From: Natrarchaeobaculum sulfurireducens
GTDB lineage: Archaea > Halobacteriota > Halobacteria > Halobacteriales > Natrialbaceae
Assembly (NCBI RefSeq): GCF_003430825.1
Contig: NZ_CP024047.1
Span: forward strand, 2,914,001-2,978,000
Reading direction: 5' to 3'
DNA length: 64,000 bases
Shown here one piece after another: positions 1-64,000 of the stretch. A program made the translations under genes and the position numbers. Position 1 is the stretch's first letter. Every line of letters starts with the position of its first letter. The notes below the pieces were generated by a model. It did no database searches. It saw only the letters and a program-made list of their open reading frames with translations, and was not told the origin of the DNA.

Positions 1-1
1 C

Positions 2-1006
2 GACACCGGCGACATGCTCGTTACCGCGCCCGTTCAGGGCTCGACCTACCCCGACCTTCGAGAGGCGGCCGCCCGCCACGCCGACGGGACCACCCTCGAC
101 GTCTTCCCGGTCGGCGCGGTCGTCCCGTTGATGAACGAGTATCGGTACGACGACATGGTCGACGTCGTCGCCGCCGCAAAGCGCGGGCTGGGTGCCGACG
201 CACCGGTTCACCTCTTCGGTGCGGGCCACCCCATGATGTTCGCACTCGGCGTCGCGATGGGCTGTGACCTGTTTGACTCCGCCGCTTACGCTCTCTATGC
301 CCGCGACGATCGTTATCTGACGGTTCGTGGCACCCGCCACCTCGAGGACCTCGAGTATCTCCCGTGTTCGTGTCCCGTCTGTACCGCGTTCTCGCCCGAG
401 GAACTCCGGGAGCTGCCGGACGACCGCCGCGAGGAGGAACTCGCCGCCCACAACCTCCACGTCACGTTCGAGGAACTGCGCCGGATCAAACAGGCCATCC
501 GCGCCGGCACCCTCCTCGAACTCGTCGAACAGCGCGCCCGGGCACACCCGACGATGCTCGACGGCTACCGGACGCTGCTCGACCACGCCACCCAGCTCGA
601 GGAGTCCGACCCCGTCTCGAAGGGCTCGTTCTTCTACACCTCTCACGAGAGCGCCCGTCGCCCCGAGGTGCTCCGCCACCACAAACGCCTCGAGCGACTC
701 TCAGTACCGGGCTCACTGTTGCTCACGGAGGGCCAACCCGCCCGCGGCGACGAGTTCGACGAGTCCTGGCGGGTCGAACCGCCGTTTGGCCCGTTCCCAC
801 GGGCGCTGTCGAAGAGCTATCCGCTCACCGCGGAAGTTCCCGAACGGACGGATCGTGCGGCACTCGCGGCTGCGGCCGACGGCGTCGCCCGCCTCGTCGA
901 GACGAACCCGGACGCCGACGTGACGCTTGGCCATCGCGGCTGGCCGGCCAGCGTCCTCGAGCGCGTGCCCGACGGAGTCACGCTGGTCGACCTCGACGAG
1001 GCGTAG
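2..1006 (+). CDS. tgtA: tRNA-guanine(15) transglycosylase TgtA, 5'-truncated by window edge
   Basis: Archaeal TGT replaces guanine-15 in the tRNA D-loop with preQ0, the first tRNA-level step of archaeosine synthesis. The frame is open to the left edge (Asp-Thr-Gly-Asp precede the Met codon at 14), so only the C-terminal part, about 334 residues, is visible; haloarchaeal TgtA is longer. Visible signatures are [20 protein letters not shown], typical of the TIM-barrel, and the zinc motif CSCPVC about 117 codons after that Met. The archaeosine partner arcS lies 475 bp downstream on the same strand, with a TRAM protein between, so this looks like a modification cluster. The true start lies outside the window. 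Confidence 0.93.
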
Positions 1007-1063
1007 TCGGACCACGGCAACGCCGATCAGAACAGCGAAGAGGGACGCGTTCCCAGTCGGCGT

Positions 1064-1420
1064 ATGCTCGGTGCAACGTCGCTCGTCCTCGGTGTGATCG
1101 TGACGGTCCTGTTCGGCTCGTGGCTGATCCGGCGGTTTCGCGGGGGCTCAAGCGACCGGCGTGAGTCATGGGAGCGACACAAGGAAGCCCAGACGCGAGC
1201 ACCACCGGTCGACCTCGGTGAGACACGACGCGGCGTCGTCGAGGACTTCTCCGAACACCACACCGGCAAGCGCCACGCCGTCTGCAAGGTCGAGGGGTTC
1301 GTCGTCTTCGTCGAGGACATCCCCCGCGGGCTCGAGGAAGGTGACGTGATCCAACTCGAGGTTCGGTCGTTCAATCGCGGCCACACCTCTGCGACGGCGA
1401 CGTTTCTCGAGCGCGTCTGA
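1064..1420 (+). CDS. Small membrane-anchored TRAM-domain protein
   Basis: A 118-residue protein. Residues about 3-22 form one hydrophobic segment, and a basic-rich linker (RRFRGGSSDRR) follows. The C-terminal half (about 60-118) reads as a TRAM-like beta-barrel, with VEGFVVFVEDIPRGLEEGDV and a final SATATFLERV. TRAM domains bind RNA, often tRNA. Sitting between tgtA and arcS it may be a membrane-tethered RNA-binding protein, but its link to archaeosine synthesis is inferred only from position. The ATG has no obvious Shine-Dalgarno sequence, as is common here. Confidence 0.8.
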   Translation: MLGATSLVLGVIVTVLFGSWLIRRFRGGSSDRRESWERHKEAQTRAPPVDLGETRRGVVEDFSEHHTGKRHAVCKVEGFVVFVEDIPRGLEEGDVIQLEVRSFNRGHTSATATFLERV

Positions 1421-1480
1421 TCGGGCACCGTCGGCGCCAGGACCGACAGCCTCTTTCGCCCTCCCCCTCCCAGTTTTCGT

Positions 1481-3256
1481 ATGACCGAGTACTTCGAAGT
1501 ACACGCTCGCGACGGGGCCGCGCGCGTGGGCGAACTCCGCCTCGAGTCGGCCCGGACGACACCCGCGCTTGTCGACGACATCCTCGAGGATGCGGGCTCG
1601 CTGTGGGCTGCCGATCGCGAGGTACCCGCGGGCGACGAGTCGACGCTGACCGTGCTCCCCCACCGAGCGTTCCCCGGCGGCACCGCCCCGGAAGTCCAGA
1701 AGTCGTTCGCCGTCGACTACCCCGACGTCGACTATCCGAGCGTCGCCGTCGTCTCGAGTGAGTCCGTCGACGATCAGGGGACCGACGCCTACGCCGTCTC
1801 CAACGTGCAGTCAATCGTCGGCCACGGCGCGGCACTCGTCGAGGCCGTCGTCTCCGTCCGCGAGGCGATTCCGGCCGACACCGCACTCTACTTCTCGGGG
1901 GTCGCGACGCCGCGAAACGTCGCGCTGCTCGCCTACGCTGGCGTCGACCTCTTCGATGCGACCGCGGCCGTCATCAGGGGCACCGAGGGCCGCTATCTCA
2001 CGACCGACGAGGCGTACTTCCTCGAGGACCTCGAGGAACTGCCCTGCTCGTGTCCGGCCTGCCAGCAGCCACGCGAGGCGTTTTCCCGCGAGGACTGCGC
2101 CGAACACAACCGCAACGCACTCGAGGCCGAACTCGGAATCGTCCGCCAGCGGATTCGCGACGGCCGCCTGCGCGATTACCTCGAGGGACAGGCCCGTCAG
2201 GATCAGTGGCTCACCGCGGCGATGCGCGAACTGGATTCACAGTGGAGCTATCTCGAAGAGCGCACGCCGATCCTGCGGGACGCCCAGATCGACGCCGCGA
2301 GCGAAGAGACGCTGCGCCGGGTGGAGATTCAGCGGTACGCCGACCGCGTGACGACGCGGTACCGGAACCGATTCCGAAACCCGCTCGTCTTGGTGCCCTG
2401 CTCGGCGGCGAAACCCTACAGCGAGTCCCAGAGCCACCGTCAGTTCCACGACGCGATCCAGTGGCGCGGTCACCTCGTCTCGATGACCAGCCCGATCGGC
2501 GTCGTCCCGCAGGAACTCGAGACCACGTACCCGGCCCAGCACTACGACACCGTCGTGACGGGCCGGTGGTCCGAAGACGAAAAACAGTTCGTCAGCGAGG
2601 TACTCCGGCGGTATCTCGAGCGCAACGCCGAGAGTTACCCGTACGTCGTCGCGCACGTCCCCGACGAGGGCTACCGGGACATCGTTTCCCGCGTCGAGGA
2701 GTCGTGGACCGGCGAGGAGGACCTCGACGTGACGTACACCGTCCCCGAGGGTGGCCACCCAACCGATGACGAATCACTCACGAACCTCGCTTCGGCGCTT
2801 TCGGGCGAACTCAAATACTCCAAACGCGAGCGCGAGCACAACACCGTCCGCGCCATCGCCGACTACCTGCTCGGCGACGGGGCCGGCGACGGCCTCTTCG
2901 AGGAGATCCAGACCACGAGCCGATACCCGAAGATCCAGGTCCGCGACCGCGAGGACACGCAACTGGCCACGATGGTCCCCCAGTACGGGACGCTGTCGTT
3001 CACGCTCGAGGGGGCAAAGCGGTGGGTCGAGGCCGACGTCCCCACGAAGCGCGTCGAAATCGACGGCTTCGTCCCCCACGGCAGCGTGCTCGCGCCTGGC
3101 GTCGTCGACGCCGACGAGGACATCCGGGTGGGCGACGAGGTCGTCGTCGACGGGCCCAACGCCTTCGGCGTCGGCCGCGCCGAGATGTTCGGCCGCGAGA
3201 TGGCCGAGAGCACCCGAGGGATCGCCTGCGAGATCCGTCACGTCGAAGAGAAATAA
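1481..3256 (+). CDS. arcS: Archaeosine synthase ArcS (TgtA2)
   Basis: A 591-residue protein that acts on preQ0-15 in tRNA to form archaeosine (G+15). It is a TGT paralogue: the zinc motif CSCPAC lies near residue 189, but the TGT catalytic core is replaced by the ArcS signature PC-x3-KPY-x2-S-x2-H (PCSAAKPYSESQSH, about residues 305-318). A PUA RNA-binding domain occupies roughly residues 520-591 (VEIDGFVPHGSVLAPGVV through AFGVGRAEM). Length and domain order match the full-length family. It follows the TRAM gene by 60 bp, after a short AT-poor gap. In some archaea ArcS works with a radical-SAM partner (RaSEA); none is in this window. Confidence 0.95.
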   Translation: MTEYFEVHARDGAARVGELRLESARTTPALVDDILEDAGSLWAADREVPAGDESTLTVLPHRAFPGGTAPEVQKSFAVDYPDVDYPSVAVVSSESVDDQGTDAYAVSNVQSIVGHGAALVEAVVSVREAIPADTALYFSGVATPRNVALLAYAGVDLFDATAAVIRGTEGRYLTTDEAYFLEDLEELPCSCPACQQPREAFSREDCAEHNRNALEAELGIVRQRIRDGRLRDYLEGQARQDQWLTAAMRELDSQWSYLEERTPILRDAQIDAASEETLRRVEIQRYADRVTTRYRNRFRNPLVLVPCSAAKPYSESQSHRQFHDAIQWRGHLVSMTSPIGVVPQELETTYPAQHYDTVVTGRWSEDEKQFVSEVLRRYLERNAESYPYVVAHVPDEGYRDIVSRVEESWTGEEDLDVTYTVPEGGHPTDDESLTNLASALSGELKYSKREREHNTVRAIADYLLGDGAGDGLFEEIQTTSRYPKIQVRDREDTQLATMVPQYGTLSFTLEGAKRWVEADVPTKRVEIDGFVPHGSVLAPGVVDADEDIRVGDEVVVDGPNAFGVGRAEMFGREMAESTRGIACEIRHVEEK

Positions 3257-3399
3257 CGGCCGACGCGACGCCCTTACGGCCGTTTTCAACACACTGACGT
3301 GTCTTTGATCGCTGGTCCAAGAGCGTCTGAAACGCCTGTTCGTTCCGGCTCCGGACTGGTCCGCCGCCGCGATATACTGTCAAATAGTGAATCATTGTT

Positions 3400-4032
3400 A
3401 TGTCGTTCCGTGGCGTACTCAGATCGATGACTCCGATACACGCAGTCTCGACAGCCGGTGACGTACCCGAATACTCCCTCGAGCGCGGCTGGCGGACGCT
3501 CGCGATCGCTGGCGGGGTCGTCGGTCTGCTCGGACTCCTCGCGATCGCGTTCCCGTTCGTGACCGGGCTTTCGGTAACACTCGGGCTTGGCGCACTCCTC
3601 CTCGTCAGCGGAATCGTCCACGGCGCTCACGCGTTCACCGCTCAGGGCTGGGACGGCCGACTCTGGCAGGTCGCACTCGCCGTCGTCTCCGTACTCGCCG
3701 GTCTCCTCTTGCTGGTGAACCCCGTCGTCGGCCTCGTGGGCCTCACGATGCTGGTGATCGCGTACCTGGCGGTCGACGCCGTCGCTGAGCTCTGGATGGC
3801 GATGCGGATGGACGAACAGCCTGGACGAGCGTCGATCGCTGCCAGCGGCGTCCTCTCGCTTGTCCTCGCTTTGCTCCTCTGGGTCGGCTTCCCGGCTGAT
3901 GCGGCCTGGGCGATCGGTCTCCTCGTGGGCATCAGCCTCCTGTTGACCGGTCTCTCGATGGCGGTCGTCGCCATTACCGGCCGAAAAGCCGAGGACGTGA
4001 CGCCGCCTGCGACCGAACCGCGCCAGGCATAG
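3400..4032 (+). CDS. DUF308/HdeD-family membrane protein
   Basis: A 210-residue integral membrane protein with about six hydrophobic segments between residues 25 and 200 (for example GGVVGLLGLLAIAFPFVTGL and VLSLVLALLLWVGFPADAAW). The paired-helix pattern with GLLLLVNPVVGLVGLT is characteristic of DUF308/HdeD. Bacterial HdeD is an acid-resistance membrane protein; the archaeal role is unknown. A second in-frame ATG at 3427 (MTPIHAVSTAGD) is an alternative start. A TATA-like run (gatatactgtcaaatag) lies 15-30 bp before 3400, which favours the first ATG. Confidence 0.8.
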   Translation: MSFRGVLRSMTPIHAVSTAGDVPEYSLERGWRTLAIAGGVVGLLGLLAIAFPFVTGLSVTLGLGALLLVSGIVHGAHAFTAQGWDGRLWQVALAVVSVLAGLLLLVNPVVGLVGLTMLVIAYLAVDAVAELWMAMRMDEQPGRASIAASGVLSLVLALLLWVGFPADAAWAIGLLVGISLLLTGLSMAVVAITGRKAEDVTPPATEPRQA

Positions 4033-4066
4033 TGCGCCAGGCGTAACTCGGCCCTGATTTTCCGAT

Positions 4067-5752
4067 CTACTCCCCGAGTACCAAATCGAAGAACTTCCGT
4101 TCGGCCGTCCGGAGGTGCTGGTTTAACGTCGCGGGGGCGATCCCAAGTCGGTCGGCGATCTCTTCGCCCGTACTCCCACGGGGCCAATCGAAGTAGCCCG
4201 CGTAGTACGCCGTCTCGAGTGCGACTCGCTGTTTTTCGGTGAGTTCGTCTTCGAGGACCGACTGTGCACCCGACTCGGCGTGGTCGCTGCGGTCGGTCGT
4301 CCGCTGGGCGAGATGAGTGATGTCGTCGCGTTCGTTCTGGATGAGTTCGACCATCTGGCGAGTGTCTCGCCCGCGCGGAAGTTCGACGACGAATCGGAAC
4401 TCCCCGTCGGCGATCGTCGCTGACTCGACGCGCCCGCCGTGGGTAGCGATCGTCTCGAACAGCGAGACGGCCGCAGGGGCAACGAGTTCGAACTCGAACG
4501 TCTCACGTCTGGCCGCAAGCACCCGTGCGTCGGTGATCCCCGGTGTTCGGTCGACGGCCTCGAGAAACGTCTCCTGTGAGACGTCGTTGGCCGAGCCGTA
4601 GGCGAGCAGTGCCTCGTCACCGCTGACGAGTTGGTCGATCTCGATCGAACACGCTTCGGTCGCCGAAAGGTCGACCAGCGGCTCGGCCATCTCGTCGAGT
4701 CGGAACTCGAGTTCGACGACGGTGTCGCTGACGAGGGCGTCCCTGCGCTCGATCGCCGTAATCGCGTGGGCGATAACGTCGCCGATGCGAGCAAGGATCG
4801 GAATCTCGGGTTCGGTGAACGCTCGTGGTCGGGCCGAATAAAGGTTCAGGACGCCATAGACGAGGTCTTCGTGGACGATCGGGACCGCCGCTGACGAGCG
4901 GTAGTCCCGCTCAGTGGCCTGTTCGCGCCAGGGCTCGAACGCAGGATCGGTTTGAACGTCCGTCGTGATCTGTACGCTCCCGGTCCGAATAGCCCGTCCG
5001 GTTGGCCCCTGTCCGGTCGGATCGTCCGCGTCGGCGCTCACCTCGATCTCCTCGAGGTAGTCTTCGCCAACGCCGGCGGCGACTTTCGGGATGACCTGGT
5101 CGCTGCCAGGGTTGACCTCGCCGATCCAGGCGAACCGATACGCGTCGGACTTGACGAGCCGGTCACAGACCCGTTGCTCGAGTTCGTCTCGCGTCTCTGT
5201 CGTGATCACCGCGTGAGTCACGTCGTGGCCGATCCGGTTGAGCCGGTTGAACGCCTCGAGTTGGTCGCGCTGACGGTGTCGAATTCGTTCCTGTCGGGCG
5301 CGCTCGATCGCGTGATAGATCGTCCGGACGAGCAACTCGCTTGTCACCTCGTCTTTGACGAGAAAGTCCTGCGCCCCACGCTGGATCGCGTCGACGCCGA
5401 TACGCTGGTCGCGGACTCCAGTGAGAACGACGATCGGCACGTCGCTCTCGCCGTCGACTCGCTCGAGTGTCTCCAGTCCCGTGCTGTCGGGTAAGTTCAA
5501 ATCGAGTAACACCACGTCTGCGGACTCGGAACGGAGCCGCTCGAGGCCGTCCTCGAGGCGGTTCGCGTGGGTTAGCTCTGGTCTTCGGTCCTCGTGCTCG
5601 TCGGCGCTGACCCGCCGGGCGAGTTCGGCGGTATCGCGAAGCATCTCCTCGATCAGCCGAGCGTCGCCGGGGTTGTCTTCGATCAGAAGGATGCGAAGGA
5701 GGCTCGCTGAGTCGGGAGCCGTCGTCTCGTTGGGTTCGGTTTCGCTCATCAC
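4067..5752 (-). CDS. Receiver-GAF-HTH_10 regulator (bacterio-opsin activator type)
   Basis: A 561-residue multidomain transcription regulator. Residues about 18-140 are a CheY-like receiver ([12 protein letters not shown]; phospho-acceptor Asp in [13 protein letters not shown]). Residues about 165-335 are a GAF domain. A Bat-associated middle domain follows, and a C-terminal HTH_10 (about 500-561) reads [20 protein letters not shown] then [21 protein letters not shown]. Bat-like proteins control light- or redox-linked genes in haloarchaea; the target here is unknown. Its ATG overlaps the stop of the upstream response-regulator gene (ATGA), so the two are translated as a coupled pair. No histidine kinase is adjacent. 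Confidence 0.92.
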
Positions 5753-6201
5753 CGATCACGCTCCGGCGGGAGTCGCACGACGGAAAACCAGAACTTCTCG
5801 AAGGCACGAACAGTGTCGATGAACTCGTCGGGGTCGACCGGCTTCGTGAGGTAGGCGTTTGCGTGCAAGTCGTACGACTTGACGACGTCCTCTTCGGCTC
5901 GAGAACTCGTCAGGACGATTACCGGGATCGGGCGCAACTCGGGATCGGCTTTGAGCTCTTCGAGGACCGCCTCGCCGCCAGTCCGGGGCAGGTTGAGATC
6001 CAGCAAGATGAGATCCGGCCGCGGTGCGTCTGCGTACTCGCCGCGCCGGTGGAGAAAGTCGAGCGCCTGGGCCCCGTCGGGGACGACGTGGAGTTCGTTC
6101 TCGATCCGTCCCGCCTCGAACGCCTCTCTGGTCAGCCTGACGTCGCCGGGGTTGTCCTCGACCAGTAACAGCTGTGCGGATGTAGGGTGAGCGTTACTCA
6201 T
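5749..6201 (-). CDS. Single-domain response regulator (Rcp1-like)
   Basis: A 150-residue stand-alone receiver domain. The acidic pocket is in [13 protein letters not shown], the phospho-acceptor Asp is in [13 protein letters not shown], and the switch and Lys residues are in [12 protein letters not shown] and NAYLTKPVD. The insertion pattern and [15 protein letters not shown] tail are typical of the Rcp1-like receivers that pair with haloarchaeal sensor kinases. It overlaps the downstream receiver-GAF-HTH gene by 4 nt and is overlapped at its own start by a small upstream frame. A phosphorelay between the two receivers is plausible but not shown by the sequence. Confidence 0.92.
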
Positions 6202-6373
6202 CGATTACACGGGCACTCTCGAGTTCGTCGCCCTCGGTTCTCCCATCGATGCCACGACTGTGATCGACCAGCGAGACGGTGCGAACCACGTGGTCGGGAC
6301 CGATTCTCCCTCCCACCCGGAAATGGCGGTGTGACACTGTTACCCATCGTTCACCGTGAAGCCGGATATACAT
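6194..6373 (-). CDS. Possible small upstream ORF of the response-regulator operon
   Basis: A 59-codon frame ([20 protein letters not shown]...) ends 8 nt inside the start of the response-regulator gene, the overlap expected of translational coupling. I recognise no family. The frame can be extended upstream to about 6493, but that extension is low in hydrophobics and looks non-coding. It could be a genuine short leader protein or the decayed tail of a larger signalling protein, for instance the missing sensor kinase. Evidence is only frame length and overlap. Confidence 0.3.
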
Positions 6374-7594
6374 AGGGGCTCGTCGAGCCGTCGGAGGGTC
6401 AGTCCTCGCTCGAGGAGTTGCTCGGCTCGACGTCGGTTGCTCGCTCACGGCTCCGGGAACCAGGTGTATGGTCGAACGGTTCGAGAGGGACATGGTGGAT
6501 TGACGCAGCTAAGTAGACTGGCGGAGATAAGCGTACGGTGAACTACCCCACCCTACCGCGCTCGGGGCTACTCGCCCCTCGGTTGTAGAGGGTGGGGCTT
6601 CCTGTTTCTGTGCTGAGCGGTCAAACAAAATTCTGTATACCGAAATGAGGTTCATGTATCGAGTGAGACGGTCGACAACACCCACAGCACCCCCATCCGT
6701 CCCATCGATGGCGCAACTGGCATCGGCGTTCGACTATGCGTCCCGGGATAGCCCTAAACTGCGCGAACCAGGCGAGCAACAGCAACAATCACCCGGAAAC
6801 AGGTGTTGACTCGAGCACTCGGGTCGGTTCGGTAGACTCACGCACCGGCGAACAACCTGATCTGTCACAGCTCGGCCACGCTGTTCCACCGTCAGTTGGC
6901 CTCCGGACGGCTCGAATCGAGGAGACCTGATCGACCACCCTGACCCATTGGTTCGAACCGCCGGGAACCTCTTCCTCCGTGTCGAGTCATAGTTAGATCG
7001 GACTCCCAGCGACTCGAGTCGGTCAAAGCCTGCTGCACGACGCTCGCGACCCCAACCGCTGGCTGGCCCGGGCTAACAGTATCAGGAGTTCAATGTAGCA
7101 ACCGAGTGGCGAACTCGTGAGCCGAGCTACGACGGAACCCCGTTCCGATTCGGGGGACGAACGGACCGACCACCGCGATCGAATCGAGTTCAACGGCGGC
7201 TCACTCGCAGACGCGCCTCCGTATGTACGGAACCCGCGGGGAAATAGCTGCGACAGAACACGGCGACCGTTCGGCACCAGTAGACAGGATATGAGTTGCC
7301 GATCCAGAACGATCCGTATGGCTCGTCCACCGAAGAACCAGAGGCCGGCATCGGGGAGACAACTCGGCCCACCATCGCCGTTACAGTCGGACCGACCAGG
7401 ATTTCGACCTCCCCTCGAGCGAACCACTCGTCGTCGAACGGACAGCATATCCACTGGGCAACCGACTCGAGAGGGGCTGTCACCACCGGAAACCAACGCT
7501 ATAAATCACATCTTGCAATAGGAAATCGAGCAAGGCAAAAGCGCCGAGATCCGTCGAACACAGTTTCATACCGGTCGATGACATACCAGGAGTC
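6374..7594. other. Gene-poor region
   Basis: About 1.2 kb without a convincing gene. It holds an IS-end-like hairpin at 6545-6597. Frames on both strands exist between about 7023 and 7521; the minus-strand one (7190-7486) has a fair composition but no recognisable domain and competes with overlapping frames of equal length. I read the region as decayed sequence. Confidence 0.5.
6545..6597. repeat. Hairpin resembling an IS200/IS605-type end (solo remnant)
   Basis: ACCCCACCCT at 6545-6554 pairs with AGGGTGGGG at 6589-6597. An inner stem (GGGGC/GCCCC) lies between them. The flanks gtgaac and cttcctg resemble the subterminal hairpins that bound haloarchaeal tnpB elements, as I remember them. No transposase frame lies next to it, so it would be a solo end left by a lost or decayed element. 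Confidence 0.4.
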
Positions 7595-7981
7595 ATGGAC
7601 GCGATTTCACTGGGCGTTCCGGAACCGATCCTCGAGCGACTACCGGCCGACGACGAGACGGCCGCAACGGACATGCAACAGGCCGTCGCAGGCTGGGAGA
7701 CAAAACTCAACCGGGCGATCGAGGAGGCCGACGACGACCGCGACGCCGCCGTACGGATCCTCGAGGCGGTCGATCGGTTCGAGCAACGATACGAGAGATA
7801 CGACGAACTAGTCCCCGAGCTCCGCGCGTGGGGACAATCACCGATCTACGCGATCGCCTGGCGAACACTCTACGCCGACGTGATCGCTCAGCTGTACGCA
7901 CACGATGACCTGGGGGAGCACTTAGACCGCGAGCGGAACATGCGACTCGTCGAAGACGGCATCCGGCTGCAGGACCTGTAG
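7595..7981 (+). CDS. Conserved haloarchaeal hypothetical protein
   Basis: A 128-residue soluble, acidic, mostly helical protein (MDAISLGVPEPILERLPADD...). I do not recognise a named domain. The ATG is preceded by a Shine-Dalgarno-like aggag 4 nt upstream, and codon choice is typical of this genome, so it is very probably real. It stands alone, bordered by the gene-poor stretch on the left and 270 bp of intergenic sequence on the right. Confidence 0.75.
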   Translation: MDAISLGVPEPILERLPADDETAATDMQQAVAGWETKLNRAIEEADDDRDAAVRILEAVDRFEQRYERYDELVPELRAWGQSPIYAIAWRTLYADVIAQLYAHDDLGEHLDRERNMRLVEDGIRLQDL

Positions 7982-8255
7982 CCGTTCGGTCGAGAACAGG
8001 GCTGATCAACGTCTTCGATCACCGTAGCGAGTCAAGGGCACCTTCCCGACTACGGGACAGAGCGGGACCAATGAACGTCCCCACAGATCGGAACGGGCGG
8101 CCACGAGACCTGATAATCGGACCGTACAGGGACAGATGACGACGTTCGACCCCTGCGCTCTCGGTAGGGGATGCTCGAGCGGGCCCCGAGCAGTCGACAC
8201 GACCGCCCCAATTGACGTGCTTAACAAAGCCCCTCGAACCACGTAGGTCGAATCG

Positions 8256-8894
8256 ATGGCAGACGATCACGAGAGCGGATCCGACGGCGACGCGGCCGGT
8301 TCGAGCTGGATGCTCGTCGCTACGATCGGGCTTGTCCTCCTCGCGTTCGGCGTGACTGTCGCGCTCGCCGGCCCTGGTCTCGTTGGTGACGTCTCGAGCG
8401 GGGACGACGCACTCGAAAGCGTCAGCGACGACGAGGAATCCGGATTCGAATCAGCCGAAAGCGAGAACGGGTTCGACGACGGCACCGACGACGAACTCGA
8501 GGCTGAAGCGTCGGACGAGAGCGGCGACGAAGTCGAATCGGATGACGAAGACGATGTAAGCGAGGATGCCGACGACAGCGAGACAGATGAGAGCGACAAT
8601 GAGACGGATGAAGGCGACGGCGACGGGAGCGAGGAGTCGGACGAAGACGAACCGACAGACGATGCAGGCGAAGAAGACGAACTCGAGACCGACGGTCCCG
8701 ACGAAACGACGGCGCCGGATGGAGACGATGTAACGGAGCCCGACGGTGGCGAGGCGGACGACGATATCTTCGACGACGGTATCTTCGGCGATGACGACGG
8801 TCCTTTCGGTGACGACGACGGTCCTTTCGGTGACGATGATGAGACTGACGACGACGCCGGAATCTTCGACAACGGGCTGTTCGACGACGAGTAA
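8256..8894 (+). CDS. Membrane-anchored, extremely acidic Asp/Glu-rich protein
   Basis: A 212-residue protein with one hydrophobic helix (about residues 14-36, MLVATIGLVLLAFGVTVALA) after a short polar N-terminus. A long, almost uncharged-to-acidic tail of Asp, Glu, Ser and Gly repeats follows, ending in FGDDDGPFGDDDGPFGDDD. The topology suggests either a signal anchor with an outer-surface acidic tail or an inner tethered one. No enzyme motif is visible. Such tails can bind cations or act as spacers; that is inference. The acidic part is low complexity, so homology calls would be unreliable. Confidence 0.75.
   Translation: MADDHESGSDGDAAGSSWMLVATIGLVLLAFGVTVALAGPGLVGDVSSGDDALESVSDDEESGFESAESENGFDDGTDDELEAEASDESGDEVESDDEDDVSEDADDSETDESDNETDEGDGDGSEESDEDEPTDDAGEEDELETDGPDETTAPDGDDVTEPDGGEADDDIFDDGIFGDDDGPFGDDDGPFGDDDETDDDAGIFDNGLFDDE
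8799..8840 (+). repeat. Two tandem 21-bp units in the acidic-tail gene
   Basis: The 21-bp unit beginning ggtcctttcggtgacgac occurs twice head to tail, and a third partial copy precedes it in diverged form. In frame it encodes G-P-F-G-D-D-D, so changes in copy number would lengthen or shorten the acidic tail without breaking the frame. Confidence 0.7.
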
Positions 8895-9020
8895 CGAATC
8901 GTGTGCCAGCGCTCCGTCGGCCTGACCGTCACACCATCGCCGCCGGCAGCCAACCCGTGTTCATCATGGGAGTAGAGACGGGCCAGAAAGACATTCGAGT
9001 CATCGGGCGTCGACGGGAAC

Positions 9021-9893
9021 TCACATCGCGATGAGCGTCACGCCGACGACCGCCAGGACCGCGGCGACGAGTCGGAGGCGGAAGTACCGTTCGCCCAGGA
9101 GGAGCCCACCAAGGACGACCGCGACGATCGCCTGCGTGTTGATCACTGGAGAGGCGATGCTCGCCGGGAGAAGCGCAAACGCGAGAGTCGTGGCGTGTTC
9201 TCCAAGGGCGACGATCGCACCACCGAGAGCGAGTTTCGGGAGATCCCCGCGGACCGCCGTGGGTGGGTTGCGGATCGCACTCGGAAGGAGCACCAGGAGG
9301 ACACCGAACAGGAGCAACGGAACCCAGAGCGTCTCCGGAATCGCAAGCTCTTGCAGCGAGACACGCTTGCCGACGTCGCTAATCGCATAACACATCGCAC
9401 TCACGAGTGCGAGCTGGGCGGGTCGCGACCGTGCGGCCTTGACGAACGGTTTGAAGAATCCACCAGGATCGTAGTTGGCCACGTAGACCGCGAGCGTCGC
9501 GACCACGACGCCGACGACCTGAATCGGCGTGAGAAACTGTCCGAGCAACAGGACCTCGAGCGGCAAAACGAACATCGGGACGATCTTGTTGATCGGCGTG
9601 ACGTAGGAAACGTCACCGATCGAAATCGCATGCAAGAACAGCACGAACGCGACGGCAGTCGAGAGCACCGTCAGCGCGACAACACCCAGTTCGGAAAGCC
9701 CGAAGCCAGCAAACAGGTCACTCGAGAACCCCGTCTGCGTGATCGTCACCGGCAGATACCACGCGACCGCGAAGGCGTTGATCAACACGGTGAGCGCCGC
9801 GGGCGGATAGTTCGAGAACGAGCGCTTGAGGACGTAGATGTAGAATCCCCAGACGAAGGCGGCTGAAATTGCAAAGCCGAGTCCAGGGTCCAT
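9021..9893 (-). CDS. EamA/DMT-superfamily transporter
   Basis: A 290-residue permease from the chosen ATG (MDPGLGFAISAAFVWGFYIY). It has about ten hydrophobic segments arranged as two EamA repeats. Each repeat shows the usual end pattern: PINKIVPMFVLPLEVLLLGQ in the first and VINTQAIVAVVLGGLLLGER with the final RLVAAVLAVVGVTLIAM in the second. DMT transporters export metabolites or amino acids; the substrate cannot be read. Upstream in-frame starts to 9971 would add a polar stretch with no family support, so I chose 9893. Confidence 0.87.
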   Translation of the reverse strand: MDPGLGFAISAAFVWGFYIYVLKRSFSNYPPAALTVLINAFAVAWYLPVTITQTGFSSDLFAGFGLSELGVVALTVLSTAVAFVLFLHAISIGDVSYVTPINKIVPMFVLPLEVLLLGQFLTPIQVVGVVVATLAVYVANYDPGGFFKPFVKAARSRPAQLALVSAMCYAISDVGKRVSLQELAIPETLWVPLLLFGVLLVLLPSAIRNPPTAVRGDLPKLALGGAIVALGEHATTLAFALLPASIASPVINTQAIVAVVLGGLLLGERYFRLRLVAAVLAVVGVTLIAM

Positions 9894-10042
9894 AGCCGCT
9901 CGAACGAATGTTGGCATCAAGAGTCGTTCGGTCGGCAGGGGACCGAACGAGCTGTGAACACGGCTCGGCATCCCAGATCACAGTCGCCACCCCCAACCAG
10001 TGAGGGACGGCTGTTTACATTGCGCTCTCCCTATCTTCGGTG

Positions 10043-10774
10043 ATGGATCGTCCAGTATCGCGTCGAAGGGCGGCAGTCGAGCGAGATTTGCAGGACCGAG
10101 GGTTCACACTCGAGGCGAGTGAGTATGCGACGACTGCCAGGAACGGACCCGCTGGTCTGGCCGGCGTCGACGCCCCGCTCGAGGTCGTCCACCTCGCTGA
10201 CGGCAACCCTCTAACGGTCGTCTCAGCGATCGCGAACGCCGCCAACGAGGGACGGGTGCCGGTGCTCGTCACCGACCAGTGGTCTCGCGAGGCCGTCACG
10301 GAGGTGGTGACAGCACCGTTCCTGCTCGCTGGCGAACGCGACGGTGCCCGCCGGTTCTACGCCCTCGAGGATCGCATCAGGCTGACCGACGGAAGCTTCG
10401 CCTGCGTCGGTCACCGAGGGGAGCTGACGTGGCACGAGGTCGTGACCGACTCGGATCAACCCGAACTGCTCCTCGAGGCCAGTGGCGAGCCTGTCGCGGC
10501 GGTCGACTCCGATGAACTGGCCTGTCCCGGCCCCGAGCCGAGGGCGTTCCAGTACCGCTACGCTCGCGACGACGACGGACGGCTGTCTGTTTTCGGAAAC
10601 GAGGGGACAGTCGGCCGATATCCGAGCTTCGACGCGATGCGGACGGCCGGATTTCGTCCTGTCTCGGCCCCGCTCGTGCCCGAACACCACGTCCCTCGGA
10701 ACGGTCGGCTAGCGCGTGCGACTCTCCTTGCATCCGTCGACCGCGGTTCGGTCGAGTACCGTCACTGCCGGTGA
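10043..10774 (+). CDS. Conserved haloarchaeal hypothetical protein
   Basis: A 243-residue soluble protein (MDRPVSRRRAAVERDLQDRG...). No transmembrane segment or recognised catalytic motif is present. The N-terminal half contains VVHLADGNPLTVVSAIANAA and VLVTDQWSREAV, which look like a Rossmann-like alternation of strands and helices. The GTG at 10040 directly precedes the ATG. Its stop overlaps a GTG start of the next gene (GTGA), so it probably forms a two-gene unit with the membrane protein that follows. Confidence 0.75.
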   Translation: MDRPVSRRRAAVERDLQDRGFTLEASEYATTARNGPAGLAGVDAPLEVVHLADGNPLTVVSAIANAANEGRVPVLVTDQWSREAVTEVVTAPFLLAGERDGARRFYALEDRIRLTDGSFACVGHRGELTWHEVVTDSDQPELLLEASGEPVAAVDSDELACPGPEPRAFQYRYARDDDGRLSVFGNEGTVGRYPSFDAMRTAGFRPVSAPLVPEHHVPRNGRLARATLLASVDRGSVEYRHCR

Positions 10775-11355
10775 CGGCTCGAAGCGAGTCACACCGTGTG
10801 AGCCGAGCCAGGAGCCTTTTTGCAGGCTACGGCGTATGCACCAACGTGCTCTCGAGGATCCGTGATGGTGCGCCGGTGGTGTTGATCCCCGCCGCGTGGA
10901 CGACGGTCGGAGCGACACAGGTCGATCTCGTGAGCGAGCAGAGCGTGTTCGTCGCACTGCTGGTCATGGCCGCGTTCATCGCGTTTTTCACCGTCACAGG
11001 CTGGCGGCTGATGGGCGACGGCGCGCTTCGTGCGTGGCGAGCCGTCCTCGTCGTCGGTTTTGGACTCACCCTCTGTGGCATCGCTGGCTTTCTCGTCTCG
11101 AGCGCAGCGACGGCGCTACTGGGGGTGAGTCTCGTTGGCTGGATGATCCTGCCCGCTGTCGGGCTGGCCTACACCGGCCGCGAACTCCCCACTGCAGCCG
11201 TAACCTACCTCGGCGGTGCCGCCTGCTGTCTCGTCGGCGCGATAGTTTTCAGCCTCGCTATCGGCGTCTTCGAGACCAACGTCGGCGCACTTTCCGGGAT
11301 TGCGCTCGTCGCAGTTGGACAGACCGCAGGGATCGTCGACGCCTCGAGGCGGTGA
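10771..11355 (+). CDS. Haloarchaeal integral membrane protein, start uncertain
   Basis: A protein of up to 194 residues with five to six hydrophobic segments (for example FVALLVMAAFIAFFTVTGWR and TAAVTYLGGAACCLVGAIVF). No family is recognised. Two starts compete. GTG 10771 overlaps the previous stop and implies coupling. GTG 10846 lies 27 nt after a TATA-like cctttttgc and would be leaderless. The 25 residues between them are polar and add no helix, so the shorter form of 169 residues is plausible. Confidence 0.65.
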   Translation: MTARSESHRVSRARSLFAGYGVCTNVLSRIRDGAPVVLIPAAWTTVGATQVDLVSEQSVFVALLVMAAFIAFFTVTGWRLMGDGALRAWRAVLVVGFGLTLCGIAGFLVSSAATALLGVSLVGWMILPAVGLAYTGRELPTAAVTYLGGAACCLVGAIVFSLAIGVFETNVGALSGIALVAVGQTAGIVDASRR

Positions 11356-11662
11356 CCGGCCGCGACGCTGTAGACGTGTTCCAGCCGGTCATGACTCGAG
11401 GCTCGATCGGTCGGCATGGACGAGCCACGAGCTATTCGGTATCGCTCACGAGCGACAATGTGGATGAAGTTGGGCCAGCGCGAATGTCGAACACAGAAAG
11501 ACGGTCACTCTCGCTTTGTTCGAGCGCTGCGACTTCCCTGATTCGATTCTGCGTGTTCCACTGTTCCACATCGCAGACTGCGCCCTTCGCTCGTGGGTGT
11601 TGCGATGCGGGAGAAAGTGGGCCGGCTCGAGGTCACGGCTCGGTCACGCGATAGGTCTTCCC
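11356..11662. other. Intergenic region with a weak tRNA-Pro 3'-end-like segment
   Basis: No gene is seen. At 11471-11492 the sequence tgggccagcgcgaatgtcga continues to ac. It resembles the 3' end of the tRNA-Pro gene at 17694-17766 read on the same strand (tgggccggcgcagattcgaa then c); by eye 18 of 22 positions match with one gap. It could be a decayed attachment site or a chance match. Confidence 0.25.
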
Positions 11663-12640
11663 TCAACCGTTTCCGCTCGAGGCGATCAGCTCGTATTTCT
11701 CCTCGAGCGACGCCAGATACCGCCGTCGCGTGCTTCCAGCTTTGGGCACGGAACAGCGTTGCTCGTAGGTCTCACGGAGTTCCGTCACGCCGATCTTGCC
11801 GGCCGCGTCGATAATATCGTAGAGCAACCGCTTGTGGGTCCCCAGGTCGTCGACGCGGTCGCATCGGATCTCTTCGCGAGCGTCGTCTTCGACGCGGTGG
11901 ACAACGCCGACGGTGATCTTCGGTTCCGGGCTCGAGTCGACCACCATCACGGCCTGGCGGAGCATCGCGATCGCTTCGCGGGCATCACCAGCAGCGCGGT
12001 CGGCGATCTCCGCGATCGCGGCGGAGGTGATCACGCCGGGGGCCAGCCCCGCCCGAATACGCGCTCGGAGAATGTCGACCAGCTGGGCGAGAGTGTACTT
12101 CTCGAGGGCGACTGTCGTCATCGACTGCAGACGACTCCGAACGCGGCTGTCACAGCGTGCGAGCATGTTGTCCTCGCCGATCGTAATCACGACCATCGTC
12201 ACGTTTGGCATATCGTAGAGTGCATGAAGGACCGACTCGTCCTCGAGGCAGTCGACCTCGTCGAGGATCACGAGCAACTGGCCGTCGTACGTCCGAAACT
12301 GGTCGTAGAACTCGCTCGCAGGTGTCCCGTCGGTCGACAGGTGGGCCGCCAGGCCAGTGTCACGGACCAGCCGTTGCAGGACAGCGTTGGTCGACGAGTC
12401 CGACATGCAGTTGACGTACCCCCAGCGAAACCCGAACGCAGTCGCCTCGAGCCGTTCGGCGACGTGCCTGGCGAGTGTCGTCTTTCCCGCGCCGCTCGGG
12501 CCGTGGATGAACACGTGTTCGCCCGGCGAGTTCTGTGTAATCGGCTTGAGCGCCGCCGAGAGGTAGGAAATTTGCCCGTCCCGATGTTGGAGTTCCTGCG
12601 GGACGAACGACCGCTGGAGGGCTCGAGCGTCGGTTATCAT
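11663..12640 (-). CDS. Orc1/Cdc6-family replication initiator, short form
   Basis: A 325-residue AAA+ ATPase of the archaeal Orc1/Cdc6 family. Walker A is GPSGAGKTTL (about residues 48-57), Walker B is LLVILDEVDCLED, and sensor and arginine-finger-like residues follow (VRSRLQSMTTVALEKYT). A winged-helix domain spans about 265-325 (THKRLLYDIIDAAGKIGVTE ... RYLASLEEKYELI). Haloarchaea carry many orc paralogues; short ones often belong to plasmids or integrated elements. It sits at the edge of the accessory island, and I see no haloarchaeal origin-recognition box next to it, so chromosomal origin function is unlikely. Its ATG is followed upstream by AT-rich promoter sequence. Confidence 0.9.
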   Translation of the reverse strand: MITDARALQRSFVPQELQHRDGQISYLSAALKPITQNSPGEHVFIHGPSGAGKTTLARHVAERLEATAFGFRWGYVNCMSDSSTNAVLQRLVRDTGLAAHLSTDGTPASEFYDQFRTYDGQLLVILDEVDCLEDESVLHALYDMPNVTMVVITIGEDNMLARCDSRVRSRLQSMTTVALEKYTLAQLVDILRARIRAGLAPGVITSAAIAEIADRAAGDAREAIAMLRQAVMVVDSSPEPKITVGVVHRVEDDAREEIRCDRVDDLGTHKRLLYDIIDAAGKIGVTELRETYEQRCSVPKAGSTRRRYLASLEEKYELIASSGNG

Positions 12641-13077
12641 ACGCTATAGCAATCAGACATTGTATTAATTGCTGACGGCTGAACTGGATATGGTTGCCTG
12701 TTGACCTCTCTTCTCAGTCAAAAACGAAAGAGAACTGCAGAGATAGAACTGATCGTAGCCGTTATCGAACGGTTCCTAATTCTTGTTCAGTATCTATGCG
12801 TGCGCTCAAGTGTGGCACTAAATTCCCCGCAGGTGCATTCTATCATGCGTGCGTAGCGTAGGTGCGGAGGCCAGCGGGCCGGTGATGAATCGCCGGGTCC
12901 GCATTTCTTACGAGGGCCCAACTGGGCATCGGTGGGTCCGTCAGTCTGCCGTCAACCGAATACAGGAACAGACATTACTTAGCGATAACCAACTAATCCG
13001 TGCTTTACCAAACACTGAATGGCGTTTGTACGAACAAGTTTCGTTATTCGATAAGTGCAAGACTATGAGTTGTGGGT
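12641..13077. other. AT-richer intergenic region without a convincing gene
   Basis: The sequence between orc and the wHTH gene is markedly AT-richer than the housekeeping parts. It holds one GC-rich block at about 12845-12950 that looks foreign to its surroundings. A plus-strand frame at 12849-13094 overlaps the wHTH start and has poor composition. I looked for long inverted repeats typical of origin boxes and found none that I trust. Confidence 0.4.
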
Positions 13078-13353
13078 ATGCACCCGCGGGTTGAGTGGAT
13101 GGACCAAAAGGACAACCAGATTTTCGAGTTACTTGACGAATCCGAGCTGATTCTCTCCCCTGCAGTCGCTGCGAGCAACCTCAACTACTCTCGGAACTGG
13201 CTCTCGCAGCGAATGAGTAAGTTCAAGGATGGCGAACTGATTAAAAAGGTCGACGGGAGTTACTACCGAATCACCGGTTGAAGACGAGCGTATCTCAATG
13301 GCGAGGTTGACGCCAAAGAATTAGAGAATAGGGTGAATAGCCAAGTGTATTGA
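13078..13353 (+). pseudogene. PhiH1-repressor-like winged-helix regulator interrupted by in-frame TGA
   Basis: The frame from ATG 13078 gives 67 residues up to TGA at 13279-13281. It matches the haloarchaeal PhiH1 repressor-like wHTH family as I recall it: WMDQKDNQIFELLDESELIL, then SPAVAASNLNYSRNWLSQRM and LIKKVDGSYYRIT. Family members normally continue past YYRIT with a segment containing G-x-x-Y-L-x-G-E-x-D-A. The same frame after the TGA reads RRAYLNGEVDAKELENRVNS and stops at 13353. This suggests a nonsense change in the wing tail; the 67-residue product may still bind DNA. Such regulators are typical of haloviruses and plasmids. Confidence 0.6.
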
Positions 13354-13456
13354 GCGGTACATTATTTCAAGATACGTCCGGTAAATCAACGATCTACACT
13401 ATAATAGAAATATATTCACGAGGTGATTGGTTGGCGATATAGAAAGGGTATTAGCC

Positions 13457-13927
13457 CTATTCGTCAGCTATATTGACTTCGATACTTCCAACCTGCGTTT
13501 GTGTATCGTCTTCTGAGATTACTGCAATCGCAGTCACAGTGCCGTTAACGTCACCGTCGTCAATATCATCAGAATTGAGCGTCTCTGTATCGCCAACTGT
13601 AAGTTCAGCCTCGGAAAGGTCTTCAGCATCATCAGGGCCATAAGTGTCATCGCTGAAATTACCTGCAACTCCTCCGAAAGTCACATAATCGGAATTCCCA
13701 AGCGAGGTCACCTCAATGGCGAGTTCTTCCTCGTCTTCATCAAAGTCCATCGATACACCCGCCTGAGCCTCTTGACCGACACTCCCTCCGAGATCCAGTA
13801 CGAATGCCGCGATCACAGCCGCGAGAATGACTGTTATCGCGACCATCAAGATAACCCCAATTACTGGAGAGACTGCCCGCTCATCTTCCGTGCCGACCAG
13901 CTTTGATTGATATTTGCTTAGATCCAT
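13457..13927 (-). CDS. PilA-like type IV pilin
   Basis: A 156-residue pilin precursor. A short polar leader ([17 protein letters not shown]) is followed by the conserved archaeal pilin core [20 protein letters not shown], continuing [10 protein letters not shown], a class III signal peptide with a hydrophobic assembly helix. Processing by PibD is expected near the R-A-V-S-P junction. The acidic C-terminal domain (about 50-156) is the exposed, variable part. It lies 9 nt after the stop of the upstream pilin gene, so the two share a transcript. Codon use is AT-richer than in neighbouring housekeeping genes. Confidence 0.9.
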
Positions 13928-13936
13928 AGGTCTAAC

Positions 13937-14383
13937 TTAGTTGTCAAAGTCGAAAGACTCACTCCCGACCTGCGTTTCAGTTCCATCTGCCTCAATCACT
14001 GCAACAGCGGTGACTGTCCCATTGTCATGTTCAAAATTACCGTCAGCATTACTCATGGTTTCACTATCTCCAACAGTCATGTTCTCGACCCGATCTTCTT
14101 CATCGGAATCAAACGCACTGGAGCGGAAGTCAACATGATCAGCGTTTCCAGATGATGTGACTTCAACTGTGATATTCCCTTGTGCAGTTTCGTCGACATC
14201 AATTGACACGCCGGCCTGTGCCTCTTCGCCGACGCTCCCACCGAGGTCAAGCACGAACGCCGCGATCACAGCCGCGAGAATGACTGTTATCGCGACCATC
14301 AGGATAACCCCGATCACTGGTGATACTGCACGTTCGTCCTCCGATCCGATCAGCTTCTTCGAAATCTGTTTTCCATCTAACAT
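13937..14383 (-). CDS. PilA-like type IV pilin
   Basis: A 148-residue pilin precursor from the ATG at 14383 ([20 protein letters not shown]). The start matches that of the third pilin ([11 protein letters not shown]). An in-frame start at 14407 would add eight residues lying within the conserved leader region, so I reject it. The pilin core [20 protein letters not shown] is followed by [20 protein letters not shown]. The C-terminal domain carries [14 protein letters not shown] and the tail [20 protein letters not shown], matching the two neighbours. It is the first gene of a two-pilin unit. Confidence 0.9.
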
Positions 14384-14721
14384 GGTTGTCCCATTGCCAG
14401 CACCCAAACGGTCAGAAAGGTTATACCGTCTGGCATGAAACCATGCCGGTGCGAAGGGATTGGGGGTATAACCGTCCCTTGCGCGTCACCTTTCTGTCTC
14501 CCGTTTTTGGTGCTTGATTACCGATGGATACCCCACCTATATATAATTAGTTGATTGTGTGTCTTTCGGAAGTAAACACAGTCTTGAAAGACTTTCAGTT
14601 TTGATAATTAGCAGGTCATAGAACGGTTACAGCAGGAGCTTGAGTCGACGCTGTCTGGCGGTTTGCTGACTACACTGCCAGACCGGAACACAGAAGCGAT
14701 TTCACAATCCGAAGTAGCACC
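14384..14721. other. Intergenic region between divergent pilin operon and HTH pseudogene
   Basis: It contains the leader motif at 14398-14420, an imperfect palindromic stretch near 14430-14445 (ggcatgaaaccatgcc), and AT-rich sequence near 14530-14560 (tatatataattag) suitable for a promoter. I see no gene in it. Confidence 0.5.
14398..14420 (-). promoter_or_regulatory. Pilin leader motif, copy 1
   Basis: cagcacccaaacggtcagaa then agg on the plus strand lies 14 nt upstream of the second pilin ATG. A nearly identical stretch stands 15 nt before the third pilin ATG. Read in the direction of transcription it is a T-rich segment followed by GGGTGCTG. Its fixed distance from two paralogous starts suggests shared control of transcription or translation. 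Confidence 0.6.
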
Positions 14722-15553
14722 ATGAGCAATCCGAGGCCGCTCGTCGATGAACGCGGTCTTGCGGCCACATATGATGGCGGTGCATATGTCGACGCGTGGG
14801 AAGCCGTCGAGCAGTACCGGAAAGCGACCAGCTACGCATTCCGAAAGGGAGTCAAATCGAGTGCAACCGCCCGCGCTTTAGATCTCCCTCGAGGCCGGCT
14901 CCGGACGTGGATCGACGACGGTGGACAGCCGGATGCAATCCGAGGGATCGAAGTTGCTCGCGAACACGGATGGCTCGACGTTGAGTACGATGACTTGGAG
15001 TTCACAGCACTCAATATGCTCGTTGCGAACGTGTTCTCCGGCGGCTCGATCGCCGAGCAACACTACCAGCCGTCGTTCGCACTGAATCACTTGGATCACA
15101 AGTCACACGTTGTCGACGCGCTCGAGGCGGCGGGTGTCGAGTACGACTTCTACCACGAAGAAGACGAAGACCGAAGCACCCAAGTTCGACCGACCGACCG
15201 AACACGGAACGGTGCTTGGCCGTGTTCTAAGCGTTCTCGGTGCTCCAGTCGGCCCGAAACCAGGACTTCAGAACCTGCAGTTGTCCGAGTATCTCGGTGA
15301 CGCACCTCGTGAGATTTACGAGACGTTCGCGCTCGCGTATCTTGCGAACCGAGCCATCCACCAACGCGAGAAACGGACCGTCCAGATTCTCGAGGATCGA
15401 CCTCGATCCTATCGTGACGAGCTGGCTGCGTTTTTCGAGGACGTCTCCGGTGAGCGCGTCACGTCCAATGAAACCTACATTACGATCTCTTCTGCAGCTA
15501 CTCAATCGCTTAACCTCCAGCCGCGCTATTTCGTTCCCGAAGCTGATTCCTGA
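14722..15553 (+). pseudogene. HTH protein, possibly LAGLIDADG-like, frameshifted by a 4-nt tandem unit
   Basis: The first frame (14722 on) has an N-terminal helix-turn-helix (SSATARALDLPRGRLRTWID, about residues 48-67). Then comes TALNMLVANVFSGGSIAEQH, which resembles a degenerate LAGLIDADG helix. A second frame ending at 15553 continues with HGTVLGRVLSVLGAP and a second such stretch (ETFALAYLANRAIHQREKR). The two frames join exactly if one of the three tandem cgac units at 15187-15198 is removed, which yields QVRPTEHGTVLG. The restored protein would be about 275 residues. The gene sits between pilin genes. Homing-endonuclease identity is tentative. Confidence 0.6.
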
Positions 15554-15607
15554 TCAATCAGCCGATGTGCGGATAGCTCAAAAGAGAAGGTCGAGTAGCG
15601 AAGTGAT

Positions 15608-16066
15608 CTAGTCAGTCATGTCTATCTCGACACTTCCAACCACTGTCCGCGTATCGTCCGATTCGATCACAGCAATAGCAGTGACCGTTCCGCTCACCCC
15701 ATCATTATTCTCAGTCGTATTGCTAACTGTAATTGAATCACCAACGGTCATGGTTTCCTCATCGAGCGTAGGACCCGAGTCTGAGACATTTAGATCAGAC
15801 GCTGCACCTCCAAATGTAACGTAATCAGCGTTACCCATCGACGTAACCTGAATGCTCAAGTTCTTTTGTGATTCGTCGAATTCCATCGAAACGCCAGCCT
15901 GCGCTTCTTGGCCGACACTTCCACCGAGATCGAGCACAAAGGCCGCAATAACGGCTGCGAGAATCACAGTTATTGCGACCATCAAAATAACTCCAATTAC
16001 TGGAGATACCGCACGCTCGCCTTCTGATCCGATCAACTTCTGTTGTATCTGTTTTCCATCTAGCAT
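15608..16066 (-). CDS. PilA-like type IV pilin
   Basis: A 152-residue pilin precursor, paralogous to the two at 13.5-14.4 kb, with leader [18 protein letters not shown] and core [20 protein letters not shown]. The C-terminal tail [20 protein letters not shown] is also shared. Start 16066 is preceded by a Shine-Dalgarno-like ggagg (from tcctcc on the plus strand) 4 nt away, and further up by the leader motif. It is separated from the other pilins by the broken HTH gene, which suggests that gene was inserted into, or lies beside, a tandem pilin array. Confidence 0.9.
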
Positions 16067-16081
16067 GGCATCCTCCCCCAG

Positions 16082-16105
16082 CAGCACCCAAAACGGCCAG
16101 AAAGG
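16082..16105 (-). promoter_or_regulatory. Pilin leader motif, copy 2
   Basis: cagcacccaaaacggccaga then aagg lies 15 nt upstream of the third pilin ATG. Compared with copy 1 it has one extra A and one C/T change. Flanking sequence is not alignable except for a later atgaaac, so the motif itself appears conserved. Functions could include a TFB/TATA-related element, a regulator site or an mRNA leader structure. Confidence 0.6.
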
Positions 16106-16293
16106 CGGTTAGTATGAAACGGTTCTATACACGGGTTAATTACTCGAACTGTCATTCCCGAGTTCCCCCTCCGTCACCGCTTCAGATGCTATAACAGTTA
16201 TAGGCGACGACGGAATATAAAGTATCGACATTTTCTGCACGAAAAGACGTAGCGTTGCTATGACAACTCTAGATGTTCGACGCGCTCGAGCGT

Positions 16294-16894
16294 CTATTCC
16301 CCATCGTCGGTCCGCTGGATGTGGAGGTGCTGTTCATTGACCAGTTCCCCATCGGACGTACCGTTCGTACGCCCACATCGTGCTTGCCTCGTGCGGTCTC
16401 GAGCGGAAATAGTCGGGGTGAATCCCTTCGCCAGCGTGCTCGAATATCGCAGCGTAGAACTCCGGCAGCAGCTCGAGGGCGCGGCCGGGTTCGATGTTGC
16501 TGGTGTGGTATTCGACGTCGACGCCGTCGACTTCGCCGGCCTGATTTTCCCACGGCAGCCGTAGCGGCTCACCGCTCTCGTAGTGGCACATTCCGGGGAA
16601 CCGCGGCGAGACGTTGAACGACGCCTTCTTTTCGCAGCGCCCACGGCCGACGATGTCCCACTCGTACAGCCGCTCGGCGTTGATGCCGTCTGACAGCCGC
16701 GGCGCGATTCCCGACTTACTGTACCGCACCTCGAGTCGCCAGGGCTCGCCGTCGACCTCGGTGCTCAGCTCTACGTATCCCTCGAACGGCGGCCCCAACA
16801 TGATCGACGAGAGCGCGACGTAGGGACCGCGGCCCCAGTCGGGCCACTTCAAGCGGCCTTCGATCTCGTAGGGCGTCGTCGCGGCCTGGCTCAT
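16294..16894 (-). pseudogene. DUF7845-like element protein, apparently truncated and frameshifted
   Basis: From ATG 16894 the frame runs 186 residues (MSQAATTPYEIEGRLKWPDW ... WAYERYVRWGTGQ) to a stop at 16334. It resembles the DUF7845 proteins of haloarchaeal viruses and integrated elements, which as I recall are considerably longer. Near 16346 the coding quality switches frame: adding one nucleotide gives YVRDGELVNEQHLHIQRTDD up to a stop at 16294. I therefore suspect a 1-nt deletion plus truncation. Its ATG overlaps the stop of the preceding tiny gene (ATGA). Confidence 0.55.
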
Positions 16895-17162
16895 CGCAAC
16901 CCCTCCCGTTCGGCGAAGCAGTCCGAACAGAGGGGAATCTCACTCTGTCGACGGCATTTGACATCGTAGCCGACGTACGAACAGCCGACGCGCGCCGACC
17001 AAACCGGGCCCGACTCGTCCTCGAGGTCGTCGTCTTCGCGTCGTGCCAGGTGGCCGTCCGATCACCGACGTACTCCAGGGCGTCGACCGTCTGGACGACG
17101 TCGGCCTCGAGGGCATCCCCGCTAGCTTTCGGACTCCCGAGTTCCGATGCTCGAGAACTCAC
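16891..17162 (-). pseudogene. Small zinc-binding element protein with a probable 1-nt deletion
   Basis: The start GTG 17162 overlaps the stop of the previous tiny gene. The first frame reads VSSRASELGSPKASGDALEA through EYVGDRTATWHDA. Its quality then collapses, while another frame reads EDDDLEDESGPVWSARVGCS then YVGYDVKCRRQSEIPLCSDC, ending FAEREGLR with a TGA that overlaps the DUF7845-like ATG. Adding one base near 17042 joins them into a protein of about 90 residues with a possible zinc site (C...C...CSDC). The chain of overlapping starts and stops on both sides supports one ancestral gene. Confidence 0.5.
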
Positions 17163-17278
17163 AGCGGACCACCTCGAGCGCGGCGGATCTCTCGAGCGCA
17201 GCTCGCACAGAGCCGCTGGGTCGCAGGAACCGATTCGTCACACCGCTCGCACTCGTCGGACTCGACGAGACGACTCAT
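17159..17278 (-). CDS. Tiny zinc-ribbon protein (39 aa)
   Basis: MSRLVESDECERCDESVPAT is followed by QRLCASCAREIRRARGGPL. Two C-x2-C knuckles (CERC and CASC) make a minimal zinc ribbon. Its ATG overlaps the stop of the upstream 43-residue frame and its TGA overlaps the GTG of the next frame, so it is embedded in a translationally coupled chain. Such micro-zinc-fingers are common in haloarchaeal proviruses and plasmids. It is too short for standard gene calling, but the overlaps and the cysteine pattern support it. Confidence 0.6.
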   Translation of the reverse strand: MSRLVESDECERCDESVPATQRLCASCAREIRRARGGPL

Positions 17279-17406
17279 CGAGAACCACCGTCCTCGAGCG
17301 CCTGACGAACCTCGCTGTCTGTCGCCTGGTGAGCTGGATGGGCGATCGACGTCCGACTCTCGACGTCGTAGAGTCGACTCGCGGGCACGAACAGCGGCTT
17401 ACGCAT
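17275..17406 (-). CDS. Small element protein of unknown function (43 aa)
   Basis: The frame MRKPLFVPASRLYDVESRTS continues to a TGA overlapping the next ATG. A strong Shine-Dalgarno-like ggaggtga lies 5 nt before the ATG. The start overlaps the stop of the DUF7563-like gene by 8 nt. I recognise no family. Acceptance rests on the ribosome-binding site and the overlaps at both ends. Confidence 0.5.
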   Translation of the reverse strand: MRKPLFVPASRLYDVESRTSIAHPAHQATDSEVRQALEDGGSR

Positions 17407-17629
17407 CGGGCTCACCTCCGTGACGCCCGTTCGACGTCTCCGGATCGGGGATCGACACCTCGAGGCCAGCAGCGGAGCCGCGGCTCAGTCGGCAGTAGGT
17501 GTCACACTCTCCGCAGCGGTGAGCGCGGTCGCGATCGTCACCGAAGACGCGTGCGAACTGGTTGGTAACGTGGGCACCACAGTGGAGACAGGCCGAGTTT
17601 CCGACACTGAACCGCAGTGTGGAACTCAC
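17399..17629 (-). CDS. DUF7563-like zinc-finger protein
   Basis: A protein of about 76 residues with the pattern CLHCGAHVTNQFARVFGDDR then CGECDTYC, four cysteines for one zinc. It resembles the haloarchaeal DUF7563 family by the CGAHV...FARVFGD core. The start is probably GTG 17629; an in-frame GTG at 17638 is also possible. It begins 65 bp from the 3' end of tRNA-Pro and heads a run of overlapping small genes, the arrangement seen in elements integrated at tRNA genes. Confidence 0.65.
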   Translation of the reverse strand: MSSTLRFSVGNSACLHCGAHVTNQFARVFGDDRDRAHRCGECDTYCRLSRGSAAGLEVSIPDPETSNGRHGGEPDA

Positions 17630-17693
17630 GCAGACCACCCCGAAAAGCGGCGGCTACGTGTCAGAAAATGCGGGGAAGGGGATTTATATCCAG

Positions 17694-17766
17694 TGGGCCG
17701 GCGCAGATTCGAACTGCGGTTACGGCCACCCGAAGGCCGAAGGATACCAAGCTACCCCACCGGCCC
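17694..17766 (-). tRNA. tRNA-Pro (anticodon CGG)
   Basis: A 73-nt cloverleaf on the minus strand. Acceptor GGGCCGG pairs with CCGGCCC followed by discriminator A. The D-loop is AGCTTGGTA. The anticodon stem CGGCC/GGCCG encloses loop TTCGGGT (anticodon CGG, then G37 as expected for Pro). The T-stem is CGCAG/CTGCG around TTCGAAT. CCA is not encoded and no intron is seen. The decayed small-gene chain begins just beyond its 3' end, making this gene the likely integration site of an element. Confidence 0.95.
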
Positions 17767-17858
17767 GCACTCTGAGTAAGTGGGCCGGGTAGTTTAACGC
17801 TTCCGAAACCCGAGTGCATCGGCGCTCGCGTGCGATTTGTCCACTCGAGCCGGCCGCC

Positions 17859-18455
17859 CTAGAACGTCTCGTAGCCGTCGGTATCCAGAAAGTGATGGGC
17901 GACCGTAATCGCCTGATCGGCGTGTAACAGTTCGGGCCCGAGTCGAACCTGCCGGTCGACGTACTCGCCCAAGGAGGTCTCTTCGTCGGCAGTAAAGTCA
18001 CGATGATCCGAGAGGACGAAGATCGGGTCTGTGAGGTCATCGACGTCGACGACGCTGTCGCCGTCCTCGTGAAGCTGGACCACGGGGCCGTCGTCGGTGA
18101 TCGTCTCGAGCGTCCCCTCGAGGCCGCGGCGATACACTTCGACGCCGGGGCTGGGTTCGGCGGGCAGTGCACCGATGGCTTCGTCGCGGTGATCGAGTGC
18201 GTTTCGGATCAGCGCGGCCGTCGAGCGTTCGTCGGGGTTGAGCCGCCGGAGTTCACGACCGTCGAAGGTGATAGTGAGTTCGTCCTGGACGACGAGATGG
18301 ACGCGGACGGCCTCGCGGATGCCGTGGGAGGTGACGAAGGAGGCGGTGATCGACCGACAGAGGGCATCGAGTCGGCCGGCCCCACCCGCGAGGTCGTCGA
18401 GCGAGAAGTCAGAATCGGTCGGGACCTCGTGACCGATGAGTACGAACTGGCGCAT
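17859..18455 (-). CDS. trmY: tRNA pseudouridine(54) N1-methyltransferase TrmY
   Basis: A 198-residue SPOUT-class methyltransferase that converts pseudouridine-54 of the tRNA T-loop to N1-methylpseudouridine. The N-terminus MRQFVLIGHEVPTDSDFSLD is the TrmY signature, followed by LDALCRSITASFVTSHGIRE. The C-terminal knot region contains DPIFVLSDHRDFTADEE. The start at 18455 is chosen because the signature begins there; an upstream in-frame start at 18491 adds unrelated residues. Pus10, which makes its substrate, is encoded at 31.1 kb. Confidence 0.93.
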   Translation of the reverse strand: MRQFVLIGHEVPTDSDFSLDDLAGGAGRLDALCRSITASFVTSHGIREAVRVHLVVQDELTITFDGRELRRLNPDERSTAALIRNALDHRDEAIGALPAEPSPGVEVYRRGLEGTLETITDDGPVVQLHEDGDSVVDVDDLTDPIFVLSDHRDFTADEETSLGEYVDRQVRLGPELLHADQAITVAHHFLDTDGYETF

Positions 18456-18601
18456 ACTTACACGACGGACGCCGGCGGGGATAGCCCCCACGATTTCGGG
18501 CCACCGTTCCGTCGTGACCGTCCGACGTCGACGGAACAGTGACTATCGACCGGCATATCCAGGGTCAACCGTTTCACCGGAATCGGCAGTGGAGTTAGTA
18601 C

Positions 18602-18784
18602 ATGGCACATTCACAGCGGACTCGAGCGAACGACCAGAACGGGACCCTGCTCGCGATTCTCGAGGGACGGTCCTGTCCGCTCTGTTCGGACGGCGAACTC
18701 GAGCGCAGTATCTACAAGGACAACAGGGCAGTCGTCTGCGACGGGTGTGGAACGCCTCAGGCACAGGTCTGGTCGGTATCGTGA
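18602..18784 (+). CDS. Small zinc-finger protein (HVO_A0556-like)
   Basis: A 60-residue protein with two C-x2-C pairs: GRSCPLCSDGELERSIYKDN and AVVCDGCGTPQAQVW. The spacing and the YK-N-AVVC-x2-CGTP motif match a haloarchaeal small zinc-finger family typified by HVO_A0556. The ATG sits 60 bp past the divergent trmY promoter side, with a leaderless-type context. Function is unknown; such proteins may bind nucleic acid or partner proteins. Confidence 0.8.
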   Translation: MAHSQRTRANDQNGTLLAILEGRSCPLCSDGELERSIYKDNRAVVCDGCGTPQAQVWSVS

Positions 18785-18880
18785 CCGCGGTCGGGTTGGC
18801 TCGAGGCGGACGATACCGAAGACAGACCAGTCGAATCGCGAGACCCGATGAGGCCGACCGTCGCACGTCACCGACTGTAG

Positions 18881-19606
18881 CTACTCGAGCCGAGCGTCCG
18901 TAATCCGTAATCGTCCCCGCGTCCCCTCCCAGACGGTCTCGGACTCGAGTTCGATGCGCCGATCCATGTGTGGCCCGTCGACCACGAGCGTCTCGAATTC
19001 GCCACCTTCACCCAGAACGTGTACGCCGTATTCCTCGTTGAGGCCCTCGATTTCAGCCAGTGTCTCGTGGTCAAGCGTTCGCCCGAGCCAGGACTCGTCG
19101 AGGCCGTGGGCGGCGACCTGGACGATGACGATCTCGAAGCCGGCATCGAGCATCGCGTCGGCCAGCGAACGGGGATCTTCCTGCCACAGCGGAGCGAACA
19201 GCTCACAGTCTAGCCGGTCGCACATCCCCTGAATTCGGCTCGTCTGATACTCACTTTCGACGGCACCTGCCGTGACGCCGGCGATGCCACCCTCTAGGTC
19301 GCCGGTGAGGGCCTCGAGAGCAGCCTCCAGGGGTTCGAGTTCGTCGTCACCCTGGGCGCTCGAGTCGGTCGCCGAGGGGGCCGCGAGGTCGTCCGGTTCG
19401 ACGTCGACGAGGTCGATTCCGATACTCTCGGCGGCCAGGCTAGCCAGATCAGTCGCAGGGACGTGGTACATGTACGAGTCGTCGGTCGGATGGACGGTGA
19501 CGAGCCGACGAACGTCACGTCCCGTCTCGAGTGCCCGGTACAGCGCCCACGAGGAGTCCTTGCCGCCCGAAAAGAGGCTCACCCACGCGCCGTCTGCGTC
19601 GCTCAT
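18881..19606 (-). CDS. Diphthine--ammonia ligase (Dph6)
   Basis: A 241-residue ATP-PPase that amidates diphthine on elongation factor 2, the last step of diphthamide synthesis. The PP-loop is SLFSGGKDSSWALYRAL (about residues 10-26). Family motifs IAGVTAGAVESEYQTSRIQG and CELFAPLWQEDP follow, and the C-terminal GEGGEFETLVVDGP is diagnostic. The insert around residues 75-95 (SATDSSAQGDDELEPLE) is acidic and probably a haloarchaeal loop. It stands alone between a zinc-finger gene and a DUF373 gene. Confidence 0.92.
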   Translation of the reverse strand: MSDADGAWVSLFSGGKDSSWALYRALETGRDVRRLVTVHPTDDSYMYHVPATDLASLAAESIGIDLVDVEPDDLAAPSATDSSAQGDDELEPLEAALEALTGDLEGGIAGVTAGAVESEYQTSRIQGMCDRLDCELFAPLWQEDPRSLADAMLDAGFEIVIVQVAAHGLDESWLGRTLDHETLAEIEGLNEEYGVHVLGEGGEFETLVVDGPHMDRRIELESETVWEGTRGRLRITDARLE

Positions 19607-19742
19607 ACTCGAGTCAGGAGCGAGGCGCCTATATGCGTGACGAGTCCAGTCGCTCGTCTCCTCTGCAGTACAGGCTGTCGTTCTCCGTCTGAGACGCGCG
19701 GACGGGCACGACGAGCAAAGGTATCACCGAATCAGCGACCGC

Positions 19743-21035
19743 TCACTGACTCGAGTCACCCGAATCCGACCGAGGAACTTCGTCGACGCCGTCGGCGGCC
19801 GGCCCGACGTCGACGCGTGAACTCGAACCGTCGGGCTCGGCGTCGGGACCGCCATCAGTGAGCTCGGCGGACGTCTGTTGGCCACGATCTGATTCGTCGT
19901 CGGCGAGGTCGGCGTCGTCGGTCGTGGTGCTGACGTACGCGGCGATGCGGGCACCGACGAGACTGACGACGATCGCAGTGACGACGTACAGCGTCAGGCG
20001 CTCGCCGGCCGACACGACGAAGCTCTCGACGCTGAGAATGCCCGATTCGATCGGTGGGACGGTGATCGGGTCGATCACACCCTGTCGCTCGAGGAAGTAC
20101 GTCGAAAAGCCTCGGACGACGAGGCCGATAGCGAGGACGAGAAACGGCAAGTTGAGATACGAACTCCGGATGGGGCGATCGCTGATCATTTCGTCGAGCA
20201 GGCGGCCAGCACTGGCGGTGACGGCGGCCATCGCGAGCCACGGAACGGCGTCGAAGGCGAACTGCATCGCGGGGACGAGAATTCCTGGCGGATCCTCGAG
20301 GCTCGAAACGCCGAGTGCGCCGGCGAACACTCCCACGAGCGTGAGACCGGCGGCGACGACGTAGGTGACGACCGACACCTGCCCGGAGTACAGCGCCTCG
20401 CGAAGCTGGTGGGCAAGCCCGGTCACGATCTCGTCGACGCTGAAGCCCTTGTAGAGGAGAAAGAGACCGATAACGGTCGTGATCGCGGCCGCTCCCTCGG
20501 CCGGGCCGACGACGGTCGCAAGCATCGGGAAGACGAGCAGGGTCAGCCCGGTCGGGACGAGGATCGTCTGGCGCAGCTCCTCGTCGGCGAGAAACTGTTT
20601 CAGAAGGTAGTACGTCGACTCGATGTCCCTGGCCTGCCTGACCACGACGCGGTCGACGGAGTCGACCCGGACGCGGCTCTCGACGATCGGTACCAGCCGC
20701 TCGTCTTCGGCGCTGTCGATGACGACGACGGCCGAGTCAGGATCATACTTCGCGATGAGGTCGTCGAGCTGGCGAGCAACGGCTCTGTCCGCCGACACCA
20801 TCGACTCGCGGTCTCCCGAAACGACCGCGACGACGGCTTCTTCATCGCCGTCGCGAAGGTCCTGGGCGACGCGTAGTGACTCGAGTAAGCTGTTGACTCC
20901 CGAGTCCTCCGGATCTGCGAGGCCGACGTCGGTCACGAGCGCGCGAACTGCCTCCCAGCCGACGATCGGTGATCGAAGGCCGGTCTTGCGACCGACGTCG
21001 TCGGTCCGGTCGAGACAGACGACCAGCGTTGTCAC
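19743..21035 (-). CDS. DUF373-family membrane protein
   Basis: A 430-residue protein. Residues 1-150 form a soluble alpha/beta domain starting MTTLVVCLDRTDDVGRKTGL, the DUF373 signature, with VVAVVSGDRESMVSADRAVA. Residues about 165-380 contain six to seven hydrophobic helices. A polar, acidic C-terminal tail (about 385-430) ends EVPRSDSGDSSQ. DUF373 is widespread in Euryarchaeota; its function is unknown to me. The start is fixed by the conserved N-terminus. Confidence 0.88.
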   Translation of the reverse strand: MTTLVVCLDRTDDVGRKTGLRSPIVGWEAVRALVTDVGLADPEDSGVNSLLESLRVAQDLRDGDEEAVVAVVSGDRESMVSADRAVARQLDDLIAKYDPDSAVVVIDSAEDERLVPIVESRVRVDSVDRVVVRQARDIESTYYLLKQFLADEELRQTILVPTGLTLLVFPMLATVVGPAEGAAAITTVIGLFLLYKGFSVDEIVTGLAHQLREALYSGQVSVVTYVVAAGLTLVGVFAGALGVSSLEDPPGILVPAMQFAFDAVPWLAMAAVTASAGRLLDEMISDRPIRSSYLNLPFLVLAIGLVVRGFSTYFLERQGVIDPITVPPIESGILSVESFVVSAGERLTLYVVTAIVVSLVGARIAAYVSTTTDDADLADDESDRGQQTSAELTDGGPDAEPDGSSSRVDVGPAADGVDEVPRSDSGDSSQ

Positions 21036-21140
21036 GGTAGGCGATGCATTCTGTGTGACGATAAAACCACTTACTCGTTCGACGCGATTTTGATCCCGAT
21101 ACGACGATTCGGTCGGTGTGACCGAGTGGCCGGCGTCCGT

Positions 21141-22136
21141 TCAGGTACGAAGTCGAAACTCCCGGTCACCCACGATGCTCGCGACGCCGGCACCGAACGC
21201 GTAGGCGACCTGCTGGGCACCGCCACCGAGGCGGGCCATCAGGGGTCGTTCGGGTTCGAACTCCTCGACGCTGACCGCATCCCGTTCCAGGCGATCGGCA
21301 ACCGCCTCCTCGAGCTCGCGTCTGGTGCCGAGTTCGTCGACCAGCCCGAGGTCGTGGGCCTCCTCGCCGAGGTAGATCCGAGCTTCGGTGTCGCGGACGA
21401 ACTCCGTTTCGAGGTCGCGACCGTCGCTGACGCGATCGACGAACGTCTCGTAGTAGTCGTCGATCAGTCCCTGGAGGTACTCGCGTTCGTCCTCCTCGAG
21501 TTCTTTCAGCGGGGTGCCGGCGTCTTTGTACTCACCGGCGGCGAACCGCTCATAAGAGAGGCCGACCTTCTCGGCGAGGGCGCTCGCGTTCACTCGGGAA
21601 CCGATGACGCCGATCGAGCCGACGATCGACCCCTCACGCGCCCAGAGTTCGTCACAGCCGCTGGCGATCCAGTAGCCGCCGCTGGCACAGACGTCAGTCG
21701 TGTACGCGACCGTCAGTCCGTCGAAACGCTCGGCTGCGAGCCGGATGTCGTCGCTGGGGACGACTTCGCCGCCGGGCGTGTTCAGTTTCATCAGCAATGC
21801 GTCGACGTTGTCGTCCGCGTCCGCCCGTTCGATCTGCTCGACGATGTCGTCGGCGGGCGTCGATCGGGGACTCGAGGGCAACGGACCACCGCTCCCGTCC
21901 CGCGTGATCGGGCCCTCGACGGCGACTTCAGCGACGTCGTATCCGGGGAACAGCGATCGAGAGACCGAGCTCCCGATCCGGACGCCGAAGAACACGACGG
22001 CGAGGGCGAGCACTACGCCGAGAACGTCGGCTATCGTCTCCGGGTAAAGGACGAACAGTGAAACGCCGACGACGGCGAACACGACTACGAACACCACGAC
22101 GATCGCGAGCTGGGCAACCGTTCGGAGGCTACTCAC
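21141..22136 (-). CDS. sppA: Signal peptide peptidase SppA
   Basis: A 331-residue membrane serine protease of the S49 family that degrades cleaved signal peptides. Two N-terminal hydrophobic helices (about residues 7-55) precede the protease domain. The nucleophile Ser lies in DVCASGGYWIASGCDELWAR and the general-base Lys in YERFAAGEYKDAGTP, the Ser-Lys dyad of SppA. GTG 22136 is chosen because a Shine-Dalgarno-like gaggtga lies 5 nt before it. A GTG at 22145 is an alternative, and the longer frame to 22325 reads as non-coding. Confidence 0.9.
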   Translation of the reverse strand: MSSLRTVAQLAIVVVFVVVFAVVGVSLFVLYPETIADVLGVVLALAVVFFGVRIGSSVSRSLFPGYDVAEVAVEGPITRDGSGGPLPSSPRSTPADDIVEQIERADADDNVDALLMKLNTPGGEVVPSDDIRLAAERFDGLTVAYTTDVCASGGYWIASGCDELWAREGSIVGSIGVIGSRVNASALAEKVGLSYERFAAGEYKDAGTPLKELEEDEREYLQGLIDDYYETFVDRVSDGRDLETEFVRDTEARIYLGEEAHDLGLVDELGTRRELEEAVADRLERDAVSVEEFEPERPLMARLGGGAQQVAYAFGAGVASIVGDREFRLRT

Positions 22137-22425
22137 GACGCTCACCTCGATACATGCCGGACAGTGTGTGTGCCGACCGGTTAATCGTTCCGTCGCGACG
22201 CGTTCGCTCGAGCGCCCGATCCACTCGTGACGGCGACGGAATCGTCTCTTTTCGGTCGTGCCACTAGCGCTTATCCTACAGGCCGATACTATTGTCCAGA
22301 AGTAACACCCGATTAGATACGGCAATCGGTGCTCTCAGACGGCTCATCGCTCGAGTCGCGGTTTGCGGTCAGAGAAACGTCCCCACTAAAAGACGCACGT
22401 GGGACGAATCGAGAGGACGACCGCC

Positions 22426-23307
22426 TTAGAGCAGCCCCGTCTTCTGGAGCTTCATCAGGTCCTCGGTATCGAGGGTTTCGCCTTCTTTGAACTTCTGATA
22501 GATTTCCTCGGCTTCCTCTTTGGCCGCCTCTTTCTTCTTGTCGCGAGCGGACTTACGCTCTTGCTCTTCTTCCTTGTCCAGTTCGCGCAGACGCTTCTGG
22601 ACGCGGACGAAGTCTTCGTGATGCTGGTCGGCGGCTTCCTGGGCCTCGACGAACTTCTCGTGCATCTCGTCGGCCTCATCACGGATGTCGTCGGCCTCGC
22701 GATAGGCCTCGATCATCTGGTTGTGGTGTTCCTGAGCCTTGTCCGCGAGCTCCGTCACCTTCTGGTGGTGCTGGGAGGCTTCCGAGCGGACCTCCTCTGC
22801 CTCGTCGACGAGTCCTTCTAGGTCATCGTTCTGCTCGAGTTTTCCCTTGCGCTGTTCGTACTCCTCGCGTTTGGACTCGATTTTCTCGATGAGCTCTTTT
22901 TCGTCCTCGCTCGAGAGGACTTCGGTCTGCTGTTTGAACTCGAGTTGCTCGATCTCGTCTTCGAGCTGCTCTAGGTCCTTGCCCTCGTCGAGTTCCATGT
23001 CGGACTTGAGCTGCTCGACTTTGTCGAACAGTTCGTTGGCTTGTGCGTTGAGCTCGTTACGCTGTTCTTTGTGCTCTTGGACCTGCTCGTTGAGCTCGTC
23101 GCGCTGTTCGCGGTGCTCTTGAGCTTCGTCAACTTTCTCGCGGGTCTTCGCGTTGAGATCGTCGCGCTTGGAAGCCCGCTCAGAAGCCATCTGGTTCAGA
23201 TCGTTTCGCCGGTCTCGCAGTTGACCGGCCATCTTGATGAGCTGTCCTTTCGATTTGTTTGCTAGGTCGTCCTCTGTAAGTTCGATGTTTTTCGATTCGT
23301 CTACCAT
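22426..23307 (-). CDS. Long coiled-coil protein
   Basis: A 293-residue, highly charged protein that is nearly all heptad-like coiled coil from residue 20 to 280 (for example EQVQEHKEQRNELNAQANEL). It has no transmembrane segment or catalytic motif. It resembles archaeal coiled-coil proteins grouped in COG1340 and haloarchaeal DUF7121. The C-terminal end (EIYQKFKEGETLDTEDLMKL) is the most family-like part. It follows cetZ on the same strand at a distance of 367 bp and may have its own promoter. A structural role is possible but not demonstrated. Confidence 0.85.
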   Translation of the reverse strand: MVDESKNIELTEDDLANKSKGQLIKMAGQLRDRRNDLNQMASERASKRDDLNAKTREKVDEAQEHREQRDELNEQVQEHKEQRNELNAQANELFDKVEQLKSDMELDEGKDLEQLEDEIEQLEFKQQTEVLSSEDEKELIEKIESKREEYEQRKGKLEQNDDLEGLVDEAEEVRSEASQHHQKVTELADKAQEHHNQMIEAYREADDIRDEADEMHEKFVEAQEAADQHHEDFVRVQKRLRELDKEEEQERKSARDKKKEAAKEEAEEIYQKFKEGETLDTEDLMKLQKTGLL

Positions 23308-23674
23308 GTGTTAGTCAAACCTCTGTGCCATACCGCACCGGGAACCGGCGGACGCCGGTGATGACTGGCTCCGACCGGGAGCCGTCGGACGGTTCGATCC
23401 GCCGCGTACAGCGTGTGCTCACGATCTGCGAAACCTCGGTGAATAAGATTTCCTGTCATCGATCGTCGAGCGATACGCGCCCCGATGGCGTTCTGGTACT
23501 GGCTACTACTGTAGCCTGTAATTTAAATGTACCGATCGGTAGACCCCTGAAAACCGTTAGCAGGGCCCCAGTCTAGCGTGTCGAACGATGACATGGGAAC
23601 TGGAGAGATATATAAATAGCCTCGATGATCGGTTCCGACGACAGTCGCGAGCGAACTCCCACCGCATCGGGGGC
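23308..23674. other. Intergenic region between cetZ and the coiled-coil gene
   Basis: 367 bp. It contains a strong TATA-like run at 23609-23619 and further AT-rich stretches near 23520 (gtaatttaaatg). The only frame after the TATA run in the minus direction is a 23-codon one beginning ATG 23594 (MSSFDTLDWGPANGFQGSTD). I see no RNA gene I can name. Confidence 0.5.
23609..23619 (-). promoter_or_regulatory. Strong TATA-like element without an obvious leaderless gene
   Basis: tatataaatag on the plus strand reads ctatttatata on the minus strand, close to the haloarchaeal TTTAWA promoter box. A start about 25 nt downstream would fall near 23586, roughly 280 nt before the coiled-coil gene ATG. That implies either a long leader or a separate small transcript. 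Read on the plus strand it would drive antisense transcription into cetZ. Confidence 0.45.
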
Positions 23675-24757
23675 TCAGAAGAGATTCTCGAGACGGTCGT
23701 TAGTGAACTGCTCTGCCGGGTCGGTTCGCTCGTCCTCCTGGGCTTTCTTCGCCTCGCGTGCGCGATCCATGAATTCGTCGATCCGGTCGGAACGTTCGGC
23801 ACCGCCCAAGAGGACGAGCGCCCCGAGTCGGTCACTCTCGAGCGGGAAGTCACCACCGCGGACCTGCATGCTCCCCGTTTCGTCTTCCATCCATCGTCGG
23901 GCCTTTTCGACGCCCTTGCGGGGAATCGCCTCGGGTCGACCCGCGATGACGAGCAGCGCCGAGTCGGCTTTTGTCGCATCAGGCATGCTCGTGCCCGTCA
24001 ACAGTGCCTGGCGGGCGACGCTCATGACGGTCCGGATATTCTGGGCGCTGTCCTCGCTCGCCACCTCGCTCGCGTAGCCGAGTACGGAGATGCCGCCCGA
24101 TCGGAGGGTGTTGATCACCTCGCTCGAGTCGACCACACTTTCACCGACACCCTCGATGGCTTCGCCGGAGGCGAAAAGCAAGCCGACGCGCTGGGCGATC
24201 TTGTCGTTGATACGGTCGAATGCACCGCCGATGCTCTCGCCCTGTTCGTGCCAGGCGTCGTTATCGATCAGCAACGTCGAGTCGGCCTCGCGGGCGAGCG
24301 TCTTCAGCGATCGGCCGGCGTTGGCCTGATAGAGGGCACCTTCGTTCCGGCCAGGCAGGACGCCGAGGGCGTAGACGGGGACGTCGTACACCCGCTGTAA
24401 GTGGTGGACGAGTGCGGGTGCACCGCCGCTTCCGGTCCCTCCACCGAGCCCGGCGACGACGAAGATTGCGTCCGACCGCGAGGTGACGCGGCCATCCAGC
24501 GCGCTGAGGACTTGCTGGATGTCCGACTGCATGATCTCGGCGCCGAGTTCGTTGTCAGCGCCGACGCCGTGTCCGTTGACCCGGTCAGCACCGATCAACA
24601 GCGTGTCGACGAACTCGAGGGACTGGAGGTCTGCTTCGGCGGAGTTGACGGCCAGGGCACCCTGGACGGCTTCGAAGCCCATGTCCGCGTCGAACCGGGC
24701 GAGCCGTTCGGTGACGTTGCCACCGGCCTGACCGACTCCGATCAGGGCGACTTTCAT
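23675..24757 (-). CDS. CetZ-family tubulin-like GTPase
   Basis: A 360-residue protein of the FtsZ/tubulin superfamily, CetZ branch, which controls cell shape and motility in haloarchaea. The GTP-binding signatures are MKVALIGVGQAGGNVTERLA at the N-terminus and VVAGLGGGTGSGGAPALVHH (about residues 98-117), the tubulin G-box. RPEAIPRKGVEKARRWMEDE lies in the C-terminal domain. The start at 24757 is set by the conserved MKVALIG; the longer frame to 24820 adds non-family residues. Which CetZ subgroup it belongs to needs a tree. Confidence 0.92.
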   Translation of the reverse strand: MKVALIGVGQAGGNVTERLARFDADMGFEAVQGALAVNSAEADLQSLEFVDTLLIGADRVNGHGVGADNELGAEIMQSDIQQVLSALDGRVTSRSDAIFVVAGLGGGTGSGGAPALVHHLQRVYDVPVYALGVLPGRNEGALYQANAGRSLKTLAREADSTLLIDNDAWHEQGESIGGAFDRINDKIAQRVGLLFASGEAIEGVGESVVDSSEVINTLRSGGISVLGYASEVASEDSAQNIRTVMSVARQALLTGTSMPDATKADSALLVIAGRPEAIPRKGVEKARRWMEDETGSMQVRGGDFPLESDRLGALVLLGGAERSDRIDEFMDRAREAKKAQEDERTDPAEQFTNDRLENLF

Positions 24758-24938
24758 ACAGTTTCCATGAACGGAAAGTGAGTTGAAGGTTGCGGTGACA
24801 TACCAACTCAGAAAATCCACTCACAAGCAGCCACACGGTGAACCCAGAATCCGCCGACGGCGACGACCGGCGGCCCGTGTGACTCACTACTGTTCCCGAA
24901 CAACAACCCACTTGAGGGTGTACGCTGTCAGTCCGGGT

Positions 24939-25364
24939 ATGTTCTACGACCAACGGCTGAACGCACCAGAGTCGCCCGAGGAACTGCGGACGGAGTACGA
25001 AGCCGACCTCGCTGCGATTGTCGACGAGTACGGCCTCGAGACAGTCGCCGCCGAGACGGACGTCGATCAGGACACGCTCGAGGCGATCGGCGAGGAAGCC
25101 ACCCCCGAGTTGAATCTCGAGGGGGCCGCCCAGATCCAGGCGCTCGAAGCGGACACACCGGACGCCGATACGATCGTCACGATGGCCTGCGAGCACCTGC
25201 TGCTCGGTATGTCATCGGCGGTGCTCGACGTCGAGGCGCTCGAGAGCGAACTCGGGATCGATCTCGAGGCCAAAGAGATCCAGCAGAAGATCGAACGGCG
25301 CGCACCGATGACGTTCGAGGAGTTCGTTCACGTCCAGCATGCAATCGCGGACGGGATGCCCTGA
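24939..25364 (+). CDS. DUF5791-family haloarchaeal protein
   Basis: A 141-residue soluble, acidic, helical protein (MFYDQRLNAPESPEELRTEY). The segment DTIVTMACEHLLLGMSSAVL and the end KIERRAPMTFEEFVHVQHAI match DUF5791 as I know it. No function has been assigned. ATG 24939 is preferred because the frame upstream to 24783 overlaps the cetZ promoter and reads as non-coding. It is divergently arranged with cetZ. Confidence 0.8.
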   Translation: MFYDQRLNAPESPEELRTEYEADLAAIVDEYGLETVAAETDVDQDTLEAIGEEATPELNLEGAAQIQALEADTPDADTIVTMACEHLLLGMSSAVLDVEALESELGIDLEAKEIQQKIERRAPMTFEEFVHVQHAIADGMP

Positions 25365-25522
25365 ACACACACGCAGAGATGCCCTGAACGCCCAACGATT
25401 TTTCCGCACGCACGGGCGATTAGCGTGTACACGGGCGGCCAATACTGTGCTTTCCACATGCACGACCAGCAAGCGTCGTGGGTGAGCGGTGTCGTTATAG
25501 TAACTCGTCCATGAGAACTGGT

Positions 25523-26410
25523 ATGAAGGTCGCAATTCTCGGCTGTGGGCACGTCGGCCTCGAGCTCGGACGCCAGCTCGAGTCGAACGGACACCACGTG
25601 ATCGGCGTTCGACGCTCCGAGGCGGGTCTCGAGCAGATAGAAGACGCCGGCTTCGAGGCTATTCGGGCTGACGTGACCGACCGCGAATCGCTCGCGGCGA
25701 TCCCGGACGTCGAGGCGATCGTCTTCAGCGCGAGCAGCGGCGGCCGCGGCGCCGAGGCTGCCCGCGAGGTCTACGTCGAGGGGCTACGGACGGCGGTCGA
25801 CGCCTTCGGCGAGCGCGATGAGCCCCCAGAACGGCTGGTCTACACCTCTTCGACTGGCGTCTACGGCGACCACGACGGCGACTGGGTCGACGAGGAGACG
25901 CCGCTCGAGCCGACCACCGAGAAGACCGAGGTGCTCGCGGAAGCCGAACGCGTCGCTTTAGAGCAGCCGCCCGAACACGGCTTCGAGGGGACCGTCGCCC
26001 GCTATGCCGGCCTCTACGGCCCGGACCGGTATCGCCTCGAGCGCTACCTCGAGGGGCCCGTCACGGAAGGGTACCTGAACATGGTACACAGAGACGATGC
26101 TGCCGGTTCGGTTCGATTCCTGCTCGAGGAGGAGGTAGGGCGAAACGAGGTGGTCGTCGTCGTCGACGACGAGCCCGTCGACAGATGGACGTTCGCCGAC
26201 TGGCTGGCCGAGCAGGCGGGCGTCGACGTGCCACCGAAGCGAACGACCGACGAGCGCCTCGCAGACGACGAACTCTCGGAGGCTGCCCGACGACGACTCC
26301 TGACCAGCAAGCGCTGTTCGAACGACAGGCTCCGGGACCTCGGCTACGAGTTCCGGTATCCGACGTTCCGTGAGGGGTATCGCGATGCCCTCGAGTCGTA
26401 CACCACGTAG
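25523..26410 (+). CDS. NAD(P)-dependent SDR/epimerase-family protein
   Basis: A 295-residue extended-SDR-like protein. The Rossmann nucleotide site is MKVAILGCGHVGLELGRQLE (G-x-G-x2-G). VYTSSTGVYGDHDGDWVDEE carries the SDR Ser and active-site Tyr region, although the typical Y-x3-K pattern is not clear (EKTEVLAEAERVA follows). GTVARYAGLYGPDRYRLERY is a common epimerase-family motif. YeeZ/YbjT-like NAD-binding proteins share this layout. Substrate is unknown. Start 25523 coincides with the beginning of the Rossmann motif. Confidence 0.85.
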   Translation: MKVAILGCGHVGLELGRQLESNGHHVIGVRRSEAGLEQIEDAGFEAIRADVTDRESLAAIPDVEAIVFSASSGGRGAEAAREVYVEGLRTAVDAFGERDEPPERLVYTSSTGVYGDHDGDWVDEETPLEPTTEKTEVLAEAERVALEQPPEHGFEGTVARYAGLYGPDRYRLERYLEGPVTEGYLNMVHRDDAAGSVRFLLEEEVGRNEVVVVVDDEPVDRWTFADWLAEQAGVDVPPKRTTDERLADDELSEAARRRLLTSKRCSNDRLRDLGYEFRYPTFREGYRDALESYTT

Positions 26411-26630
26411 CGACGCTATCGACGGTGTACTGACCGTTCCGACGCCGACCAATCGTTCCGCTGTCGGCCGAGCCGAGCATCTCGAGGTCTGAGGGCCAAC
26501 GGGGCGGCGTGCATTCTCACCACACGAAAGCGACACTGCCGGATCAACGCGCGTACAGGTCGACGGTTGTTCGCCCGAAAGACGTGTAAATCGGGGGAAA
26601 ATTCTTTATCACTCGATTTGAGTGTCCGGT

Positions 26631-27818
26631 ATGAACGATCGGGACGTCTCGACGATCTCGTTCGTCGAGGCGGACACATCGGCGGTCCAGCGGATCGTCG
26701 ACGGGCTCGAATCTCTCGAGCCACTGGTGCTCTCGTTGCTGGTAGTCGGCGTCGGTGCGCTCGTCGTCGGTAGCTGGTGGACCGTCCGCTGGTTTCGCCG
26801 GCCACCCGGCGTCCGCCTGCAACGAGTGCTCGGGGACTACGACGAGGTGACGGTGTTGATGCACCCGAATCCCGATCCCGACGCGATGTCCTGTGCCATG
26901 GGGGTCGCGGCGATCGCCGAGTCGGCCGACACCGACACGACGCTACAGTTCGCCGGCGAGATCCGCCACCAAGAAAACCGGGCGTTTCGGACCGTTCTCG
27001 ACCTCGATCTCGAGGCGATCGAGTCGAGTTCGGAACTCGCAAGCGACACAGTGGTTCTGGTCGATCACAACACGCCCAGAGGCTTCACCGGTGCCCAGTC
27101 AGTCGAACCGATCGCAGTCGTCGACCACCATCCAGGTAACGGAACCGGAACGCGCTTTACCGACGTCCGGACGGAGTACGGCGCAGCCTCGACGATCCTC
27201 GTCGAGTACCTGACGGAAATCGGTGCGACGATGGAACACGAAGACGAGGAGGGACCAATCGAGTTCTCTGCCGAACTCGCGACCGGACTGCTCTATGGCA
27301 TCCAATCCGACACGAACCATCTGACGAACGGCTGCTCCCGGGCCGAGTTCGACGCCTGTGCGATTCTGTTCGACGGCATCGACGAGGACCTTCTCGAGCG
27401 GATCGCCAAGCCACAGGTGAGCGACGACGTATTACAGATCAAGGCGAAAGCGATTACGGAAAAGCGCGTCGAAGGGGCTTTTGCGGTCTGTGACGTCGGC
27501 GAGATTACCAACACTGATGCGATCCCGCAGGCAGCGGACGAACTCATGCACCTGGAGGGAGTGACCGCGGTAGTCGTCTTTGGCGAAAACGACGGGACGA
27601 TTCAGCTGTCGGGACGGTCACGTGACGACCGCGTTCACATGGGCGAGACACTCCGGCACGCGGTCAGTGACATTCCGATGGCGAACGCGGGCGGCCACGC
27701 ACGAATGGGCGGCGGACAGCTCTCGGTCGATCACATGCGAGGGATCGGCCCCTCTGACGGAATCGACAAACAAGAGTTCGAAGAACGGTTGTTCGCCGCG
27801 ATGGCCGGCGAGCGGTAG
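26631..27818 (+). CDS. DHH/DHHA1 phosphoesterase with N-terminal membrane helix
   Basis: A 395-residue protein. Residues about 30-50 form one transmembrane helix (LVLSLLVVGVGALVVGSWWT). The DHH domain follows with VLMHPNPDPDAMSCAMGV, VVLVDHNTP and the defining AVVDHHPG. The C-terminal DHHA1 domain ends with the substrate-binding GGHARMGGGQLSV. Related proteins hydrolyse cyclic dinucleotides or short oligonucleotides (GdpP/NrnA-like); the membrane anchor recalls GdpP, but the specificity here is unknown. The start GTG 26622 lies three codons upstream of ATG 26631; I chose the ATG. Confidence 0.88.
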   Translation: MNDRDVSTISFVEADTSAVQRIVDGLESLEPLVLSLLVVGVGALVVGSWWTVRWFRRPPGVRLQRVLGDYDEVTVLMHPNPDPDAMSCAMGVAAIAESADTDTTLQFAGEIRHQENRAFRTVLDLDLEAIESSSELASDTVVLVDHNTPRGFTGAQSVEPIAVVDHHPGNGTGTRFTDVRTEYGAASTILVEYLTEIGATMEHEDEEGPIEFSAELATGLLYGIQSDTNHLTNGCSRAEFDACAILFDGIDEDLLERIAKPQVSDDVLQIKAKAITEKRVEGAFAVCDVGEITNTDAIPQAADELMHLEGVTAVVVFGENDGTIQLSGRSRDDRVHMGETLRHAVSDIPMANAGGHARMGGGQLSVDHMRGIGPSDGIDKQEFEERLFAAMAGER

Positions 27819-27924
27819 TCCGCGCCTCACCGCGACAAGCGGGTGAAAGAGCGACAGCCACCGTAACGTCACGGACCGAGCAACTGAGGACCGTTACGCT
27901 TGCACCTCGAGGTGCCAGCAACCG

Positions 27925-28095
27925 TTACCGAATCTCTTTCCACTCGGCCTCACAGTCCGGACAGATCCGGACGGTCTTGATCTCGTCCGGATCGTTCTCG
28001 GTCTTCAGGGGCTGTTCACACTCGGCGCAGACGAGTCGGTCGTAGGTATCTTTCTCGAGTTCTCCTTCGCGGAGCGCTTTCCGGACTGATTTCAT
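27925..28095 (-). CDS. Small zinc-finger protein (HVO_0758-like)
   Basis: A 56-residue protein, MKSVRKALREGELEKDTYDR then LVCAECEQPLKTENDPDEIK and ICPDCEAEWKEI. Two C-x2-C pairs form a zinc ribbon. The layout matches a haloarchaeal small zinc-finger family represented by HVO_0758. ATG 28095 is favoured over the longer frame to 28293, whose extra residues look non-coding. Role unknown. Confidence 0.82.
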   Translation of the reverse strand: MKSVRKALREGELEKDTYDRLVCAECEQPLKTENDPDEIKTVRICPDCEAEWKEIR

Positions 28096-28298
28096 GTTCA
28101 CCCTGTAAGAAGGAAGGGAAGAAAAAGACCGGGGCTTTATCCGGGGTTGTCGCGACCAGCCAACGCGAGTTGATAGCAACTGTTCGACAGTATCGGTGTC
28201 GAGTTGGGGGGCAGCGATGAACTGGACCGGCCGACGCCATCCCGGTCTACTTGGCCGGAGTCGTGGCCGTTTTATCGATCCGGCCGAAGACACAGCCG

Positions 28299-29480
28299 AT
28301 GGAGTACGTACAGGAGCGGATCGCGACGCTCCACGACCTCACCGGCACCAGCGTCGATGGTGGTCAGACCGGGACTGGCGTCGGTGACGAGCGGCTCCCG
28401 ACCGAGACAGATGATCTCGAGCGATGCGTCGGCGAGACGGCGATCGTCGTTCCGATGACCGATCGGGAGTGCGAGAGTCCTGCCGCCGAACGTGTCCTGT
28501 CGGAACTCGAGGCGCTCGCTCCCGCCGCGGTCTACGTTCCCGTTCGTGCCGCCCCCGGCCGGATCGAGCCGTTTCGCGAGTGGCTCGAGTCGTTCTCACT
28601 GCCGATGTGCGTCCTCTGGTGTGGCGCTCCCGGGGTCGACAACCTGCTCGCAGAGGCGGGCCTGGCAGGCGAGTACGGCAAAGGGAGAGACGTCTGGCTC
28701 GCGCTGGGCCCTGCCGCGGCGGCCGCCGAGACCGTCGTCGTCCACGACGCCGACGCCCGGAGCTACGAGGCCGACCACGTCCGTCGGCTGCTCGCGCCCC
28801 TGGCGATGGATGCGGGCTTCGAGTTCTCCAAGGGGTACTACGCACGTGTCGAGCGAAACCGGCTGTTCGGTCGCCTGTTCCGGCTGTTCTACGAGCCACT
28901 CGTCGAGACGCTCGCAACCGTCCACGACGAGCCGATTCTCGAGTATCTCTCGTCGTTTCGCTACGCGCTGGCCGGCGAGTTCGCCGCGAGCGCCGACCTC
29001 ACACGCCGGCTGCAGGCGCCGCGGTCGTGGGGCCTCGAGGTCGGCACGCTCGGCAACGCGTTCGACCACGCCGGCTTCGCGGGAACCGCACAGGTCGACC
29101 TCGGCCGACACGTCCACGACCACCGGGTGGTCGCCGGCGAGACGGGACTCGAGGGGATGAGCCGGACGGTCGCGGCGGAACTGCTCCGGGTCGTCGAACA
29201 GCGCGGCGTCGAGCCGACGTACGACTCGCTCCCGCGACGGTATCTGGAAACCGGCGAACGTCTGCTCGCCCAGTACCGGGCCGACGCGGCGTTCAACGGC
29301 CTCGAGTACGACCTCGAGAGCGAGCGAGGTCAGCTCGAGCGATACGCCGACTCGATTTCCCCGCCGGGTCCGGATCGGCGGCTGCCCCCGTGGACGGATG
29401 CGCCGTTCGAGCCGGCGGACGTCCTCGAGGCGGCTCGTCCCTGGCAGGACGGACGGGTTGAGACGGGATCAGTAGACTGA
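28299..29480 (+). CDS. Glucosyl-3-phosphoglycerate synthase-like glycosyltransferase
   Basis: A 393-residue glycosyltransferase with a GT-A-like fold. The DxD-type metal/nucleotide-sugar site is VVVHDADARSYEADHVRRLL. FEFSKGYYARVERNRLFGRL and the WGLEVGTLGNAFDHAGFAGT segment resemble GpgS (GT81), which joins glucose to 3-phosphoglycerate for glucosylglycerate solute synthesis. Haloarchaeal homologues have not, to my knowledge, all been tested, so the acceptor is uncertain. A TATA-like ttttatcg about 27 nt before ATG 28299 supports a leaderless start there. Confidence 0.8.
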   Translation: MEYVQERIATLHDLTGTSVDGGQTGTGVGDERLPTETDDLERCVGETAIVVPMTDRECESPAAERVLSELEALAPAAVYVPVRAAPGRIEPFREWLESFSLPMCVLWCGAPGVDNLLAEAGLAGEYGKGRDVWLALGPAAAAAETVVVHDADARSYEADHVRRLLAPLAMDAGFEFSKGYYARVERNRLFGRLFRLFYEPLVETLATVHDEPILEYLSSFRYALAGEFAASADLTRRLQAPRSWGLEVGTLGNAFDHAGFAGTAQVDLGRHVHDHRVVAGETGLEGMSRTVAAELLRVVEQRGVEPTYDSLPRRYLETGERLLAQYRADAAFNGLEYDLESERGQLERYADSISPPGPDRRLPPWTDAPFEPADVLEAARPWQDGRVETGSVD

Positions 29481-29635
29481 GACGGGACGCTGTGCCCGTC
29501 TATCGACACGTCGACGGCGGGGGTGACAGCTTCGCGTCCGAACGGTTGGGACCCATTTCGGCCGGCGAACCGAGAGGTAGCCCGACCTCGAGTTCCCTAT
29601 CAATCTTTATCTGCGAACCACCCGTTGGGCCGGGT

Positions 29636-30163
29636 ATGGACGTGACCGCCGACGAACTGGCAGGCGTCGTCGACCTCTTCGGCGGGCTGACGCGGGCGGA
29701 ACTCGAGCGTGCGCTTTCGGAGGCCGCGTTTCGGGCCGACGGGACCAGCGTCGACGAGGCGGTCCTCGAAACGGGCGTCGAGGACGCCCTCGAGTCGTTC
29801 GCGCTCGTCGCCTACGAGCCGGAGGCGGCCGACGGCGAGTCGGTGGGAAGCGACATGGCTGACGGACGAACCGACGGAGGGAGTGAGTCGGAGCTGCTGG
29901 TGGCTGGCCCGACGGCGTTTCCGATCGTTCCCGACGCTGCAGAGGACGTGCCACACATTCTGGACGTCGAACCCCGTCGGCCGAATCGTAACGCTCTCGG
30001 CGAGACGGCCCGCGAGCAGTTCGTCGCCGACGTGACGGCCGCCATCGACGCCGGCGATGCCGACCGCTGTGAGCGACTGCTCGACGTCAGCTACGACCTC
30101 GAGGCGTGGGCACCGATCGACCTCGCGACCGAACGCGACCGACTGACGGAGGCACTCGAGTGA
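29636..30163 (+). CDS. DUF7109-like haloarchaeal protein
   Basis: A 175-residue acidic soluble protein (MDVTADELAGVVDLFGGLTR). The N-terminal helical part, ELERALSEAAFRADGTSVDE, and the end SYDLEAWAPIDLATERDRLT match a haloarchaea-specific family I believe is DUF7109. An Asp/Gly/Ser-rich insert lies near residues 75-90. The stop is 1 nt before the ATG of the Nudix gene, so the two are very likely co-transcribed. ATG 29636 follows a TATA-like atctttatctgc at the right distance. Confidence 0.78.
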   Translation: MDVTADELAGVVDLFGGLTRAELERALSEAAFRADGTSVDEAVLETGVEDALESFALVAYEPEAADGESVGSDMADGRTDGGSESELLVAGPTAFPIVPDAAEDVPHILDVEPRRPNRNALGETAREQFVADVTAAIDAGDADRCERLLDVSYDLEAWAPIDLATERDRLTEALE

Positions 30164-30164
30164 G

Positions 30165-30752
30165 ATGGTCCGAATGACCCTCGAGCCCGTCGTTGAACAC
30201 GACCCCACTGGAATCGACGATCAGCCATACGACGCGGCCGTGCTCGCGCCGATCGTCGACCGTGACGGCGAGGACCACCTGCTGTTTACCCGCCGAGCCG
30301 ACCACCTCGGCGAACACCCCGGCCAGATGAGTTTTCCCGGTGGTGGAGCCGAACCGACGGACGACACGCTCCTCGCGACCGCACTTCGTGAGGCCAGCGA
30401 AGAGATCGGGCTCGAGCCCGATGAGGCCGAGGTTGTCGGCCAACTCGACGACATTCGAACGGTCACGGAGTACGCCGTGACGCCGTTCGTCGCTCACGTT
30501 CCCGACCGCGAGTACGAACGCGACGACAGCGAGGTTGCCGAGATCGTCACTCTGCCGCTGTCGGGGCTGCTCGATCCAGATAACTTCGAGTACGAGCGAC
30601 GCGATCACCCCTACTACGGCGACATCGTCGTCCACTACTTCCACGTCGACGGCTACACCGTCTGGGGCGCGACCGGCCGTATCCTGGTGCAGTTGCTCGA
30701 GCTGACGACCGACTTCGAACCCCCCGAGAAGGTCGACGGCTCTCGAATGTGA
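30165..30752 (+). CDS. Nudix hydrolase, CoA pyrophosphatase type
   Basis: A 195-residue Nudix hydrolase. The Nudix box is complete (G-x5-E-x7-REUxEExGU), visible as GGGAEPTDDTLLATALREAS followed by EEIGL. The UPF0035-like motif LLFTRRADHLGEHPGQMSFP just before it marks the NudL/CoAse group, which cleaves coenzyme A or its oxidised forms. The stop of the upstream gene is one base away. ATG 30165 has a second ATG three codons on. Confidence 0.88.
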   Translation: MVRMTLEPVVEHDPTGIDDQPYDAAVLAPIVDRDGEDHLLFTRRADHLGEHPGQMSFPGGGAEPTDDTLLATALREASEEIGLEPDEAEVVGQLDDIRTVTEYAVTPFVAHVPDREYERDDSEVAEIVTLPLSGLLDPDNFEYERRDHPYYGDIVVHYFHVDGYTVWGATGRILVQLLELTTDFEPPEKVDGSRM

Positions 30753-30834
30753 GAACGAGGCCGGACCGCACTGACGGCGGCGTGGCCAGTAGCTACTTTC
30801 CCTGACAGCGACTGCTCTCGATCGAGTAGACAAG

Positions 30835-31056
30835 ATGAGCCTCGAGAGGAGACGTAGACGACGGACGGAGACGTACGCGACGCTGGTAGAACTCGAGGCC
30901 GCGTCGATGGCCGAGAACGCCGCCGAAGCATCGGACCGACTCGTCGAAGCGCTCACCGAGATCGTCGATGCGGTCGACGAGCAGTTCGAACGCGTCACGG
31001 CGATCGACGGAACGATCGACGACCTCGAGCGGACGATGGACGAGATCGACGTCTGA
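30835..31056 (+). CDS. Small coiled-coil haloarchaeal protein
   Basis: A 73-residue protein. A basic N-terminus (MSLERRRRRRTETYATLVEL) is followed by an acidic helix that runs to the end with heptad-like spacing (DRLVEALTEIVDAVDEQFER). It has no cysteine or membrane segment. The basic head could bind nucleic acid. I do not recognise a family. It lies between the Nudix gene and pus10 on the same strand. Confidence 0.65.
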   Translation: MSLERRRRRRTETYATLVELEAASMAENAAEASDRLVEALTEIVDAVDEQFERVTAIDGTIDDLERTMDEIDV

Positions 31057-31137
31057 AACCGATATCGTTCCCGGAATCCGCGCGTTAGCGCCCGCAAAGG
31101 GAAAACGTGTTACGACAGCCGCCCCGACTCACGCGAT

Positions 31138-32499
31138 ATGACCGTTCTGGACGACGCCCGCGCGATGCTCGCGACGGGGCCGGTCTGTGATTCCTGTCTC
31201 GGCAGCCCCTTCGCCGAGCGGAGTTTCGGCCTGACAAACGGCGAACGCGGCCGGGCGCTGCGTACCGCCGTCGCACTGGACGACGACGACGATTTCGACC
31301 CCGATGGCCCTGCGGACTGCTGGGTCTGTGAGGGATACTGTGGTACCGCCGATGCCATCGCAGACGCCATCGTCGGCGAACTCGAGGGAACCCACTTCGA
31401 AACCTACCAGGTCGGTACCCGTGTCCCGCCGCTGGTCGAGGAGAACGAACGCCTGGCCCGAGAGGACGCCGGGCTCGAACCCGACGTCGGCGAGTCGGTC
31501 AAACGCGAACTGAACCGAGAGGTGGGTCGTCGCGTTGGCTCGAAGACAGGTGCCGAGGTCGATTTCGATCGGCCTGACGTACTCGCCGTGGTCGACCTCG
31601 AAGCGTTCGACCCGCTCGAGGCCCTCGAGTCAGAGACCGTAACGAGCCACGCGGTCGACGTCCAGGTCAACCCGGCGTTCGTCTACGGGCGCTACCGCAA
31701 GATCGAACGAGATATTCCACAGACAGAGTGGCCCTGCAGGGAGTGTGGCGGCAGCGGGGCGCAACTCGGCGACGACGGCGAGGAGCCCTGTGAATACTGT
31801 GGCGGCTCGGGCTACATGTACGACACCAGCGTCGAACAGACCGTCAGGCCCCACGTCGTCGAGGCGATGGACGGCGACGAGGGGAAATTCCACGGCGCCG
31901 GGCGAGAGGACGTCGATGCCCGGATGCTCGGCGAGGGGCGCCCGTTCGTCCTCGAGGTGAAACGCCCACAGCGACGCGATCCCGACCCGGTCGAACTCGA
32001 GCGGGCGATCAACGACGCGGCCGGCGGCGTCGAGGTCGACGGGCTGCGACTCGCCACCTACGAGATGGTCGAACGGGTCAAAGAACACGATGCGAGCAAG
32101 GGCTACCGTGCCGACGTCGCGTTCGGTGACCCAGTCGACGAAAGTACCCTCAAGAGCGCACTCGAGGAACTCGACGGAACGACCGTCGAACAGTACACCC
32201 CCCAGCGGGTCGACCACCGGCGGGCGAACCTCACTCGCGAGCGAACCGTCTACGGGATCGACGGCGACCTGCTCGAGCCCACCAGCGCGGAGGTCCGCGT
32301 TCACGGCGAGGGCGGACTCTACATCAAAGAACTAATCAGCGGCGACGAGGGCCGAACCGAGCCGAGTCTCGCCGGCCTGCTCGAGACCGACGCCGAGGTG
32401 ACGGCGCTCGACGTCACTGGTGTCGAAGGCGAGGACGAGCCGTTCGAACTCGAGGCCTACTTCCGGGACGACCCGCGCGAGGACACAGCGGGCAGCTAA
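31138..32499 (+). CDS. pus10: tRNA pseudouridine(54/55) synthase Pus10
   Basis: A 453-residue enzyme that isomerises U54 and U55 of the tRNA T-loop. An N-terminal zinc-binding THUMP-like region (CDSCLGSPFAERSFGLTNGE, and CWVCEGYCG about 40 residues on) precedes the catalytic domain. The catalytic Asp lies in GREDVDARMLGEGRPFVLEV, the Pus10 active-site motif. A second cysteine cluster, CRECGGSGAQLGDDGEEPCE then YCGGSG, is present between them. Together with TrmY at 17.9 kb it accounts for m1-pseudouridine-54. A leaderless-type ATG follows a GC-rich gap. Confidence 0.95.
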   Translation: MTVLDDARAMLATGPVCDSCLGSPFAERSFGLTNGERGRALRTAVALDDDDDFDPDGPADCWVCEGYCGTADAIADAIVGELEGTHFETYQVGTRVPPLVEENERLAREDAGLEPDVGESVKRELNREVGRRVGSKTGAEVDFDRPDVLAVVDLEAFDPLEALESETVTSHAVDVQVNPAFVYGRYRKIERDIPQTEWPCRECGGSGAQLGDDGEEPCEYCGGSGYMYDTSVEQTVRPHVVEAMDGDEGKFHGAGREDVDARMLGEGRPFVLEVKRPQRRDPDPVELERAINDAAGGVEVDGLRLATYEMVERVKEHDASKGYRADVAFGDPVDESTLKSALEELDGTTVEQYTPQRVDHRRANLTRERTVYGIDGDLLEPTSAEVRVHGEGGLYIKELISGDEGRTEPSLAGLLETDAEVTALDVTGVEGEDEPFELEAYFRDDPREDTAGS

Positions 32500-32645
32500 T
32501 AGACGGAACCGCGCTGTGAAACGCCAGCGACCTCTCGACGTACGAGCGAGCGCTGACAATCGACGGCGGCGAGTTCGTCGGCTGGGGTCCAGACGACCGC
32601 ATCGGTAACGCAACGGTTTAGCCGTCAGCCACGGATCCTCGAGCC

Positions 32646-33314
32646 ATGCCACTCGGCGTCGACGAAGCCGGAAAGGGTCCGGTGCTCGGATCGATGTTCG
32701 CCGCAGCCGTATACTGTGACGACCCGGACGCGCTCCCGGCGGGGATCGCCGACTCGAAGCGACTCACACCCGCCCGCCGCGAGGACCTCGCCGCGACGCT
32801 GTGTGAGGACGACCGGATCGCCGTCGGCGTCGCCGAGATCACGGTCGCACGGATCGACGACCCGGAGACGGACATGAACTCGCTCGCGGTCGCCGCCCAC
32901 GCCGAGGCGATCGCGGACGCCGTCGGTGGGCTCGAGTCCACACGATCGGTCTCCGGGCTCTGTGACGCCTGCGACACCGACGCCGAGCGGTTCGCCCAGC
33001 GGGTGCACGAGGCCTGTGCGAAGCGAACCGACATCCCCCTCGAGATCGACGCCCACCACGGCGCAGACGACGAGTCACCGATCGTCGGCGCAGCGAGCAT
33101 CGTCGCGAAGGTCGAACGCGACGCTCACGTCGCCCGACTCGGCGAGAAGTACGGCGAGGTCGGCAGCGGCTATCCGAGCGACCCGGCCACGCGGGAGTTC
33201 CTCGAGTCCTACGTCGACGGCCACGGCGAGTTACCCGCCTGCGCCCGCGAGTCGTGGTCCACGTGCCGGGACGTCCTCGCGGCCGCCCAGCAGACGGAGC
33301 TCGGACAGTTCTGA
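32646..33314 (+). CDS. rnhB: Ribonuclease HII
   Basis: A 222-residue enzyme that removes RNA from RNA-DNA hybrids. The active-site Asp and Glu are in MPLGVDEAGKGPVLGSMFAA at the N-terminus. DSKRLTPARRE is the conserved substrate loop. A further acidic residue lies in PLEIDAHHGADDESPIVGAA, and SIVAKVERD carries the Lys/Asp motif. Length is normal for archaeal RNase HII. It lies 146 bp after pus10, and the intervening sequence contains one coding-like fragment without a start. Confidence 0.94.
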   Translation: MPLGVDEAGKGPVLGSMFAAAVYCDDPDALPAGIADSKRLTPARREDLAATLCEDDRIAVGVAEITVARIDDPETDMNSLAVAAHAEAIADAVGGLESTRSVSGLCDACDTDAERFAQRVHEACAKRTDIPLEIDAHHGADDESPIVGAASIVAKVERDAHVARLGEKYGEVGSGYPSDPATREFLESYVDGHGELPACARESWSTCRDVLAAAQQTELGQF

Positions 33315-33375
33315 TAACAGCGCGATCCGGCCGCCATGCCACACTGTTACGGATAGCGGTATCGGATCGGTTCGT

Positions 33376-33501
33376 ATGGCCGAGGCGATCGCCGTACTGC
33401 TGTTCGTGGTGCTTATCGGCCTGGTTTTTGGGCTGAAGTGGTACGGGTTGCACTGGTACGAGCCATCTTCGGCGGGCGAAGACGAGCGATCCGAAGAGTG
33501 A
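33376..33501 (+). CDS. Tiny single-helix membrane protein (41 aa)
   Basis: MAEAIAVLLFVVLIGLVFGL is followed by KWYGLHWYEPSSAGEDERSE. One hydrophobic helix (residues 3-21) and an aromatic boundary (KWYGLHWYE) precede an acidic end, the profile of a haloarchaeal small membrane protein. The ATG context resembles other leaderless starts (ggttcgtatg). The gene is short, but the helix, charge distribution and codon use support it. Confidence 0.65.
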   Translation: MAEAIAVLLFVVLIGLVFGLKWYGLHWYEPSSAGEDERSEE

Positions 33502-33567
33502 GTTAGAAACTCGTCGCTCGAGGGGAACGGTCGCGAAAACGGCGTGAAAGCAAAACGGATCGAACGG

Positions 33568-35202
33568 TTACTTGTCCGTCAGCAGACGCTGCAGGATGTC
33601 CCCGTAGGCCGGGCGGGTGACGAGCACGCCGATCAGCACACCGAGGATCGTGATGATGGCGAACCCGCGCAAGTCGCCCAGACTCAGGACGGCCAGCGGC
33701 GAGAGCGCGATGATCGTCGTCGCCGCCGCGGCGCCGATGATCCAGAACGCCTTGCGGAAGCGGGATTCGAACACCCGCCTCGAGTTCACCTCGCCGTCGT
33801 CCATCACCTCGTCGGCGATGATCACGAGGTCGTCGACCCCGGTACCGACGACCGCGATGAACCCGGCGACGTGCGAGAGGTCGAGCGGCATGCGTATCAG
33901 CGCCGCGAAGCCGAGCAGGATGACGACCTCCGCCGACGCGGTGAGGATCATCGGCACGGCGACTTTCGGGTTCCGATACCGCAGGAAGATCATCCCGGCG
34001 ACGGTCAGAATCGAGAACGCGCCGATAATCAGCGAGTAGACCTTGAACTGGTCAGCGAGTGCGGGCTGGAGCGAGTAGGTCTGTTCCTGACTGAAATCGA
34101 GCGGCGCAGTCAGCGCCCCGGAGTTCAGGTTGACCGAGAGCTGGTAGGCGTCCTGCTGGGTCGGGACGATCATCCGGAACGACGGGCTGTTGACCCACTC
34201 GCCGGATTCCATGCTCCCACCGAGGTCCTGGCTCATGCTGTGTGCGTCGACTACGTCGTCGTCAACGACGGTGAGCAGACACCACTGTGGATCGTCAGGG
34301 TCGAAGTCGAACTGCCCGGCTTCGCGGTCGTGGATGGTACACTGGCCCATCCCTTCCCCGGTGAAGCCGAGTTCGCTCATCGACGACTGGTACTCGTGGG
34401 CAGGAGACGTCCCGTCCTCGCCTTCGGTGTCGTCGACCGAGATGGGGACGTAGTGTTGGCCCTGCTGGTCGTCGTAGGAAGCGGAGCCCGGATCGGCGAT
34501 CTCCTCGTTCTGGAGGACGGTCGTGTTGGTCTGGTTACCGTCGTCATCAGGGTGGTACGCGACGATTCGGACGTCTCCGCGCTCGGTCAACAGATCCCGG
34601 AGCTCGTCGGGGTCCATGCCGGGAACCTCGGTGACGATGTAATACTGGCCACCGATGGTCGCCTCCTGGTAGACCTGCCCGCCGTCGAGGCCGCCTTCGT
34701 TGATCCGCAGGTCGATCGTCTCGATAATCTCGTCGCGTGTCTGCTGGGTGACGCCGTCTTCGATATCGCCTTCGGTAACCTCGAGTCCGGCCTCCTGTAA
34801 CGCATCGGCGAACTCGGCGTGGGAGACGTCTTCGCTGAAGATTTCGGCGGTGAATCGGTCGTTGTCCTCGTCGTACCGGACCCGCGTGTCGGCCGCTTCG
34901 AGGTCGGCCTCGTCGTAGTCGTACTCGAGGACTACCGACTCGACCTCGTGTTCGTCACCGGGTTCGATCTCGAGGTTGTCGGCCATGATGCCGACCGGTG
35001 GCGCAGCGACGCGCGAGCCGCCGTCGAGTCCGAGGCCATACTCGAGGTTGGTGAGCGTTTCGTCGACCTGGGCGTCGTCGTCGGCGATGCTCTCGTCGGC
35101 GATGATTCCGCCGGGGATGAACAGCGCGACGAGCGCGAAGCCGACGAAACTGACGATCATGATCAGCCGCCAGTACTCCTTGAGGAAGGCTTTCACCCCC
35201 AT
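33568..35202 (-). CDS. secD: Protein-export membrane protein SecD
   Basis: A 544-residue RND-type accessory subunit of the Sec translocon. The first helix is near residues 13-35 (LIMIVSFVGFALVALFIPGG). A large extracytoplasmic domain spans about 40-340. Five further helices at the C-terminus carry the SecD/RND motif TGVDDLVIIADEVMDDGE. ATG 35202 overlaps the TGA of secF by 4 nt (ATGA). The haloarchaeal order secF-secD is kept. The family uses the proton motive force to aid late steps of export. Confidence 0.95.
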   Translation of the reverse strand: MGVKAFLKEYWRLIMIVSFVGFALVALFIPGGIIADESIADDDAQVDETLTNLEYGLGLDGGSRVAAPPVGIMADNLEIEPGDEHEVESVVLEYDYDEADLEAADTRVRYDEDNDRFTAEIFSEDVSHAEFADALQEAGLEVTEGDIEDGVTQQTRDEIIETIDLRINEGGLDGGQVYQEATIGGQYYIVTEVPGMDPDELRDLLTERGDVRIVAYHPDDDGNQTNTTVLQNEEIADPGSASYDDQQGQHYVPISVDDTEGEDGTSPAHEYQSSMSELGFTGEGMGQCTIHDREAGQFDFDPDDPQWCLLTVVDDDVVDAHSMSQDLGGSMESGEWVNSPSFRMIVPTQQDAYQLSVNLNSGALTAPLDFSQEQTYSLQPALADQFKVYSLIIGAFSILTVAGMIFLRYRNPKVAVPMILTASAEVVILLGFAALIRMPLDLSHVAGFIAVVGTGVDDLVIIADEVMDDGEVNSRRVFESRFRKAFWIIGAAAATTIIALSPLAVLSLGDLRGFAIITILGVLIGVLVTRPAYGDILQRLLTDK

Positions 35203-36098
35203 CAGCGACTCACCCCGTGGAACTTGTACCACCGAAGCATGCTCAGGTTCAGCATATAGGTGTTCATCAGATCGGCTGCGAGGCCAACGAAGAGGATGAT
35301 CCCGATCGATGCCAGCAGTTCGACGCCGAAGAGGTACGCGGTGACGCCCATGACGAGCATTGCCATCATCGACGTCACCGTCATCGTGATCCCCGTCTGC
35401 ATCGCACGGTGGGTGCTCTCGAAGAAGTCACCCTCCCGACGTAAGATGTGGTTGTTCAACAGGATGTCCGAGTCGACCGAGTACCCGATCAACATCAACA
35501 GTGCCGCGACGGTCCCCAGCGAAAGCTGGATCCCGACGATCGACATGAACGCGAGCGGAATCACGATATCCGAAAACGCCGAAGCGACGATGGCGACCGA
35601 CGGAACGAACGTCCGGAACAGGACGAACGCGATGACGCTCATCCCGAGAAACGCCACGGCGAGCCCGAGCAGTGCAGTCTGCTGCGTTTGTTCGGCGAAC
35701 GCCGGCGAGGCCGTCGACTCCTGCTGGACGACCGAGGCGTCACCGTCGGCCTCGAGGTTGGTCTCGGCTTGCTCGGTCAACGCCTGGATGGCCTCGCTGT
35801 CTTCGATACCGGCGAACTGGACGGTGTACTGATTCTCGACTCCGGGAGCCTGAACGGCCTGGATGGAGTCCGGCTCAACATCGAATGCGTTCTGGATCTC
35901 TTCTTCGGACGACGTCGTCTGCACCGTCAACTCGGCGCCACCGGCGAAGTCCATTCCCAGCTGGACGGGCGTGCCGTAGACCAGAAACGAACCGCTCAAC
36001 ACGAGCAGTGCGACCGCAAGGACCGCAAGTGGCACCGCCGCGAGTTGGCGGTTGCTGTACCGGGTGTATTCTACCTCCGGTACGTCGAAATACCCCAT
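35202..36098 (-). CDS. secF: Protein-export membrane protein SecF
   Basis: A 298-residue partner of SecD. The N-terminus MGYFDVPEVEYTRYSNRQLA precedes the first membrane helix. The RND domain contains MDFAGGAELTVQTTS, and the helix motif LMLIGYSVDSDILLNNHILR is diagnostic of SecF. Six hydrophobic helices are visible. Start 36098 follows family length; a longer frame to 36236 adds an improbable stretch. It is the promoter-proximal gene of the secFD pair and is divergent from the small gene at 36.2 kb. Confidence 0.94.
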   Translation of the reverse strand: MGYFDVPEVEYTRYSNRQLAAVPLAVLAVALLVLSGSFLVYGTPVQLGMDFAGGAELTVQTTSSEEEIQNAFDVEPDSIQAVQAPGVENQYTVQFAGIEDSEAIQALTEQAETNLEADGDASVVQQESTASPAFAEQTQQTALLGLAVAFLGMSVIAFVLFRTFVPSVAIVASAFSDIVIPLAFMSIVGIQLSLGTVAALLMLIGYSVDSDILLNNHILRREGDFFESTHRAMQTGITMTVTSMMAMLVMGVTAYLFGVELLASIGIILFVGLAADLMNTYMLNLSMLRWYKFHGVSR

Positions 36099-36215
36099 GT
36101 ATCCGACCACTGGCGGCCACCCAAAGTAAGCCTTCTCAATTTCTACAGCATGTTTCCCGAGAATATTATCGAAATTTACCTGGCCTTCTTGCCGCTCGAG
36201 CGCGTAAGCACAGTA

Positions 36216-36590
36216 ATGACGGGCGAATCGAGCCAAGAGACCGACCGACGCGACGCGATCGACGACGAAACACCAGCGCCGCCAGCCGAGCGAATTGTGG
36301 TATCATATCCCAAAGACCTCTCGGAGTGGGGACGCTTCCAGGTCGAAAAACCGTCGTTTCGCGCGTTCCTTCGCAAGACTCGCAAGCAGGCGAACGCAGG
36401 AGACGTCTGGGAGGAGTTCGTCGGCGTTGGCTGCTGTGGGAACACCCTCGACGTCCCGCTGCGCGTCGAACGGGTCGAGGGCGGTTCCGTGATCGACGAC
36501 GACACCGAGATCGAGTACGACGTCCGCGAGGCCTGCGGTATCCAGGGAAGCTGGCGCGTCCAGAGTAAGGGTGGCCCGACTCAGGGGTAA
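36216..36590 (+). CDS. Conserved haloarchaeal hypothetical protein
   Basis: A 124-residue soluble protein. After a polar N-terminus (MTGESSQETDRRDAIDDETP) comes a compact domain: RIVVSYPKDLSEWGRFQVEK, then VWEEFVGVGCCGNTLDVPLR and DVREACGIQGSWRVQSKGG. The paired Cys and the Gly-Asn-Thr-Leu motif look conserved, but I do not know the function. ATG 36216 is divergent from secF; the gap holds AT-rich promoter sequence for both directions. Confidence 0.75.
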   Translation: MTGESSQETDRRDAIDDETPAPPAERIVVSYPKDLSEWGRFQVEKPSFRAFLRKTRKQANAGDVWEEFVGVGCCGNTLDVPLRVERVEGGSVIDDDTEIEYDVREACGIQGSWRVQSKGGPTQG

Positions 36591-36621
36591 CAACCGAGTG
36601 CCCAGAGGCAGCCGCTTCGGC

Positions 36622-37095
36622 TCAATCCGGCAGGTATCGAACGCTCAATACGCCCTCGTCGGCCGATCGGCGCACTTCGACGCGGACGGCCTCGAGACGC
36701 GCAGCCCGCGCGATCGTCTCGTCGTCCTCGAGAACGTCGTGGGCGGCCGCGTCGACGTCTTCTCTGGGGACACGGAACACGTGTATCTCGCCGGTTCCGG
36801 CCCGCTCTTCGGTGATGAGGTCGCCGACGTCCGCATCGGCGGCGAGCGCCTTCGAGTGCTGGGTGGGCTCGAGGTCGCTGTCGACCAGTTCGATCGATCG
36901 GCGGCCGTCGACGTCGACGACTTGCCAGGTCACCTCGAGCGGCGGCTCCGGTGTCACGGTCGCCTCGAGGACGTCGTGGGGCTCGAGACCGGGGTTCGAC
37001 GCGAGCGTGTGGATCTGTGCAGTCTCGACGTCGCGGACGACGGCCGATTCGGATTCGGCGTGTGTGACGACGAACGTACCCGTCTTTTCGGTCAT
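36622..37095 (-). CDS. DUF5812-family protein
   Basis: A 157-residue soluble protein with the haloarchaeal DUF5812 start MTEKTGTFVVTHAESESAVV, followed by HDVLEATVTPEPPLEVTWQV. The C-terminal half is acidic and helical (DVLEDDETIARAARLEAVRV). No catalytic motif is visible and the family is uncharacterised. It is convergent with the preceding gene, their stops lying about 32 bp apart, and divergent from the small membrane protein at 37.2 kb. Confidence 0.82.
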   Translation of the reverse strand: MTEKTGTFVVTHAESESAVVRDVETAQIHTLASNPGLEPHDVLEATVTPEPPLEVTWQVVDVDGRRSIELVDSDLEPTQHSKALAADADVGDLITEERAGTGEIHVFRVPREDVDAAAHDVLEDDETIARAARLEAVRVEVRRSADEGVLSVRYLPD

Positions 37096-37233
37096 GGCCG
37101 GCCGTAGGTCGTCGGTCGGTTTCGGCGTTTCGCATCCACATTACGCTTCAAGACTCGATCGGCCGCTGATTTGGCTCTCGACTGGTGGGGATCAACAGGT
37201 GTACTTTTGTCGGGCTGGCCCATCCATCACCGT

Positions 37234-37515
37234 ATGGCCGGTTCACCACTCCTGAAAGTCTGTTACGCGTTGACGACACTGTACGGGATCGTTACGATGC
37301 TGGCACCGAAACGTGCCCTCTCGGCGTCACTGAAGCTCTGGAGCGTCGGTCTGGAGAACGTCTCCGAGCTCGAGCCACGGCCGTGGTACGTTCGCCACAC
37401 TCGAGCGGTCGGGGCCGGAATGGTCGTCGCTGGCGTCGTTGGCTGTCTGCTCCAGCGGCGTGTAGACGACGTCGACGCCGTCGAAGAGCCTGAGATCATC
37501 GAGACTGACGCCTGA
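37234..37515 (+). CDS. Small haloarchaeal membrane protein
   Basis: A 93-residue protein. MAGSPLLKVCYALTTLYGIV forms the first hydrophobic segment and AVGAGMVVAGVVGCLLQRR the second, with an acidic tail (VEEPEIIETDA). The central PKRALSASLKLWSVGLENVS and PRPWYVRHTRAVG recur in haloarchaeal proteins I have seen unannotated. Function is unknown. The ATG at 37234 has a leaderless-type spacing from gtacttttgtcg. Confidence 0.72.
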   Translation: MAGSPLLKVCYALTTLYGIVTMLAPKRALSASLKLWSVGLENVSELEPRPWYVRHTRAVGAGMVVAGVVGCLLQRRVDDVDAVEEPEIIETDA

Positions 37516-37725
37516 GACGGACTCCAACGGCTGGATACGGGTGAGCGCACGCAGCGGGATGTGTGCCCACTGGAACGAATTCGGTGGAATCCGTCTGTGC
37601 CCGTCGCCTCCTCCAGAAAACGGAACCGAGAGGGAACATCGATTTTTCGAGCGACCACGACGGCGAGTCGACGCTCCGCCGGGCATGACAAAACGGCTTT
37701 AGTCCGGGCGCTCGCCCACACGAGC

Positions 37726-39030
37726 ATGAACGTCGATATCGGTAACGCGCTTTCGTCGGTCGCCTCGCCAGGCATCTCGAGAGCTGGCCTCGAGCGTATA
37801 GACGAGCAGGTCGCCGTTGCACACGAGCGAATCGAGCGCGGAATGGCGGATGGAGAACACGGCTACGAAGCGCTGAATCTACCGGAAAAGACCGATCCCG
37901 ACGAGATCCGGACGGCGGTCGAGCCGGTCGCCGACTGCGAGACGCTGGTCACGGTCGGCATCGGTGGGAGTGCCCTCGGCGCGGCAACGATCGTCGACGC
38001 CCTCGAAGCGCAGGGCGACGGCACCGAAACCGTCTTTCTCGACAACGTCGATCCGGCGTGGGTCTCGCGTCGACTCGAGGGACTTACGCTCTCCGAGACA
38101 GCGATCAACGTCGTCTCACGCTCGGGAATGACCGCAGAGACGCTGGCGAACTTCCTCGTCGTCCGCGAGGCGTTCGACTCCGCAGGCGTCGACTGGACCG
38201 AACGGACGATCGTTACCACGGGCGAGTCCGGCCCACTCCGTGAGCTGGCCGACCGCCACGACCTGCCCTCCCTGGCCGTGCCAGACGGCGTCCCCGGACG
38301 GTACGCCGCGCTATCGGCCGTCGGGCTGGTCGCCGCCGCCGTCTGCGACCTCGATATCGAGGCTATTCTCGAAGGGGCGGACGCCGAACGCAAGAGTCTG
38401 ACCGGCTCGCTGTTCGAGTGTCCGGCCTACGCCTACGGCGCGACGGCCTACGCACTCGACGGCCGCGGGGCCGGGATCAACGCGATGATGCCGTACGCCG
38501 AGTCGCTCGAGACGTTCGCCGAGTGGTTCGCCCAGCTGTGGGCCGAGAGCCTGGGCAAAGACGACCTCGGCCAGACGCCGGTTCGCGCCCTGGGTGCGAC
38601 CGACCAGCACTCACAGCTCCAGCTGTACCGGGCGGGGCCGCGTGACAAACTCGTTACGTTCGTCACCCCGCAAGCACGCGCGGACCGATCGATCCCCGAC
38701 ACCGACGTCGAGGACCTCGCGTACCTCGGCGACGCGACACTCGGCGAGTTGCTCGAGGCGGAGTTTTCGGCCACCGAGGCCAGCCTCGCCGCCGCAGGCC
38801 AGCCGAACGTCCGGATCGAACTCGAGCGCGTCGACGCCGCCGAACTCGGCGGACTCCTCTACGGAATGGAAGCCGCCTGCGTGCTCGCGGGCGAACTCTA
38901 CGGCGTGAACACGTTCGAACAGCCAGCCGTCGAGTGGGCGAAGAACGCGACCCGCGGTCTCCTCGGCGGCGGCGAGTTCGAGGAAGCCGAGGCCGTCGCG
39001 GCGAAGACCGAACTGCGCGTCGAACGGTAG
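37726..39030 (+). CDS. pgi: Glucose-6-phosphate isomerase
   Basis: A 434-residue enzyme interconverting glucose-6-phosphate and fructose-6-phosphate. The SIS-domain sugar-phosphate site is VTVGIGGSALGAATIVDALE, and VVSRSGMTAETLANFLVVRE is the second conserved loop. ALGATDQHSQLQLYRAGPRD carries the PGI signature with catalytic His/Gln, and NTFEQPAVEWAKNATRGLL ends the family core. It is shorter than bacterial PGI, as usual for haloarchaea. ATG 37726 opens the family N-terminus (MNVDIGNALS); the longer frame upstream is not conserved in character. Confidence 0.94.
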   Translation: MNVDIGNALSSVASPGISRAGLERIDEQVAVAHERIERGMADGEHGYEALNLPEKTDPDEIRTAVEPVADCETLVTVGIGGSALGAATIVDALEAQGDGTETVFLDNVDPAWVSRRLEGLTLSETAINVVSRSGMTAETLANFLVVREAFDSAGVDWTERTIVTTGESGPLRELADRHDLPSLAVPDGVPGRYAALSAVGLVAAAVCDLDIEAILEGADAERKSLTGSLFECPAYAYGATAYALDGRGAGINAMMPYAESLETFAEWFAQLWAESLGKDDLGQTPVRALGATDQHSQLQLYRAGPRDKLVTFVTPQARADRSIPDTDVEDLAYLGDATLGELLEAEFSATEASLAAAGQPNVRIELERVDAAELGGLLYGMEAACVLAGELYGVNTFEQPAVEWAKNATRGLLGGGEFEEAEAVAAKTELRVER

Positions 39031-39117
39031 CGGCTCCGGACGCTGGCCGACAGACACCGTCGGAGTTGCGCACCCACAAACGGTGTCCATATCAGTCTCG
39101 AGGAGAATACCAGCCTA

Positions 39118-40230
39118 ATGACAGCGACGAGGCAGGGCGACGACACGACGCTCGGGTCAGACGTCGTTCTCGCGATCGGACTCTCACTTTCGGCAGCGAC
39201 GCTTGCTGCTGCTGCCGTCCCGGTTCGCCGGGGCGTCGACGAGCCTGCCATCTGGCTGGCCGCCGGCTTCGCGTTGCTCGCCACCGTCACCTTCCTCTCG
39301 CGGCGGTACGGGGTCGTCGAGCGACGGATCGGCGGGCCGCTCGCGGCTGGCTCCGGCGTGCTCGTCGTCCTCTCTGCAGGGTACGCGATCAACCAGGGGG
39401 TCCTCGGCTCGATCGTCGTTCCGGGACTCGAGTGGTCGATCTCGCTCGTATTCACGGCGTTTCTCGTCGGTGCAGGCGTCGTCGCCGTCGGCGTCGCCGA
39501 CTACGCAGGGATCTCCAACTCCGGGCTGAAACGACGGACGGTACAGTTCCTCGAGATGCTCGCCGTCGGATCGATCGGACTGATCGCGATGTTCATCGCA
39601 CAGGTGCTCCTTGCGTCGCCCGCAATCTTCCTCCTGGGATCGCTCTCGGAGCTCCAGTGGATGGTGCTTACGTACCTCTCGTTCGCGGTCGGGCTCGGCT
39701 CGGTCGCGATCGGTTACCTGCGTTTTCGTGGCTACGGCCTGTCGTACATCGACCTCGAGGTGCCGACGGTTCGGACGGTGCTCTGGACGGTCGGCGGCCT
39801 GATCGTCCTGTTCGGGATTCTCGTCGGCGCTTCGTTTCTGATGGCCGCCACGGGCGTCGAAACGGCGGGTCACGGAACCGTCGAAGAGGCCGAACAGAAC
39901 CCCGAGTTACTCATCGTCATCATCCCGGCGATGCTGTTGTTCGTCGGCCCGTTCGAGGAATTGCTCTACCGCAACGTCATCCAGAAGTCGCTGTACGAGA
40001 CGTTCTCGCGATACGGGGCGGTCGTCGTCGCGAGCGTCGTCTTCGCGTTCGTCCACGTCCTGGCGTACGCGACCGACGGTCCCGGACAGGTGCTCGCGAG
40101 CCTGGTGATGATCTTCGCCCTGTCGCTCGTGCTCGGCGTGATCTACGAGCGAACGGAGAATCTGGTCGTTCCGGCGGTGATCCACGGGATGTTCAACGCG
40201 ATCCAGTTTGCGATGCTCTACGTCGTCTGA
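39118..40230 (+). CDS. CPBP-family intramembrane metalloprotease
   Basis: A 370-residue polytopic membrane protein with about eight to ten helices. The CPBP (Abi) motifs are clear: LLFVGPFEELLYRNVIQKSL (EE-x3-R), VVASVVFAFVHVLAY (F-x3-H) and VVPAVIHGMFNAIQF (H-x3-N). Such proteases process prenylated or membrane proteins, and some give immunity to peptides; the archaeal substrates are unknown. It follows pgi by 87 bp on the same strand. Confidence 0.9.
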   Translation: MTATRQGDDTTLGSDVVLAIGLSLSAATLAAAAVPVRRGVDEPAIWLAAGFALLATVTFLSRRYGVVERRIGGPLAAGSGVLVVLSAGYAINQGVLGSIVVPGLEWSISLVFTAFLVGAGVVAVGVADYAGISNSGLKRRTVQFLEMLAVGSIGLIAMFIAQVLLASPAIFLLGSLSELQWMVLTYLSFAVGLGSVAIGYLRFRGYGLSYIDLEVPTVRTVLWTVGGLIVLFGILVGASFLMAATGVETAGHGTVEEAEQNPELLIVIIPAMLLFVGPFEELLYRNVIQKSLYETFSRYGAVVVASVVFAFVHVLAYATDGPGQVLASLVMIFALSLVLGVIYERTENLVVPAVIHGMFNAIQFAMLYVV

Positions 40231-40275
40231 TCGAGACGACCTGCCACTGAAAGTCGAAAGCGGGCCTCGCGGCAA

Positions 40276-40734
40276 CTACTGTGGGTTCTTCCGGGCGAGT
40301 TCCGTACCGCAGATCGGACAGCGGTCTTTCTGCTCGTCGAACTCCCGGCCACAGCCCTGACACTGGTAGTGCCAGTTGCGCTGTTCGTCGATGCCCTCAC
40401 GGGCGATGACCTCGACGTCGACGGTGAGTTTCTCGGCGACGTTCTGCATCGCGTAATCGTCGGTGACGAGCGTGGCGTCGAGTTCGAAACTCGCGGCGAT
40501 GAGCCGAACGTCGGTCTCGGATAGCACCTCGAGGTCGCCGGATTCGCGGGCTGCACGCTGTACCTTCTCGGTGGTATCGTCGTTGGGAATGTGGACGTAC
40601 ATCCCGGAGCCTTCCATCGCGTCGTAGCGATAGGCGCTCTCGTCTTCGAGTTCCTCGCGGACGAGCGGGATCGTCGCAGTCTGTTCTGTCGTGTGGAAGT
40701 CGTGGATAAAAGCCGAGGAGTCGAGAACGTACAT
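40276..40734 (-). CDS. nob1: rRNA maturation endonuclease Nob1
   Basis: A 152-residue PIN-domain endonuclease that cleaves the 3' end of pre-16S rRNA. PIN acidic residues are in MYVLDSSAFIHDF, LSETDVRLIAASFELDATLV and TDDYAMQNVAEKL. A C-terminal zinc ribbon (YQCQGCGREFDEQKDRCPIC) completes the Nob1 layout. It begins 4 bp after the stop of the PRC-barrel gene, so the two form an operon. Full length for archaeal Nob1. Confidence 0.93.
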   Translation of the reverse strand: MYVLDSSAFIHDFHTTEQTATIPLVREELEDESAYRYDAMEGSGMYVHIPNDDTTEKVQRAARESGDLEVLSETDVRLIAASFELDATLVTDDYAMQNVAEKLTVDVEVIAREGIDEQRNWHYQCQGCGREFDEQKDRCPICGTELARKNPQ

Positions 40735-40738
40735 ACCG

Positions 40739-40984
40739 TTAGCGCTTGACGACGATGTAGTCTTTGACCGCCTGAACGCGGTTGACGGGAACGAGAAATC
40801 GGCCTCGGTCGTCGACGTCGAAATCGACGGTGTGCGTCGGGACGTCTTCGTGCGGGTCGACGACGAGATCGTGGAGTTTACCGGATTTGAGGTCCATGGT
40901 GATGTTGTGAAGCAATCCCAGCTCGGTCCCGTCCGAGCCCATGACGGATTTATCCGAGAGGTTCTCCGCGAGTATGTTGCTCAT
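40739..40984 (-). CDS. PRC-barrel domain protein
   Basis: An 81-residue single PRC-barrel (MSNILAENLSDKSVMGSDGT, then ELGLLHNITMDLKSGKLHDL and RFLVPVNRVQAVKDYIVVKR). PRC-barrels occur in RimM and in archaeal proteins suspected to act in RNA metabolism. Position directly upstream of nob1, 4 bp apart, supports a role near ribosome maturation, but CdpB-type PRC-barrel proteins also act in archaeal cell division, so this is uncertain. Confidence 0.9.
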   Translation of the reverse strand: MSNILAENLSDKSVMGSDGTELGLLHNITMDLKSGKLHDLVVDPHEDVPTHTVDFDVDDRGRFLVPVNRVQAVKDYIVVKR

Positions 40985-41281
40985 GCTACCCCGTACTGAC
41001 TAGTCGGTATTAAAAACCACGGGGACGCTACAACGAGCCGTCATCGAGTCGGTTTTGTCCGGATCTCGACCGACCCAGCTCGCTGCGGTTCGACCGACCC
41101 AGTTCGGGTGCTCTCGAGCGGCCAGCAGTCGGTACACACGCTGAACGTTCGCGTCCATCGCTCGAGTTCGAAAGTGGTTGAGTGCCTGCCACGGGTACGC
41201 CGAAGCGGAACAACACGGATGACGATGGGTTTAACTACCGTCCTGCGGACCCTCTATACAAGACCTTCTCGGTGGTTCATC

Positions 41282-43081
41282 ATGTCGGATACGGACACTC
41301 GCGACCCCACATCTCTCAGGACCCCGATCGTCGCCGTCCTCGGACACGTCGATCACGGTAAGACAAGTCTCCTCGATAAGATCCGCGGCTCCGCGGTGAT
41401 CGAGGGTGAAGCAGGTGCGATTACCCAGCACATCGGCGCGACGGCCGTCCCCCTCGACGTCGTCTCGTCGATCGCTGGCGAGCTCGTTAACCCGGACGAT
41501 TTCGACCTTCCCGGATTGCTCTTCATCGATACGCCGGGCCACCACTCCTTTACGACGCTTCGCTCCCGCGGTGGCGCGCTCGCAGACATCGCGATCCTCG
41601 TCGTCGACGTCAACGACGGCTTCCAGCCCCAGACGCTCGAGGCCCTGGACATCCTCAAACGGTCTCAGACCCCCTTTATCGTCGCCGCGAACAAAATCGA
41701 CACCGTTCCCGGCTGGAACCCGAACGAGGATACCCCCATCACCGCGACGTACGAGTCCCAGTCCGATCGGGTGACGGGCCGACTCGACGAAAGTCTCTAT
41801 CAGATCATCGGGAACCTCTCCGACGAGGGCTTCTCCGCCGACCTCTACTGGCGGGTACAGAACTTCCAGCGAAACGTCGGCGTCGTCCCCGTCTCGGCGA
41901 TGACCGGCGAGGGCGTCCCGGACCTGCTTGCGGTCATGATGGGGCTCTCACAGCGGTACATGAAAGAGGAGATGGAGATCGACGTCGCCGGACCCGGCGT
42001 CGGCACGGTCCTCGAGGTCAAAGACGAGAAAGGGTTCGGAACGACGGTCGACATGGTGCTCTACGACGGGACTATCAAAGCCGACGATCAGATCGTCGTC
42101 GGCGGCCAGAACGACCCCCTCGTCACCGACGTTCGCGCCTTGCTCCAGCCTCGACCGCTCGCGGAGATCCGAACCGAGAGTCGGTTCGAGAAAGTCGACG
42201 AGGTCGGCGCTGCCGCGGGGATCAAAGTCGCCGCCCCCGACCTCGACGACGCGATGGCCGGTGCGCCGGTCCGGGTCGTCCGCAACCGCGCCCTCGAGGA
42301 GGTCGTCACCGAAGTCGAGGCCGAACTCGCGGACATCGCCGTCGACACCGCCGAGCAAGGCGTCGTCGTCAAAGCCGACACCTTAGGCAGCCTCGAGGCG
42401 ATGGCCGACGCCCTCGAGGAAGCCGAGGTCCCGATCGTTCGTGCGGAAGTCGGTGACATCGCACCACGTGACGTGTCGGTTGCCTCGACGGCCGATGAAC
42501 CGAAACAGCGCGCCATCCTCGGATTCAACGTCGACGTCCTCGGCGACGCCAGCGGGCGAGCCGAGATCGACGACGTGACGATCTTCTCCGACGAGGTTAT
42601 CTATCAGCTTATCGAGGAGTACGAGGAGTACGTCGAAGGAATCGAACGCGCCCAACAGGACACCATCCTCGAGAACATCACCCGACCCGCCCGGTTTCGC
42701 ATCCTGCCCGATCATACGTTCCGTCAGAACGATCCGGCGGTCGTCGGCGTCGAACTGTACGCCGGCACGCTCCAGAACAACAACACCGTCGTGAAATTCG
42801 AAGGGAACGACCCCGACCGCGTCGGCCAGGTCAAAGGCATCCAGGATCAGGGCGAAGACGTCGACGAAGCTCGCGCGGGCGACCGCGTCTCGGTCGCAAT
42901 CGACGGCCCGACCGTCGGCAGACAGATCGAAGAGGACGACGTCCTCTGGGCCGAAATCCCCGAAAAGCACGCGAAAATCCTCGAACAGGAGCTGACCAGT
43001 GAGATCCCCGGCGACGAACTCGAGGCGCTGAACATGTACCTCGAGAAACAGCGCAAACGCGATCCGTTCTGGGGCAAGTAA
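41282..43081 (+). CDS. infB: Translation initiation factor aIF5B (IF-2 homologue)
   Basis: A 599-residue GTPase that helps join ribosomal subunits and place initiator tRNA. G1 is AVLGHVDHGKTSLLDKIRGS, G3 FIDTPGHHSFTTLRSRG, G4 AANKIDTVPGWNP. Domains II-IV follow (FGTTVDMVLYDGTIKADDQI; VVKADTLGSLEAMADALEEA), and the end is YLEKQRKRDPFWG. Length fits archaeal aIF5B. The ATG at 41282 starts the family N-terminus; a longer frame to 41108 is upstream non-coding. The preceding ctctatacaag is a suitable promoter box. No intein is present in this copy. Confidence 0.95.
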   Translation: MSDTDTRDPTSLRTPIVAVLGHVDHGKTSLLDKIRGSAVIEGEAGAITQHIGATAVPLDVVSSIAGELVNPDDFDLPGLLFIDTPGHHSFTTLRSRGGALADIAILVVDVNDGFQPQTLEALDILKRSQTPFIVAANKIDTVPGWNPNEDTPITATYESQSDRVTGRLDESLYQIIGNLSDEGFSADLYWRVQNFQRNVGVVPVSAMTGEGVPDLLAVMMGLSQRYMKEEMEIDVAGPGVGTVLEVKDEKGFGTTVDMVLYDGTIKADDQIVVGGQNDPLVTDVRALLQPRPLAEIRTESRFEKVDEVGAAAGIKVAAPDLDDAMAGAPVRVVRNRALEEVVTEVEAELADIAVDTAEQGVVVKADTLGSLEAMADALEEAEVPIVRAEVGDIAPRDVSVASTADEPKQRAILGFNVDVLGDASGRAEIDDVTIFSDEVIYQLIEEYEEYVEGIERAQQDTILENITRPARFRILPDHTFRQNDPAVVGVELYAGTLQNNNTVVKFEGNDPDRVGQVKGIQDQGEDVDEARAGDRVSVAIDGPTVGRQIEEDDVLWAEIPEKHAKILEQELTSEIPGDELEALNMYLEKQRKRDPFWGK

Positions 43082-43183
43082 CGGTCAGTCCGGCCCCGCC
43101 GCTGCCGGTCGCTACTTCGGCCATCGATTGCTTCGAGTCCGTTCGGCCACAGCCCTTATCGGATCGGAACGGACAGTTTGGTT

Positions 43184-43387
43184 GTGAAACAGCTCGGGTG
43201 GGTGTTGGCTGGCGTCTACGTCGGGCTCGGAGTCGGGTCGATCTACAGCCTGGCGGTCGACGCGAGGATGACCTTTTTTCTCCTGACCGGGCTGTTGGCC
43301 GGGCTCGCGATTCCGCAGTGGTATCTCCTCTCGAGACGGGGTAGCCGGTCATCCGACGAGCTGACGACATCGGATGACGGTTCCTGA
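43184..43387 (+). CDS. Small two-helix membrane protein
   Basis: A protein of about 67 residues from GTG 43184. Two hydrophobic segments (LGWVLAGVYVGLGVGSIYSL and TFFLLTGLLAGLAIPQWYLL) are separated by VDARM. The tail is polar and acidic. I recognise no family. A TATA-like agcccttatcgg lies 25-30 nt before the GTG. It lies between infB and pyrG on the same strand. Confidence 0.6.
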   Translation: MKQLGWVLAGVYVGLGVGSIYSLAVDARMTFFLLTGLLAGLAIPQWYLLSRRGSRSSDELTTSDDGS

Positions 43388-43525
43388 GCGGGGCCCTCGA
43401 GTGACTGACTCGGCTCACGAGGCCGTTGATCCGCTCGAGGAGTGTCGTCTCAGCTCGAATGACAACTCCTGTCGGAGACGGTCCGGTCCCGAAATCGTTT
43501 TCAACTGCTCACGCGGACACTCGGT

Positions 43526-45211
43526 ATGCCGACGGAATCGGACACTGATTATGACCCCTCATTGGGGAACAAGTTCATCTTCGTCACCGGCGGCGTCATG
43601 TCGGGACTCGGAAAGGGAATCACGGCCGCGAGCACCGGCCGACTCCTGAAAAACGCCGGGTTCGACGTGACTGCCGTCAAGATCGATCCGTACCTGAACG
43701 TCGACGCTGGGACGATGAATCCCTATCAGCACGGGGAGGTCTACGTCCTGAAAGACGGTGGCGAGGTCGACCTCGACCTGGGGAACTACGAGCGGTTCCT
43801 CGACATCGATATGACCTCAGATCACAACGTCACGACGGGGAAGACCTACCAGCACGTCATCGAGTCAGAGCGCGCTGGTGACTACCTCGGGAAGACCGTC
43901 CAGATCATCCCGCACATTACGGACGACATCAAACGTCGCATCCGCGAAGCCGCCGACGGAACGGACGTCTGCATCGTCGAGGTCGGCGGCACGGTCGGTG
44001 ACATCGAAGGGATGCCCTATCTCGAGTCGTTACGCCAGTTCGCCCACGAAGAAGACGAAGACGACGTCCTGTTCGTCCACGTCACGATGGTTCCGTACTC
44101 CAAAAACGGCGAACAGAAGACCAAACCCACACAACACAGCGTCAAGGAAGTGCGCTCGATTGGCCTCCAGCCCGACGTCATCGTCGGTCGCTGTGAAGAC
44201 CGGCTCGACCCGGAGACCAAAGAGAAGATCGCGCTGTTCTGTGACATTCCAACCGAAGCGGTGTTCTCGAATCCCGACGTCGACGACGTCTATCACGTCC
44301 CGCTGATGGTCGAGTCGGAAGGGCTCGACCAGTTCGTCCTCGAGCGATTCGGCCTCGACGACCGGGCGCTCTCGGCCGAGGAGCGAACGAACGAGTGGCG
44401 AGAGATCGTTACCACCGAGAAAGACGGCGAAGTCGACGTCGCGCTCGTCGGAAAGTACGACTTAGAAGACGCCTACATGTCGATCCACGAGTCGCTCAAG
44501 CACGCGGGCTTCGAGGTCGGCGTCGACGTCAACGTCGAGTGGGTCTTCGCCGACGACCTCGCAGACGGCCACGACGGCCAGCTCGAGGGTGTCGACGGGA
44601 TCGTCGTCCCCGGTGGCTTCGGCATGCGCGGGACGGAAGGAAAGATCGAGGCCGTCCGATACGCTCGTGAGAACGACGTTCCCTTCCTCGGTCTCTGTCT
44701 TGGCTTCCAGATGGCCGTCGTCGAGTACGCCCGGAACGTGCTGGGTCTCGAGGGGGCCCATTCAGCGGAGATGGACGAAGAGACGTGCCATCCCGTCATC
44801 GACATCCTGCCCGAACAGTACGAAGTCGAGAACATGGGCGGGACGATGCGACTGGGCGAGCACACGACGGTTATCGAGCCGGAGACGCTCGCCTACGAGC
44901 TGTACGACGACACCTCGTGTACGGAACGCCACCGTCACCGCTACGAGGTCAACCCCGAGTACTTCGAACAGTTCGAAGACGAACCGTTGACGTTCTCGGG
45001 CACCGCCGGCAACCGGATGGAGATCCTCGAACTCGAGGGCCACCCGTACTTCCTCGGGACGCAGTTCCATCCCGAGTACACCTCTCGGCCTGGCCAGCCG
45101 AGTCCGCCGTTTTTGGGGCTCGTCGAAGCGGTTGTCGAGCGAGCGACGGCCGACACTGGCGAAGACGAGTCGACCACCGAAACTGAAACCGAAACTGAGG
45201 TATCCCACTGA
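43526..45211 (+). CDS. pyrG: CTP synthase
   Basis: A 561-residue enzyme that aminates UTP to CTP using glutamine. The synthetase domain has [20 protein letters not shown] (P-loop-like) and [20 protein letters not shown]. The class I glutaminase domain has the nucleophile Cys in [20 protein letters not shown] and the His/Glu pair in [13 protein letters not shown]. The C-terminus has a short acidic tail ([11 protein letters not shown]). Its stop overlaps the start of guaA(B) by one base (tgatg), linking pyrimidine and purine amination in one unit. Confidence 0.97.
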
Positions 45212-46128
45212 TGGTAGAAACAGAGACGTTCGTTCCAGATGCAGTCGCAGAGATCGAAGACGAAATCGGCGACGCAAACGCCGTCATCGCCCTTTCGGGT
45301 GGCGTCGACTCGAGCGTCGCCGCCGCGCTGGCCTATGAGGCTATTGGCGACCGGCTCACCCCGGTTTACGTCGATACTGGCCTAATGCGCAAAGGCGAGA
45401 CCGCACAGATCGAAGAGACGTTCGACTACATGGAGTCGCTGCGCGTCGTCGACGCCACGGACCGATTTCTCGAGGCCCTCTCCGGCGTTACCGACCCCGA
45501 AGAGAAGCGCGCGGTAATCGGCGAGCAGTTCATCCGCGAGTTCGAACGCGAAGCGAAAGACGCCGACGCCGACTTCCTCGTCCAGGGGACGATCTACCCA
45601 GACCGGATCGAGAGCGAAGGCGGGATCAAATCCCACCACAACGTGGGTGGCCTCCCGGACGTCGTCGACTTCGAGGGCATCGTCGAACCCGTCCGCGACC
45701 TCTACAAAGACGAAGTGCGAGAAGTCGCCCGACACCTCGGACTCGAGGAGATCGTCGCCGAGCGGATGCCGTTCCCCGGCCCCGGCCTGGCAGTTCGGGT
45801 CATCGGCGAGGTCACCGAGGAGAAACTCGAGGTCGCCCGCGAAGCCTGTCACGTCGTCGAGGAGGAACTCGAGGAGTACGAGCCCTGGCAGGCCCTCGCT
45901 GCGGTGATCGGTAAGGCGACGGGCGTCAAGGGTGACAACCGCGTCCATGGCTGGATCGTCTCGGTTCGATCGGTCGACTCCCGTGACGGCATGACCGCTC
46001 GCGCCCAAGAGATCGACTGGGAGACCCTCCAGCGCATCCAATCGCGGATCACGGGCACCAACGAGAACGTCGCCCGCGTCGTCTACGACGTGACGCACAA
46101 ACCGCCGGCGACGATCGAGTACGAGTGA
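45211..46128 (+). CDS. guaA: GMP synthase, ATP-pyrophosphatase subunit (GuaAb)
   Basis: A 305-residue subunit that aminates XMP to GMP with ammonia delivered by a separate glutaminase subunit, as is usual in archaea. The PP-loop is [20 protein letters not shown]. The GMP synthase signature is [20 protein letters not shown], and the dimerisation part ends [17 protein letters not shown]. The glutamine amidotransferase subunit (GuaAa) is not in this window. The gene overlaps pyrG by one base at its start, and the DUF7126-like gene follows 2 bp after its stop. Confidence 0.95.
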
Positions 46129-46130
46129 AT

Positions 46131-46451
46131 ATGGAGGCAATCGTCGCCGGGCCGGACGAAGACGACCTCGCCACAGCGCTCGAGGCCGAAGGCGTCTCCG
46201 TCACCCGCGTCGGCGGGATCCCGACCCGGCCAACGCTCGAGGAGGCGGGCGCGCTCGAAGCCGACCTGTTCGTGCTCACGGACGTCGACGAGGCGACGGC
46301 GATCCCGATCGTCTGTGATCTGAACGACGGTATTCGAACGGTCGTCTACGCCCGGCGAACGGTCCCGGAGTTCGTCAAGGGACAACTCGATCTCGCAGTC
46401 GACCCCCGACTGGTCGATGCGGATGCAGTGGCCGACGCATTAGTTTCTTGA
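46131..46451 (+). CDS. DUF7126-like protein, stop codon supplied by the adjacent IS end
   Basis: A 106-residue acidic protein (MEAIVAGPDEDDLATALEAE ... DLFVLTDVDEATAIPIVCDL), probably a small Rossmann-like fold of the haloarchaeal DUF7126 type. It follows guaA(B) at 2 bp, hence the same operon. Its last codons run into the tnpB element: the TGA at 46449-46451 is part of the sequence ttgacatcctccc that forms the IS end. The natural C-terminus may therefore have been altered by the insertion, by a few residues or more. Confidence 0.8.
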   Translation: MEAIVAGPDEDDLATALEAEGVSVTRVGGIPTRPTLEEAGALEADLFVLTDVDEATAIPIVCDLNDGIRTVVYARRTVPEFVKGQLDLAVDPRLVDADAVADALVS

Positions 46452-47784
<1,333 letters not shown>

Positions 47785-47786
<2 letters not shown>

Positions 47787-47798
47787 TACAATTGTAAT
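47785..47798. promoter_or_regulatory. Perfect 14-nt palindrome at the tnpB start
   Basis: ATTACAATTGTAAT is its own reverse complement and spans the first bases of the tnpB start and the bases just before it. Its position suggests an operator or a structured translation start that limits nuclease expression. Confidence 0.5.
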
Positions 47799-47880
47799 TA
47801 GGTGCGCTATCTTATGTATCTGTTGGAATATCAGGCCGTGCTATCGTCGGTGGATTGTGTCACTAACTGACGGCGCGTAT

Positions 47881-47900
47881 CCACGGCCTGAAGACCGTGG
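47881..47900. repeat. IS left subterminal hairpin
   Basis: ccacggcctgaagaccgtgg forms a 6-bp stem with an 8-nt loop, the subterminal hairpin expected for recognition by the family's Y1 transposase. The DNA immediately outside (gcattgcgcctgttaac) should contain the insertion target. Confidence 0.55.
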
Positions 47901-48419
47901 CATTGCGCCTGTTAACCTGTAACGGTCAGTCTCGAACTGATTCACACGCTGGTGCCAACGCGTTCTCGACGATCGTTCGTTAGGAAACTCCCACTTATTC
48001 CCGAATGTCGCGGCATGAACGTTCATTCAGCCGAATTCAGCAGTTTGAATCCGAGTTAAATTCGACGAAAGTCAGCGTAAGAACGGTATACCGTCATCCC
48101 CGTTCAAGTAGTTCTCCCTCCAAGCGATGGATGGAGGTCGACGGGCAGACCCCACCGAGGCACCCAACGCCTGTTCCCGTGACTTCCAGCAATCCCACCA
48201 CAGCACCCTTCCCCCCACCATTGCCATACCGTTCCGACGCGGGCGCCGCTGCACCCGCTCGCGTCACACCCTGCGGTTCTGGCACTCGAGGCGCGATTTC
48301 GCGCCTCGGATGGATTTCTCACTGAACGGTAGTTCCTGACTCGAGTGGCTCGTCCGACCGCGAGCGATGCGTTGGACGACTCCTACACGGGACGGTCCAT
48401 CAGCTGTCTTCTAATCGAG
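47901..48419. other. Intergenic region with a 9-bp-stem hairpin, no gene seen
   Basis: About 500 bp between the IS and the folate gene. It contains the hairpin gaggcgcga/tcgcgcctc near 48289-48309 and several competing short frames on both strands. No domain or RNA family is recognised. A stable transcript is possible because of the hairpin and the C/G-rich blocks, but I cannot support one. Confidence 0.4.
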
Positions 48420-49139
48420 TCACCGTTCATCCAGTCGCCGTTCAGCGAGTCGCTCGAGTATCGGTATCTCCCCGAGACGGTCGTCCGTAAGCAAGTCCCA
48501 GTCGATGCCATCGGGACGGTCGCCGCGGTCGGGCCGACGGACTGCTTCAGGCGTGACGATCAGGTCCATCGGGACGTCGTGGTCGTCGATGTCGACCGGC
48601 TCGTCGAGCACCTGGCGTTCGTGGACAGTCGTCGCGACCGGTGTCGTCTCGTCGACGAGGCCGAGGTCACGAAGGATGGCGTACTCGAGGTCGCTGTAGC
48701 CCTCGCCTTTCCCAATTCGCGCGCCGTCGTCGGTTACGGCGACGCTCCCGGAGACGATCAGGTCGATCGACTCGACGGCGTCGGGGCCGAGTTGCTCGCC
48801 GTGGGTCGACGAGCCGGAGACCGTCGTCGCCGCGTCGTAGTCGGCGAGTTCGTCGGGATCGAGTTTCAGAAAACACCGTTCGTCGGCGAGCCGCGGAACG
48901 GCCATGTAGACCGTCTTGCCGTCGCGAAGTGCACGCCGCCGGACCGGGAGCTGTGGGGCGTCGGGGTTCGCCTTGATCGTCTCGGCTGCCTGCCACTCGG
49001 GCTGGTCGGCCAGCCGGTCGGCAGCGGCCGACGCGTCCTCGAAATTCGGAATCCGACCGTGTGGCGGGAACGGGAACCGAGCGACGCCGCTGTCTTCGAG
49101 GTCGTCCCAGACGTGTTCACGGATCTCCTGTTTGTCCAT
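48420..49139 (-). CDS. 5-formyltetrahydrofolate cyclo-ligase family protein
   Basis: A 239-residue protein of the 5-FTHF cyclo-ligase fold. The motifs are KANPDAPQLPVRRRALRDGK near the N-terminus, SGSVAVTDDGARIGKGEGYS (the substrate and nucleotide loop, G-x-G-x-G-Y-x-D) and ATTVHERQVLDEPVDIDDHD, ending with VPMDLIVTPEAV. Haloarchaea use tetrahydrofolate, so a real folate role is plausible, although relatives act in thiamine metabolism. ATG 49139 is chosen (MDKQEIREHVWDDLED); a TTG start at 49172 would overlap the moaB stop. Confidence 0.87.
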   Translation of the reverse strand: MDKQEIREHVWDDLEDSGVARFPFPPHGRIPNFEDASAAADRLADQPEWQAAETIKANPDAPQLPVRRRALRDGKTVYMAVPRLADERCFLKLDPDELADYDAATTVSGSSTHGEQLGPDAVESIDLIVSGSVAVTDDGARIGKGEGYSDLEYAILRDLGLVDETTPVATTVHERQVLDEPVDIDDHDVPMDLIVTPEAVRRPDRGDRPDGIDWDLLTDDRLGEIPILERLAERRLDER

Positions 49140-49168
49140 CTCGAGGTCGCGTTGGTGCCGGATTCCAT

Positions 49169-49687
49169 TCAAGGTTCGTCTTCGTCGGTGCCGCCGTTGG
49201 CGAGCGTCGCCAGCCTCGGCGCTTCGGGAACGATGATCGCGTCGCAGGCCAGTCGGGTCGCAGTCTCATCGTTCGGCAGACAGAAGACGGGAACGCCGTC
49301 GACGATGCCGCCGAGCGCTCGACTGCTCACCACCTCGGTCCCAATCTCGCTGTAAGAGAGTTCGTGAAACAGGTTGAGAAAGGCGGGCAGTTCCTTCTGA
49401 ACGAGCGGCCGGACGGCCTCGAGCGTCGCATCCCGCGGTTCGACGCCAGTTCCGCCGGTGGTGACGATGAGGTCGGTGTCGTCACGGTCGACGAGTCTCG
49501 AGACCTTCGCCTGTACGTTGTCGTGAGTTCGTGCAATGAGTTCTCGCGTGACAACCTCGTGACCCGCCTCCTCGAACGACGTGACGATCGCCGCTCCCGC
49601 ATCGTCTTCTTCGATCGTCGACTCCGAAGAGATGGTGACGATCGCAACGCCGACCGTCTCGAGCGTGCCGCGGTCGCGTCCAACCAT
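49169..49687 (-). CDS. Molybdopterin adenylyltransferase-like protein (MogA/MoaB)
   Basis: A 172-residue MoCF-domain protein that acts in molybdenum cofactor synthesis. The signature TDLIVTTGGTGVEPRDATLE is followed by HELSYSEIGTEVVSSRALGG, and VPVFCLPNDETATRLACDAI carries the cofactor loop. The start is ATG 49687 (MVGRDRGTLETVGVAIVTIS). It is upstream of, and probably co-transcribed with, the cyclo-ligase gene. Confidence 0.92.
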   Translation of the reverse strand: MVGRDRGTLETVGVAIVTISSESTIEEDDAGAAIVTSFEEAGHEVVTRELIARTHDNVQAKVSRLVDRDDTDLIVTTGGTGVEPRDATLEAVRPLVQKELPAFLNLFHELSYSEIGTEVVSSRALGGIVDGVPVFCLPNDETATRLACDAIIVPEAPRLATLANGGTDEDEP

Positions 49688-49816
49688 GTGAACAGTCCAT
49701 CGTGCCGGCATAAAAACGCCACCCGATCTATCGAAGATGTCGACGATTGTCGACGTTTACTTCGACACGTTGCCCGTATCATCACCATTTTATATCGAGT
49801 ACCCGTTGGCCCGGAT

Positions 49817-50842
49817 ATGCAAGCGGTCAAGATCACGGAACACGGAGACACGGACGTCATCGAGTACGGCGAGTATCCCGACCCCGAAGTCGGCCGCGAC
49901 GAAGTTCTCGTCGACGTGAAAGCCGCCGCACTCAACCATCTCGACATCTGGACCCGCCGTGGGCTCCCGACGCTCGACCTCGAGATGCCACACATCCCCG
50001 GCAGCGACGGAGCCGGCGTCGTCGCCGAGGTCGGCGAAGACGTCACCCGCTTCGAGGAGGGCGACCACGTAGCGCTGTCGGCCGGCGTCGGCGACCTCCG
50101 GATGGACGATCCGACGCTCGATCCTCGCTATCACATCATCGGCGAGCACGTTCCCGGCATCCACGCCGAGTACGCCGCTATCAACGAGGACAACCTCATC
50201 CCCGTCCCCGAGCACGTCGACTGGACCATCGCCGGCTCGAGCTGTCTCGTCTTCCAGACCGCCTGGCGGATGCTGATCGACCGCGCGGACCTCGAGGCTG
50301 GTGAAAAAGTGCTCGTCCTCGGTGCCAGCGGCGGCGTTGGCCACGCGGCGCTCCAGATCGCCGACTACGCGGGCGCGGAGGTGTACGCAACCGGCAGCAG
50401 TGAAGAGAAACTCGAGTACGCCAAAGAACACGGCGCTGACCACGTCTGTAACTACGAGGAAGAAGACTTCGCGAAGTGGGTCCGCTCGGAGACCGATGGC
50501 CGCGGCGTCGACGTCGTCGTCGAACACGTCGGTGCCCCGACCTGGCGCGATTCGATCAAGAGCCTCGCGAAAGGCGGCCGATTGGTGACCTGCGGTGGCA
50601 CCGGCGGTGGCAACCCCGAGACCGACATCCCGCGGATCTTCTGGAACCAACTCGAGATCATCGGCTCGACGATGGCGACACCCGAGCAGGTCGACGACGT
50701 GATGGAACTCGTCTGGGACGGCACCTTCGAGCCAGCCATCCGCGAGGAGTTGCCGATGAGCGAGAGCGCTCGCGCTCACGAAATCATCGAGAACCGCGAG
50801 GGCTTCGGGAAGGTCGTCGTTCGGCCAGACAGCGAACTCTAG
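49817..50842 (+). CDS. MDR-superfamily oxidoreductase (zinc-type alcohol dehydrogenase-like)
   Basis: A 341-residue medium-chain dehydrogenase/reductase. The GroES-like N-terminal domain includes LNHLDIWTRRGLPTLDLEMP and HIPGSDGAGVVAEVGEDVTR. The Rossmann domain has VLVLGASGGVGHAALQIADY. The usual catalytic-zinc Cys at the G-x-D site and the structural four-Cys lobe are not evident, so it may be a quinone-reductase-like, zinc-free member. Substrate unknown. The ATG follows ttttatatcg about 27 nt upstream, a good leaderless promoter. Confidence 0.88.
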   Translation: MQAVKITEHGDTDVIEYGEYPDPEVGRDEVLVDVKAAALNHLDIWTRRGLPTLDLEMPHIPGSDGAGVVAEVGEDVTRFEEGDHVALSAGVGDLRMDDPTLDPRYHIIGEHVPGIHAEYAAINEDNLIPVPEHVDWTIAGSSCLVFQTAWRMLIDRADLEAGEKVLVLGASGGVGHAALQIADYAGAEVYATGSSEEKLEYAKEHGADHVCNYEEEDFAKWVRSETDGRGVDVVVEHVGAPTWRDSIKSLAKGGRLVTCGGTGGGNPETDIPRIFWNQLEIIGSTMATPEQVDDVMELVWDGTFEPAIREELPMSESARAHEIIENREGFGKVVVRPDSEL

Positions 50843-51010
50843 ACGAGCGGAACCGGTTTCGACGACGACAATCGACGGGGCGAACCGCTTCTGACGCTGT
50901 CGGTCAGGCGTCGCTGACGAATTCGTCGTGCGTCCAGTGAATTCTCAGCACAGGCCCGTTCGACAGTAAGAACCGTGAGTGCTTTGACGACGCGGTCGTA
51001 ACGTCCGTTC

Positions 51011-51316
51011 GTGAGCTCGAGTGACGACGGCGGCTACGTCCACGATCCGTCGGCTTTCGACGAAGACGGGACCCGTCAAGAAGAGGGCGACGACGACTGG
51101 GTCGACGATCCAGCCCACCCCACGACGGCCGATCGGGAGTTCGACTGGCGAGGGTGGACCCTCGTCGGCGTCATCGTCTTTGCGTTCATCGTCGCGCCGG
51201 TCGCAATCGTTCTGTGGCCACCGGACGTCGGCTACCTGTTCGCGCTGTTAATCCTCCCGCTAGTTCCGGCCGTACTGCTCGCGATTACCGCAGTCTGGGC
51301 GACGACGCGTCCCTGA
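51011..51316 (+). CDS. Two-helix haloarchaeal membrane protein
   Basis: A 101-residue protein from GTG 51011. An acidic N-terminal half (DDGGYVHDPSAFDEDGTRQE) leads to W-rich REFDWRGWTLVGVIVFAFIV and a second helix FALLILPLVPAVLLAITAVW. The layout matches a small haloarchaeal family I think is DUF7322. No function is known. It stands alone between the MDR gene and the Gln-rich gene. Confidence 0.72.
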   Translation: MSSSDDGGYVHDPSAFDEDGTRQEEGDDDWVDDPAHPTTADREFDWRGWTLVGVIVFAFIVAPVAIVLWPPDVGYLFALLILPLVPAVLLAITAVWATTRP

Positions 51317-51631
51317 CTGGTCGAATCTGAGTATCGCGGACGGCTCCAACTCGATAGCGACTGCACCGTCTCTCGAGGCGGGTGAAGCCGGACGACTCGA
51401 GTGCGTCGATCGTATCAAAACCACTGGAGTACTGGTTATCCCATAATTCCGACGCACCACACACCGGTATTATATTCCCGTCCGTGGTCGGCAACAGTGG
51501 GTCTTCCAGAGCCCAATTGGAGCGTTACGGACGACACGACGGACGAGCGGACAGACTGCGAGTGGCCACCCAAGAGTCACCACTGTCACACCGCCCCAGA
51601 CAGCATCCGCGTGCGAGGAGAGAACCTACCC
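51317..51631. promoter_or_regulatory. Promoter region of the Gln-rich gene, with an alternative GTG start
   Basis: A TATA-like tattatattc lies at about 51469-51478. A leaderless transcript from it would begin near 51497, where an in-frame GTG would add 45 residues to the Gln-rich protein. Otherwise the same promoter gives a leader of about 135 nt, with gaggag about 12 nt before ATG 51632. The extra residues (MGLPEPNWSVTDDTTDERTD) do not look strongly coding. Confidence 0.45.
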
Positions 51632-52507
51632 ATGAGCAGACAACAGCGACAGCCACGACAGCACGAACAGCAACACCAACAGCAACCCCAAGCGCAACAA
51701 CAGCCACAACAACAACAACGAGAATCCCAGCAGCAACAGCCACAACAGCAGGGCTTCCAGCAGCAACAACCACAACAGCAGCAGCCACAACAGCAGGGCT
51801 TCCAGCAGCAACAACCACAACAGCAGCAGCCACAACAGCAGGGCTTCCAGCAGCAACAACCACAACAGCAGCAACAGCCATCACAGCAGCAACCACGACA
51901 ACAACAACCACAGCACCAACAGCACCAACAGCACCAACAGCAGCAACCACGACAACAACAACCACAGCACCAACAGCACCAACAGCAGCAACCACGACAA
52001 CAACAGCAGATACCGCAGTCTCAACAGTCCCAGGGAGAACTTCAGCCACATCAACAACAGCAGATGCAGCCCGGACGCGGCCGACGACAGCAACCACAGC
52101 ACCAGCAGTTCGGGGGCGGTTCCGGAACGTCGATAGGACAGCAGTTCTCCCAGACAGTGCCACAGCAGATTCAGTCGGCCATCGAGGATCTGGACCGACT
52201 TGAGTCGGTTGCCGAGTTCGCAGACACCCAGGCGACGCGTCGGGGTGACGAGTACGCCGCTGGGATTGCAGATGCGCTGAAAGACGTCGCACATCTCCAG
52301 AAGGAGTTCATGATCGAAGAGAACCCACTCACCCAGGAGTTCAGTCAGTGCAGCCAGCAGCTCCTCCAGCAGGGAAGCCAACAGCTCCAGCAGTACCAGC
52401 AACCGGAGATGCAAGAGCTGGCCGACACGGCCGGTCGAGCCCTCGAGTCGGTCACCAGCGGCATCCAGTCGATGCCGACCGGCGGACATCAGCAGGGCCA
52501 GCGGTAA
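51632..52507 (+). CDS. Glutamine-rich low-complexity protein with a helical C-terminal domain
   Basis: A 291-residue protein. Residues 1 to about 160 are dominated by Gln with Pro, His, Arg, Gly and Phe, almost without acidic residues, which is extreme for a haloarchaeon. Three exact 15-residue blocks (GFQQQQPQQQQPQQQ-type) are followed by H/R-rich blocks (PRQQQPQHQQHQQ). After the linker FGGGSGTSIGQQFSQTVPQQ, residues about 165-291 form an alpha-helical domain (SAIEDLDRLESVAEFADTQA, YAAGIADALKDVAHLQKEFM). There is no signal or membrane segment. The composition resembles prion-like or phase-separating domains; function is unknown. Confidence 0.82.
   Translation: MSRQQRQPRQHEQQHQQQPQAQQQPQQQQRESQQQQPQQQGFQQQQPQQQQPQQQGFQQQQPQQQQPQQQGFQQQQPQQQQQPSQQQPRQQQPQHQQHQQHQQQQPRQQQPQHQQHQQQQPRQQQQIPQSQQSQGELQPHQQQQMQPGRGRRQQPQHQQFGGGSGTSIGQQFSQTVPQQIQSAIEDLDRLESVAEFADTQATRRGDEYAAGIADALKDVAHLQKEFMIEENPLTQEFSQCSQQLLQQGSQQLQQYQQPEMQELADTAGRALESVTSGIQSMPTGGHQQGQR
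51751..51885 (+). repeat. Tandem 45-bp repeats in the Gln-rich gene
   Basis: The marker gggcttccag recurs at 51751, 51796 and 51841, a 45-bp period. The intervening CAG/CAA/CCA codons are nearly identical between units. Further 30-40-bp units of another type (ccacgacaacaacaaccaca) follow near 51892-52010. Slippage would change length in steps of 15 codons without frameshift. Confidence 0.85.
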
Positions 52508-52634
52508 CGACCGTCGGACCATCAGACGTATTTTTCGAGAGAACAGCGTCTACCGATAGTGCTCACGTCGTCCACGTCGGGGCCGGTCGCCGTCGCTCGA
52601 AGCGGGCTTTACCGGTCGAAAAAAGCCGATCCAG

Positions 52635-52949
52635 CTAGGCCCGTGATTCGAGTGCCGACTCGAGACGATCGAGGACGTCGGTCCCGTGGGCGACGTCCGC
52701 GTCCGGTGCGTTGTCGGCGAGATAGTCCGAGAGCGCGGCGGCAAGTTCGGTCGCCTGTCGGCCGGTGAACGTCCCTGACTCGTCGCCCGACTCGAGCGCC
52801 TCGAACGCCTCGATCGCCCACTCCGGTGGCGTTTCGTTGGCGTCGATGGCGTCGTCGATTCGGGTCGCGAGTACGTGATGGACGGTCCACTGCTCGTCTC
52901 TGGAGAGCGTCACTTCGTGCGTCTCGGTTTCCGATGATGGGGAACTCAT
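52635..52949 (-). CDS. DUF7853-like haloarchaeal protein
   Basis: A 104-residue soluble acidic protein (MSSPSSETETHEVTLSRDEQ). The helical core WTVHHVLATRIDDAIDANET and FTGRQATELAAALSDYLADN match a haloarchaea-restricted family that I believe is DUF7853. No catalytic motif is seen. It is convergent with the Gln-rich gene. ATG 52949 follows a usual promoter gap; the frame to 52982 adds eleven unconvincing residues. Confidence 0.75.
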   Translation of the reverse strand: MSSPSSETETHEVTLSRDEQWTVHHVLATRIDDAIDANETPPEWAIEAFEALESGDESGTFTGRQATELAAALSDYLADNAPDADVAHGTDVLDRLESALESRA

Positions 52950-53155
52950 TTCGTCACACGGACCGATTCCGTCGGTCCTCACCCGACACTACGATGCACG
53001 GGATAATAAGCCTTGTTGCATGATACCACTTACCATTCCGAGGTGAGAGAACCCAGTTGCGGATCGGAAGCGGCGAGAACAGGCCGACTGGAGTGCATCG
53101 ACACGGTGGTAGCTGTGGCCTCGAGACAGCGATACCAGGTGGCGTTGCGTTACCA

Positions 53156-53716
53156 TTACCGAGTGTCACGTCGCATCGCGATTTCGAACCACGGACAGAG
53201 TCGGAGCTGGCGGTACCACTCGGGGTTCGTGTGCAGTCGCTCGTAGGGAGCCCACAGAAGTCCGGCTACCTCCTCCTCGTTTGGCTCGAGTGATGGATTT
53301 GACAGCGTCAGTTTGAGAACGGTACACACCTCGTGTTCGACGCCTTCGTTCTCGAAGTACCGTTTGTATTCGAAGCGGTCGGTCAGCCGGAGGTCGTCGT
53401 ACTGGTCGGGCGTGATTCCCAGTTCCTCCTCGAGGCGCTCGCGGGTAGCCGTCTTCTGGCTCTGGCCTTCGACAGGGTGGGAAGCAACAGTGCCGTCCCA
53501 GTAGGTCCCCCAGAGGCGTTTTTCGGGTGCTCGCTGGGCGAGCAGAACGTTGTCCTCGTCGTCGAAAACGAGCGCCGTAAACGCGCGGTGGCGGATGCCG
53601 TCGCCCGTGTGGGCCTCGAGGCGGTTGACGACCTCGAGTGCGGTGTCGCGTTCGTCGACTGCAATGACGTTCTGGCGTGCGTTTTCGTGGGCGAGATCGC
53701 CCTCTTGCGTTTGCAT
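53156..53716 (-). CDS. idi: Type I isopentenyl-diphosphate isomerase-like Nudix protein
   Basis: A 186-residue Nudix-fold protein in the IPP isomerase family. HRAFTALVFDDEDNVLLAQR opens the domain, TATRERLEEELGI is the modified Nudix helix, and GVEHEVCTVLKL carries the Glu pair that binds metal and acts in catalysis. The catalytic Cys loop, NSVCGHP in E. coli, reads GTVASHP here, so the Cys position is Ala. A role in IPP/DMAPP interconversion is thus uncertain. The start at 53716 (MQTQEGDLAHENARQ) is chosen over a longer non-conserved frame. Divergent from uspA. Confidence 0.82.
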   Translation of the reverse strand: MQTQEGDLAHENARQNVIAVDERDTALEVVNRLEAHTGDGIRHRAFTALVFDDEDNVLLAQRAPEKRLWGTYWDGTVASHPVEGQSQKTATRERLEEELGITPDQYDDLRLTDRFEYKRYFENEGVEHEVCTVLKLTLSNPSLEPNEEEVAGLLWAPYERLHTNPEWYRQLRLCPWFEIAMRRDTR

Positions 53717-53850
53717 ACGCCTACCCTCAGCGCGATTCGTCAAACCAGTACCGCCTACGAGCGAAGACGGCGTCGTCGAGAAAGACTGCAGAAAAGGGAG
53801 GGGGCTCGAGAGCCGTAGTCCTAATAGGTGCCACGGCGCAAGAAGGTGAT

Positions 53851-54315
53851 ATGGCAATCGTCGCGGCAATCGACGGCTCCGATCGAGCGGTCGCAGTCAT
53901 CGAACAGGCGAACGACCTGGCCGAACACTACGACGTCGACTTACACATCGCCCACGTGGGCGATCCCACGGTCGACTTCAGGGAGGACTTTACGGACGTT
54001 TCGGAAGACGCGCTGAGAGCCCACGCGGGGCGGTGGTCCGAGCGAGTCGTCGAGGAAGTCCAGGAGTCGGCCTCCGAAATCGCAGCCGAAGCCGCAGCAC
54101 AGGTAGACGGCCTCGAGACGTACGAGACGATCGGGTTAGTCGGTGATGCCGCCGAGGTCATCCGCCGATACGCCGAAGAACACGACGCCGAGTACATCGT
54201 TGTCAGCGGCCGCAAACGTCGTCCCCTCGGACAGGCGCTGTTCGGGAGCGTCACCCAGTCGTTGTTGTTGAACGCGAACTGTCCCGTCGTTGCAGTCCCC
54301 CAGGACCTCGAGTAG
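53851..54315 (+). CDS. Universal stress protein (UspA family)
   Basis: A 154-residue single Usp domain. MAIVAAIDGSDRAVAVIEQA holds the N-terminal strand and conserved Asp. The ATP-binding loop is in VVSGRKRRPLGQALFGSVTQ, matching G-x2-G-x9-G-(S/T), and the fold ends SLLLNANCPVVAVP. The start at 53851 is preceded by gaaggtgat. Stress-related small proteins of this kind are abundant in haloarchaea, and no specific partner is indicated. Confidence 0.92.
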   Translation: MAIVAAIDGSDRAVAVIEQANDLAEHYDVDLHIAHVGDPTVDFREDFTDVSEDALRAHAGRWSERVVEEVQESASEIAAEAAAQVDGLETYETIGLVGDAAEVIRRYAEEHDAEYIVVSGRKRRPLGQALFGSVTQSLLLNANCPVVAVPQDLE

Positions 54316-54510
54316 GCGGACCGGATTGTCGGTGAGATACCCCCTTTCGGGGCCATGGAGGCCGGGTTCGGACGATCACTGTGCCAGCGACAGGCCCAGA
54401 AATCAACTGCTTCCCGCTGTATTCGGGCGCTACGTCCGATTGGTGTGACCGACATACAGCCGTACGTTACGATAACTTAACCCGTCGCTCGCGCAGGAAA
54501 CCGCAAACAG

Positions 54511-55611
54511 ATGCTCCAGCGATCCACTCACTCCGCCCGATCAGCTATAGGTGCTGGCGTCGGGAACGCCCGAACGATGGCCGGAGCCGATTCCGGCCTG
54601 ACCGTGACCGCCGTCGATACGATCCAGGCGATCGATCGAACCCGGTGGAACGAAGTCGTCGATCGATGTGATCTCGCGACCGTATTCCACCGTTATGAGT
54701 GGCTCGAGGCGATCGAACGTGGACTCGGGTACCCAGCCAGGCACATCCTCGTAGAGAAGGATACGAACCTGATTGGGCTGTTTCCGAACTTTATCGTGGG
54801 CATTCCGAAGACGCCGTTCGATCGACTCACGTCGATCTACCCGGGGTTTGGAGGTCCGCTGCTCTCGACCGACGTCGCCGAGGCACTCTCGCATCTGATC
54901 GAGGGGATTCCCGACCTGTGTGCCGGGCGCACGATCGTCCACGAGATCCGGGCATCCAACACGAACTTCCTTCGGTACAACGATCCGCTCGAGACCGAAG
55001 GGTACGACTCGAGCCGAGCTGGCGGTCGGTTCCTGCTCAACCTCGCGAGGGGATACGATGTGATCTTCGAGGAGATGGACAGCTCGAGGCGGCGGGCGAT
55101 CCGACGTGGACGGGACCACGACCACGAGATCGACGACGTCGAGCCATCGCGGGCGAACCTGCGGCGATTCTACGAGGGGTATCGGACGCGAATGGAGCAC
55201 ATCGACGGGACGGTCTATCCGTTCGACTTCTTCGATCATCTGCGGCCGATGGCCGACCGGCTCGTGCTCGTCTCGTTGACGATCGACGGCGAGTACGCCG
55301 GGGGCTTTCTCGCGCTGTGTAACGATGAGCAGTCGACGGTCCACGGCTTCTTCGCTGGCGTCCCCTCGGCGTACTTCGAGTATCACGCCTCCGAGCTGGT
55401 GTACGATTACCTCTTTCGGTGGGGGATCGACAACGGCTACGAGCGGTACGATTTCGGTGGCTCGGGTGCGAACTTCGAGGACGGTGCATTCCGCTTCAAA
55501 GAGAAGTTCGGCGGTCGGCTCGTCCCCAACCTCTACTGGGAACGCGCCACGAGCCCCGCCTGGCGACTGGTGAAAACCGGACGCTCGCTGTACTGGCGCT
55601 ACGCGAACTGA
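54511..55611 (+). CDS. FemAB/GNAT-like acyltransferase
   Basis: A 366-residue protein with two tandem GNAT-like folds as in FemAB proteins. VFHRYEWLEAIERGLGYPAR and LFPNFIVGIPKTPFDRLTSI lie in the first. YDVIFEEMDSSRRRAIRRGR, DHLRPMADRLVLVSLTIDGE and YASELVYDYLFRWGID-type residues lie in the second, with the late motif DFGGSGANFEDGAFRFKEKF. Bacterial relatives add amino acids to peptidoglycan; archaea lack that, so polysaccharide or peptide acylation is a guess. The promoter ataacttaacc supports ATG 54511 over ATG 54577. Confidence 0.82.
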   Translation: MLQRSTHSARSAIGAGVGNARTMAGADSGLTVTAVDTIQAIDRTRWNEVVDRCDLATVFHRYEWLEAIERGLGYPARHILVEKDTNLIGLFPNFIVGIPKTPFDRLTSIYPGFGGPLLSTDVAEALSHLIEGIPDLCAGRTIVHEIRASNTNFLRYNDPLETEGYDSSRAGGRFLLNLARGYDVIFEEMDSSRRRAIRRGRDHDHEIDDVEPSRANLRRFYEGYRTRMEHIDGTVYPFDFFDHLRPMADRLVLVSLTIDGEYAGGFLALCNDEQSTVHGFFAGVPSAYFEYHASELVYDYLFRWGIDNGYERYDFGGSGANFEDGAFRFKEKFGGRLVPNLYWERATSPAWRLVKTGRSLYWRYAN

Positions 55612-55650
55612 GACACCGGTCGGGCCATCGGTCGATCACTGATCGTGCGA

Positions 55651-56064
55651 TCAGCCGAGTTCCTCGTCGAGGATGAGTCTGGTCTTGGTGCTCACGACCT
55701 CTTCTTGCTCTCGAGCCTGCGTGATGAGGTCGTTCACCCCGCGCGTGTCGGCAGCGTCGACGACCAACACGACGTCCTGTTCGCCCGAGACCATCCAGAC
55801 GAAGTCGACTTCTTCCCACTCGGCCATGCGCTCGGCGATCCGCTTGGTATCGACGTCGACCGCGACGCTGACCTCGATCATCGATTTGACGTTGCCCGTC
55901 CGCGTCGAAATGGTAAAGCGTTCGATGACCTCGTCGTCCATCATCCGCTCGACGCGGTTGCGGACGGTCCCCTCGCTTGTCCCGACCTCGTCTGCGATCT
56001 CCGTATACGGCGTTCGTGCGTCTCGCCGGAGAATATCCAGTATCTGTCGGTCCAGCTCGTCCAT
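55651..56064 (-). CDS. Lrp/AsnC-family transcriptional regulator
   Basis: A 137-residue regulator with an N-terminal HTH (MDELDRQILDILRRDARTPY, TEIADEVGTSEGTVRNRVER) and a C-terminal RAM ligand domain (VDTKRIAERMAEWEEVDFVW, SGEQDVVLVVDAADTRGVND). It is divergent from carA with a 15-nt inverted repeat between them, which suggests autoregulation and control of the glutamine-dependent carA gene. Lrp proteins sense amino acids, and the effector here is not visible. Confidence 0.92.
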   Translation of the reverse strand: MDELDRQILDILRRDARTPYTEIADEVGTSEGTVRNRVERMMDDEVIERFTISTRTGNVKSMIEVSVAVDVDTKRIAERMAEWEEVDFVWMVSGEQDVVLVVDAADTRGVNDLITQAREQEEVVSTKTRLILDEELG

Positions 56065-56100
56065 GGAGATGCGTGAGTACCACCGACAACCACTTACCGA

Positions 56101-56115
56101 TTACGAATTTCGTAA
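56101..56115. promoter_or_regulatory. Palindromic operator between lrp and carA
   Basis: ttacgaatttcgtaa is a 7-bp inverted repeat with a single central base. It lies 37 nt before the lrp ATG, just upstream of that gene's expected TATA region, and about 52 nt before the carA ATG. Size and symmetry fit an Lrp-type binding site. Confidence 0.65.
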
Positions 56116-56166
56116 CTCAGCTTCGAAGACAACACTTATGCCGGTCGATCCGATACGTAGATCGTA

Positions 56167-57243
56167 ATGACAGCGGCCTACGTTGCACTGGAAGGTGGCC
56201 ACGTACTCGAGGGACGTGGTCGCGTTCCGGGAACGGCTCGTGGCGAACTGGTTTTCACGACGGCATACACCGGATACGAAGAGAGTCTGACCGACCCCTC
56301 CTATGAGGAGCAGGTCCTGACGTTCTCGTATCCGCTGATCGGGAACTACGGCGTCCGCGAAGAGCGATTCGAGGACGACCAAGTCCATCCGCGTGCGGTG
56401 CTCGCAAAGGAACTGACCGAGGACGTCACCGACTGGCTCGAAAGCGAGGGCGTCCCCGCGATCGACCACCTCGACACCCGCGAGATCGTCACCGACATCC
56501 GCGACCAGGGGGCGATGAAATGCGGTATCGCCGTCGGCGACGACGTCACCGAAGACGACGCGCTCGAGCAACTCGAGGCCTGCAAGGCAATGAGCGACCA
56601 CACCGACATCGGCGCACAGGTCAGCGTCGAGGAACCCGTCGTCCACGGCGCCGACAACGACGGCCCCGACGTTGCGCTCGTCGACTGCGGCGCGAAGGGA
56701 TCGATCATCGACTCCCTGCTCGAGCGAGAGGCGACGGTCCACGTCCTCCCCTACGACTCGGACGTCGCCGACGTCGAGGCCGTCGATCCGGACGTCCTGT
56801 TCATCTCGAACGGTCCCGGCGACCCCGCCAACTACGAGGACGCCGCGGCGCTCGTCGAGACGTTCGTCGAGGACACCCCCGTGGCCGGTATCTGTCTCGG
56901 CCAGCAGATCGTCGCCCGCGCACTCGGCGGGACCACCGAAAAGATGACATTCGGCCACCGCGGCGTCAACCAGCCCGTTCTGGATCTCGAGTCGGGCCGA
57001 GTCGTCATGACCACCCAGAACCACGGTTACACGGTCGCCGACCCCGGCGACCACCTCGAGGTGACCCAGATCAACGTCAACGACGACACGCCCGAGGGGA
57101 TCGACGGCATCGAGTACGACGTGATCACCCGTCAGTACCACCCCGAAGCGAACCCCGGCCCCGAAGATACCCTCGACTTCTTCGACGACGTTCTCGCGAT
57201 GGTCGACGGCGAACCCCACCGAGCCGTTCCCGCCGACGACTAA
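56167..57243 (+). CDS. carA: Carbamoyl-phosphate synthase small subunit
   Basis: A 358-residue glutaminase subunit that supplies ammonia to CarB for carbamoyl phosphate, needed for arginine and pyrimidines. The N-terminal domain starts MTAAYVALEGGHVLEGRGRV. The class I amidotransferase site has the nucleophile Cys in PVAGICLGQQIVARALGGTT and the His/Glu pair in QYHPEANPGPEDTLDFFDD. TLNHGY-type sequence appears as TTQNHGYTVADPG. carB is not adjacent downstream. The promoter acacttatgcc lies 27 nt before a leaderless start. Confidence 0.95.
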   Translation: MTAAYVALEGGHVLEGRGRVPGTARGELVFTTAYTGYEESLTDPSYEEQVLTFSYPLIGNYGVREERFEDDQVHPRAVLAKELTEDVTDWLESEGVPAIDHLDTREIVTDIRDQGAMKCGIAVGDDVTEDDALEQLEACKAMSDHTDIGAQVSVEEPVVHGADNDGPDVALVDCGAKGSIIDSLLEREATVHVLPYDSDVADVEAVDPDVLFISNGPGDPANYEDAAALVETFVEDTPVAGICLGQQIVARALGGTTEKMTFGHRGVNQPVLDLESGRVVMTTQNHGYTVADPGDHLEVTQINVNDDTPEGIDGIEYDVITRQYHPEANPGPEDTLDFFDDVLAMVDGEPHRAVPADD

Positions 57244-57378
57244 ACGGGTCATTTCTATAACAAATTTCACATTAGTTGAGGAATCGCCACACTTCATTTG
57301 ACCCCTCTCGAGAGCCCAAAAAGCCACTTCGGCTGATCGACCACACAGTATTTATCCTCCACCGGACAATTTTTACGT

Positions 57379-58272
57379 GTGACACGAAACGTTCTGTGTG
57401 TCGACACACCAGACCGAGTGGCAACGACTGCCGCTGCGGTCGGTCGCGTCGACGGACTATCCGTAATCGAAGCAACATCGGTAGACGACGTCGGAGACGC
57501 ACTCGAAACCGAGTCGATCGTCTGTGTCGTAACCGAGTACGACCTGCCCGACGGGACCGGTCTCGAGGTCGTCGACATCCTTCGCACTGAATCTCCACAA
57601 ACGCCCTGTGTCCTGTTTACCGACGTTGCCCCGGGCGATATCGATACCGAATCCTTCGAGGAGGTGATCGTCGAATACCTGAGTCGAGAGCTTCCAGACG
57701 CCGAGGATCGGCTCGGCTTTATCGTCGACGACGTGATCAACCACAGCGCACAGGTCGGCTTTCTTAAACCCGAAGACGAAGACGAACGCCTCGAGACCCT
57801 CGCCTCGTACGACATCGACTCGCTCCCGATCGACGAGAGTTTCGAACGGCTAACCGACCTCATCGCCGCCCACTTCGACGTCGCCGTTGCCTTCATCGGC
57901 CTGATCGAAGCCGACGAAGAGCGATTTCTGGCCTGTGCTGGCGGCGACTGGGACTCGCTCACTCGAGAGGATACGATCTGTACCCACAGTATGCTTCAGG
58001 AGGACGTCATGGTCGTCGAAGACATCATGCAGGACAATCGCTTCAACGAGAACCAACAGCTCCAAAACCTCGGGATTCGGTCCTACGCCGGTGCGAACAT
58101 GACCGCCCCGAACGGCCAGGTGATCGGACAGGTCTGCGTACTCGACGACACACCGCGGAGCTACACCGCCGAGGAACAACGACTCCTCGAGCAGTACGCC
58201 GAGACGGCGATGGAAGTTCTCGAGCTACGTCGGACCGTTCGGGAGGCGACCGACGTGGAGGTAGCACAATGA
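57379..58272 (+). CDS. Receiver-GAF signalling protein
   Basis: A 297-residue protein. Residues 1-115 form a receiver-like domain (MTRNVLCVDTPDRVATTAAA) with the acceptor Asp in CVVTEYDLPDGTGLEVVDIL; the Lys is less clear. A GAF domain covers about 155-290 (FDVAVAFIGLIEADEERFLA, TICTHSMLQEDVMVVEDIMQ), and FENQQLQNLGIRSYAGANMT-like sequence marks the core. It lacks a kinase or DNA-binding module. Its stop overlaps the DUF7504-like ATG (ATGA). The pair resembles the haloarchaeal output units of cytosolic signalling. GTG start at 57379, with TATA-like cagtatttatcc and caatttttacg before it. Confidence 0.88.
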   Translation: MTRNVLCVDTPDRVATTAAAVGRVDGLSVIEATSVDDVGDALETESIVCVVTEYDLPDGTGLEVVDILRTESPQTPCVLFTDVAPGDIDTESFEEVIVEYLSRELPDAEDRLGFIVDDVINHSAQVGFLKPEDEDERLETLASYDIDSLPIDESFERLTDLIAAHFDVAVAFIGLIEADEERFLACAGGDWDSLTREDTICTHSMLQEDVMVVEDIMQDNRFNENQQLQNLGIRSYAGANMTAPNGQVIGQVCVLDDTPRSYTAEEQRLLEQYAETAMEVLELRRTVREATDVEVAQ

Positions 58273-58922
58273 GCCTCCGCACGCAGGCGTTCTCGCTGGA
58301 CCCACTGCCGCTAGAGGACATCGACAGCGGAACCTCGATTTTGCTCACCGGAGATGACGAGGCGGCGCTTAAATCGATCTTCGCACGCATCGTCGCAGCC
58401 GATGAAGACGAAAAGAGCATCGTCCTCGCGACGAACAGCGGCGGACCGACGGTTCGACGAACTCTCGAAGCGGTCAAACAGAGCGCCGGTAGCCGGTCGT
58501 TCGTTCTCAGCTGCCAGGGCCCAGACCAGGGCGAAGAAATCAAAACCGTCGACGAGCTTGGCGACCTCACGAACCTCGGCATGCACTATTCCGGGCTCGT
58601 CGCGGCCGCCCAGCAGTCGACCACGCGGTTTCGCTCCGGCATCTTTCTCTGCTCGACCATCCTCGGCGAAGTCGACGATACCCGATCGGTCTATCGGTTT
58701 CTCAACTCGAATCTCCTCACCGACCTTCGCCGTGGCGAGGGGATCGGTGTCTGTGCCATCGATACGAGCGCCGACATCGGTACGGACGTCGACAGTATGC
58801 TCTCGGGCATGGAGGTGTCGTTTACCGGGCGAATCGACGTCAAAACCACCGGTCAAAATGAGGCGACGCTCGAAACGTCCGGGCTCTCTAGCACCGACGA
58901 AACCGTGACCGTCTCGTTGTAA
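58269..58922 (+). CDS. DUF7504 (HTR-like/KaiC-related) protein
   Basis: A 217-residue protein. LPLEDIDSGTSILLTGDDEA occupies the position of a Walker-type loop, but the P-loop Gly-Lys-Thr is absent. FRSGIFLCSTILGEVDDTRS and GIGVCAIDTSADIGTDVDSM follow the RecA/KaiC-like strand order. This fits DUF7504, a haloarchaeal family of degenerate KaiC-like proteins encoded beside receiver proteins. It is translationally coupled to the receiver-GAF gene. It may sequester or relay the signal. Confidence 0.8.
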   Translation: MSLRTQAFSLDPLPLEDIDSGTSILLTGDDEAALKSIFARIVAADEDEKSIVLATNSGGPTVRRTLEAVKQSAGSRSFVLSCQGPDQGEEIKTVDELGDLTNLGMHYSGLVAAAQQSTTRFRSGIFLCSTILGEVDDTRSVYRFLNSNLLTDLRRGEGIGVCAIDTSADIGTDVDSMLSGMEVSFTGRIDVKTTGQNEATLETSGLSSTDETVTVSL

Positions 58923-58934
58923 CCGATTTCAGGG

Positions 58935-59705
58935 TTAGTCGATCGCCTCGAACCCGTAGGCAACTTCGACGGAGGCAGTGACGACCACTGGGCCTGATTC
59001 GATTTCGGTACTCGTTCCTGCGGCCGTGTCGTCCTCGGCGACCTGCATGTCGGCCTCGGGTGCATCGGCTGTCGCTGGCTGTACATCGACGTTTCGCGTC
59101 GACACCGACTTCGTACCCGTGATCGAGACGTCACGATCGGCCGCGATCGAGGACGCCTCTTCGTCAGCGTTCTCGAGCGCGTGGGCGAGCGTATCGTCGC
59201 GTAACTCGGCGCGGCGCTCGTCGCTCAGGCCGAAGTTGATCCGGCCGACGTCGTCGGCCCCGACAGCCGTGACTCCGTCGACGACGTCACCGACGCGATC
59301 GACGTCGTCGATGGTAAGGTGAAAACTGTGTGATCCCTCGTAGTCGGTTCCGTCGCGCTCCGGCCGCACGTCGTACCGGCCCGACTCGACGTCGTCGTTG
59401 GGGATTCCGAGTTCCTCGAACGCCGCTCGCAACTCCTCGGCTTGCTCGGCGAGTTCGGTCTCCACCTCGTCCGCGCTGTCGCCCGTGACCTCGAGGCCGA
59501 CGTGCATCGACGCCTCGTCTGGCTCCGTCTCGATCTCACCGTTCGCGCGCACCTCGATCGAACGCTCCGCAGCGCTTTCTGGAGCTGCCCCGCGGGTCGA
59601 ATCGGCCGAGTTCTGACTCCCATCCTCTTGTGCAGCACCTGTACAGCCAGCGAGGGTCCCGACCGCGCCGACGGCCGACACCGCGATGAAGCGTCGTCTG
59701 TCCAT
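58935..59705 (-). CDS. SIMPL-domain (DUF541) lipoprotein
   Basis: A 256-residue exported protein. The twin-arginine signal MDRRRFIAVSAVGAVGTLAG ends at Cys (TLAGC), the haloarchaeal Tat-lipobox pattern. Residues about 45-250 match the SIMPL/DUF541 fold (RSIEVRANGEIETEPDEASM, FAELG-like PNDDVESGRYDVRPERDGTD, VEVAYGFEAID). SIMPL proteins are periplasmic or surface proteins of uncertain function. The gene is convergent with the DUF7504 gene. Confidence 0.9.
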   Translation of the reverse strand: MDRRRFIAVSAVGAVGTLAGCTGAAQEDGSQNSADSTRGAAPESAAERSIEVRANGEIETEPDEASMHVGLEVTGDSADEVETELAEQAEELRAAFEELGIPNDDVESGRYDVRPERDGTDYEGSHSFHLTIDDVDRVGDVVDGVTAVGADDVGRINFGLSDERRAELRDDTLAHALENADEEASSIAADRDVSITGTKSVSTRNVDVQPATADAPEADMQVAEDDTAAGTSTEIESGPVVVTASVEVAYGFEAID

Positions 59706-59926
59706 ACCTCGACCGACGAGAGCCTATGAAAAAGGGGTTCGCCAAGCTGAAATATCCATTTGACCGACAGCGCGATAGCGGCTCACGACGGCAACGCAGC
59801 CTCTCCTGATAGCACTCGGAAGCCGCATACTGTCGGACTGAATAGAATTTGTCGAGATGGTGTGACAAATCGCCATAAGGGTTCTATCCGACAGTATCAC
59901 AACACAGCGACCCGTCCGCTCGAGTG

Positions 59927-60463
59927 ATGGAGCGACCGCTCGCGCTCGCTGGGTTCGAATCCCAGTCTGCAACCGCCCACACCATGACGGTACTGGGCGG
60001 TGTCGTCGTCTTCGTGCTGGGCTATTTCGGCGCGGTCACAGCCGTTTACGGCGACGTCTCGGTGCTCGCACTCGAGGTGAACGTCGGTGCCCAGCGCGTC
60101 GGCGGCGTCGCTGGGGCCGTCCTCGTCTGGGCGTATTTCGCCCTCGCGTTTGTCCGGGGCTACGGCAGTCCCATCGGAAACACCGTCGTCTACCCGCTCG
60201 TGATCGTCGTCGTGACCCCGTTTCTCGCACGCTGGGCGGTGTTCGGCCCCGACATCTCGGGCCTGATCCACCGGTTTGTCGGACTGTTCCTGCTCGAGCC
60301 GCTGGTGACGACGCTGCTCGTCGTGTTCCCCGGCCTCGCGACCGGGACGACGGTCCTCTTTCTGTGGGCGACGCTACTCACCGAGAAACGCCGACGCGAG
60401 TGGGAACGAACCCATCTGCCAGCGGCCTTTCTCGAGGCGTTCGTCGACGAACCGCTCGAGTAG
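59927..60463 (+). CDS. Polytopic membrane protein of unknown function
   Basis: A 178-residue protein from ATG 59927 (MERPLALAGFESQSATAHTM). Four to five hydrophobic segments are visible (VLGGVVVFVLGYFGAVTAVY, VAGAVLVWAYFALAFVRGYG and VTTLLVVFPGLATGTTVLFL), with a polar C-terminus (LLTEKRRREWERTHLP). No family is recognised. Its 5' part includes a 17-nt sequence that could fold like a tRNA T-arm, but the rest of a tRNA is missing. It precedes the duplicated purH 3' fragment. Confidence 0.7.
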   Translation: MERPLALAGFESQSATAHTMTVLGGVVVFVLGYFGAVTAVYGDVSVLALEVNVGAQRVGGVAGAVLVWAYFALAFVRGYGSPIGNTVVYPLVIVVVTPFLARWAVFGPDISGLIHRFVGLFLLEPLVTTLLVVFPGLATGTTVLFLWATLLTEKRRREWERTHLPAAFLEAFVDEPLE

Positions 60464-60495
60464 CCACCGTCACGGAATCCGCACACGGCAGTCGT

Positions 60496-60537
60496 TCAGT
60501 CATGCCGGAAACTCCGCTGGCCCGTAAACGCCATCGC
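60496..60537 (-). repeat. Orphan copy of the purH 3' end
   Basis: Read on the minus strand, this 42-bp segment encodes AMAFTGQRSFRHD and a TGA, the same C-terminal peptide as purH. The first 24 nt are identical to purH 60778-60801, but the serine, arginine and histidine codons differ (AGT/TCT, CGG/AGA, CAT/CAC). It lies 264 bp beyond the functional purH end. Confidence 0.85.
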
Positions 60538-60759
60538 GGCATCCACCTTTTTCCGCTCAGGTTCGCTTCGTTCACGGCTTCGCCGTTCACTTTCGCGGTT
60601 TTCGCGTACTCAGTTCGCTCCAAACCGCGCACCGCTCGCCCTCGCGCAAAAACCTGGGCGAAAAAGACCGCTCGCTTCGCTCGCGGTGCTAATCGTGTCT
60701 GAACCAACGAAAGACTCGCTACGCTCCTCTTTCGAGTTTTAGACACGCCTTCACTTCGC
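60538..60759. mobile_element. Inserted segment between the two purH 3' ends
   Basis: About 220 bp of GC-rich, palindrome-rich sequence with runs such as gctcgcttcgctcgcg and cgcaaaaacctgggcgaaaa. It carries no coherent gene. It separates the orphan purH tail from purH. It resembles the short, dispersed, non-coding elements common in haloarchaea, but I have no copy in this window to compare with. Confidence 0.5.
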
Positions 60760-62385
60760 TCAGTCGTGTCTGAAAGACCGCTGGCCCGTAAACGCCATCG
60801 CCATTCCGTGTTCGTCCGCGGCGGCGATCACGTCGTCGTCGTTGACGGAGCCGCCGGGCTGGACGACCGCCTCGATGCCAGCCTTCGCGGCCTCCTCGAT
60901 GCCGTCCGGGAACGGGAAGAACGCATCCGAGGCCATCACGGCACCCTCAGCGTCTTTTCCTTCGGCGTGCTCGTCGGCTTTCATTGCTGCCAGCCGGACG
61001 GCGTCGACGCGGGAGACCTGTCCCATCCCGATACCGACCGTCTCCGTTCCCTTCGTGAAGAGAATACCGTTCGATTTGACGTGTTTGAGCGTCTGCCAGG
61101 CGAAGACCATCGACTCGAGTTCGTCGTCCGTGGGCTCGCGCTCGGTGACGACCTCGAGGTCGTTCACGTCGATCGACTGGTCGTCGCGTTCCTGAACGAG
61201 TCGGCCGCCGACGATCGGTTTCTCCGTGAACCGTTCGCTGGCTCCCTCGAGGTCACCGACATCGAGGACGCGGAGATTGTCCTTTGCACAGAGGACCTCG
61301 AGGGCGTCGTCGGTGTAGCCGGGGGCGACGACGACCTCCTTGAACGAGTCGGTGATCAGGTCGGCGGTCTCGGCGTCACACTCGCGGTTGAGCGAGACGA
61401 TGCCGCCGAAGGCGCTCATCGGGTCCGTCGAGAGCGCCTTCTCGTAGGCCTCGGCGAGGGTATCAGCCGTCGCACAGCCCGCGGGATTGGTGTGTTTGAT
61501 GACTGCGGCGGCGGGTTCGTCGAACTCCTTGATCAGGTTGAGCGCGCCATCGGCGTCGTTGTAGTTGTTGTAGCTCAGGGCTTTCGCGCCCTCGTTCAGC
61601 TGGTCGGCGTGGACGACCGAGGCTTCCTCACAGGTGTAATCTGCGTAGACGGCGGCGTCCTGGTGGGGGTTCTCGCCGTAGCGGAGGGTGTCGAGACGGT
61701 CGCTCGGGCCGATCCGTCGGGCGGGTAGGCCGCCCTCCTCGTCAGCAACGTCGGCGTCGACCGTCACCTCGCCAGCCTCCTCGTCGACCTCGAGGGTACC
61801 CTCGGCGAACCACTTCACGGCGCGTGGGTACGCGCGGAACTCGCCCTCGTAGAGCACCCGTTCTTTGAGGGAGTCGGCGTCGTCGCCCTCGTAGATGGGG
61901 ACCGGTTCCTGGGTGACGATCGGGCCGCCGTCGATCTCAGACTCGACGACCTCACCGTCGTCGTCGGTCGCGTCCGTGACGAGATGGACCGTACAACCGG
62001 TGACGGAGACGCCCGCCTCGAGTGCGTCACCCCAGGCGTCCATGCCGGGGAACGACGGGAGGAGCGAGGGATGGACGTTGAGCGTCGGCGGAGTCTCTTC
62101 GAGGAACGTATCCGAGAGGATTCGCATGTAGCCGTCGAGACAGACGAGGTCGAACTCGTAGGCAGAAAGCGCCTCAAGGACGGCTTCCTCGTGTTCGCTA
62201 CGGCTCATGTCCTCGGTGAGCGGGACGACCTCGGTGGGAATCCCGCGTTCGGCCGCAGCCTCGAGTACCGGTGCGTCGGGAGTGTTGGTCAGTACGACGG
62301 CGAGTTCGGCTCCGCCTGGCGAGCGATCGGCGACGTTCAACAGGTTTCGCCCTCGGTTGCCGGCCATCCCGGCGATGCGCGTCAT
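60760..62385 (-). CDS. purH: PurN-like formyltransferase fused to AICAR formyltransferase
   Basis: A 541-residue fusion. Residues 1 to about 200 resemble GAR formyltransferase PurN (LLNVADRSPGGAELAVVLTN; NVHPSLLPSFPGMDAWGDAL; GCTVHLVTDATDDDGEVVES). Residues about 230-541 are the AICAR formyltransferase domain of PurH (LRYGENPHQDAAVYADY, AVIKHTNPAGCATADTLAEA, SAFGGIVSLNRE, and the end AMAFTGQRSFRHD). The IMP cyclohydrolase (MGS-like) domain of bacterial PurH is absent, so ring closure must come from another protein, perhaps PurO. Its ATG 62385 diverges from purB. Confidence 0.93.
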   Translation of the reverse strand: MTRIAGMAGNRGRNLLNVADRSPGGAELAVVLTNTPDAPVLEAAAERGIPTEVVPLTEDMSRSEHEEAVLEALSAYEFDLVCLDGYMRILSDTFLEETPPTLNVHPSLLPSFPGMDAWGDALEAGVSVTGCTVHLVTDATDDDGEVVESEIDGGPIVTQEPVPIYEGDDADSLKERVLYEGEFRAYPRAVKWFAEGTLEVDEEAGEVTVDADVADEEGGLPARRIGPSDRLDTLRYGENPHQDAAVYADYTCEEASVVHADQLNEGAKALSYNNYNDADGALNLIKEFDEPAAAVIKHTNPAGCATADTLAEAYEKALSTDPMSAFGGIVSLNRECDAETADLITDSFKEVVVAPGYTDDALEVLCAKDNLRVLDVGDLEGASERFTEKPIVGGRLVQERDDQSIDVNDLEVVTEREPTDDELESMVFAWQTLKHVKSNGILFTKGTETVGIGMGQVSRVDAVRLAAMKADEHAEGKDAEGAVMASDAFFPFPDGIEEAAKAGIEAVVQPGGSVNDDDVIAAADEHGMAMAFTGQRSFRHD

Positions 62386-62437
62386 AGACGTATGCCCGCC
62401 CGCGAGGGCAAAAGTGATTGCGGTCTCGAAGCCACCG

Positions 62438-62456
62438 ATATGCACGTACGTGGATT
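62438..62456. promoter_or_regulatory. Putative purine operator, copy 1
   Basis: atatgcacgtacgtggatt contains the perfect palindrome CACGTACGTG. A near copy stands 52 bp to the right. It lies upstream of the purH start by 53 bp and before purB by 107 bp, in the shared divergent promoter region. Confidence 0.6.
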
Positions 62457-62489
62457 GATACGGCAGTATTTTCGCCACCACTACCCCGA

Positions 62490-62508
62490 ATATGCACACA
62501 CGTGGATT
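62490..62508. promoter_or_regulatory. Putative purine operator, copy 2
   Basis: atatgcacacacgtggatt matches copy 1 in 17 of 19 positions and in orientation. The start-to-start distance of 52 bp is close to five helical turns, placing both on one DNA face. It lies 55 bp before the purB ATG. Confidence 0.6.
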
Positions 62509-62562
62509 TGGATGTGGAGAGTTCCGATATCCCTTTCCCCCTGTACTGAAAAGGGATCGACG

Positions 62563-63957
62563 ATGACCGACACAGACACGCTCTATGCCGTCTCGCCGCT
62601 CGACGGGCGCTACAGCGGCCGGACCGCACCGCTGTCGCCGTACGCGAGCGAGGCCGCGCTCATGCGTGCCCGCGTCCGCGTCGAAGTCGAATACCTCATC
62701 GCGCTCGCCGACCTCGAGGCGACGCCACTCGAGGTCGACGACGACGAACGCGAGACGCTCCGGGGACTCTACCAGCACTTTGCCGAGGAGGACGCCCAGT
62801 TGATCAAGAAACTCGAGACGCAGGGTCACGCCGGGTTCGAGGCGACCAACCACGACGTGAAAGCCGTCGAGTACTTCGTCCGGCACAACCTGCCAGCCGA
62901 CAGCGACGCCTCCGCCTGGATTCACTTCGGGTTGACGAGCGAAGACGTGAACAACCTCGCCCACCGTCTGCTCGTCCGCGACGCGGTCGCCGAGGTCCTG
63001 TTACCCGAACTCCACGGCGTCGCCGAAACGCTCAGCGGAATGGCCTACGAGTTCCGTGACCTCCCCATGCTCGCACGCACCCACGGCCAACCTGCGACGC
63101 CGACGACGTTCGGCAAAGAGATGGCCGTCTACGCCGCCCGCCTGGGGACGGCAATGGGCCGGATTCGTCGAGCGAACGACGCCTTGCGCGGAAAACTCGG
63201 CGGGGCCTCGGGCACGTACGCCGCCCACCACGCTGCCTACCCGGACGTCGACTGGCAAGCAGTCGCCGAGGAGTTCGTCACGGCACTCGGCCTCGAGTTC
63301 GAACCGCTGACGACACAGGTCAACCCCTGTGACGACCTCGCGGCGGTGTTCGACGCGGTCCGTGGCGCGAACGACGTCGTACTCGACCTCGATCTGGACA
63401 TGTGGCTCTACGTCTCCGATCGCTACCTCGGCCAGGAAGCCGTCGCCGGCGAGACGGGGTCGTCGACGATGCCCCACAAGGTCAACCCGATCGACTTCGA
63501 GAACAGCGAGGGCAACCTCTCGAAGGCCAACTCGGATCTCACGTTCCTCGCTGACTACATCACCACCTCCCGGCTCCAGCGGGACCTCTCCGATTCGACG
63601 GTCAAACGCAACATCGGCGCTGCCTTCGCTCACTGCCTGATCGGCTACACGAAGACGGCCGCCGGACTCTCGAAAGTCGTCCCCAACGAACAGGTCATGC
63701 GCGACGATCTCGACGCTACGCCCGAGATTATCGGCGAGGCCGTCCAGACGATCCTGCGCCGTGAGGGTCAGGAAGACGCCTACGAACAGGTCAAAGCACT
63801 TACCCGCGGGAAGTCGGTCACGCTCGAGGACTTCCGTGACCTCTTCGACGACCTCGAGGTCGACGACCGCGTCCGCGAGGAACTCGCTCAACTGACACCA
63901 GCAGGGTACACCGGGGTCGCGGGCGACCTCGTCGACGACGTCGATCTCGAGCAGTAA
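62563..63957 (+). CDS. purB: Adenylosuccinate lyase
   Basis: A 464-residue fumarase/aspartase-superfamily enzyme acting twice in purine synthesis (SAICAR to AICAR, and adenylosuccinate to AMP). The N-terminus is MTDTDTLYAVSPLDGRYSGR. HGQPATPTTFGKEMAVYAAR carries the conserved His. The signature GETGSSTMPHKVNPIDFENS (S-S-x-M-P-x-K-x-N) has the flexible catalytic Ser. The length is normal. It is divergent from purH; two repeats sit between them. Complete in the window. Confidence 0.96.
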   Translation: MTDTDTLYAVSPLDGRYSGRTAPLSPYASEAALMRARVRVEVEYLIALADLEATPLEVDDDERETLRGLYQHFAEEDAQLIKKLETQGHAGFEATNHDVKAVEYFVRHNLPADSDASAWIHFGLTSEDVNNLAHRLLVRDAVAEVLLPELHGVAETLSGMAYEFRDLPMLARTHGQPATPTTFGKEMAVYAARLGTAMGRIRRANDALRGKLGGASGTYAAHHAAYPDVDWQAVAEEFVTALGLEFEPLTTQVNPCDDLAAVFDAVRGANDVVLDLDLDMWLYVSDRYLGQEAVAGETGSSTMPHKVNPIDFENSEGNLSKANSDLTFLADYITTSRLQRDLSDSTVKRNIGAAFAHCLIGYTKTAAGLSKVVPNEQVMRDDLDATPEIIGEAVQTILRREGQEDAYEQVKALTRGKSVTLEDFRDLFDDLEVDDRVREELAQLTPAGYTGVAGDLVDDVDLEQ

Positions 63958-64000
63958 CGCGCGGGGACTCGGAGCAGATTTTTGGGGAGCGATAGGGGTA

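Follow-up and report, generated by a model that had tools for sequence, protein, structure and literature searches.

Copper storage proteins (Csps) are homotetramers with 10–20 Cu(I) per chain, bound mainly by thiols in the bundle interior, and Csp3 is widespread in bacteria and archaea (PMC7558416). In halobacterial low-complexity regions, acidic residues average 34% (PMC6821194). We analyzed a window of 64,000 nucleotides from Natrarchaeobaculum sulfurireducens (the whole stretch of DNA under study) that contains an ORF for a Gln-rich protein with a folded C-terminal domain. This domain resembled Csp3 (BsCsp3, PDB 5fig/6wkt; MtCsp3, 5nqn) in its four-helix-bundle fold, with 1.6–2.1 Å rmsd over 102–107 residues and Z ~16.9, and was connected to it by profiles through intermediates. 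However, the window protein lacked Cys at all 15 putative copper-ligand positions of the haloarchaeal Csp-like group and had a long Gln-rich tail in addition.

Haloarchaea also possess DUF326 (PF03860) proteins, labeled 'four-helix bundle copper-binding protein', whose domain is homologous to that of the window protein. One such copy, 114 residues long, is encoded in the same genome (G000:C3:196496-196837; Pfam DUF326 E 1.4e-7). The DUF326 proteins are Cys-rich and tail-less; of 61 family genomes sampled, 55 contained one, whereas the tailed proteins occurred in 34 of 125. These tailed relatives formed two groups: group A, which showed Gln-rich tails and a Cys-poor core, and group B, which showed Gly/Gln/Met-rich flanks and a core with five cysteines.

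We found no published description of a haloarchaeal Gln-rich or polyglutamine protein in the openly licensed literature, in line with the first-pass annotation, which knew of no described haloarchaeal protein of this type. The family is widespread but apparently undescribed. What is new here is best called a known Csp fold that has lost its defining ligands and is joined to an unusual Gln tail.

The Gln-rich tail and conservation of the gene

Table 1. Positions of the features at the Gln-rich locus (window coordinates).
Feature	Position	Strand	Remarks
TATA-like element TATTATAT	51468..51475	+	Kept in 3/3 congeners with the gene, as are downstream leader bases; putative promoter
Shine-Dalgarno-like GAGGAG	51615..51620	+	11 nt before ATG; putative ribosome-binding site
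Whole ORF: Gln-rich tail plus Cys-free Csp-fold domain	51632..52507	+	291 aa, ATG start; G002 and G003 have an orthologous frame
Gln-rich low-complexity N-terminal tail, residues 1-164	51632..52123	+	60% Gln, 3 acidic residues; AlphaFold
Three exact, adjacent 45-bp blocks (QPQQQGFQQQQPQQQ)	51737..51871	+	TRF period 45, score 270
Second tandem repeat, period 54 bp, 2.4 copies (QPRQQQPQHQQHQ...)	51863..51992	+	TRF
Four-helix bundle, Csp fold, residues 178-280	52163..52471	+	AlphaFold, Foldseek, VIA-align, profile links
Cys240, sole cysteine	52349..52351	+	One column off a Csp ligand position; retained in most of group A

The N-terminal half had been described by the first-pass annotation as Gln-rich and acid-poor, with three exact 45-bp tandem blocks. 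Both points were borne out: residues 1–157 contained 97 Gln (61.8%), 19 Pro (12%), 10 Arg (6%), and 9 His (6%), with a total of three Asp/Glu and no Asn, and the blocks were located with starts at 51737, 51782, and 51827. The longest uninterrupted Gln run in the tail was five residues. A stretch is usually called Q/N-rich when it has ~30 or more Gln plus Asn per 80 residues; the densest 80 residues of the tail had 57, which places the tail in this class. The pI was ~12 for the tail compared to 4.3 for the C-terminal part. AlphaFold gave a pLDDT of ~40–49 throughout the tail and no secondary structure, indicating that it is predicted to be disordered. The pattern (CAR)3-N3-(CAR)2-N3-(CAR)2 occurred only once in the 3.79-Mb genome, namely in the window ORF.

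Codon usage within the ORF (51632-52507) was uneven: Gln codons strongly favored CAG in the folded part but not in the tail, with a CAG:CAA ratio of 57:45 in the tail and 19:3 in the last 115 residues. This mixture of CAA and CAG indicated that the tail is more than recent CAG slippage. Avoidance of CAG runs was also considered as a general rule; of 17 members, only two (L003 and L014) reached significance, so no claim is made.

Two congeners, G002 (whose contig is the Natrialbaceae MAG record LKMK01000009) and G003, kept the gene with flanking genes collinear with the window. The start peptide MS-x-QQRQPRQHEQ and the upstream element TATTATA(T/C) were common to these two and the window. For the three congener pairs, dN/dS of the core was 0.08, 0.12, and 0.16. 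The congener tails were heavily rearranged and saturated at synonymous sites, and all remained in frame. By this sequence comparison, the core is under purifying selection and the tail keeps its composition as its sequence and length drift. The tandem blocks had led to a prediction of length variation between strains; variation was indeed observed, in that the core was preceded by 178, 155, and 125 residues, although these values compare congeneric species rather than strains. In the complete genome of another congener, G001, the gene was absent, and collinearity ended after the dehydrogenase gene. Being patchy in this manner and present in a minority of genomes, the gene is dispensable. A missing or broken frame in relatives would have spoken against the earlier reading of this ORF as a real gene; instead, we observed a frame kept across genera, with a selected core.

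The C-terminal domain and its missing cysteines

AlphaFold modeled the core as a confident four-helix bundle, with pLDDT >90 for most residues of the helices at 178–280. The compact helical domain that had been assigned to residues 165–291 is therefore present, albeit with slightly shorter helices. In Foldseek, the best seven matches were Csp structures or the same fold, and the top solved matches were Csp3 and Csp1. The best 25 rows from VIA-align likewise comprised Csps, Csp-fold proteins (3lmf, PA2107), or fusions carrying the Csp fold, with Z of 14.3–16.9 and rmsd mostly of 1.6–2.9, while the best other fold reached Z 12.3; since four-helix bundles are common, such Z values are less specific than they would be for rarer folds.

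Pfam and NCBIfam searches with the window protein gave nothing significant, and neither PF03860 nor TIGR04401 appeared above cut-off (P0001, P0002). Searches of solved-structure sequences with the profiles of groups A and B retrieved only chance helical matches and no Csp. The link to Csps thus comes from a chain of profiles together with the fold, and not from a direct structure-sequence search. Profile-profile comparison gave E values of 2.7e-15 between groups A and B, 3.7e-23 between group B and the Csp-like group, and 1.9e-4 between group A and the Csp-like group, all in the same register. The direct similarity of group A to Csps was modest (47% probability with the original alignments) and leans on the group B intermediate and the fold. 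With core-only profiles, the A-Csp score was 43.4 (E 1.3e-7), whereas 40 column-shuffled controls reached at most 14.8 and the reversed profile gave 11.4; the core-only columns were, however, taken from the joint alignment, which may raise the A-Csp score somewhat. Furthermore, the Csp-like group profile found Csp3 among solved structures at 5e-21, and group B gave a weak match to TIGR04401, the copper-storage model for Csp1 (E 0.0015). The DUF326 protein of the same genome, used as a query, retrieved group B at ~1e-11, together with a single group A copy (2.8e-5). Sequence homology of the window domain to Csp/DUF326 is therefore well supported. Taken with the predicted fold, the structural matches, and the controls on the profile chain, these data indicate that the domain is very probably a Csp/DUF326 descendant.

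We then defined the Csp cysteine columns of the joint alignment as the 15 columns where 50% or more of the Csp-like proteins have Cys; by homology to Csps, these columns would be copper ligands in the haloarchaeal proteins. Group B retained Cys at five of them and the window protein at none, with Ala at seven, Leu at four, and Met, Val, Ser, and Gly at one each. Because Csps hold their copper through thiols, the known storage mechanism is impossible for the window protein. Hence, with its defining cysteines absent, it is not to be classed with the copper storage proteins.

In an unrooted tree built on 111 columns, groups A, B, and Csp each fell on one side of a supported branch. The tree being unrooted, we infer the direction, loss rather than gain of cysteines, from how widely Csp3 is distributed and from sequences of intermediate character (L077, L081, L107-L113). 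Two of these, L077 and L081, are Csp-like proteins with partial cysteine loss that bridge canonical DUF326 to group B. The graded series of 15, 5, and 0 core cysteines offers a view of how a metal-storage fold can shed its metal and gain low-complexity tails. Moreover, automatic labeling as 'four-helix bundle copper-binding protein' would call for caution in members that lack the ligands.

Distribution of the family and shared traits of the tails

The group A profile matched 53 of 392 Halobacteriales genomes in the order-wide sample, covering 18 of 95 genera and four families, a count that includes group B-like proteins. Outside Halobacteriales, the phylum-wide sample yielded one weak partial match only. 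With relatives spread across many genera, the protein belongs to a lineage-spread haloarchaeal family and is not a one-off. Viral contigs contained no relative, and a viral origin was rejected.

Among the proteins measured, the N-terminal flanks of group A contained 30–58% Gln, 1–13% acidic residues, and almost no Asn, and they were unalignable between genera. Several members had a Gln-rich C-terminal flank as well. Gln-rich tails are thus a family-wide trait and not specific to the source organism. Set against the acidic average of halobacterial low-complexity regions (PMC6821194), these acid-poor tails are the reverse of the haloarchaeal rule, and this exception makes uncharged Gln-rich disorder at 4 M salt testable. 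The tails of other members were near neutral, with 0–13% Lys/Arg balanced by some acidic residues. His was scarce or nil in many group A tails, Met was almost absent from the window tail, and the tails of group B mostly contained 5–13% Met.

Group B (e.g., L020 and L025) resembled the window protein in having the same domain with low-complexity, Gln-containing, acid-poor flanks. It differed in that the five cysteines and an IARDSMFGPE motif were kept, in that the flanks were Gly/Met-rich and not Pro/His-rich, and in that UPRTase, DUF5828, and PHO4 genes adjoin in several genomes. Such shared neighbors were observed for group B genes in four genomes (L044, L045, L046, and L050); those of the L045 gene (4884-5801) encode a uracil phosphoribosyltransferase, a DUF5828 protein, and a PHO4 phosphate transporter. 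For group A, no neighbor was common across genera, and the genomic context offered no clue to function. In one member, L101 (G324:C1:1535152-1535949), two tandem four-helix domains followed a Gln-rich tail in a single 386-residue frame.

Possible roles of the protein

We propose that a Csp/DUF326 bundle lost every copper-ligand cysteine and would have been repacked with small hydrophobic residues, so that the rigid bundle was retained and copper storage was lost. By analogy with the tetrameric Csps, the bundle may be oligomeric and could act as a hub bearing several Gln/Pro/His/Arg tails that are long, disordered, and neutral to basic. Molar KCl screens electrostatic interactions. Since Gln side chains still form hydrogen bonds under such conditions, multivalent assembly is plausible: in near-saturating KCl, the uncharged tails may serve as multivalent stickers that drive self-assembly or assembly with the surrounding acidic macromolecules, in a scaffold or condensate role. 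As a whole, this explanation, a Cys-free Csp-fold scaffold displaying Gln tails for multivalent assembly, is one to which we give slightly less than an even chance. A scaffold function of the window protein, with its putative oligomerization, assembly, and partners, is put forward tentatively. The boldest version, in which stepwise ligand loss turned the Csp bundle into a Cys-free oligomeric hub whose Gln tails form condensates in the molar-KCl cytoplasm, as a charge-independent archaeal phase-separating scaffold, seems to us unlikely.

Alternatively, the bundle may have a minor function and the Gln tail may be a slippage-prone, tolerated appendage without any. Such neutral expansion would fit the tandem blocks, the free variation of tail length between congeners, and the patchiness of the gene. 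Nevertheless, the tails stayed high in Gln, low in acidic residues, and nearly free of Asn over many genera despite unrelated sequences, and some members are tailed on both sides of the core with the same composition. In a high-GC organism with an acidic proteome, neutral tails should drift from a Gln-rich composition, and the mixed CAA/CAG usage of the tail also argues against this explanation, which we regard as rather unlikely but deserving of some weight. Metal handling with new ligands, whereby tail His (Met in group B) and Cys240 would bind copper or another metal and preserve a copper link of the family after loss of the cysteine cage, could draw on the Csp-fold descent, the nine His of the window tail, and, in group B, the Met of the tails and the 5 of 15 core cysteines kept. 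However, the window tail is almost Met-free, many group A tails have few or no His, and the window core has no ligand left. The adjacent window genes (a DUF7853 protein, a NUDIX protein, a universal stress protein, and a zinc-type dehydrogenase) include no copper gene, and a separate, intact Csp-like protein is available for storage in the same genome. We therefore consider metal handling distinctly unlikely.

A prion- or amyloid-forming switch, as the first-pass annotation had suggested, is improbable. Like yeast-type Q/N-rich prion-like domains, the protein joins a Gln-dominated disordered segment to a folded domain, and its densest 80 residues are correspondingly rich in Gln; but this tail has no Asn, much Pro and Arg, and only short Gln runs. 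Binding of DNA, RNA, or the acidic proteome by a basic tail would be suggested by the 10 Arg against three acidic residues, yet the near-neutral tails of other members and the screening of electrostatics at molar KCl leave it a slim chance. As for a non-coding satellite or spurious frame, low-complexity repeats do open long frames on both strands. The homologous frame in many genera, the low core dN/dS, the conserved start and TATA-like element, and a tail composition retained across the family led us to reject it; at the sequence level it is ruled out, and its probability is close to nil.

Two further ORFs were observed near the Gln-rich gene. At 51011-51316 of the window lies a 101-residue membrane-protein-like ORF with no Pfam match, which is collinear with the Gln-rich gene in G002 and G003. 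About 4 kb upstream of that gene, a TnpB/Cas12f-like ORF (PF07282, E 1.8e-20) was found on the minus strand at 46737-47786.
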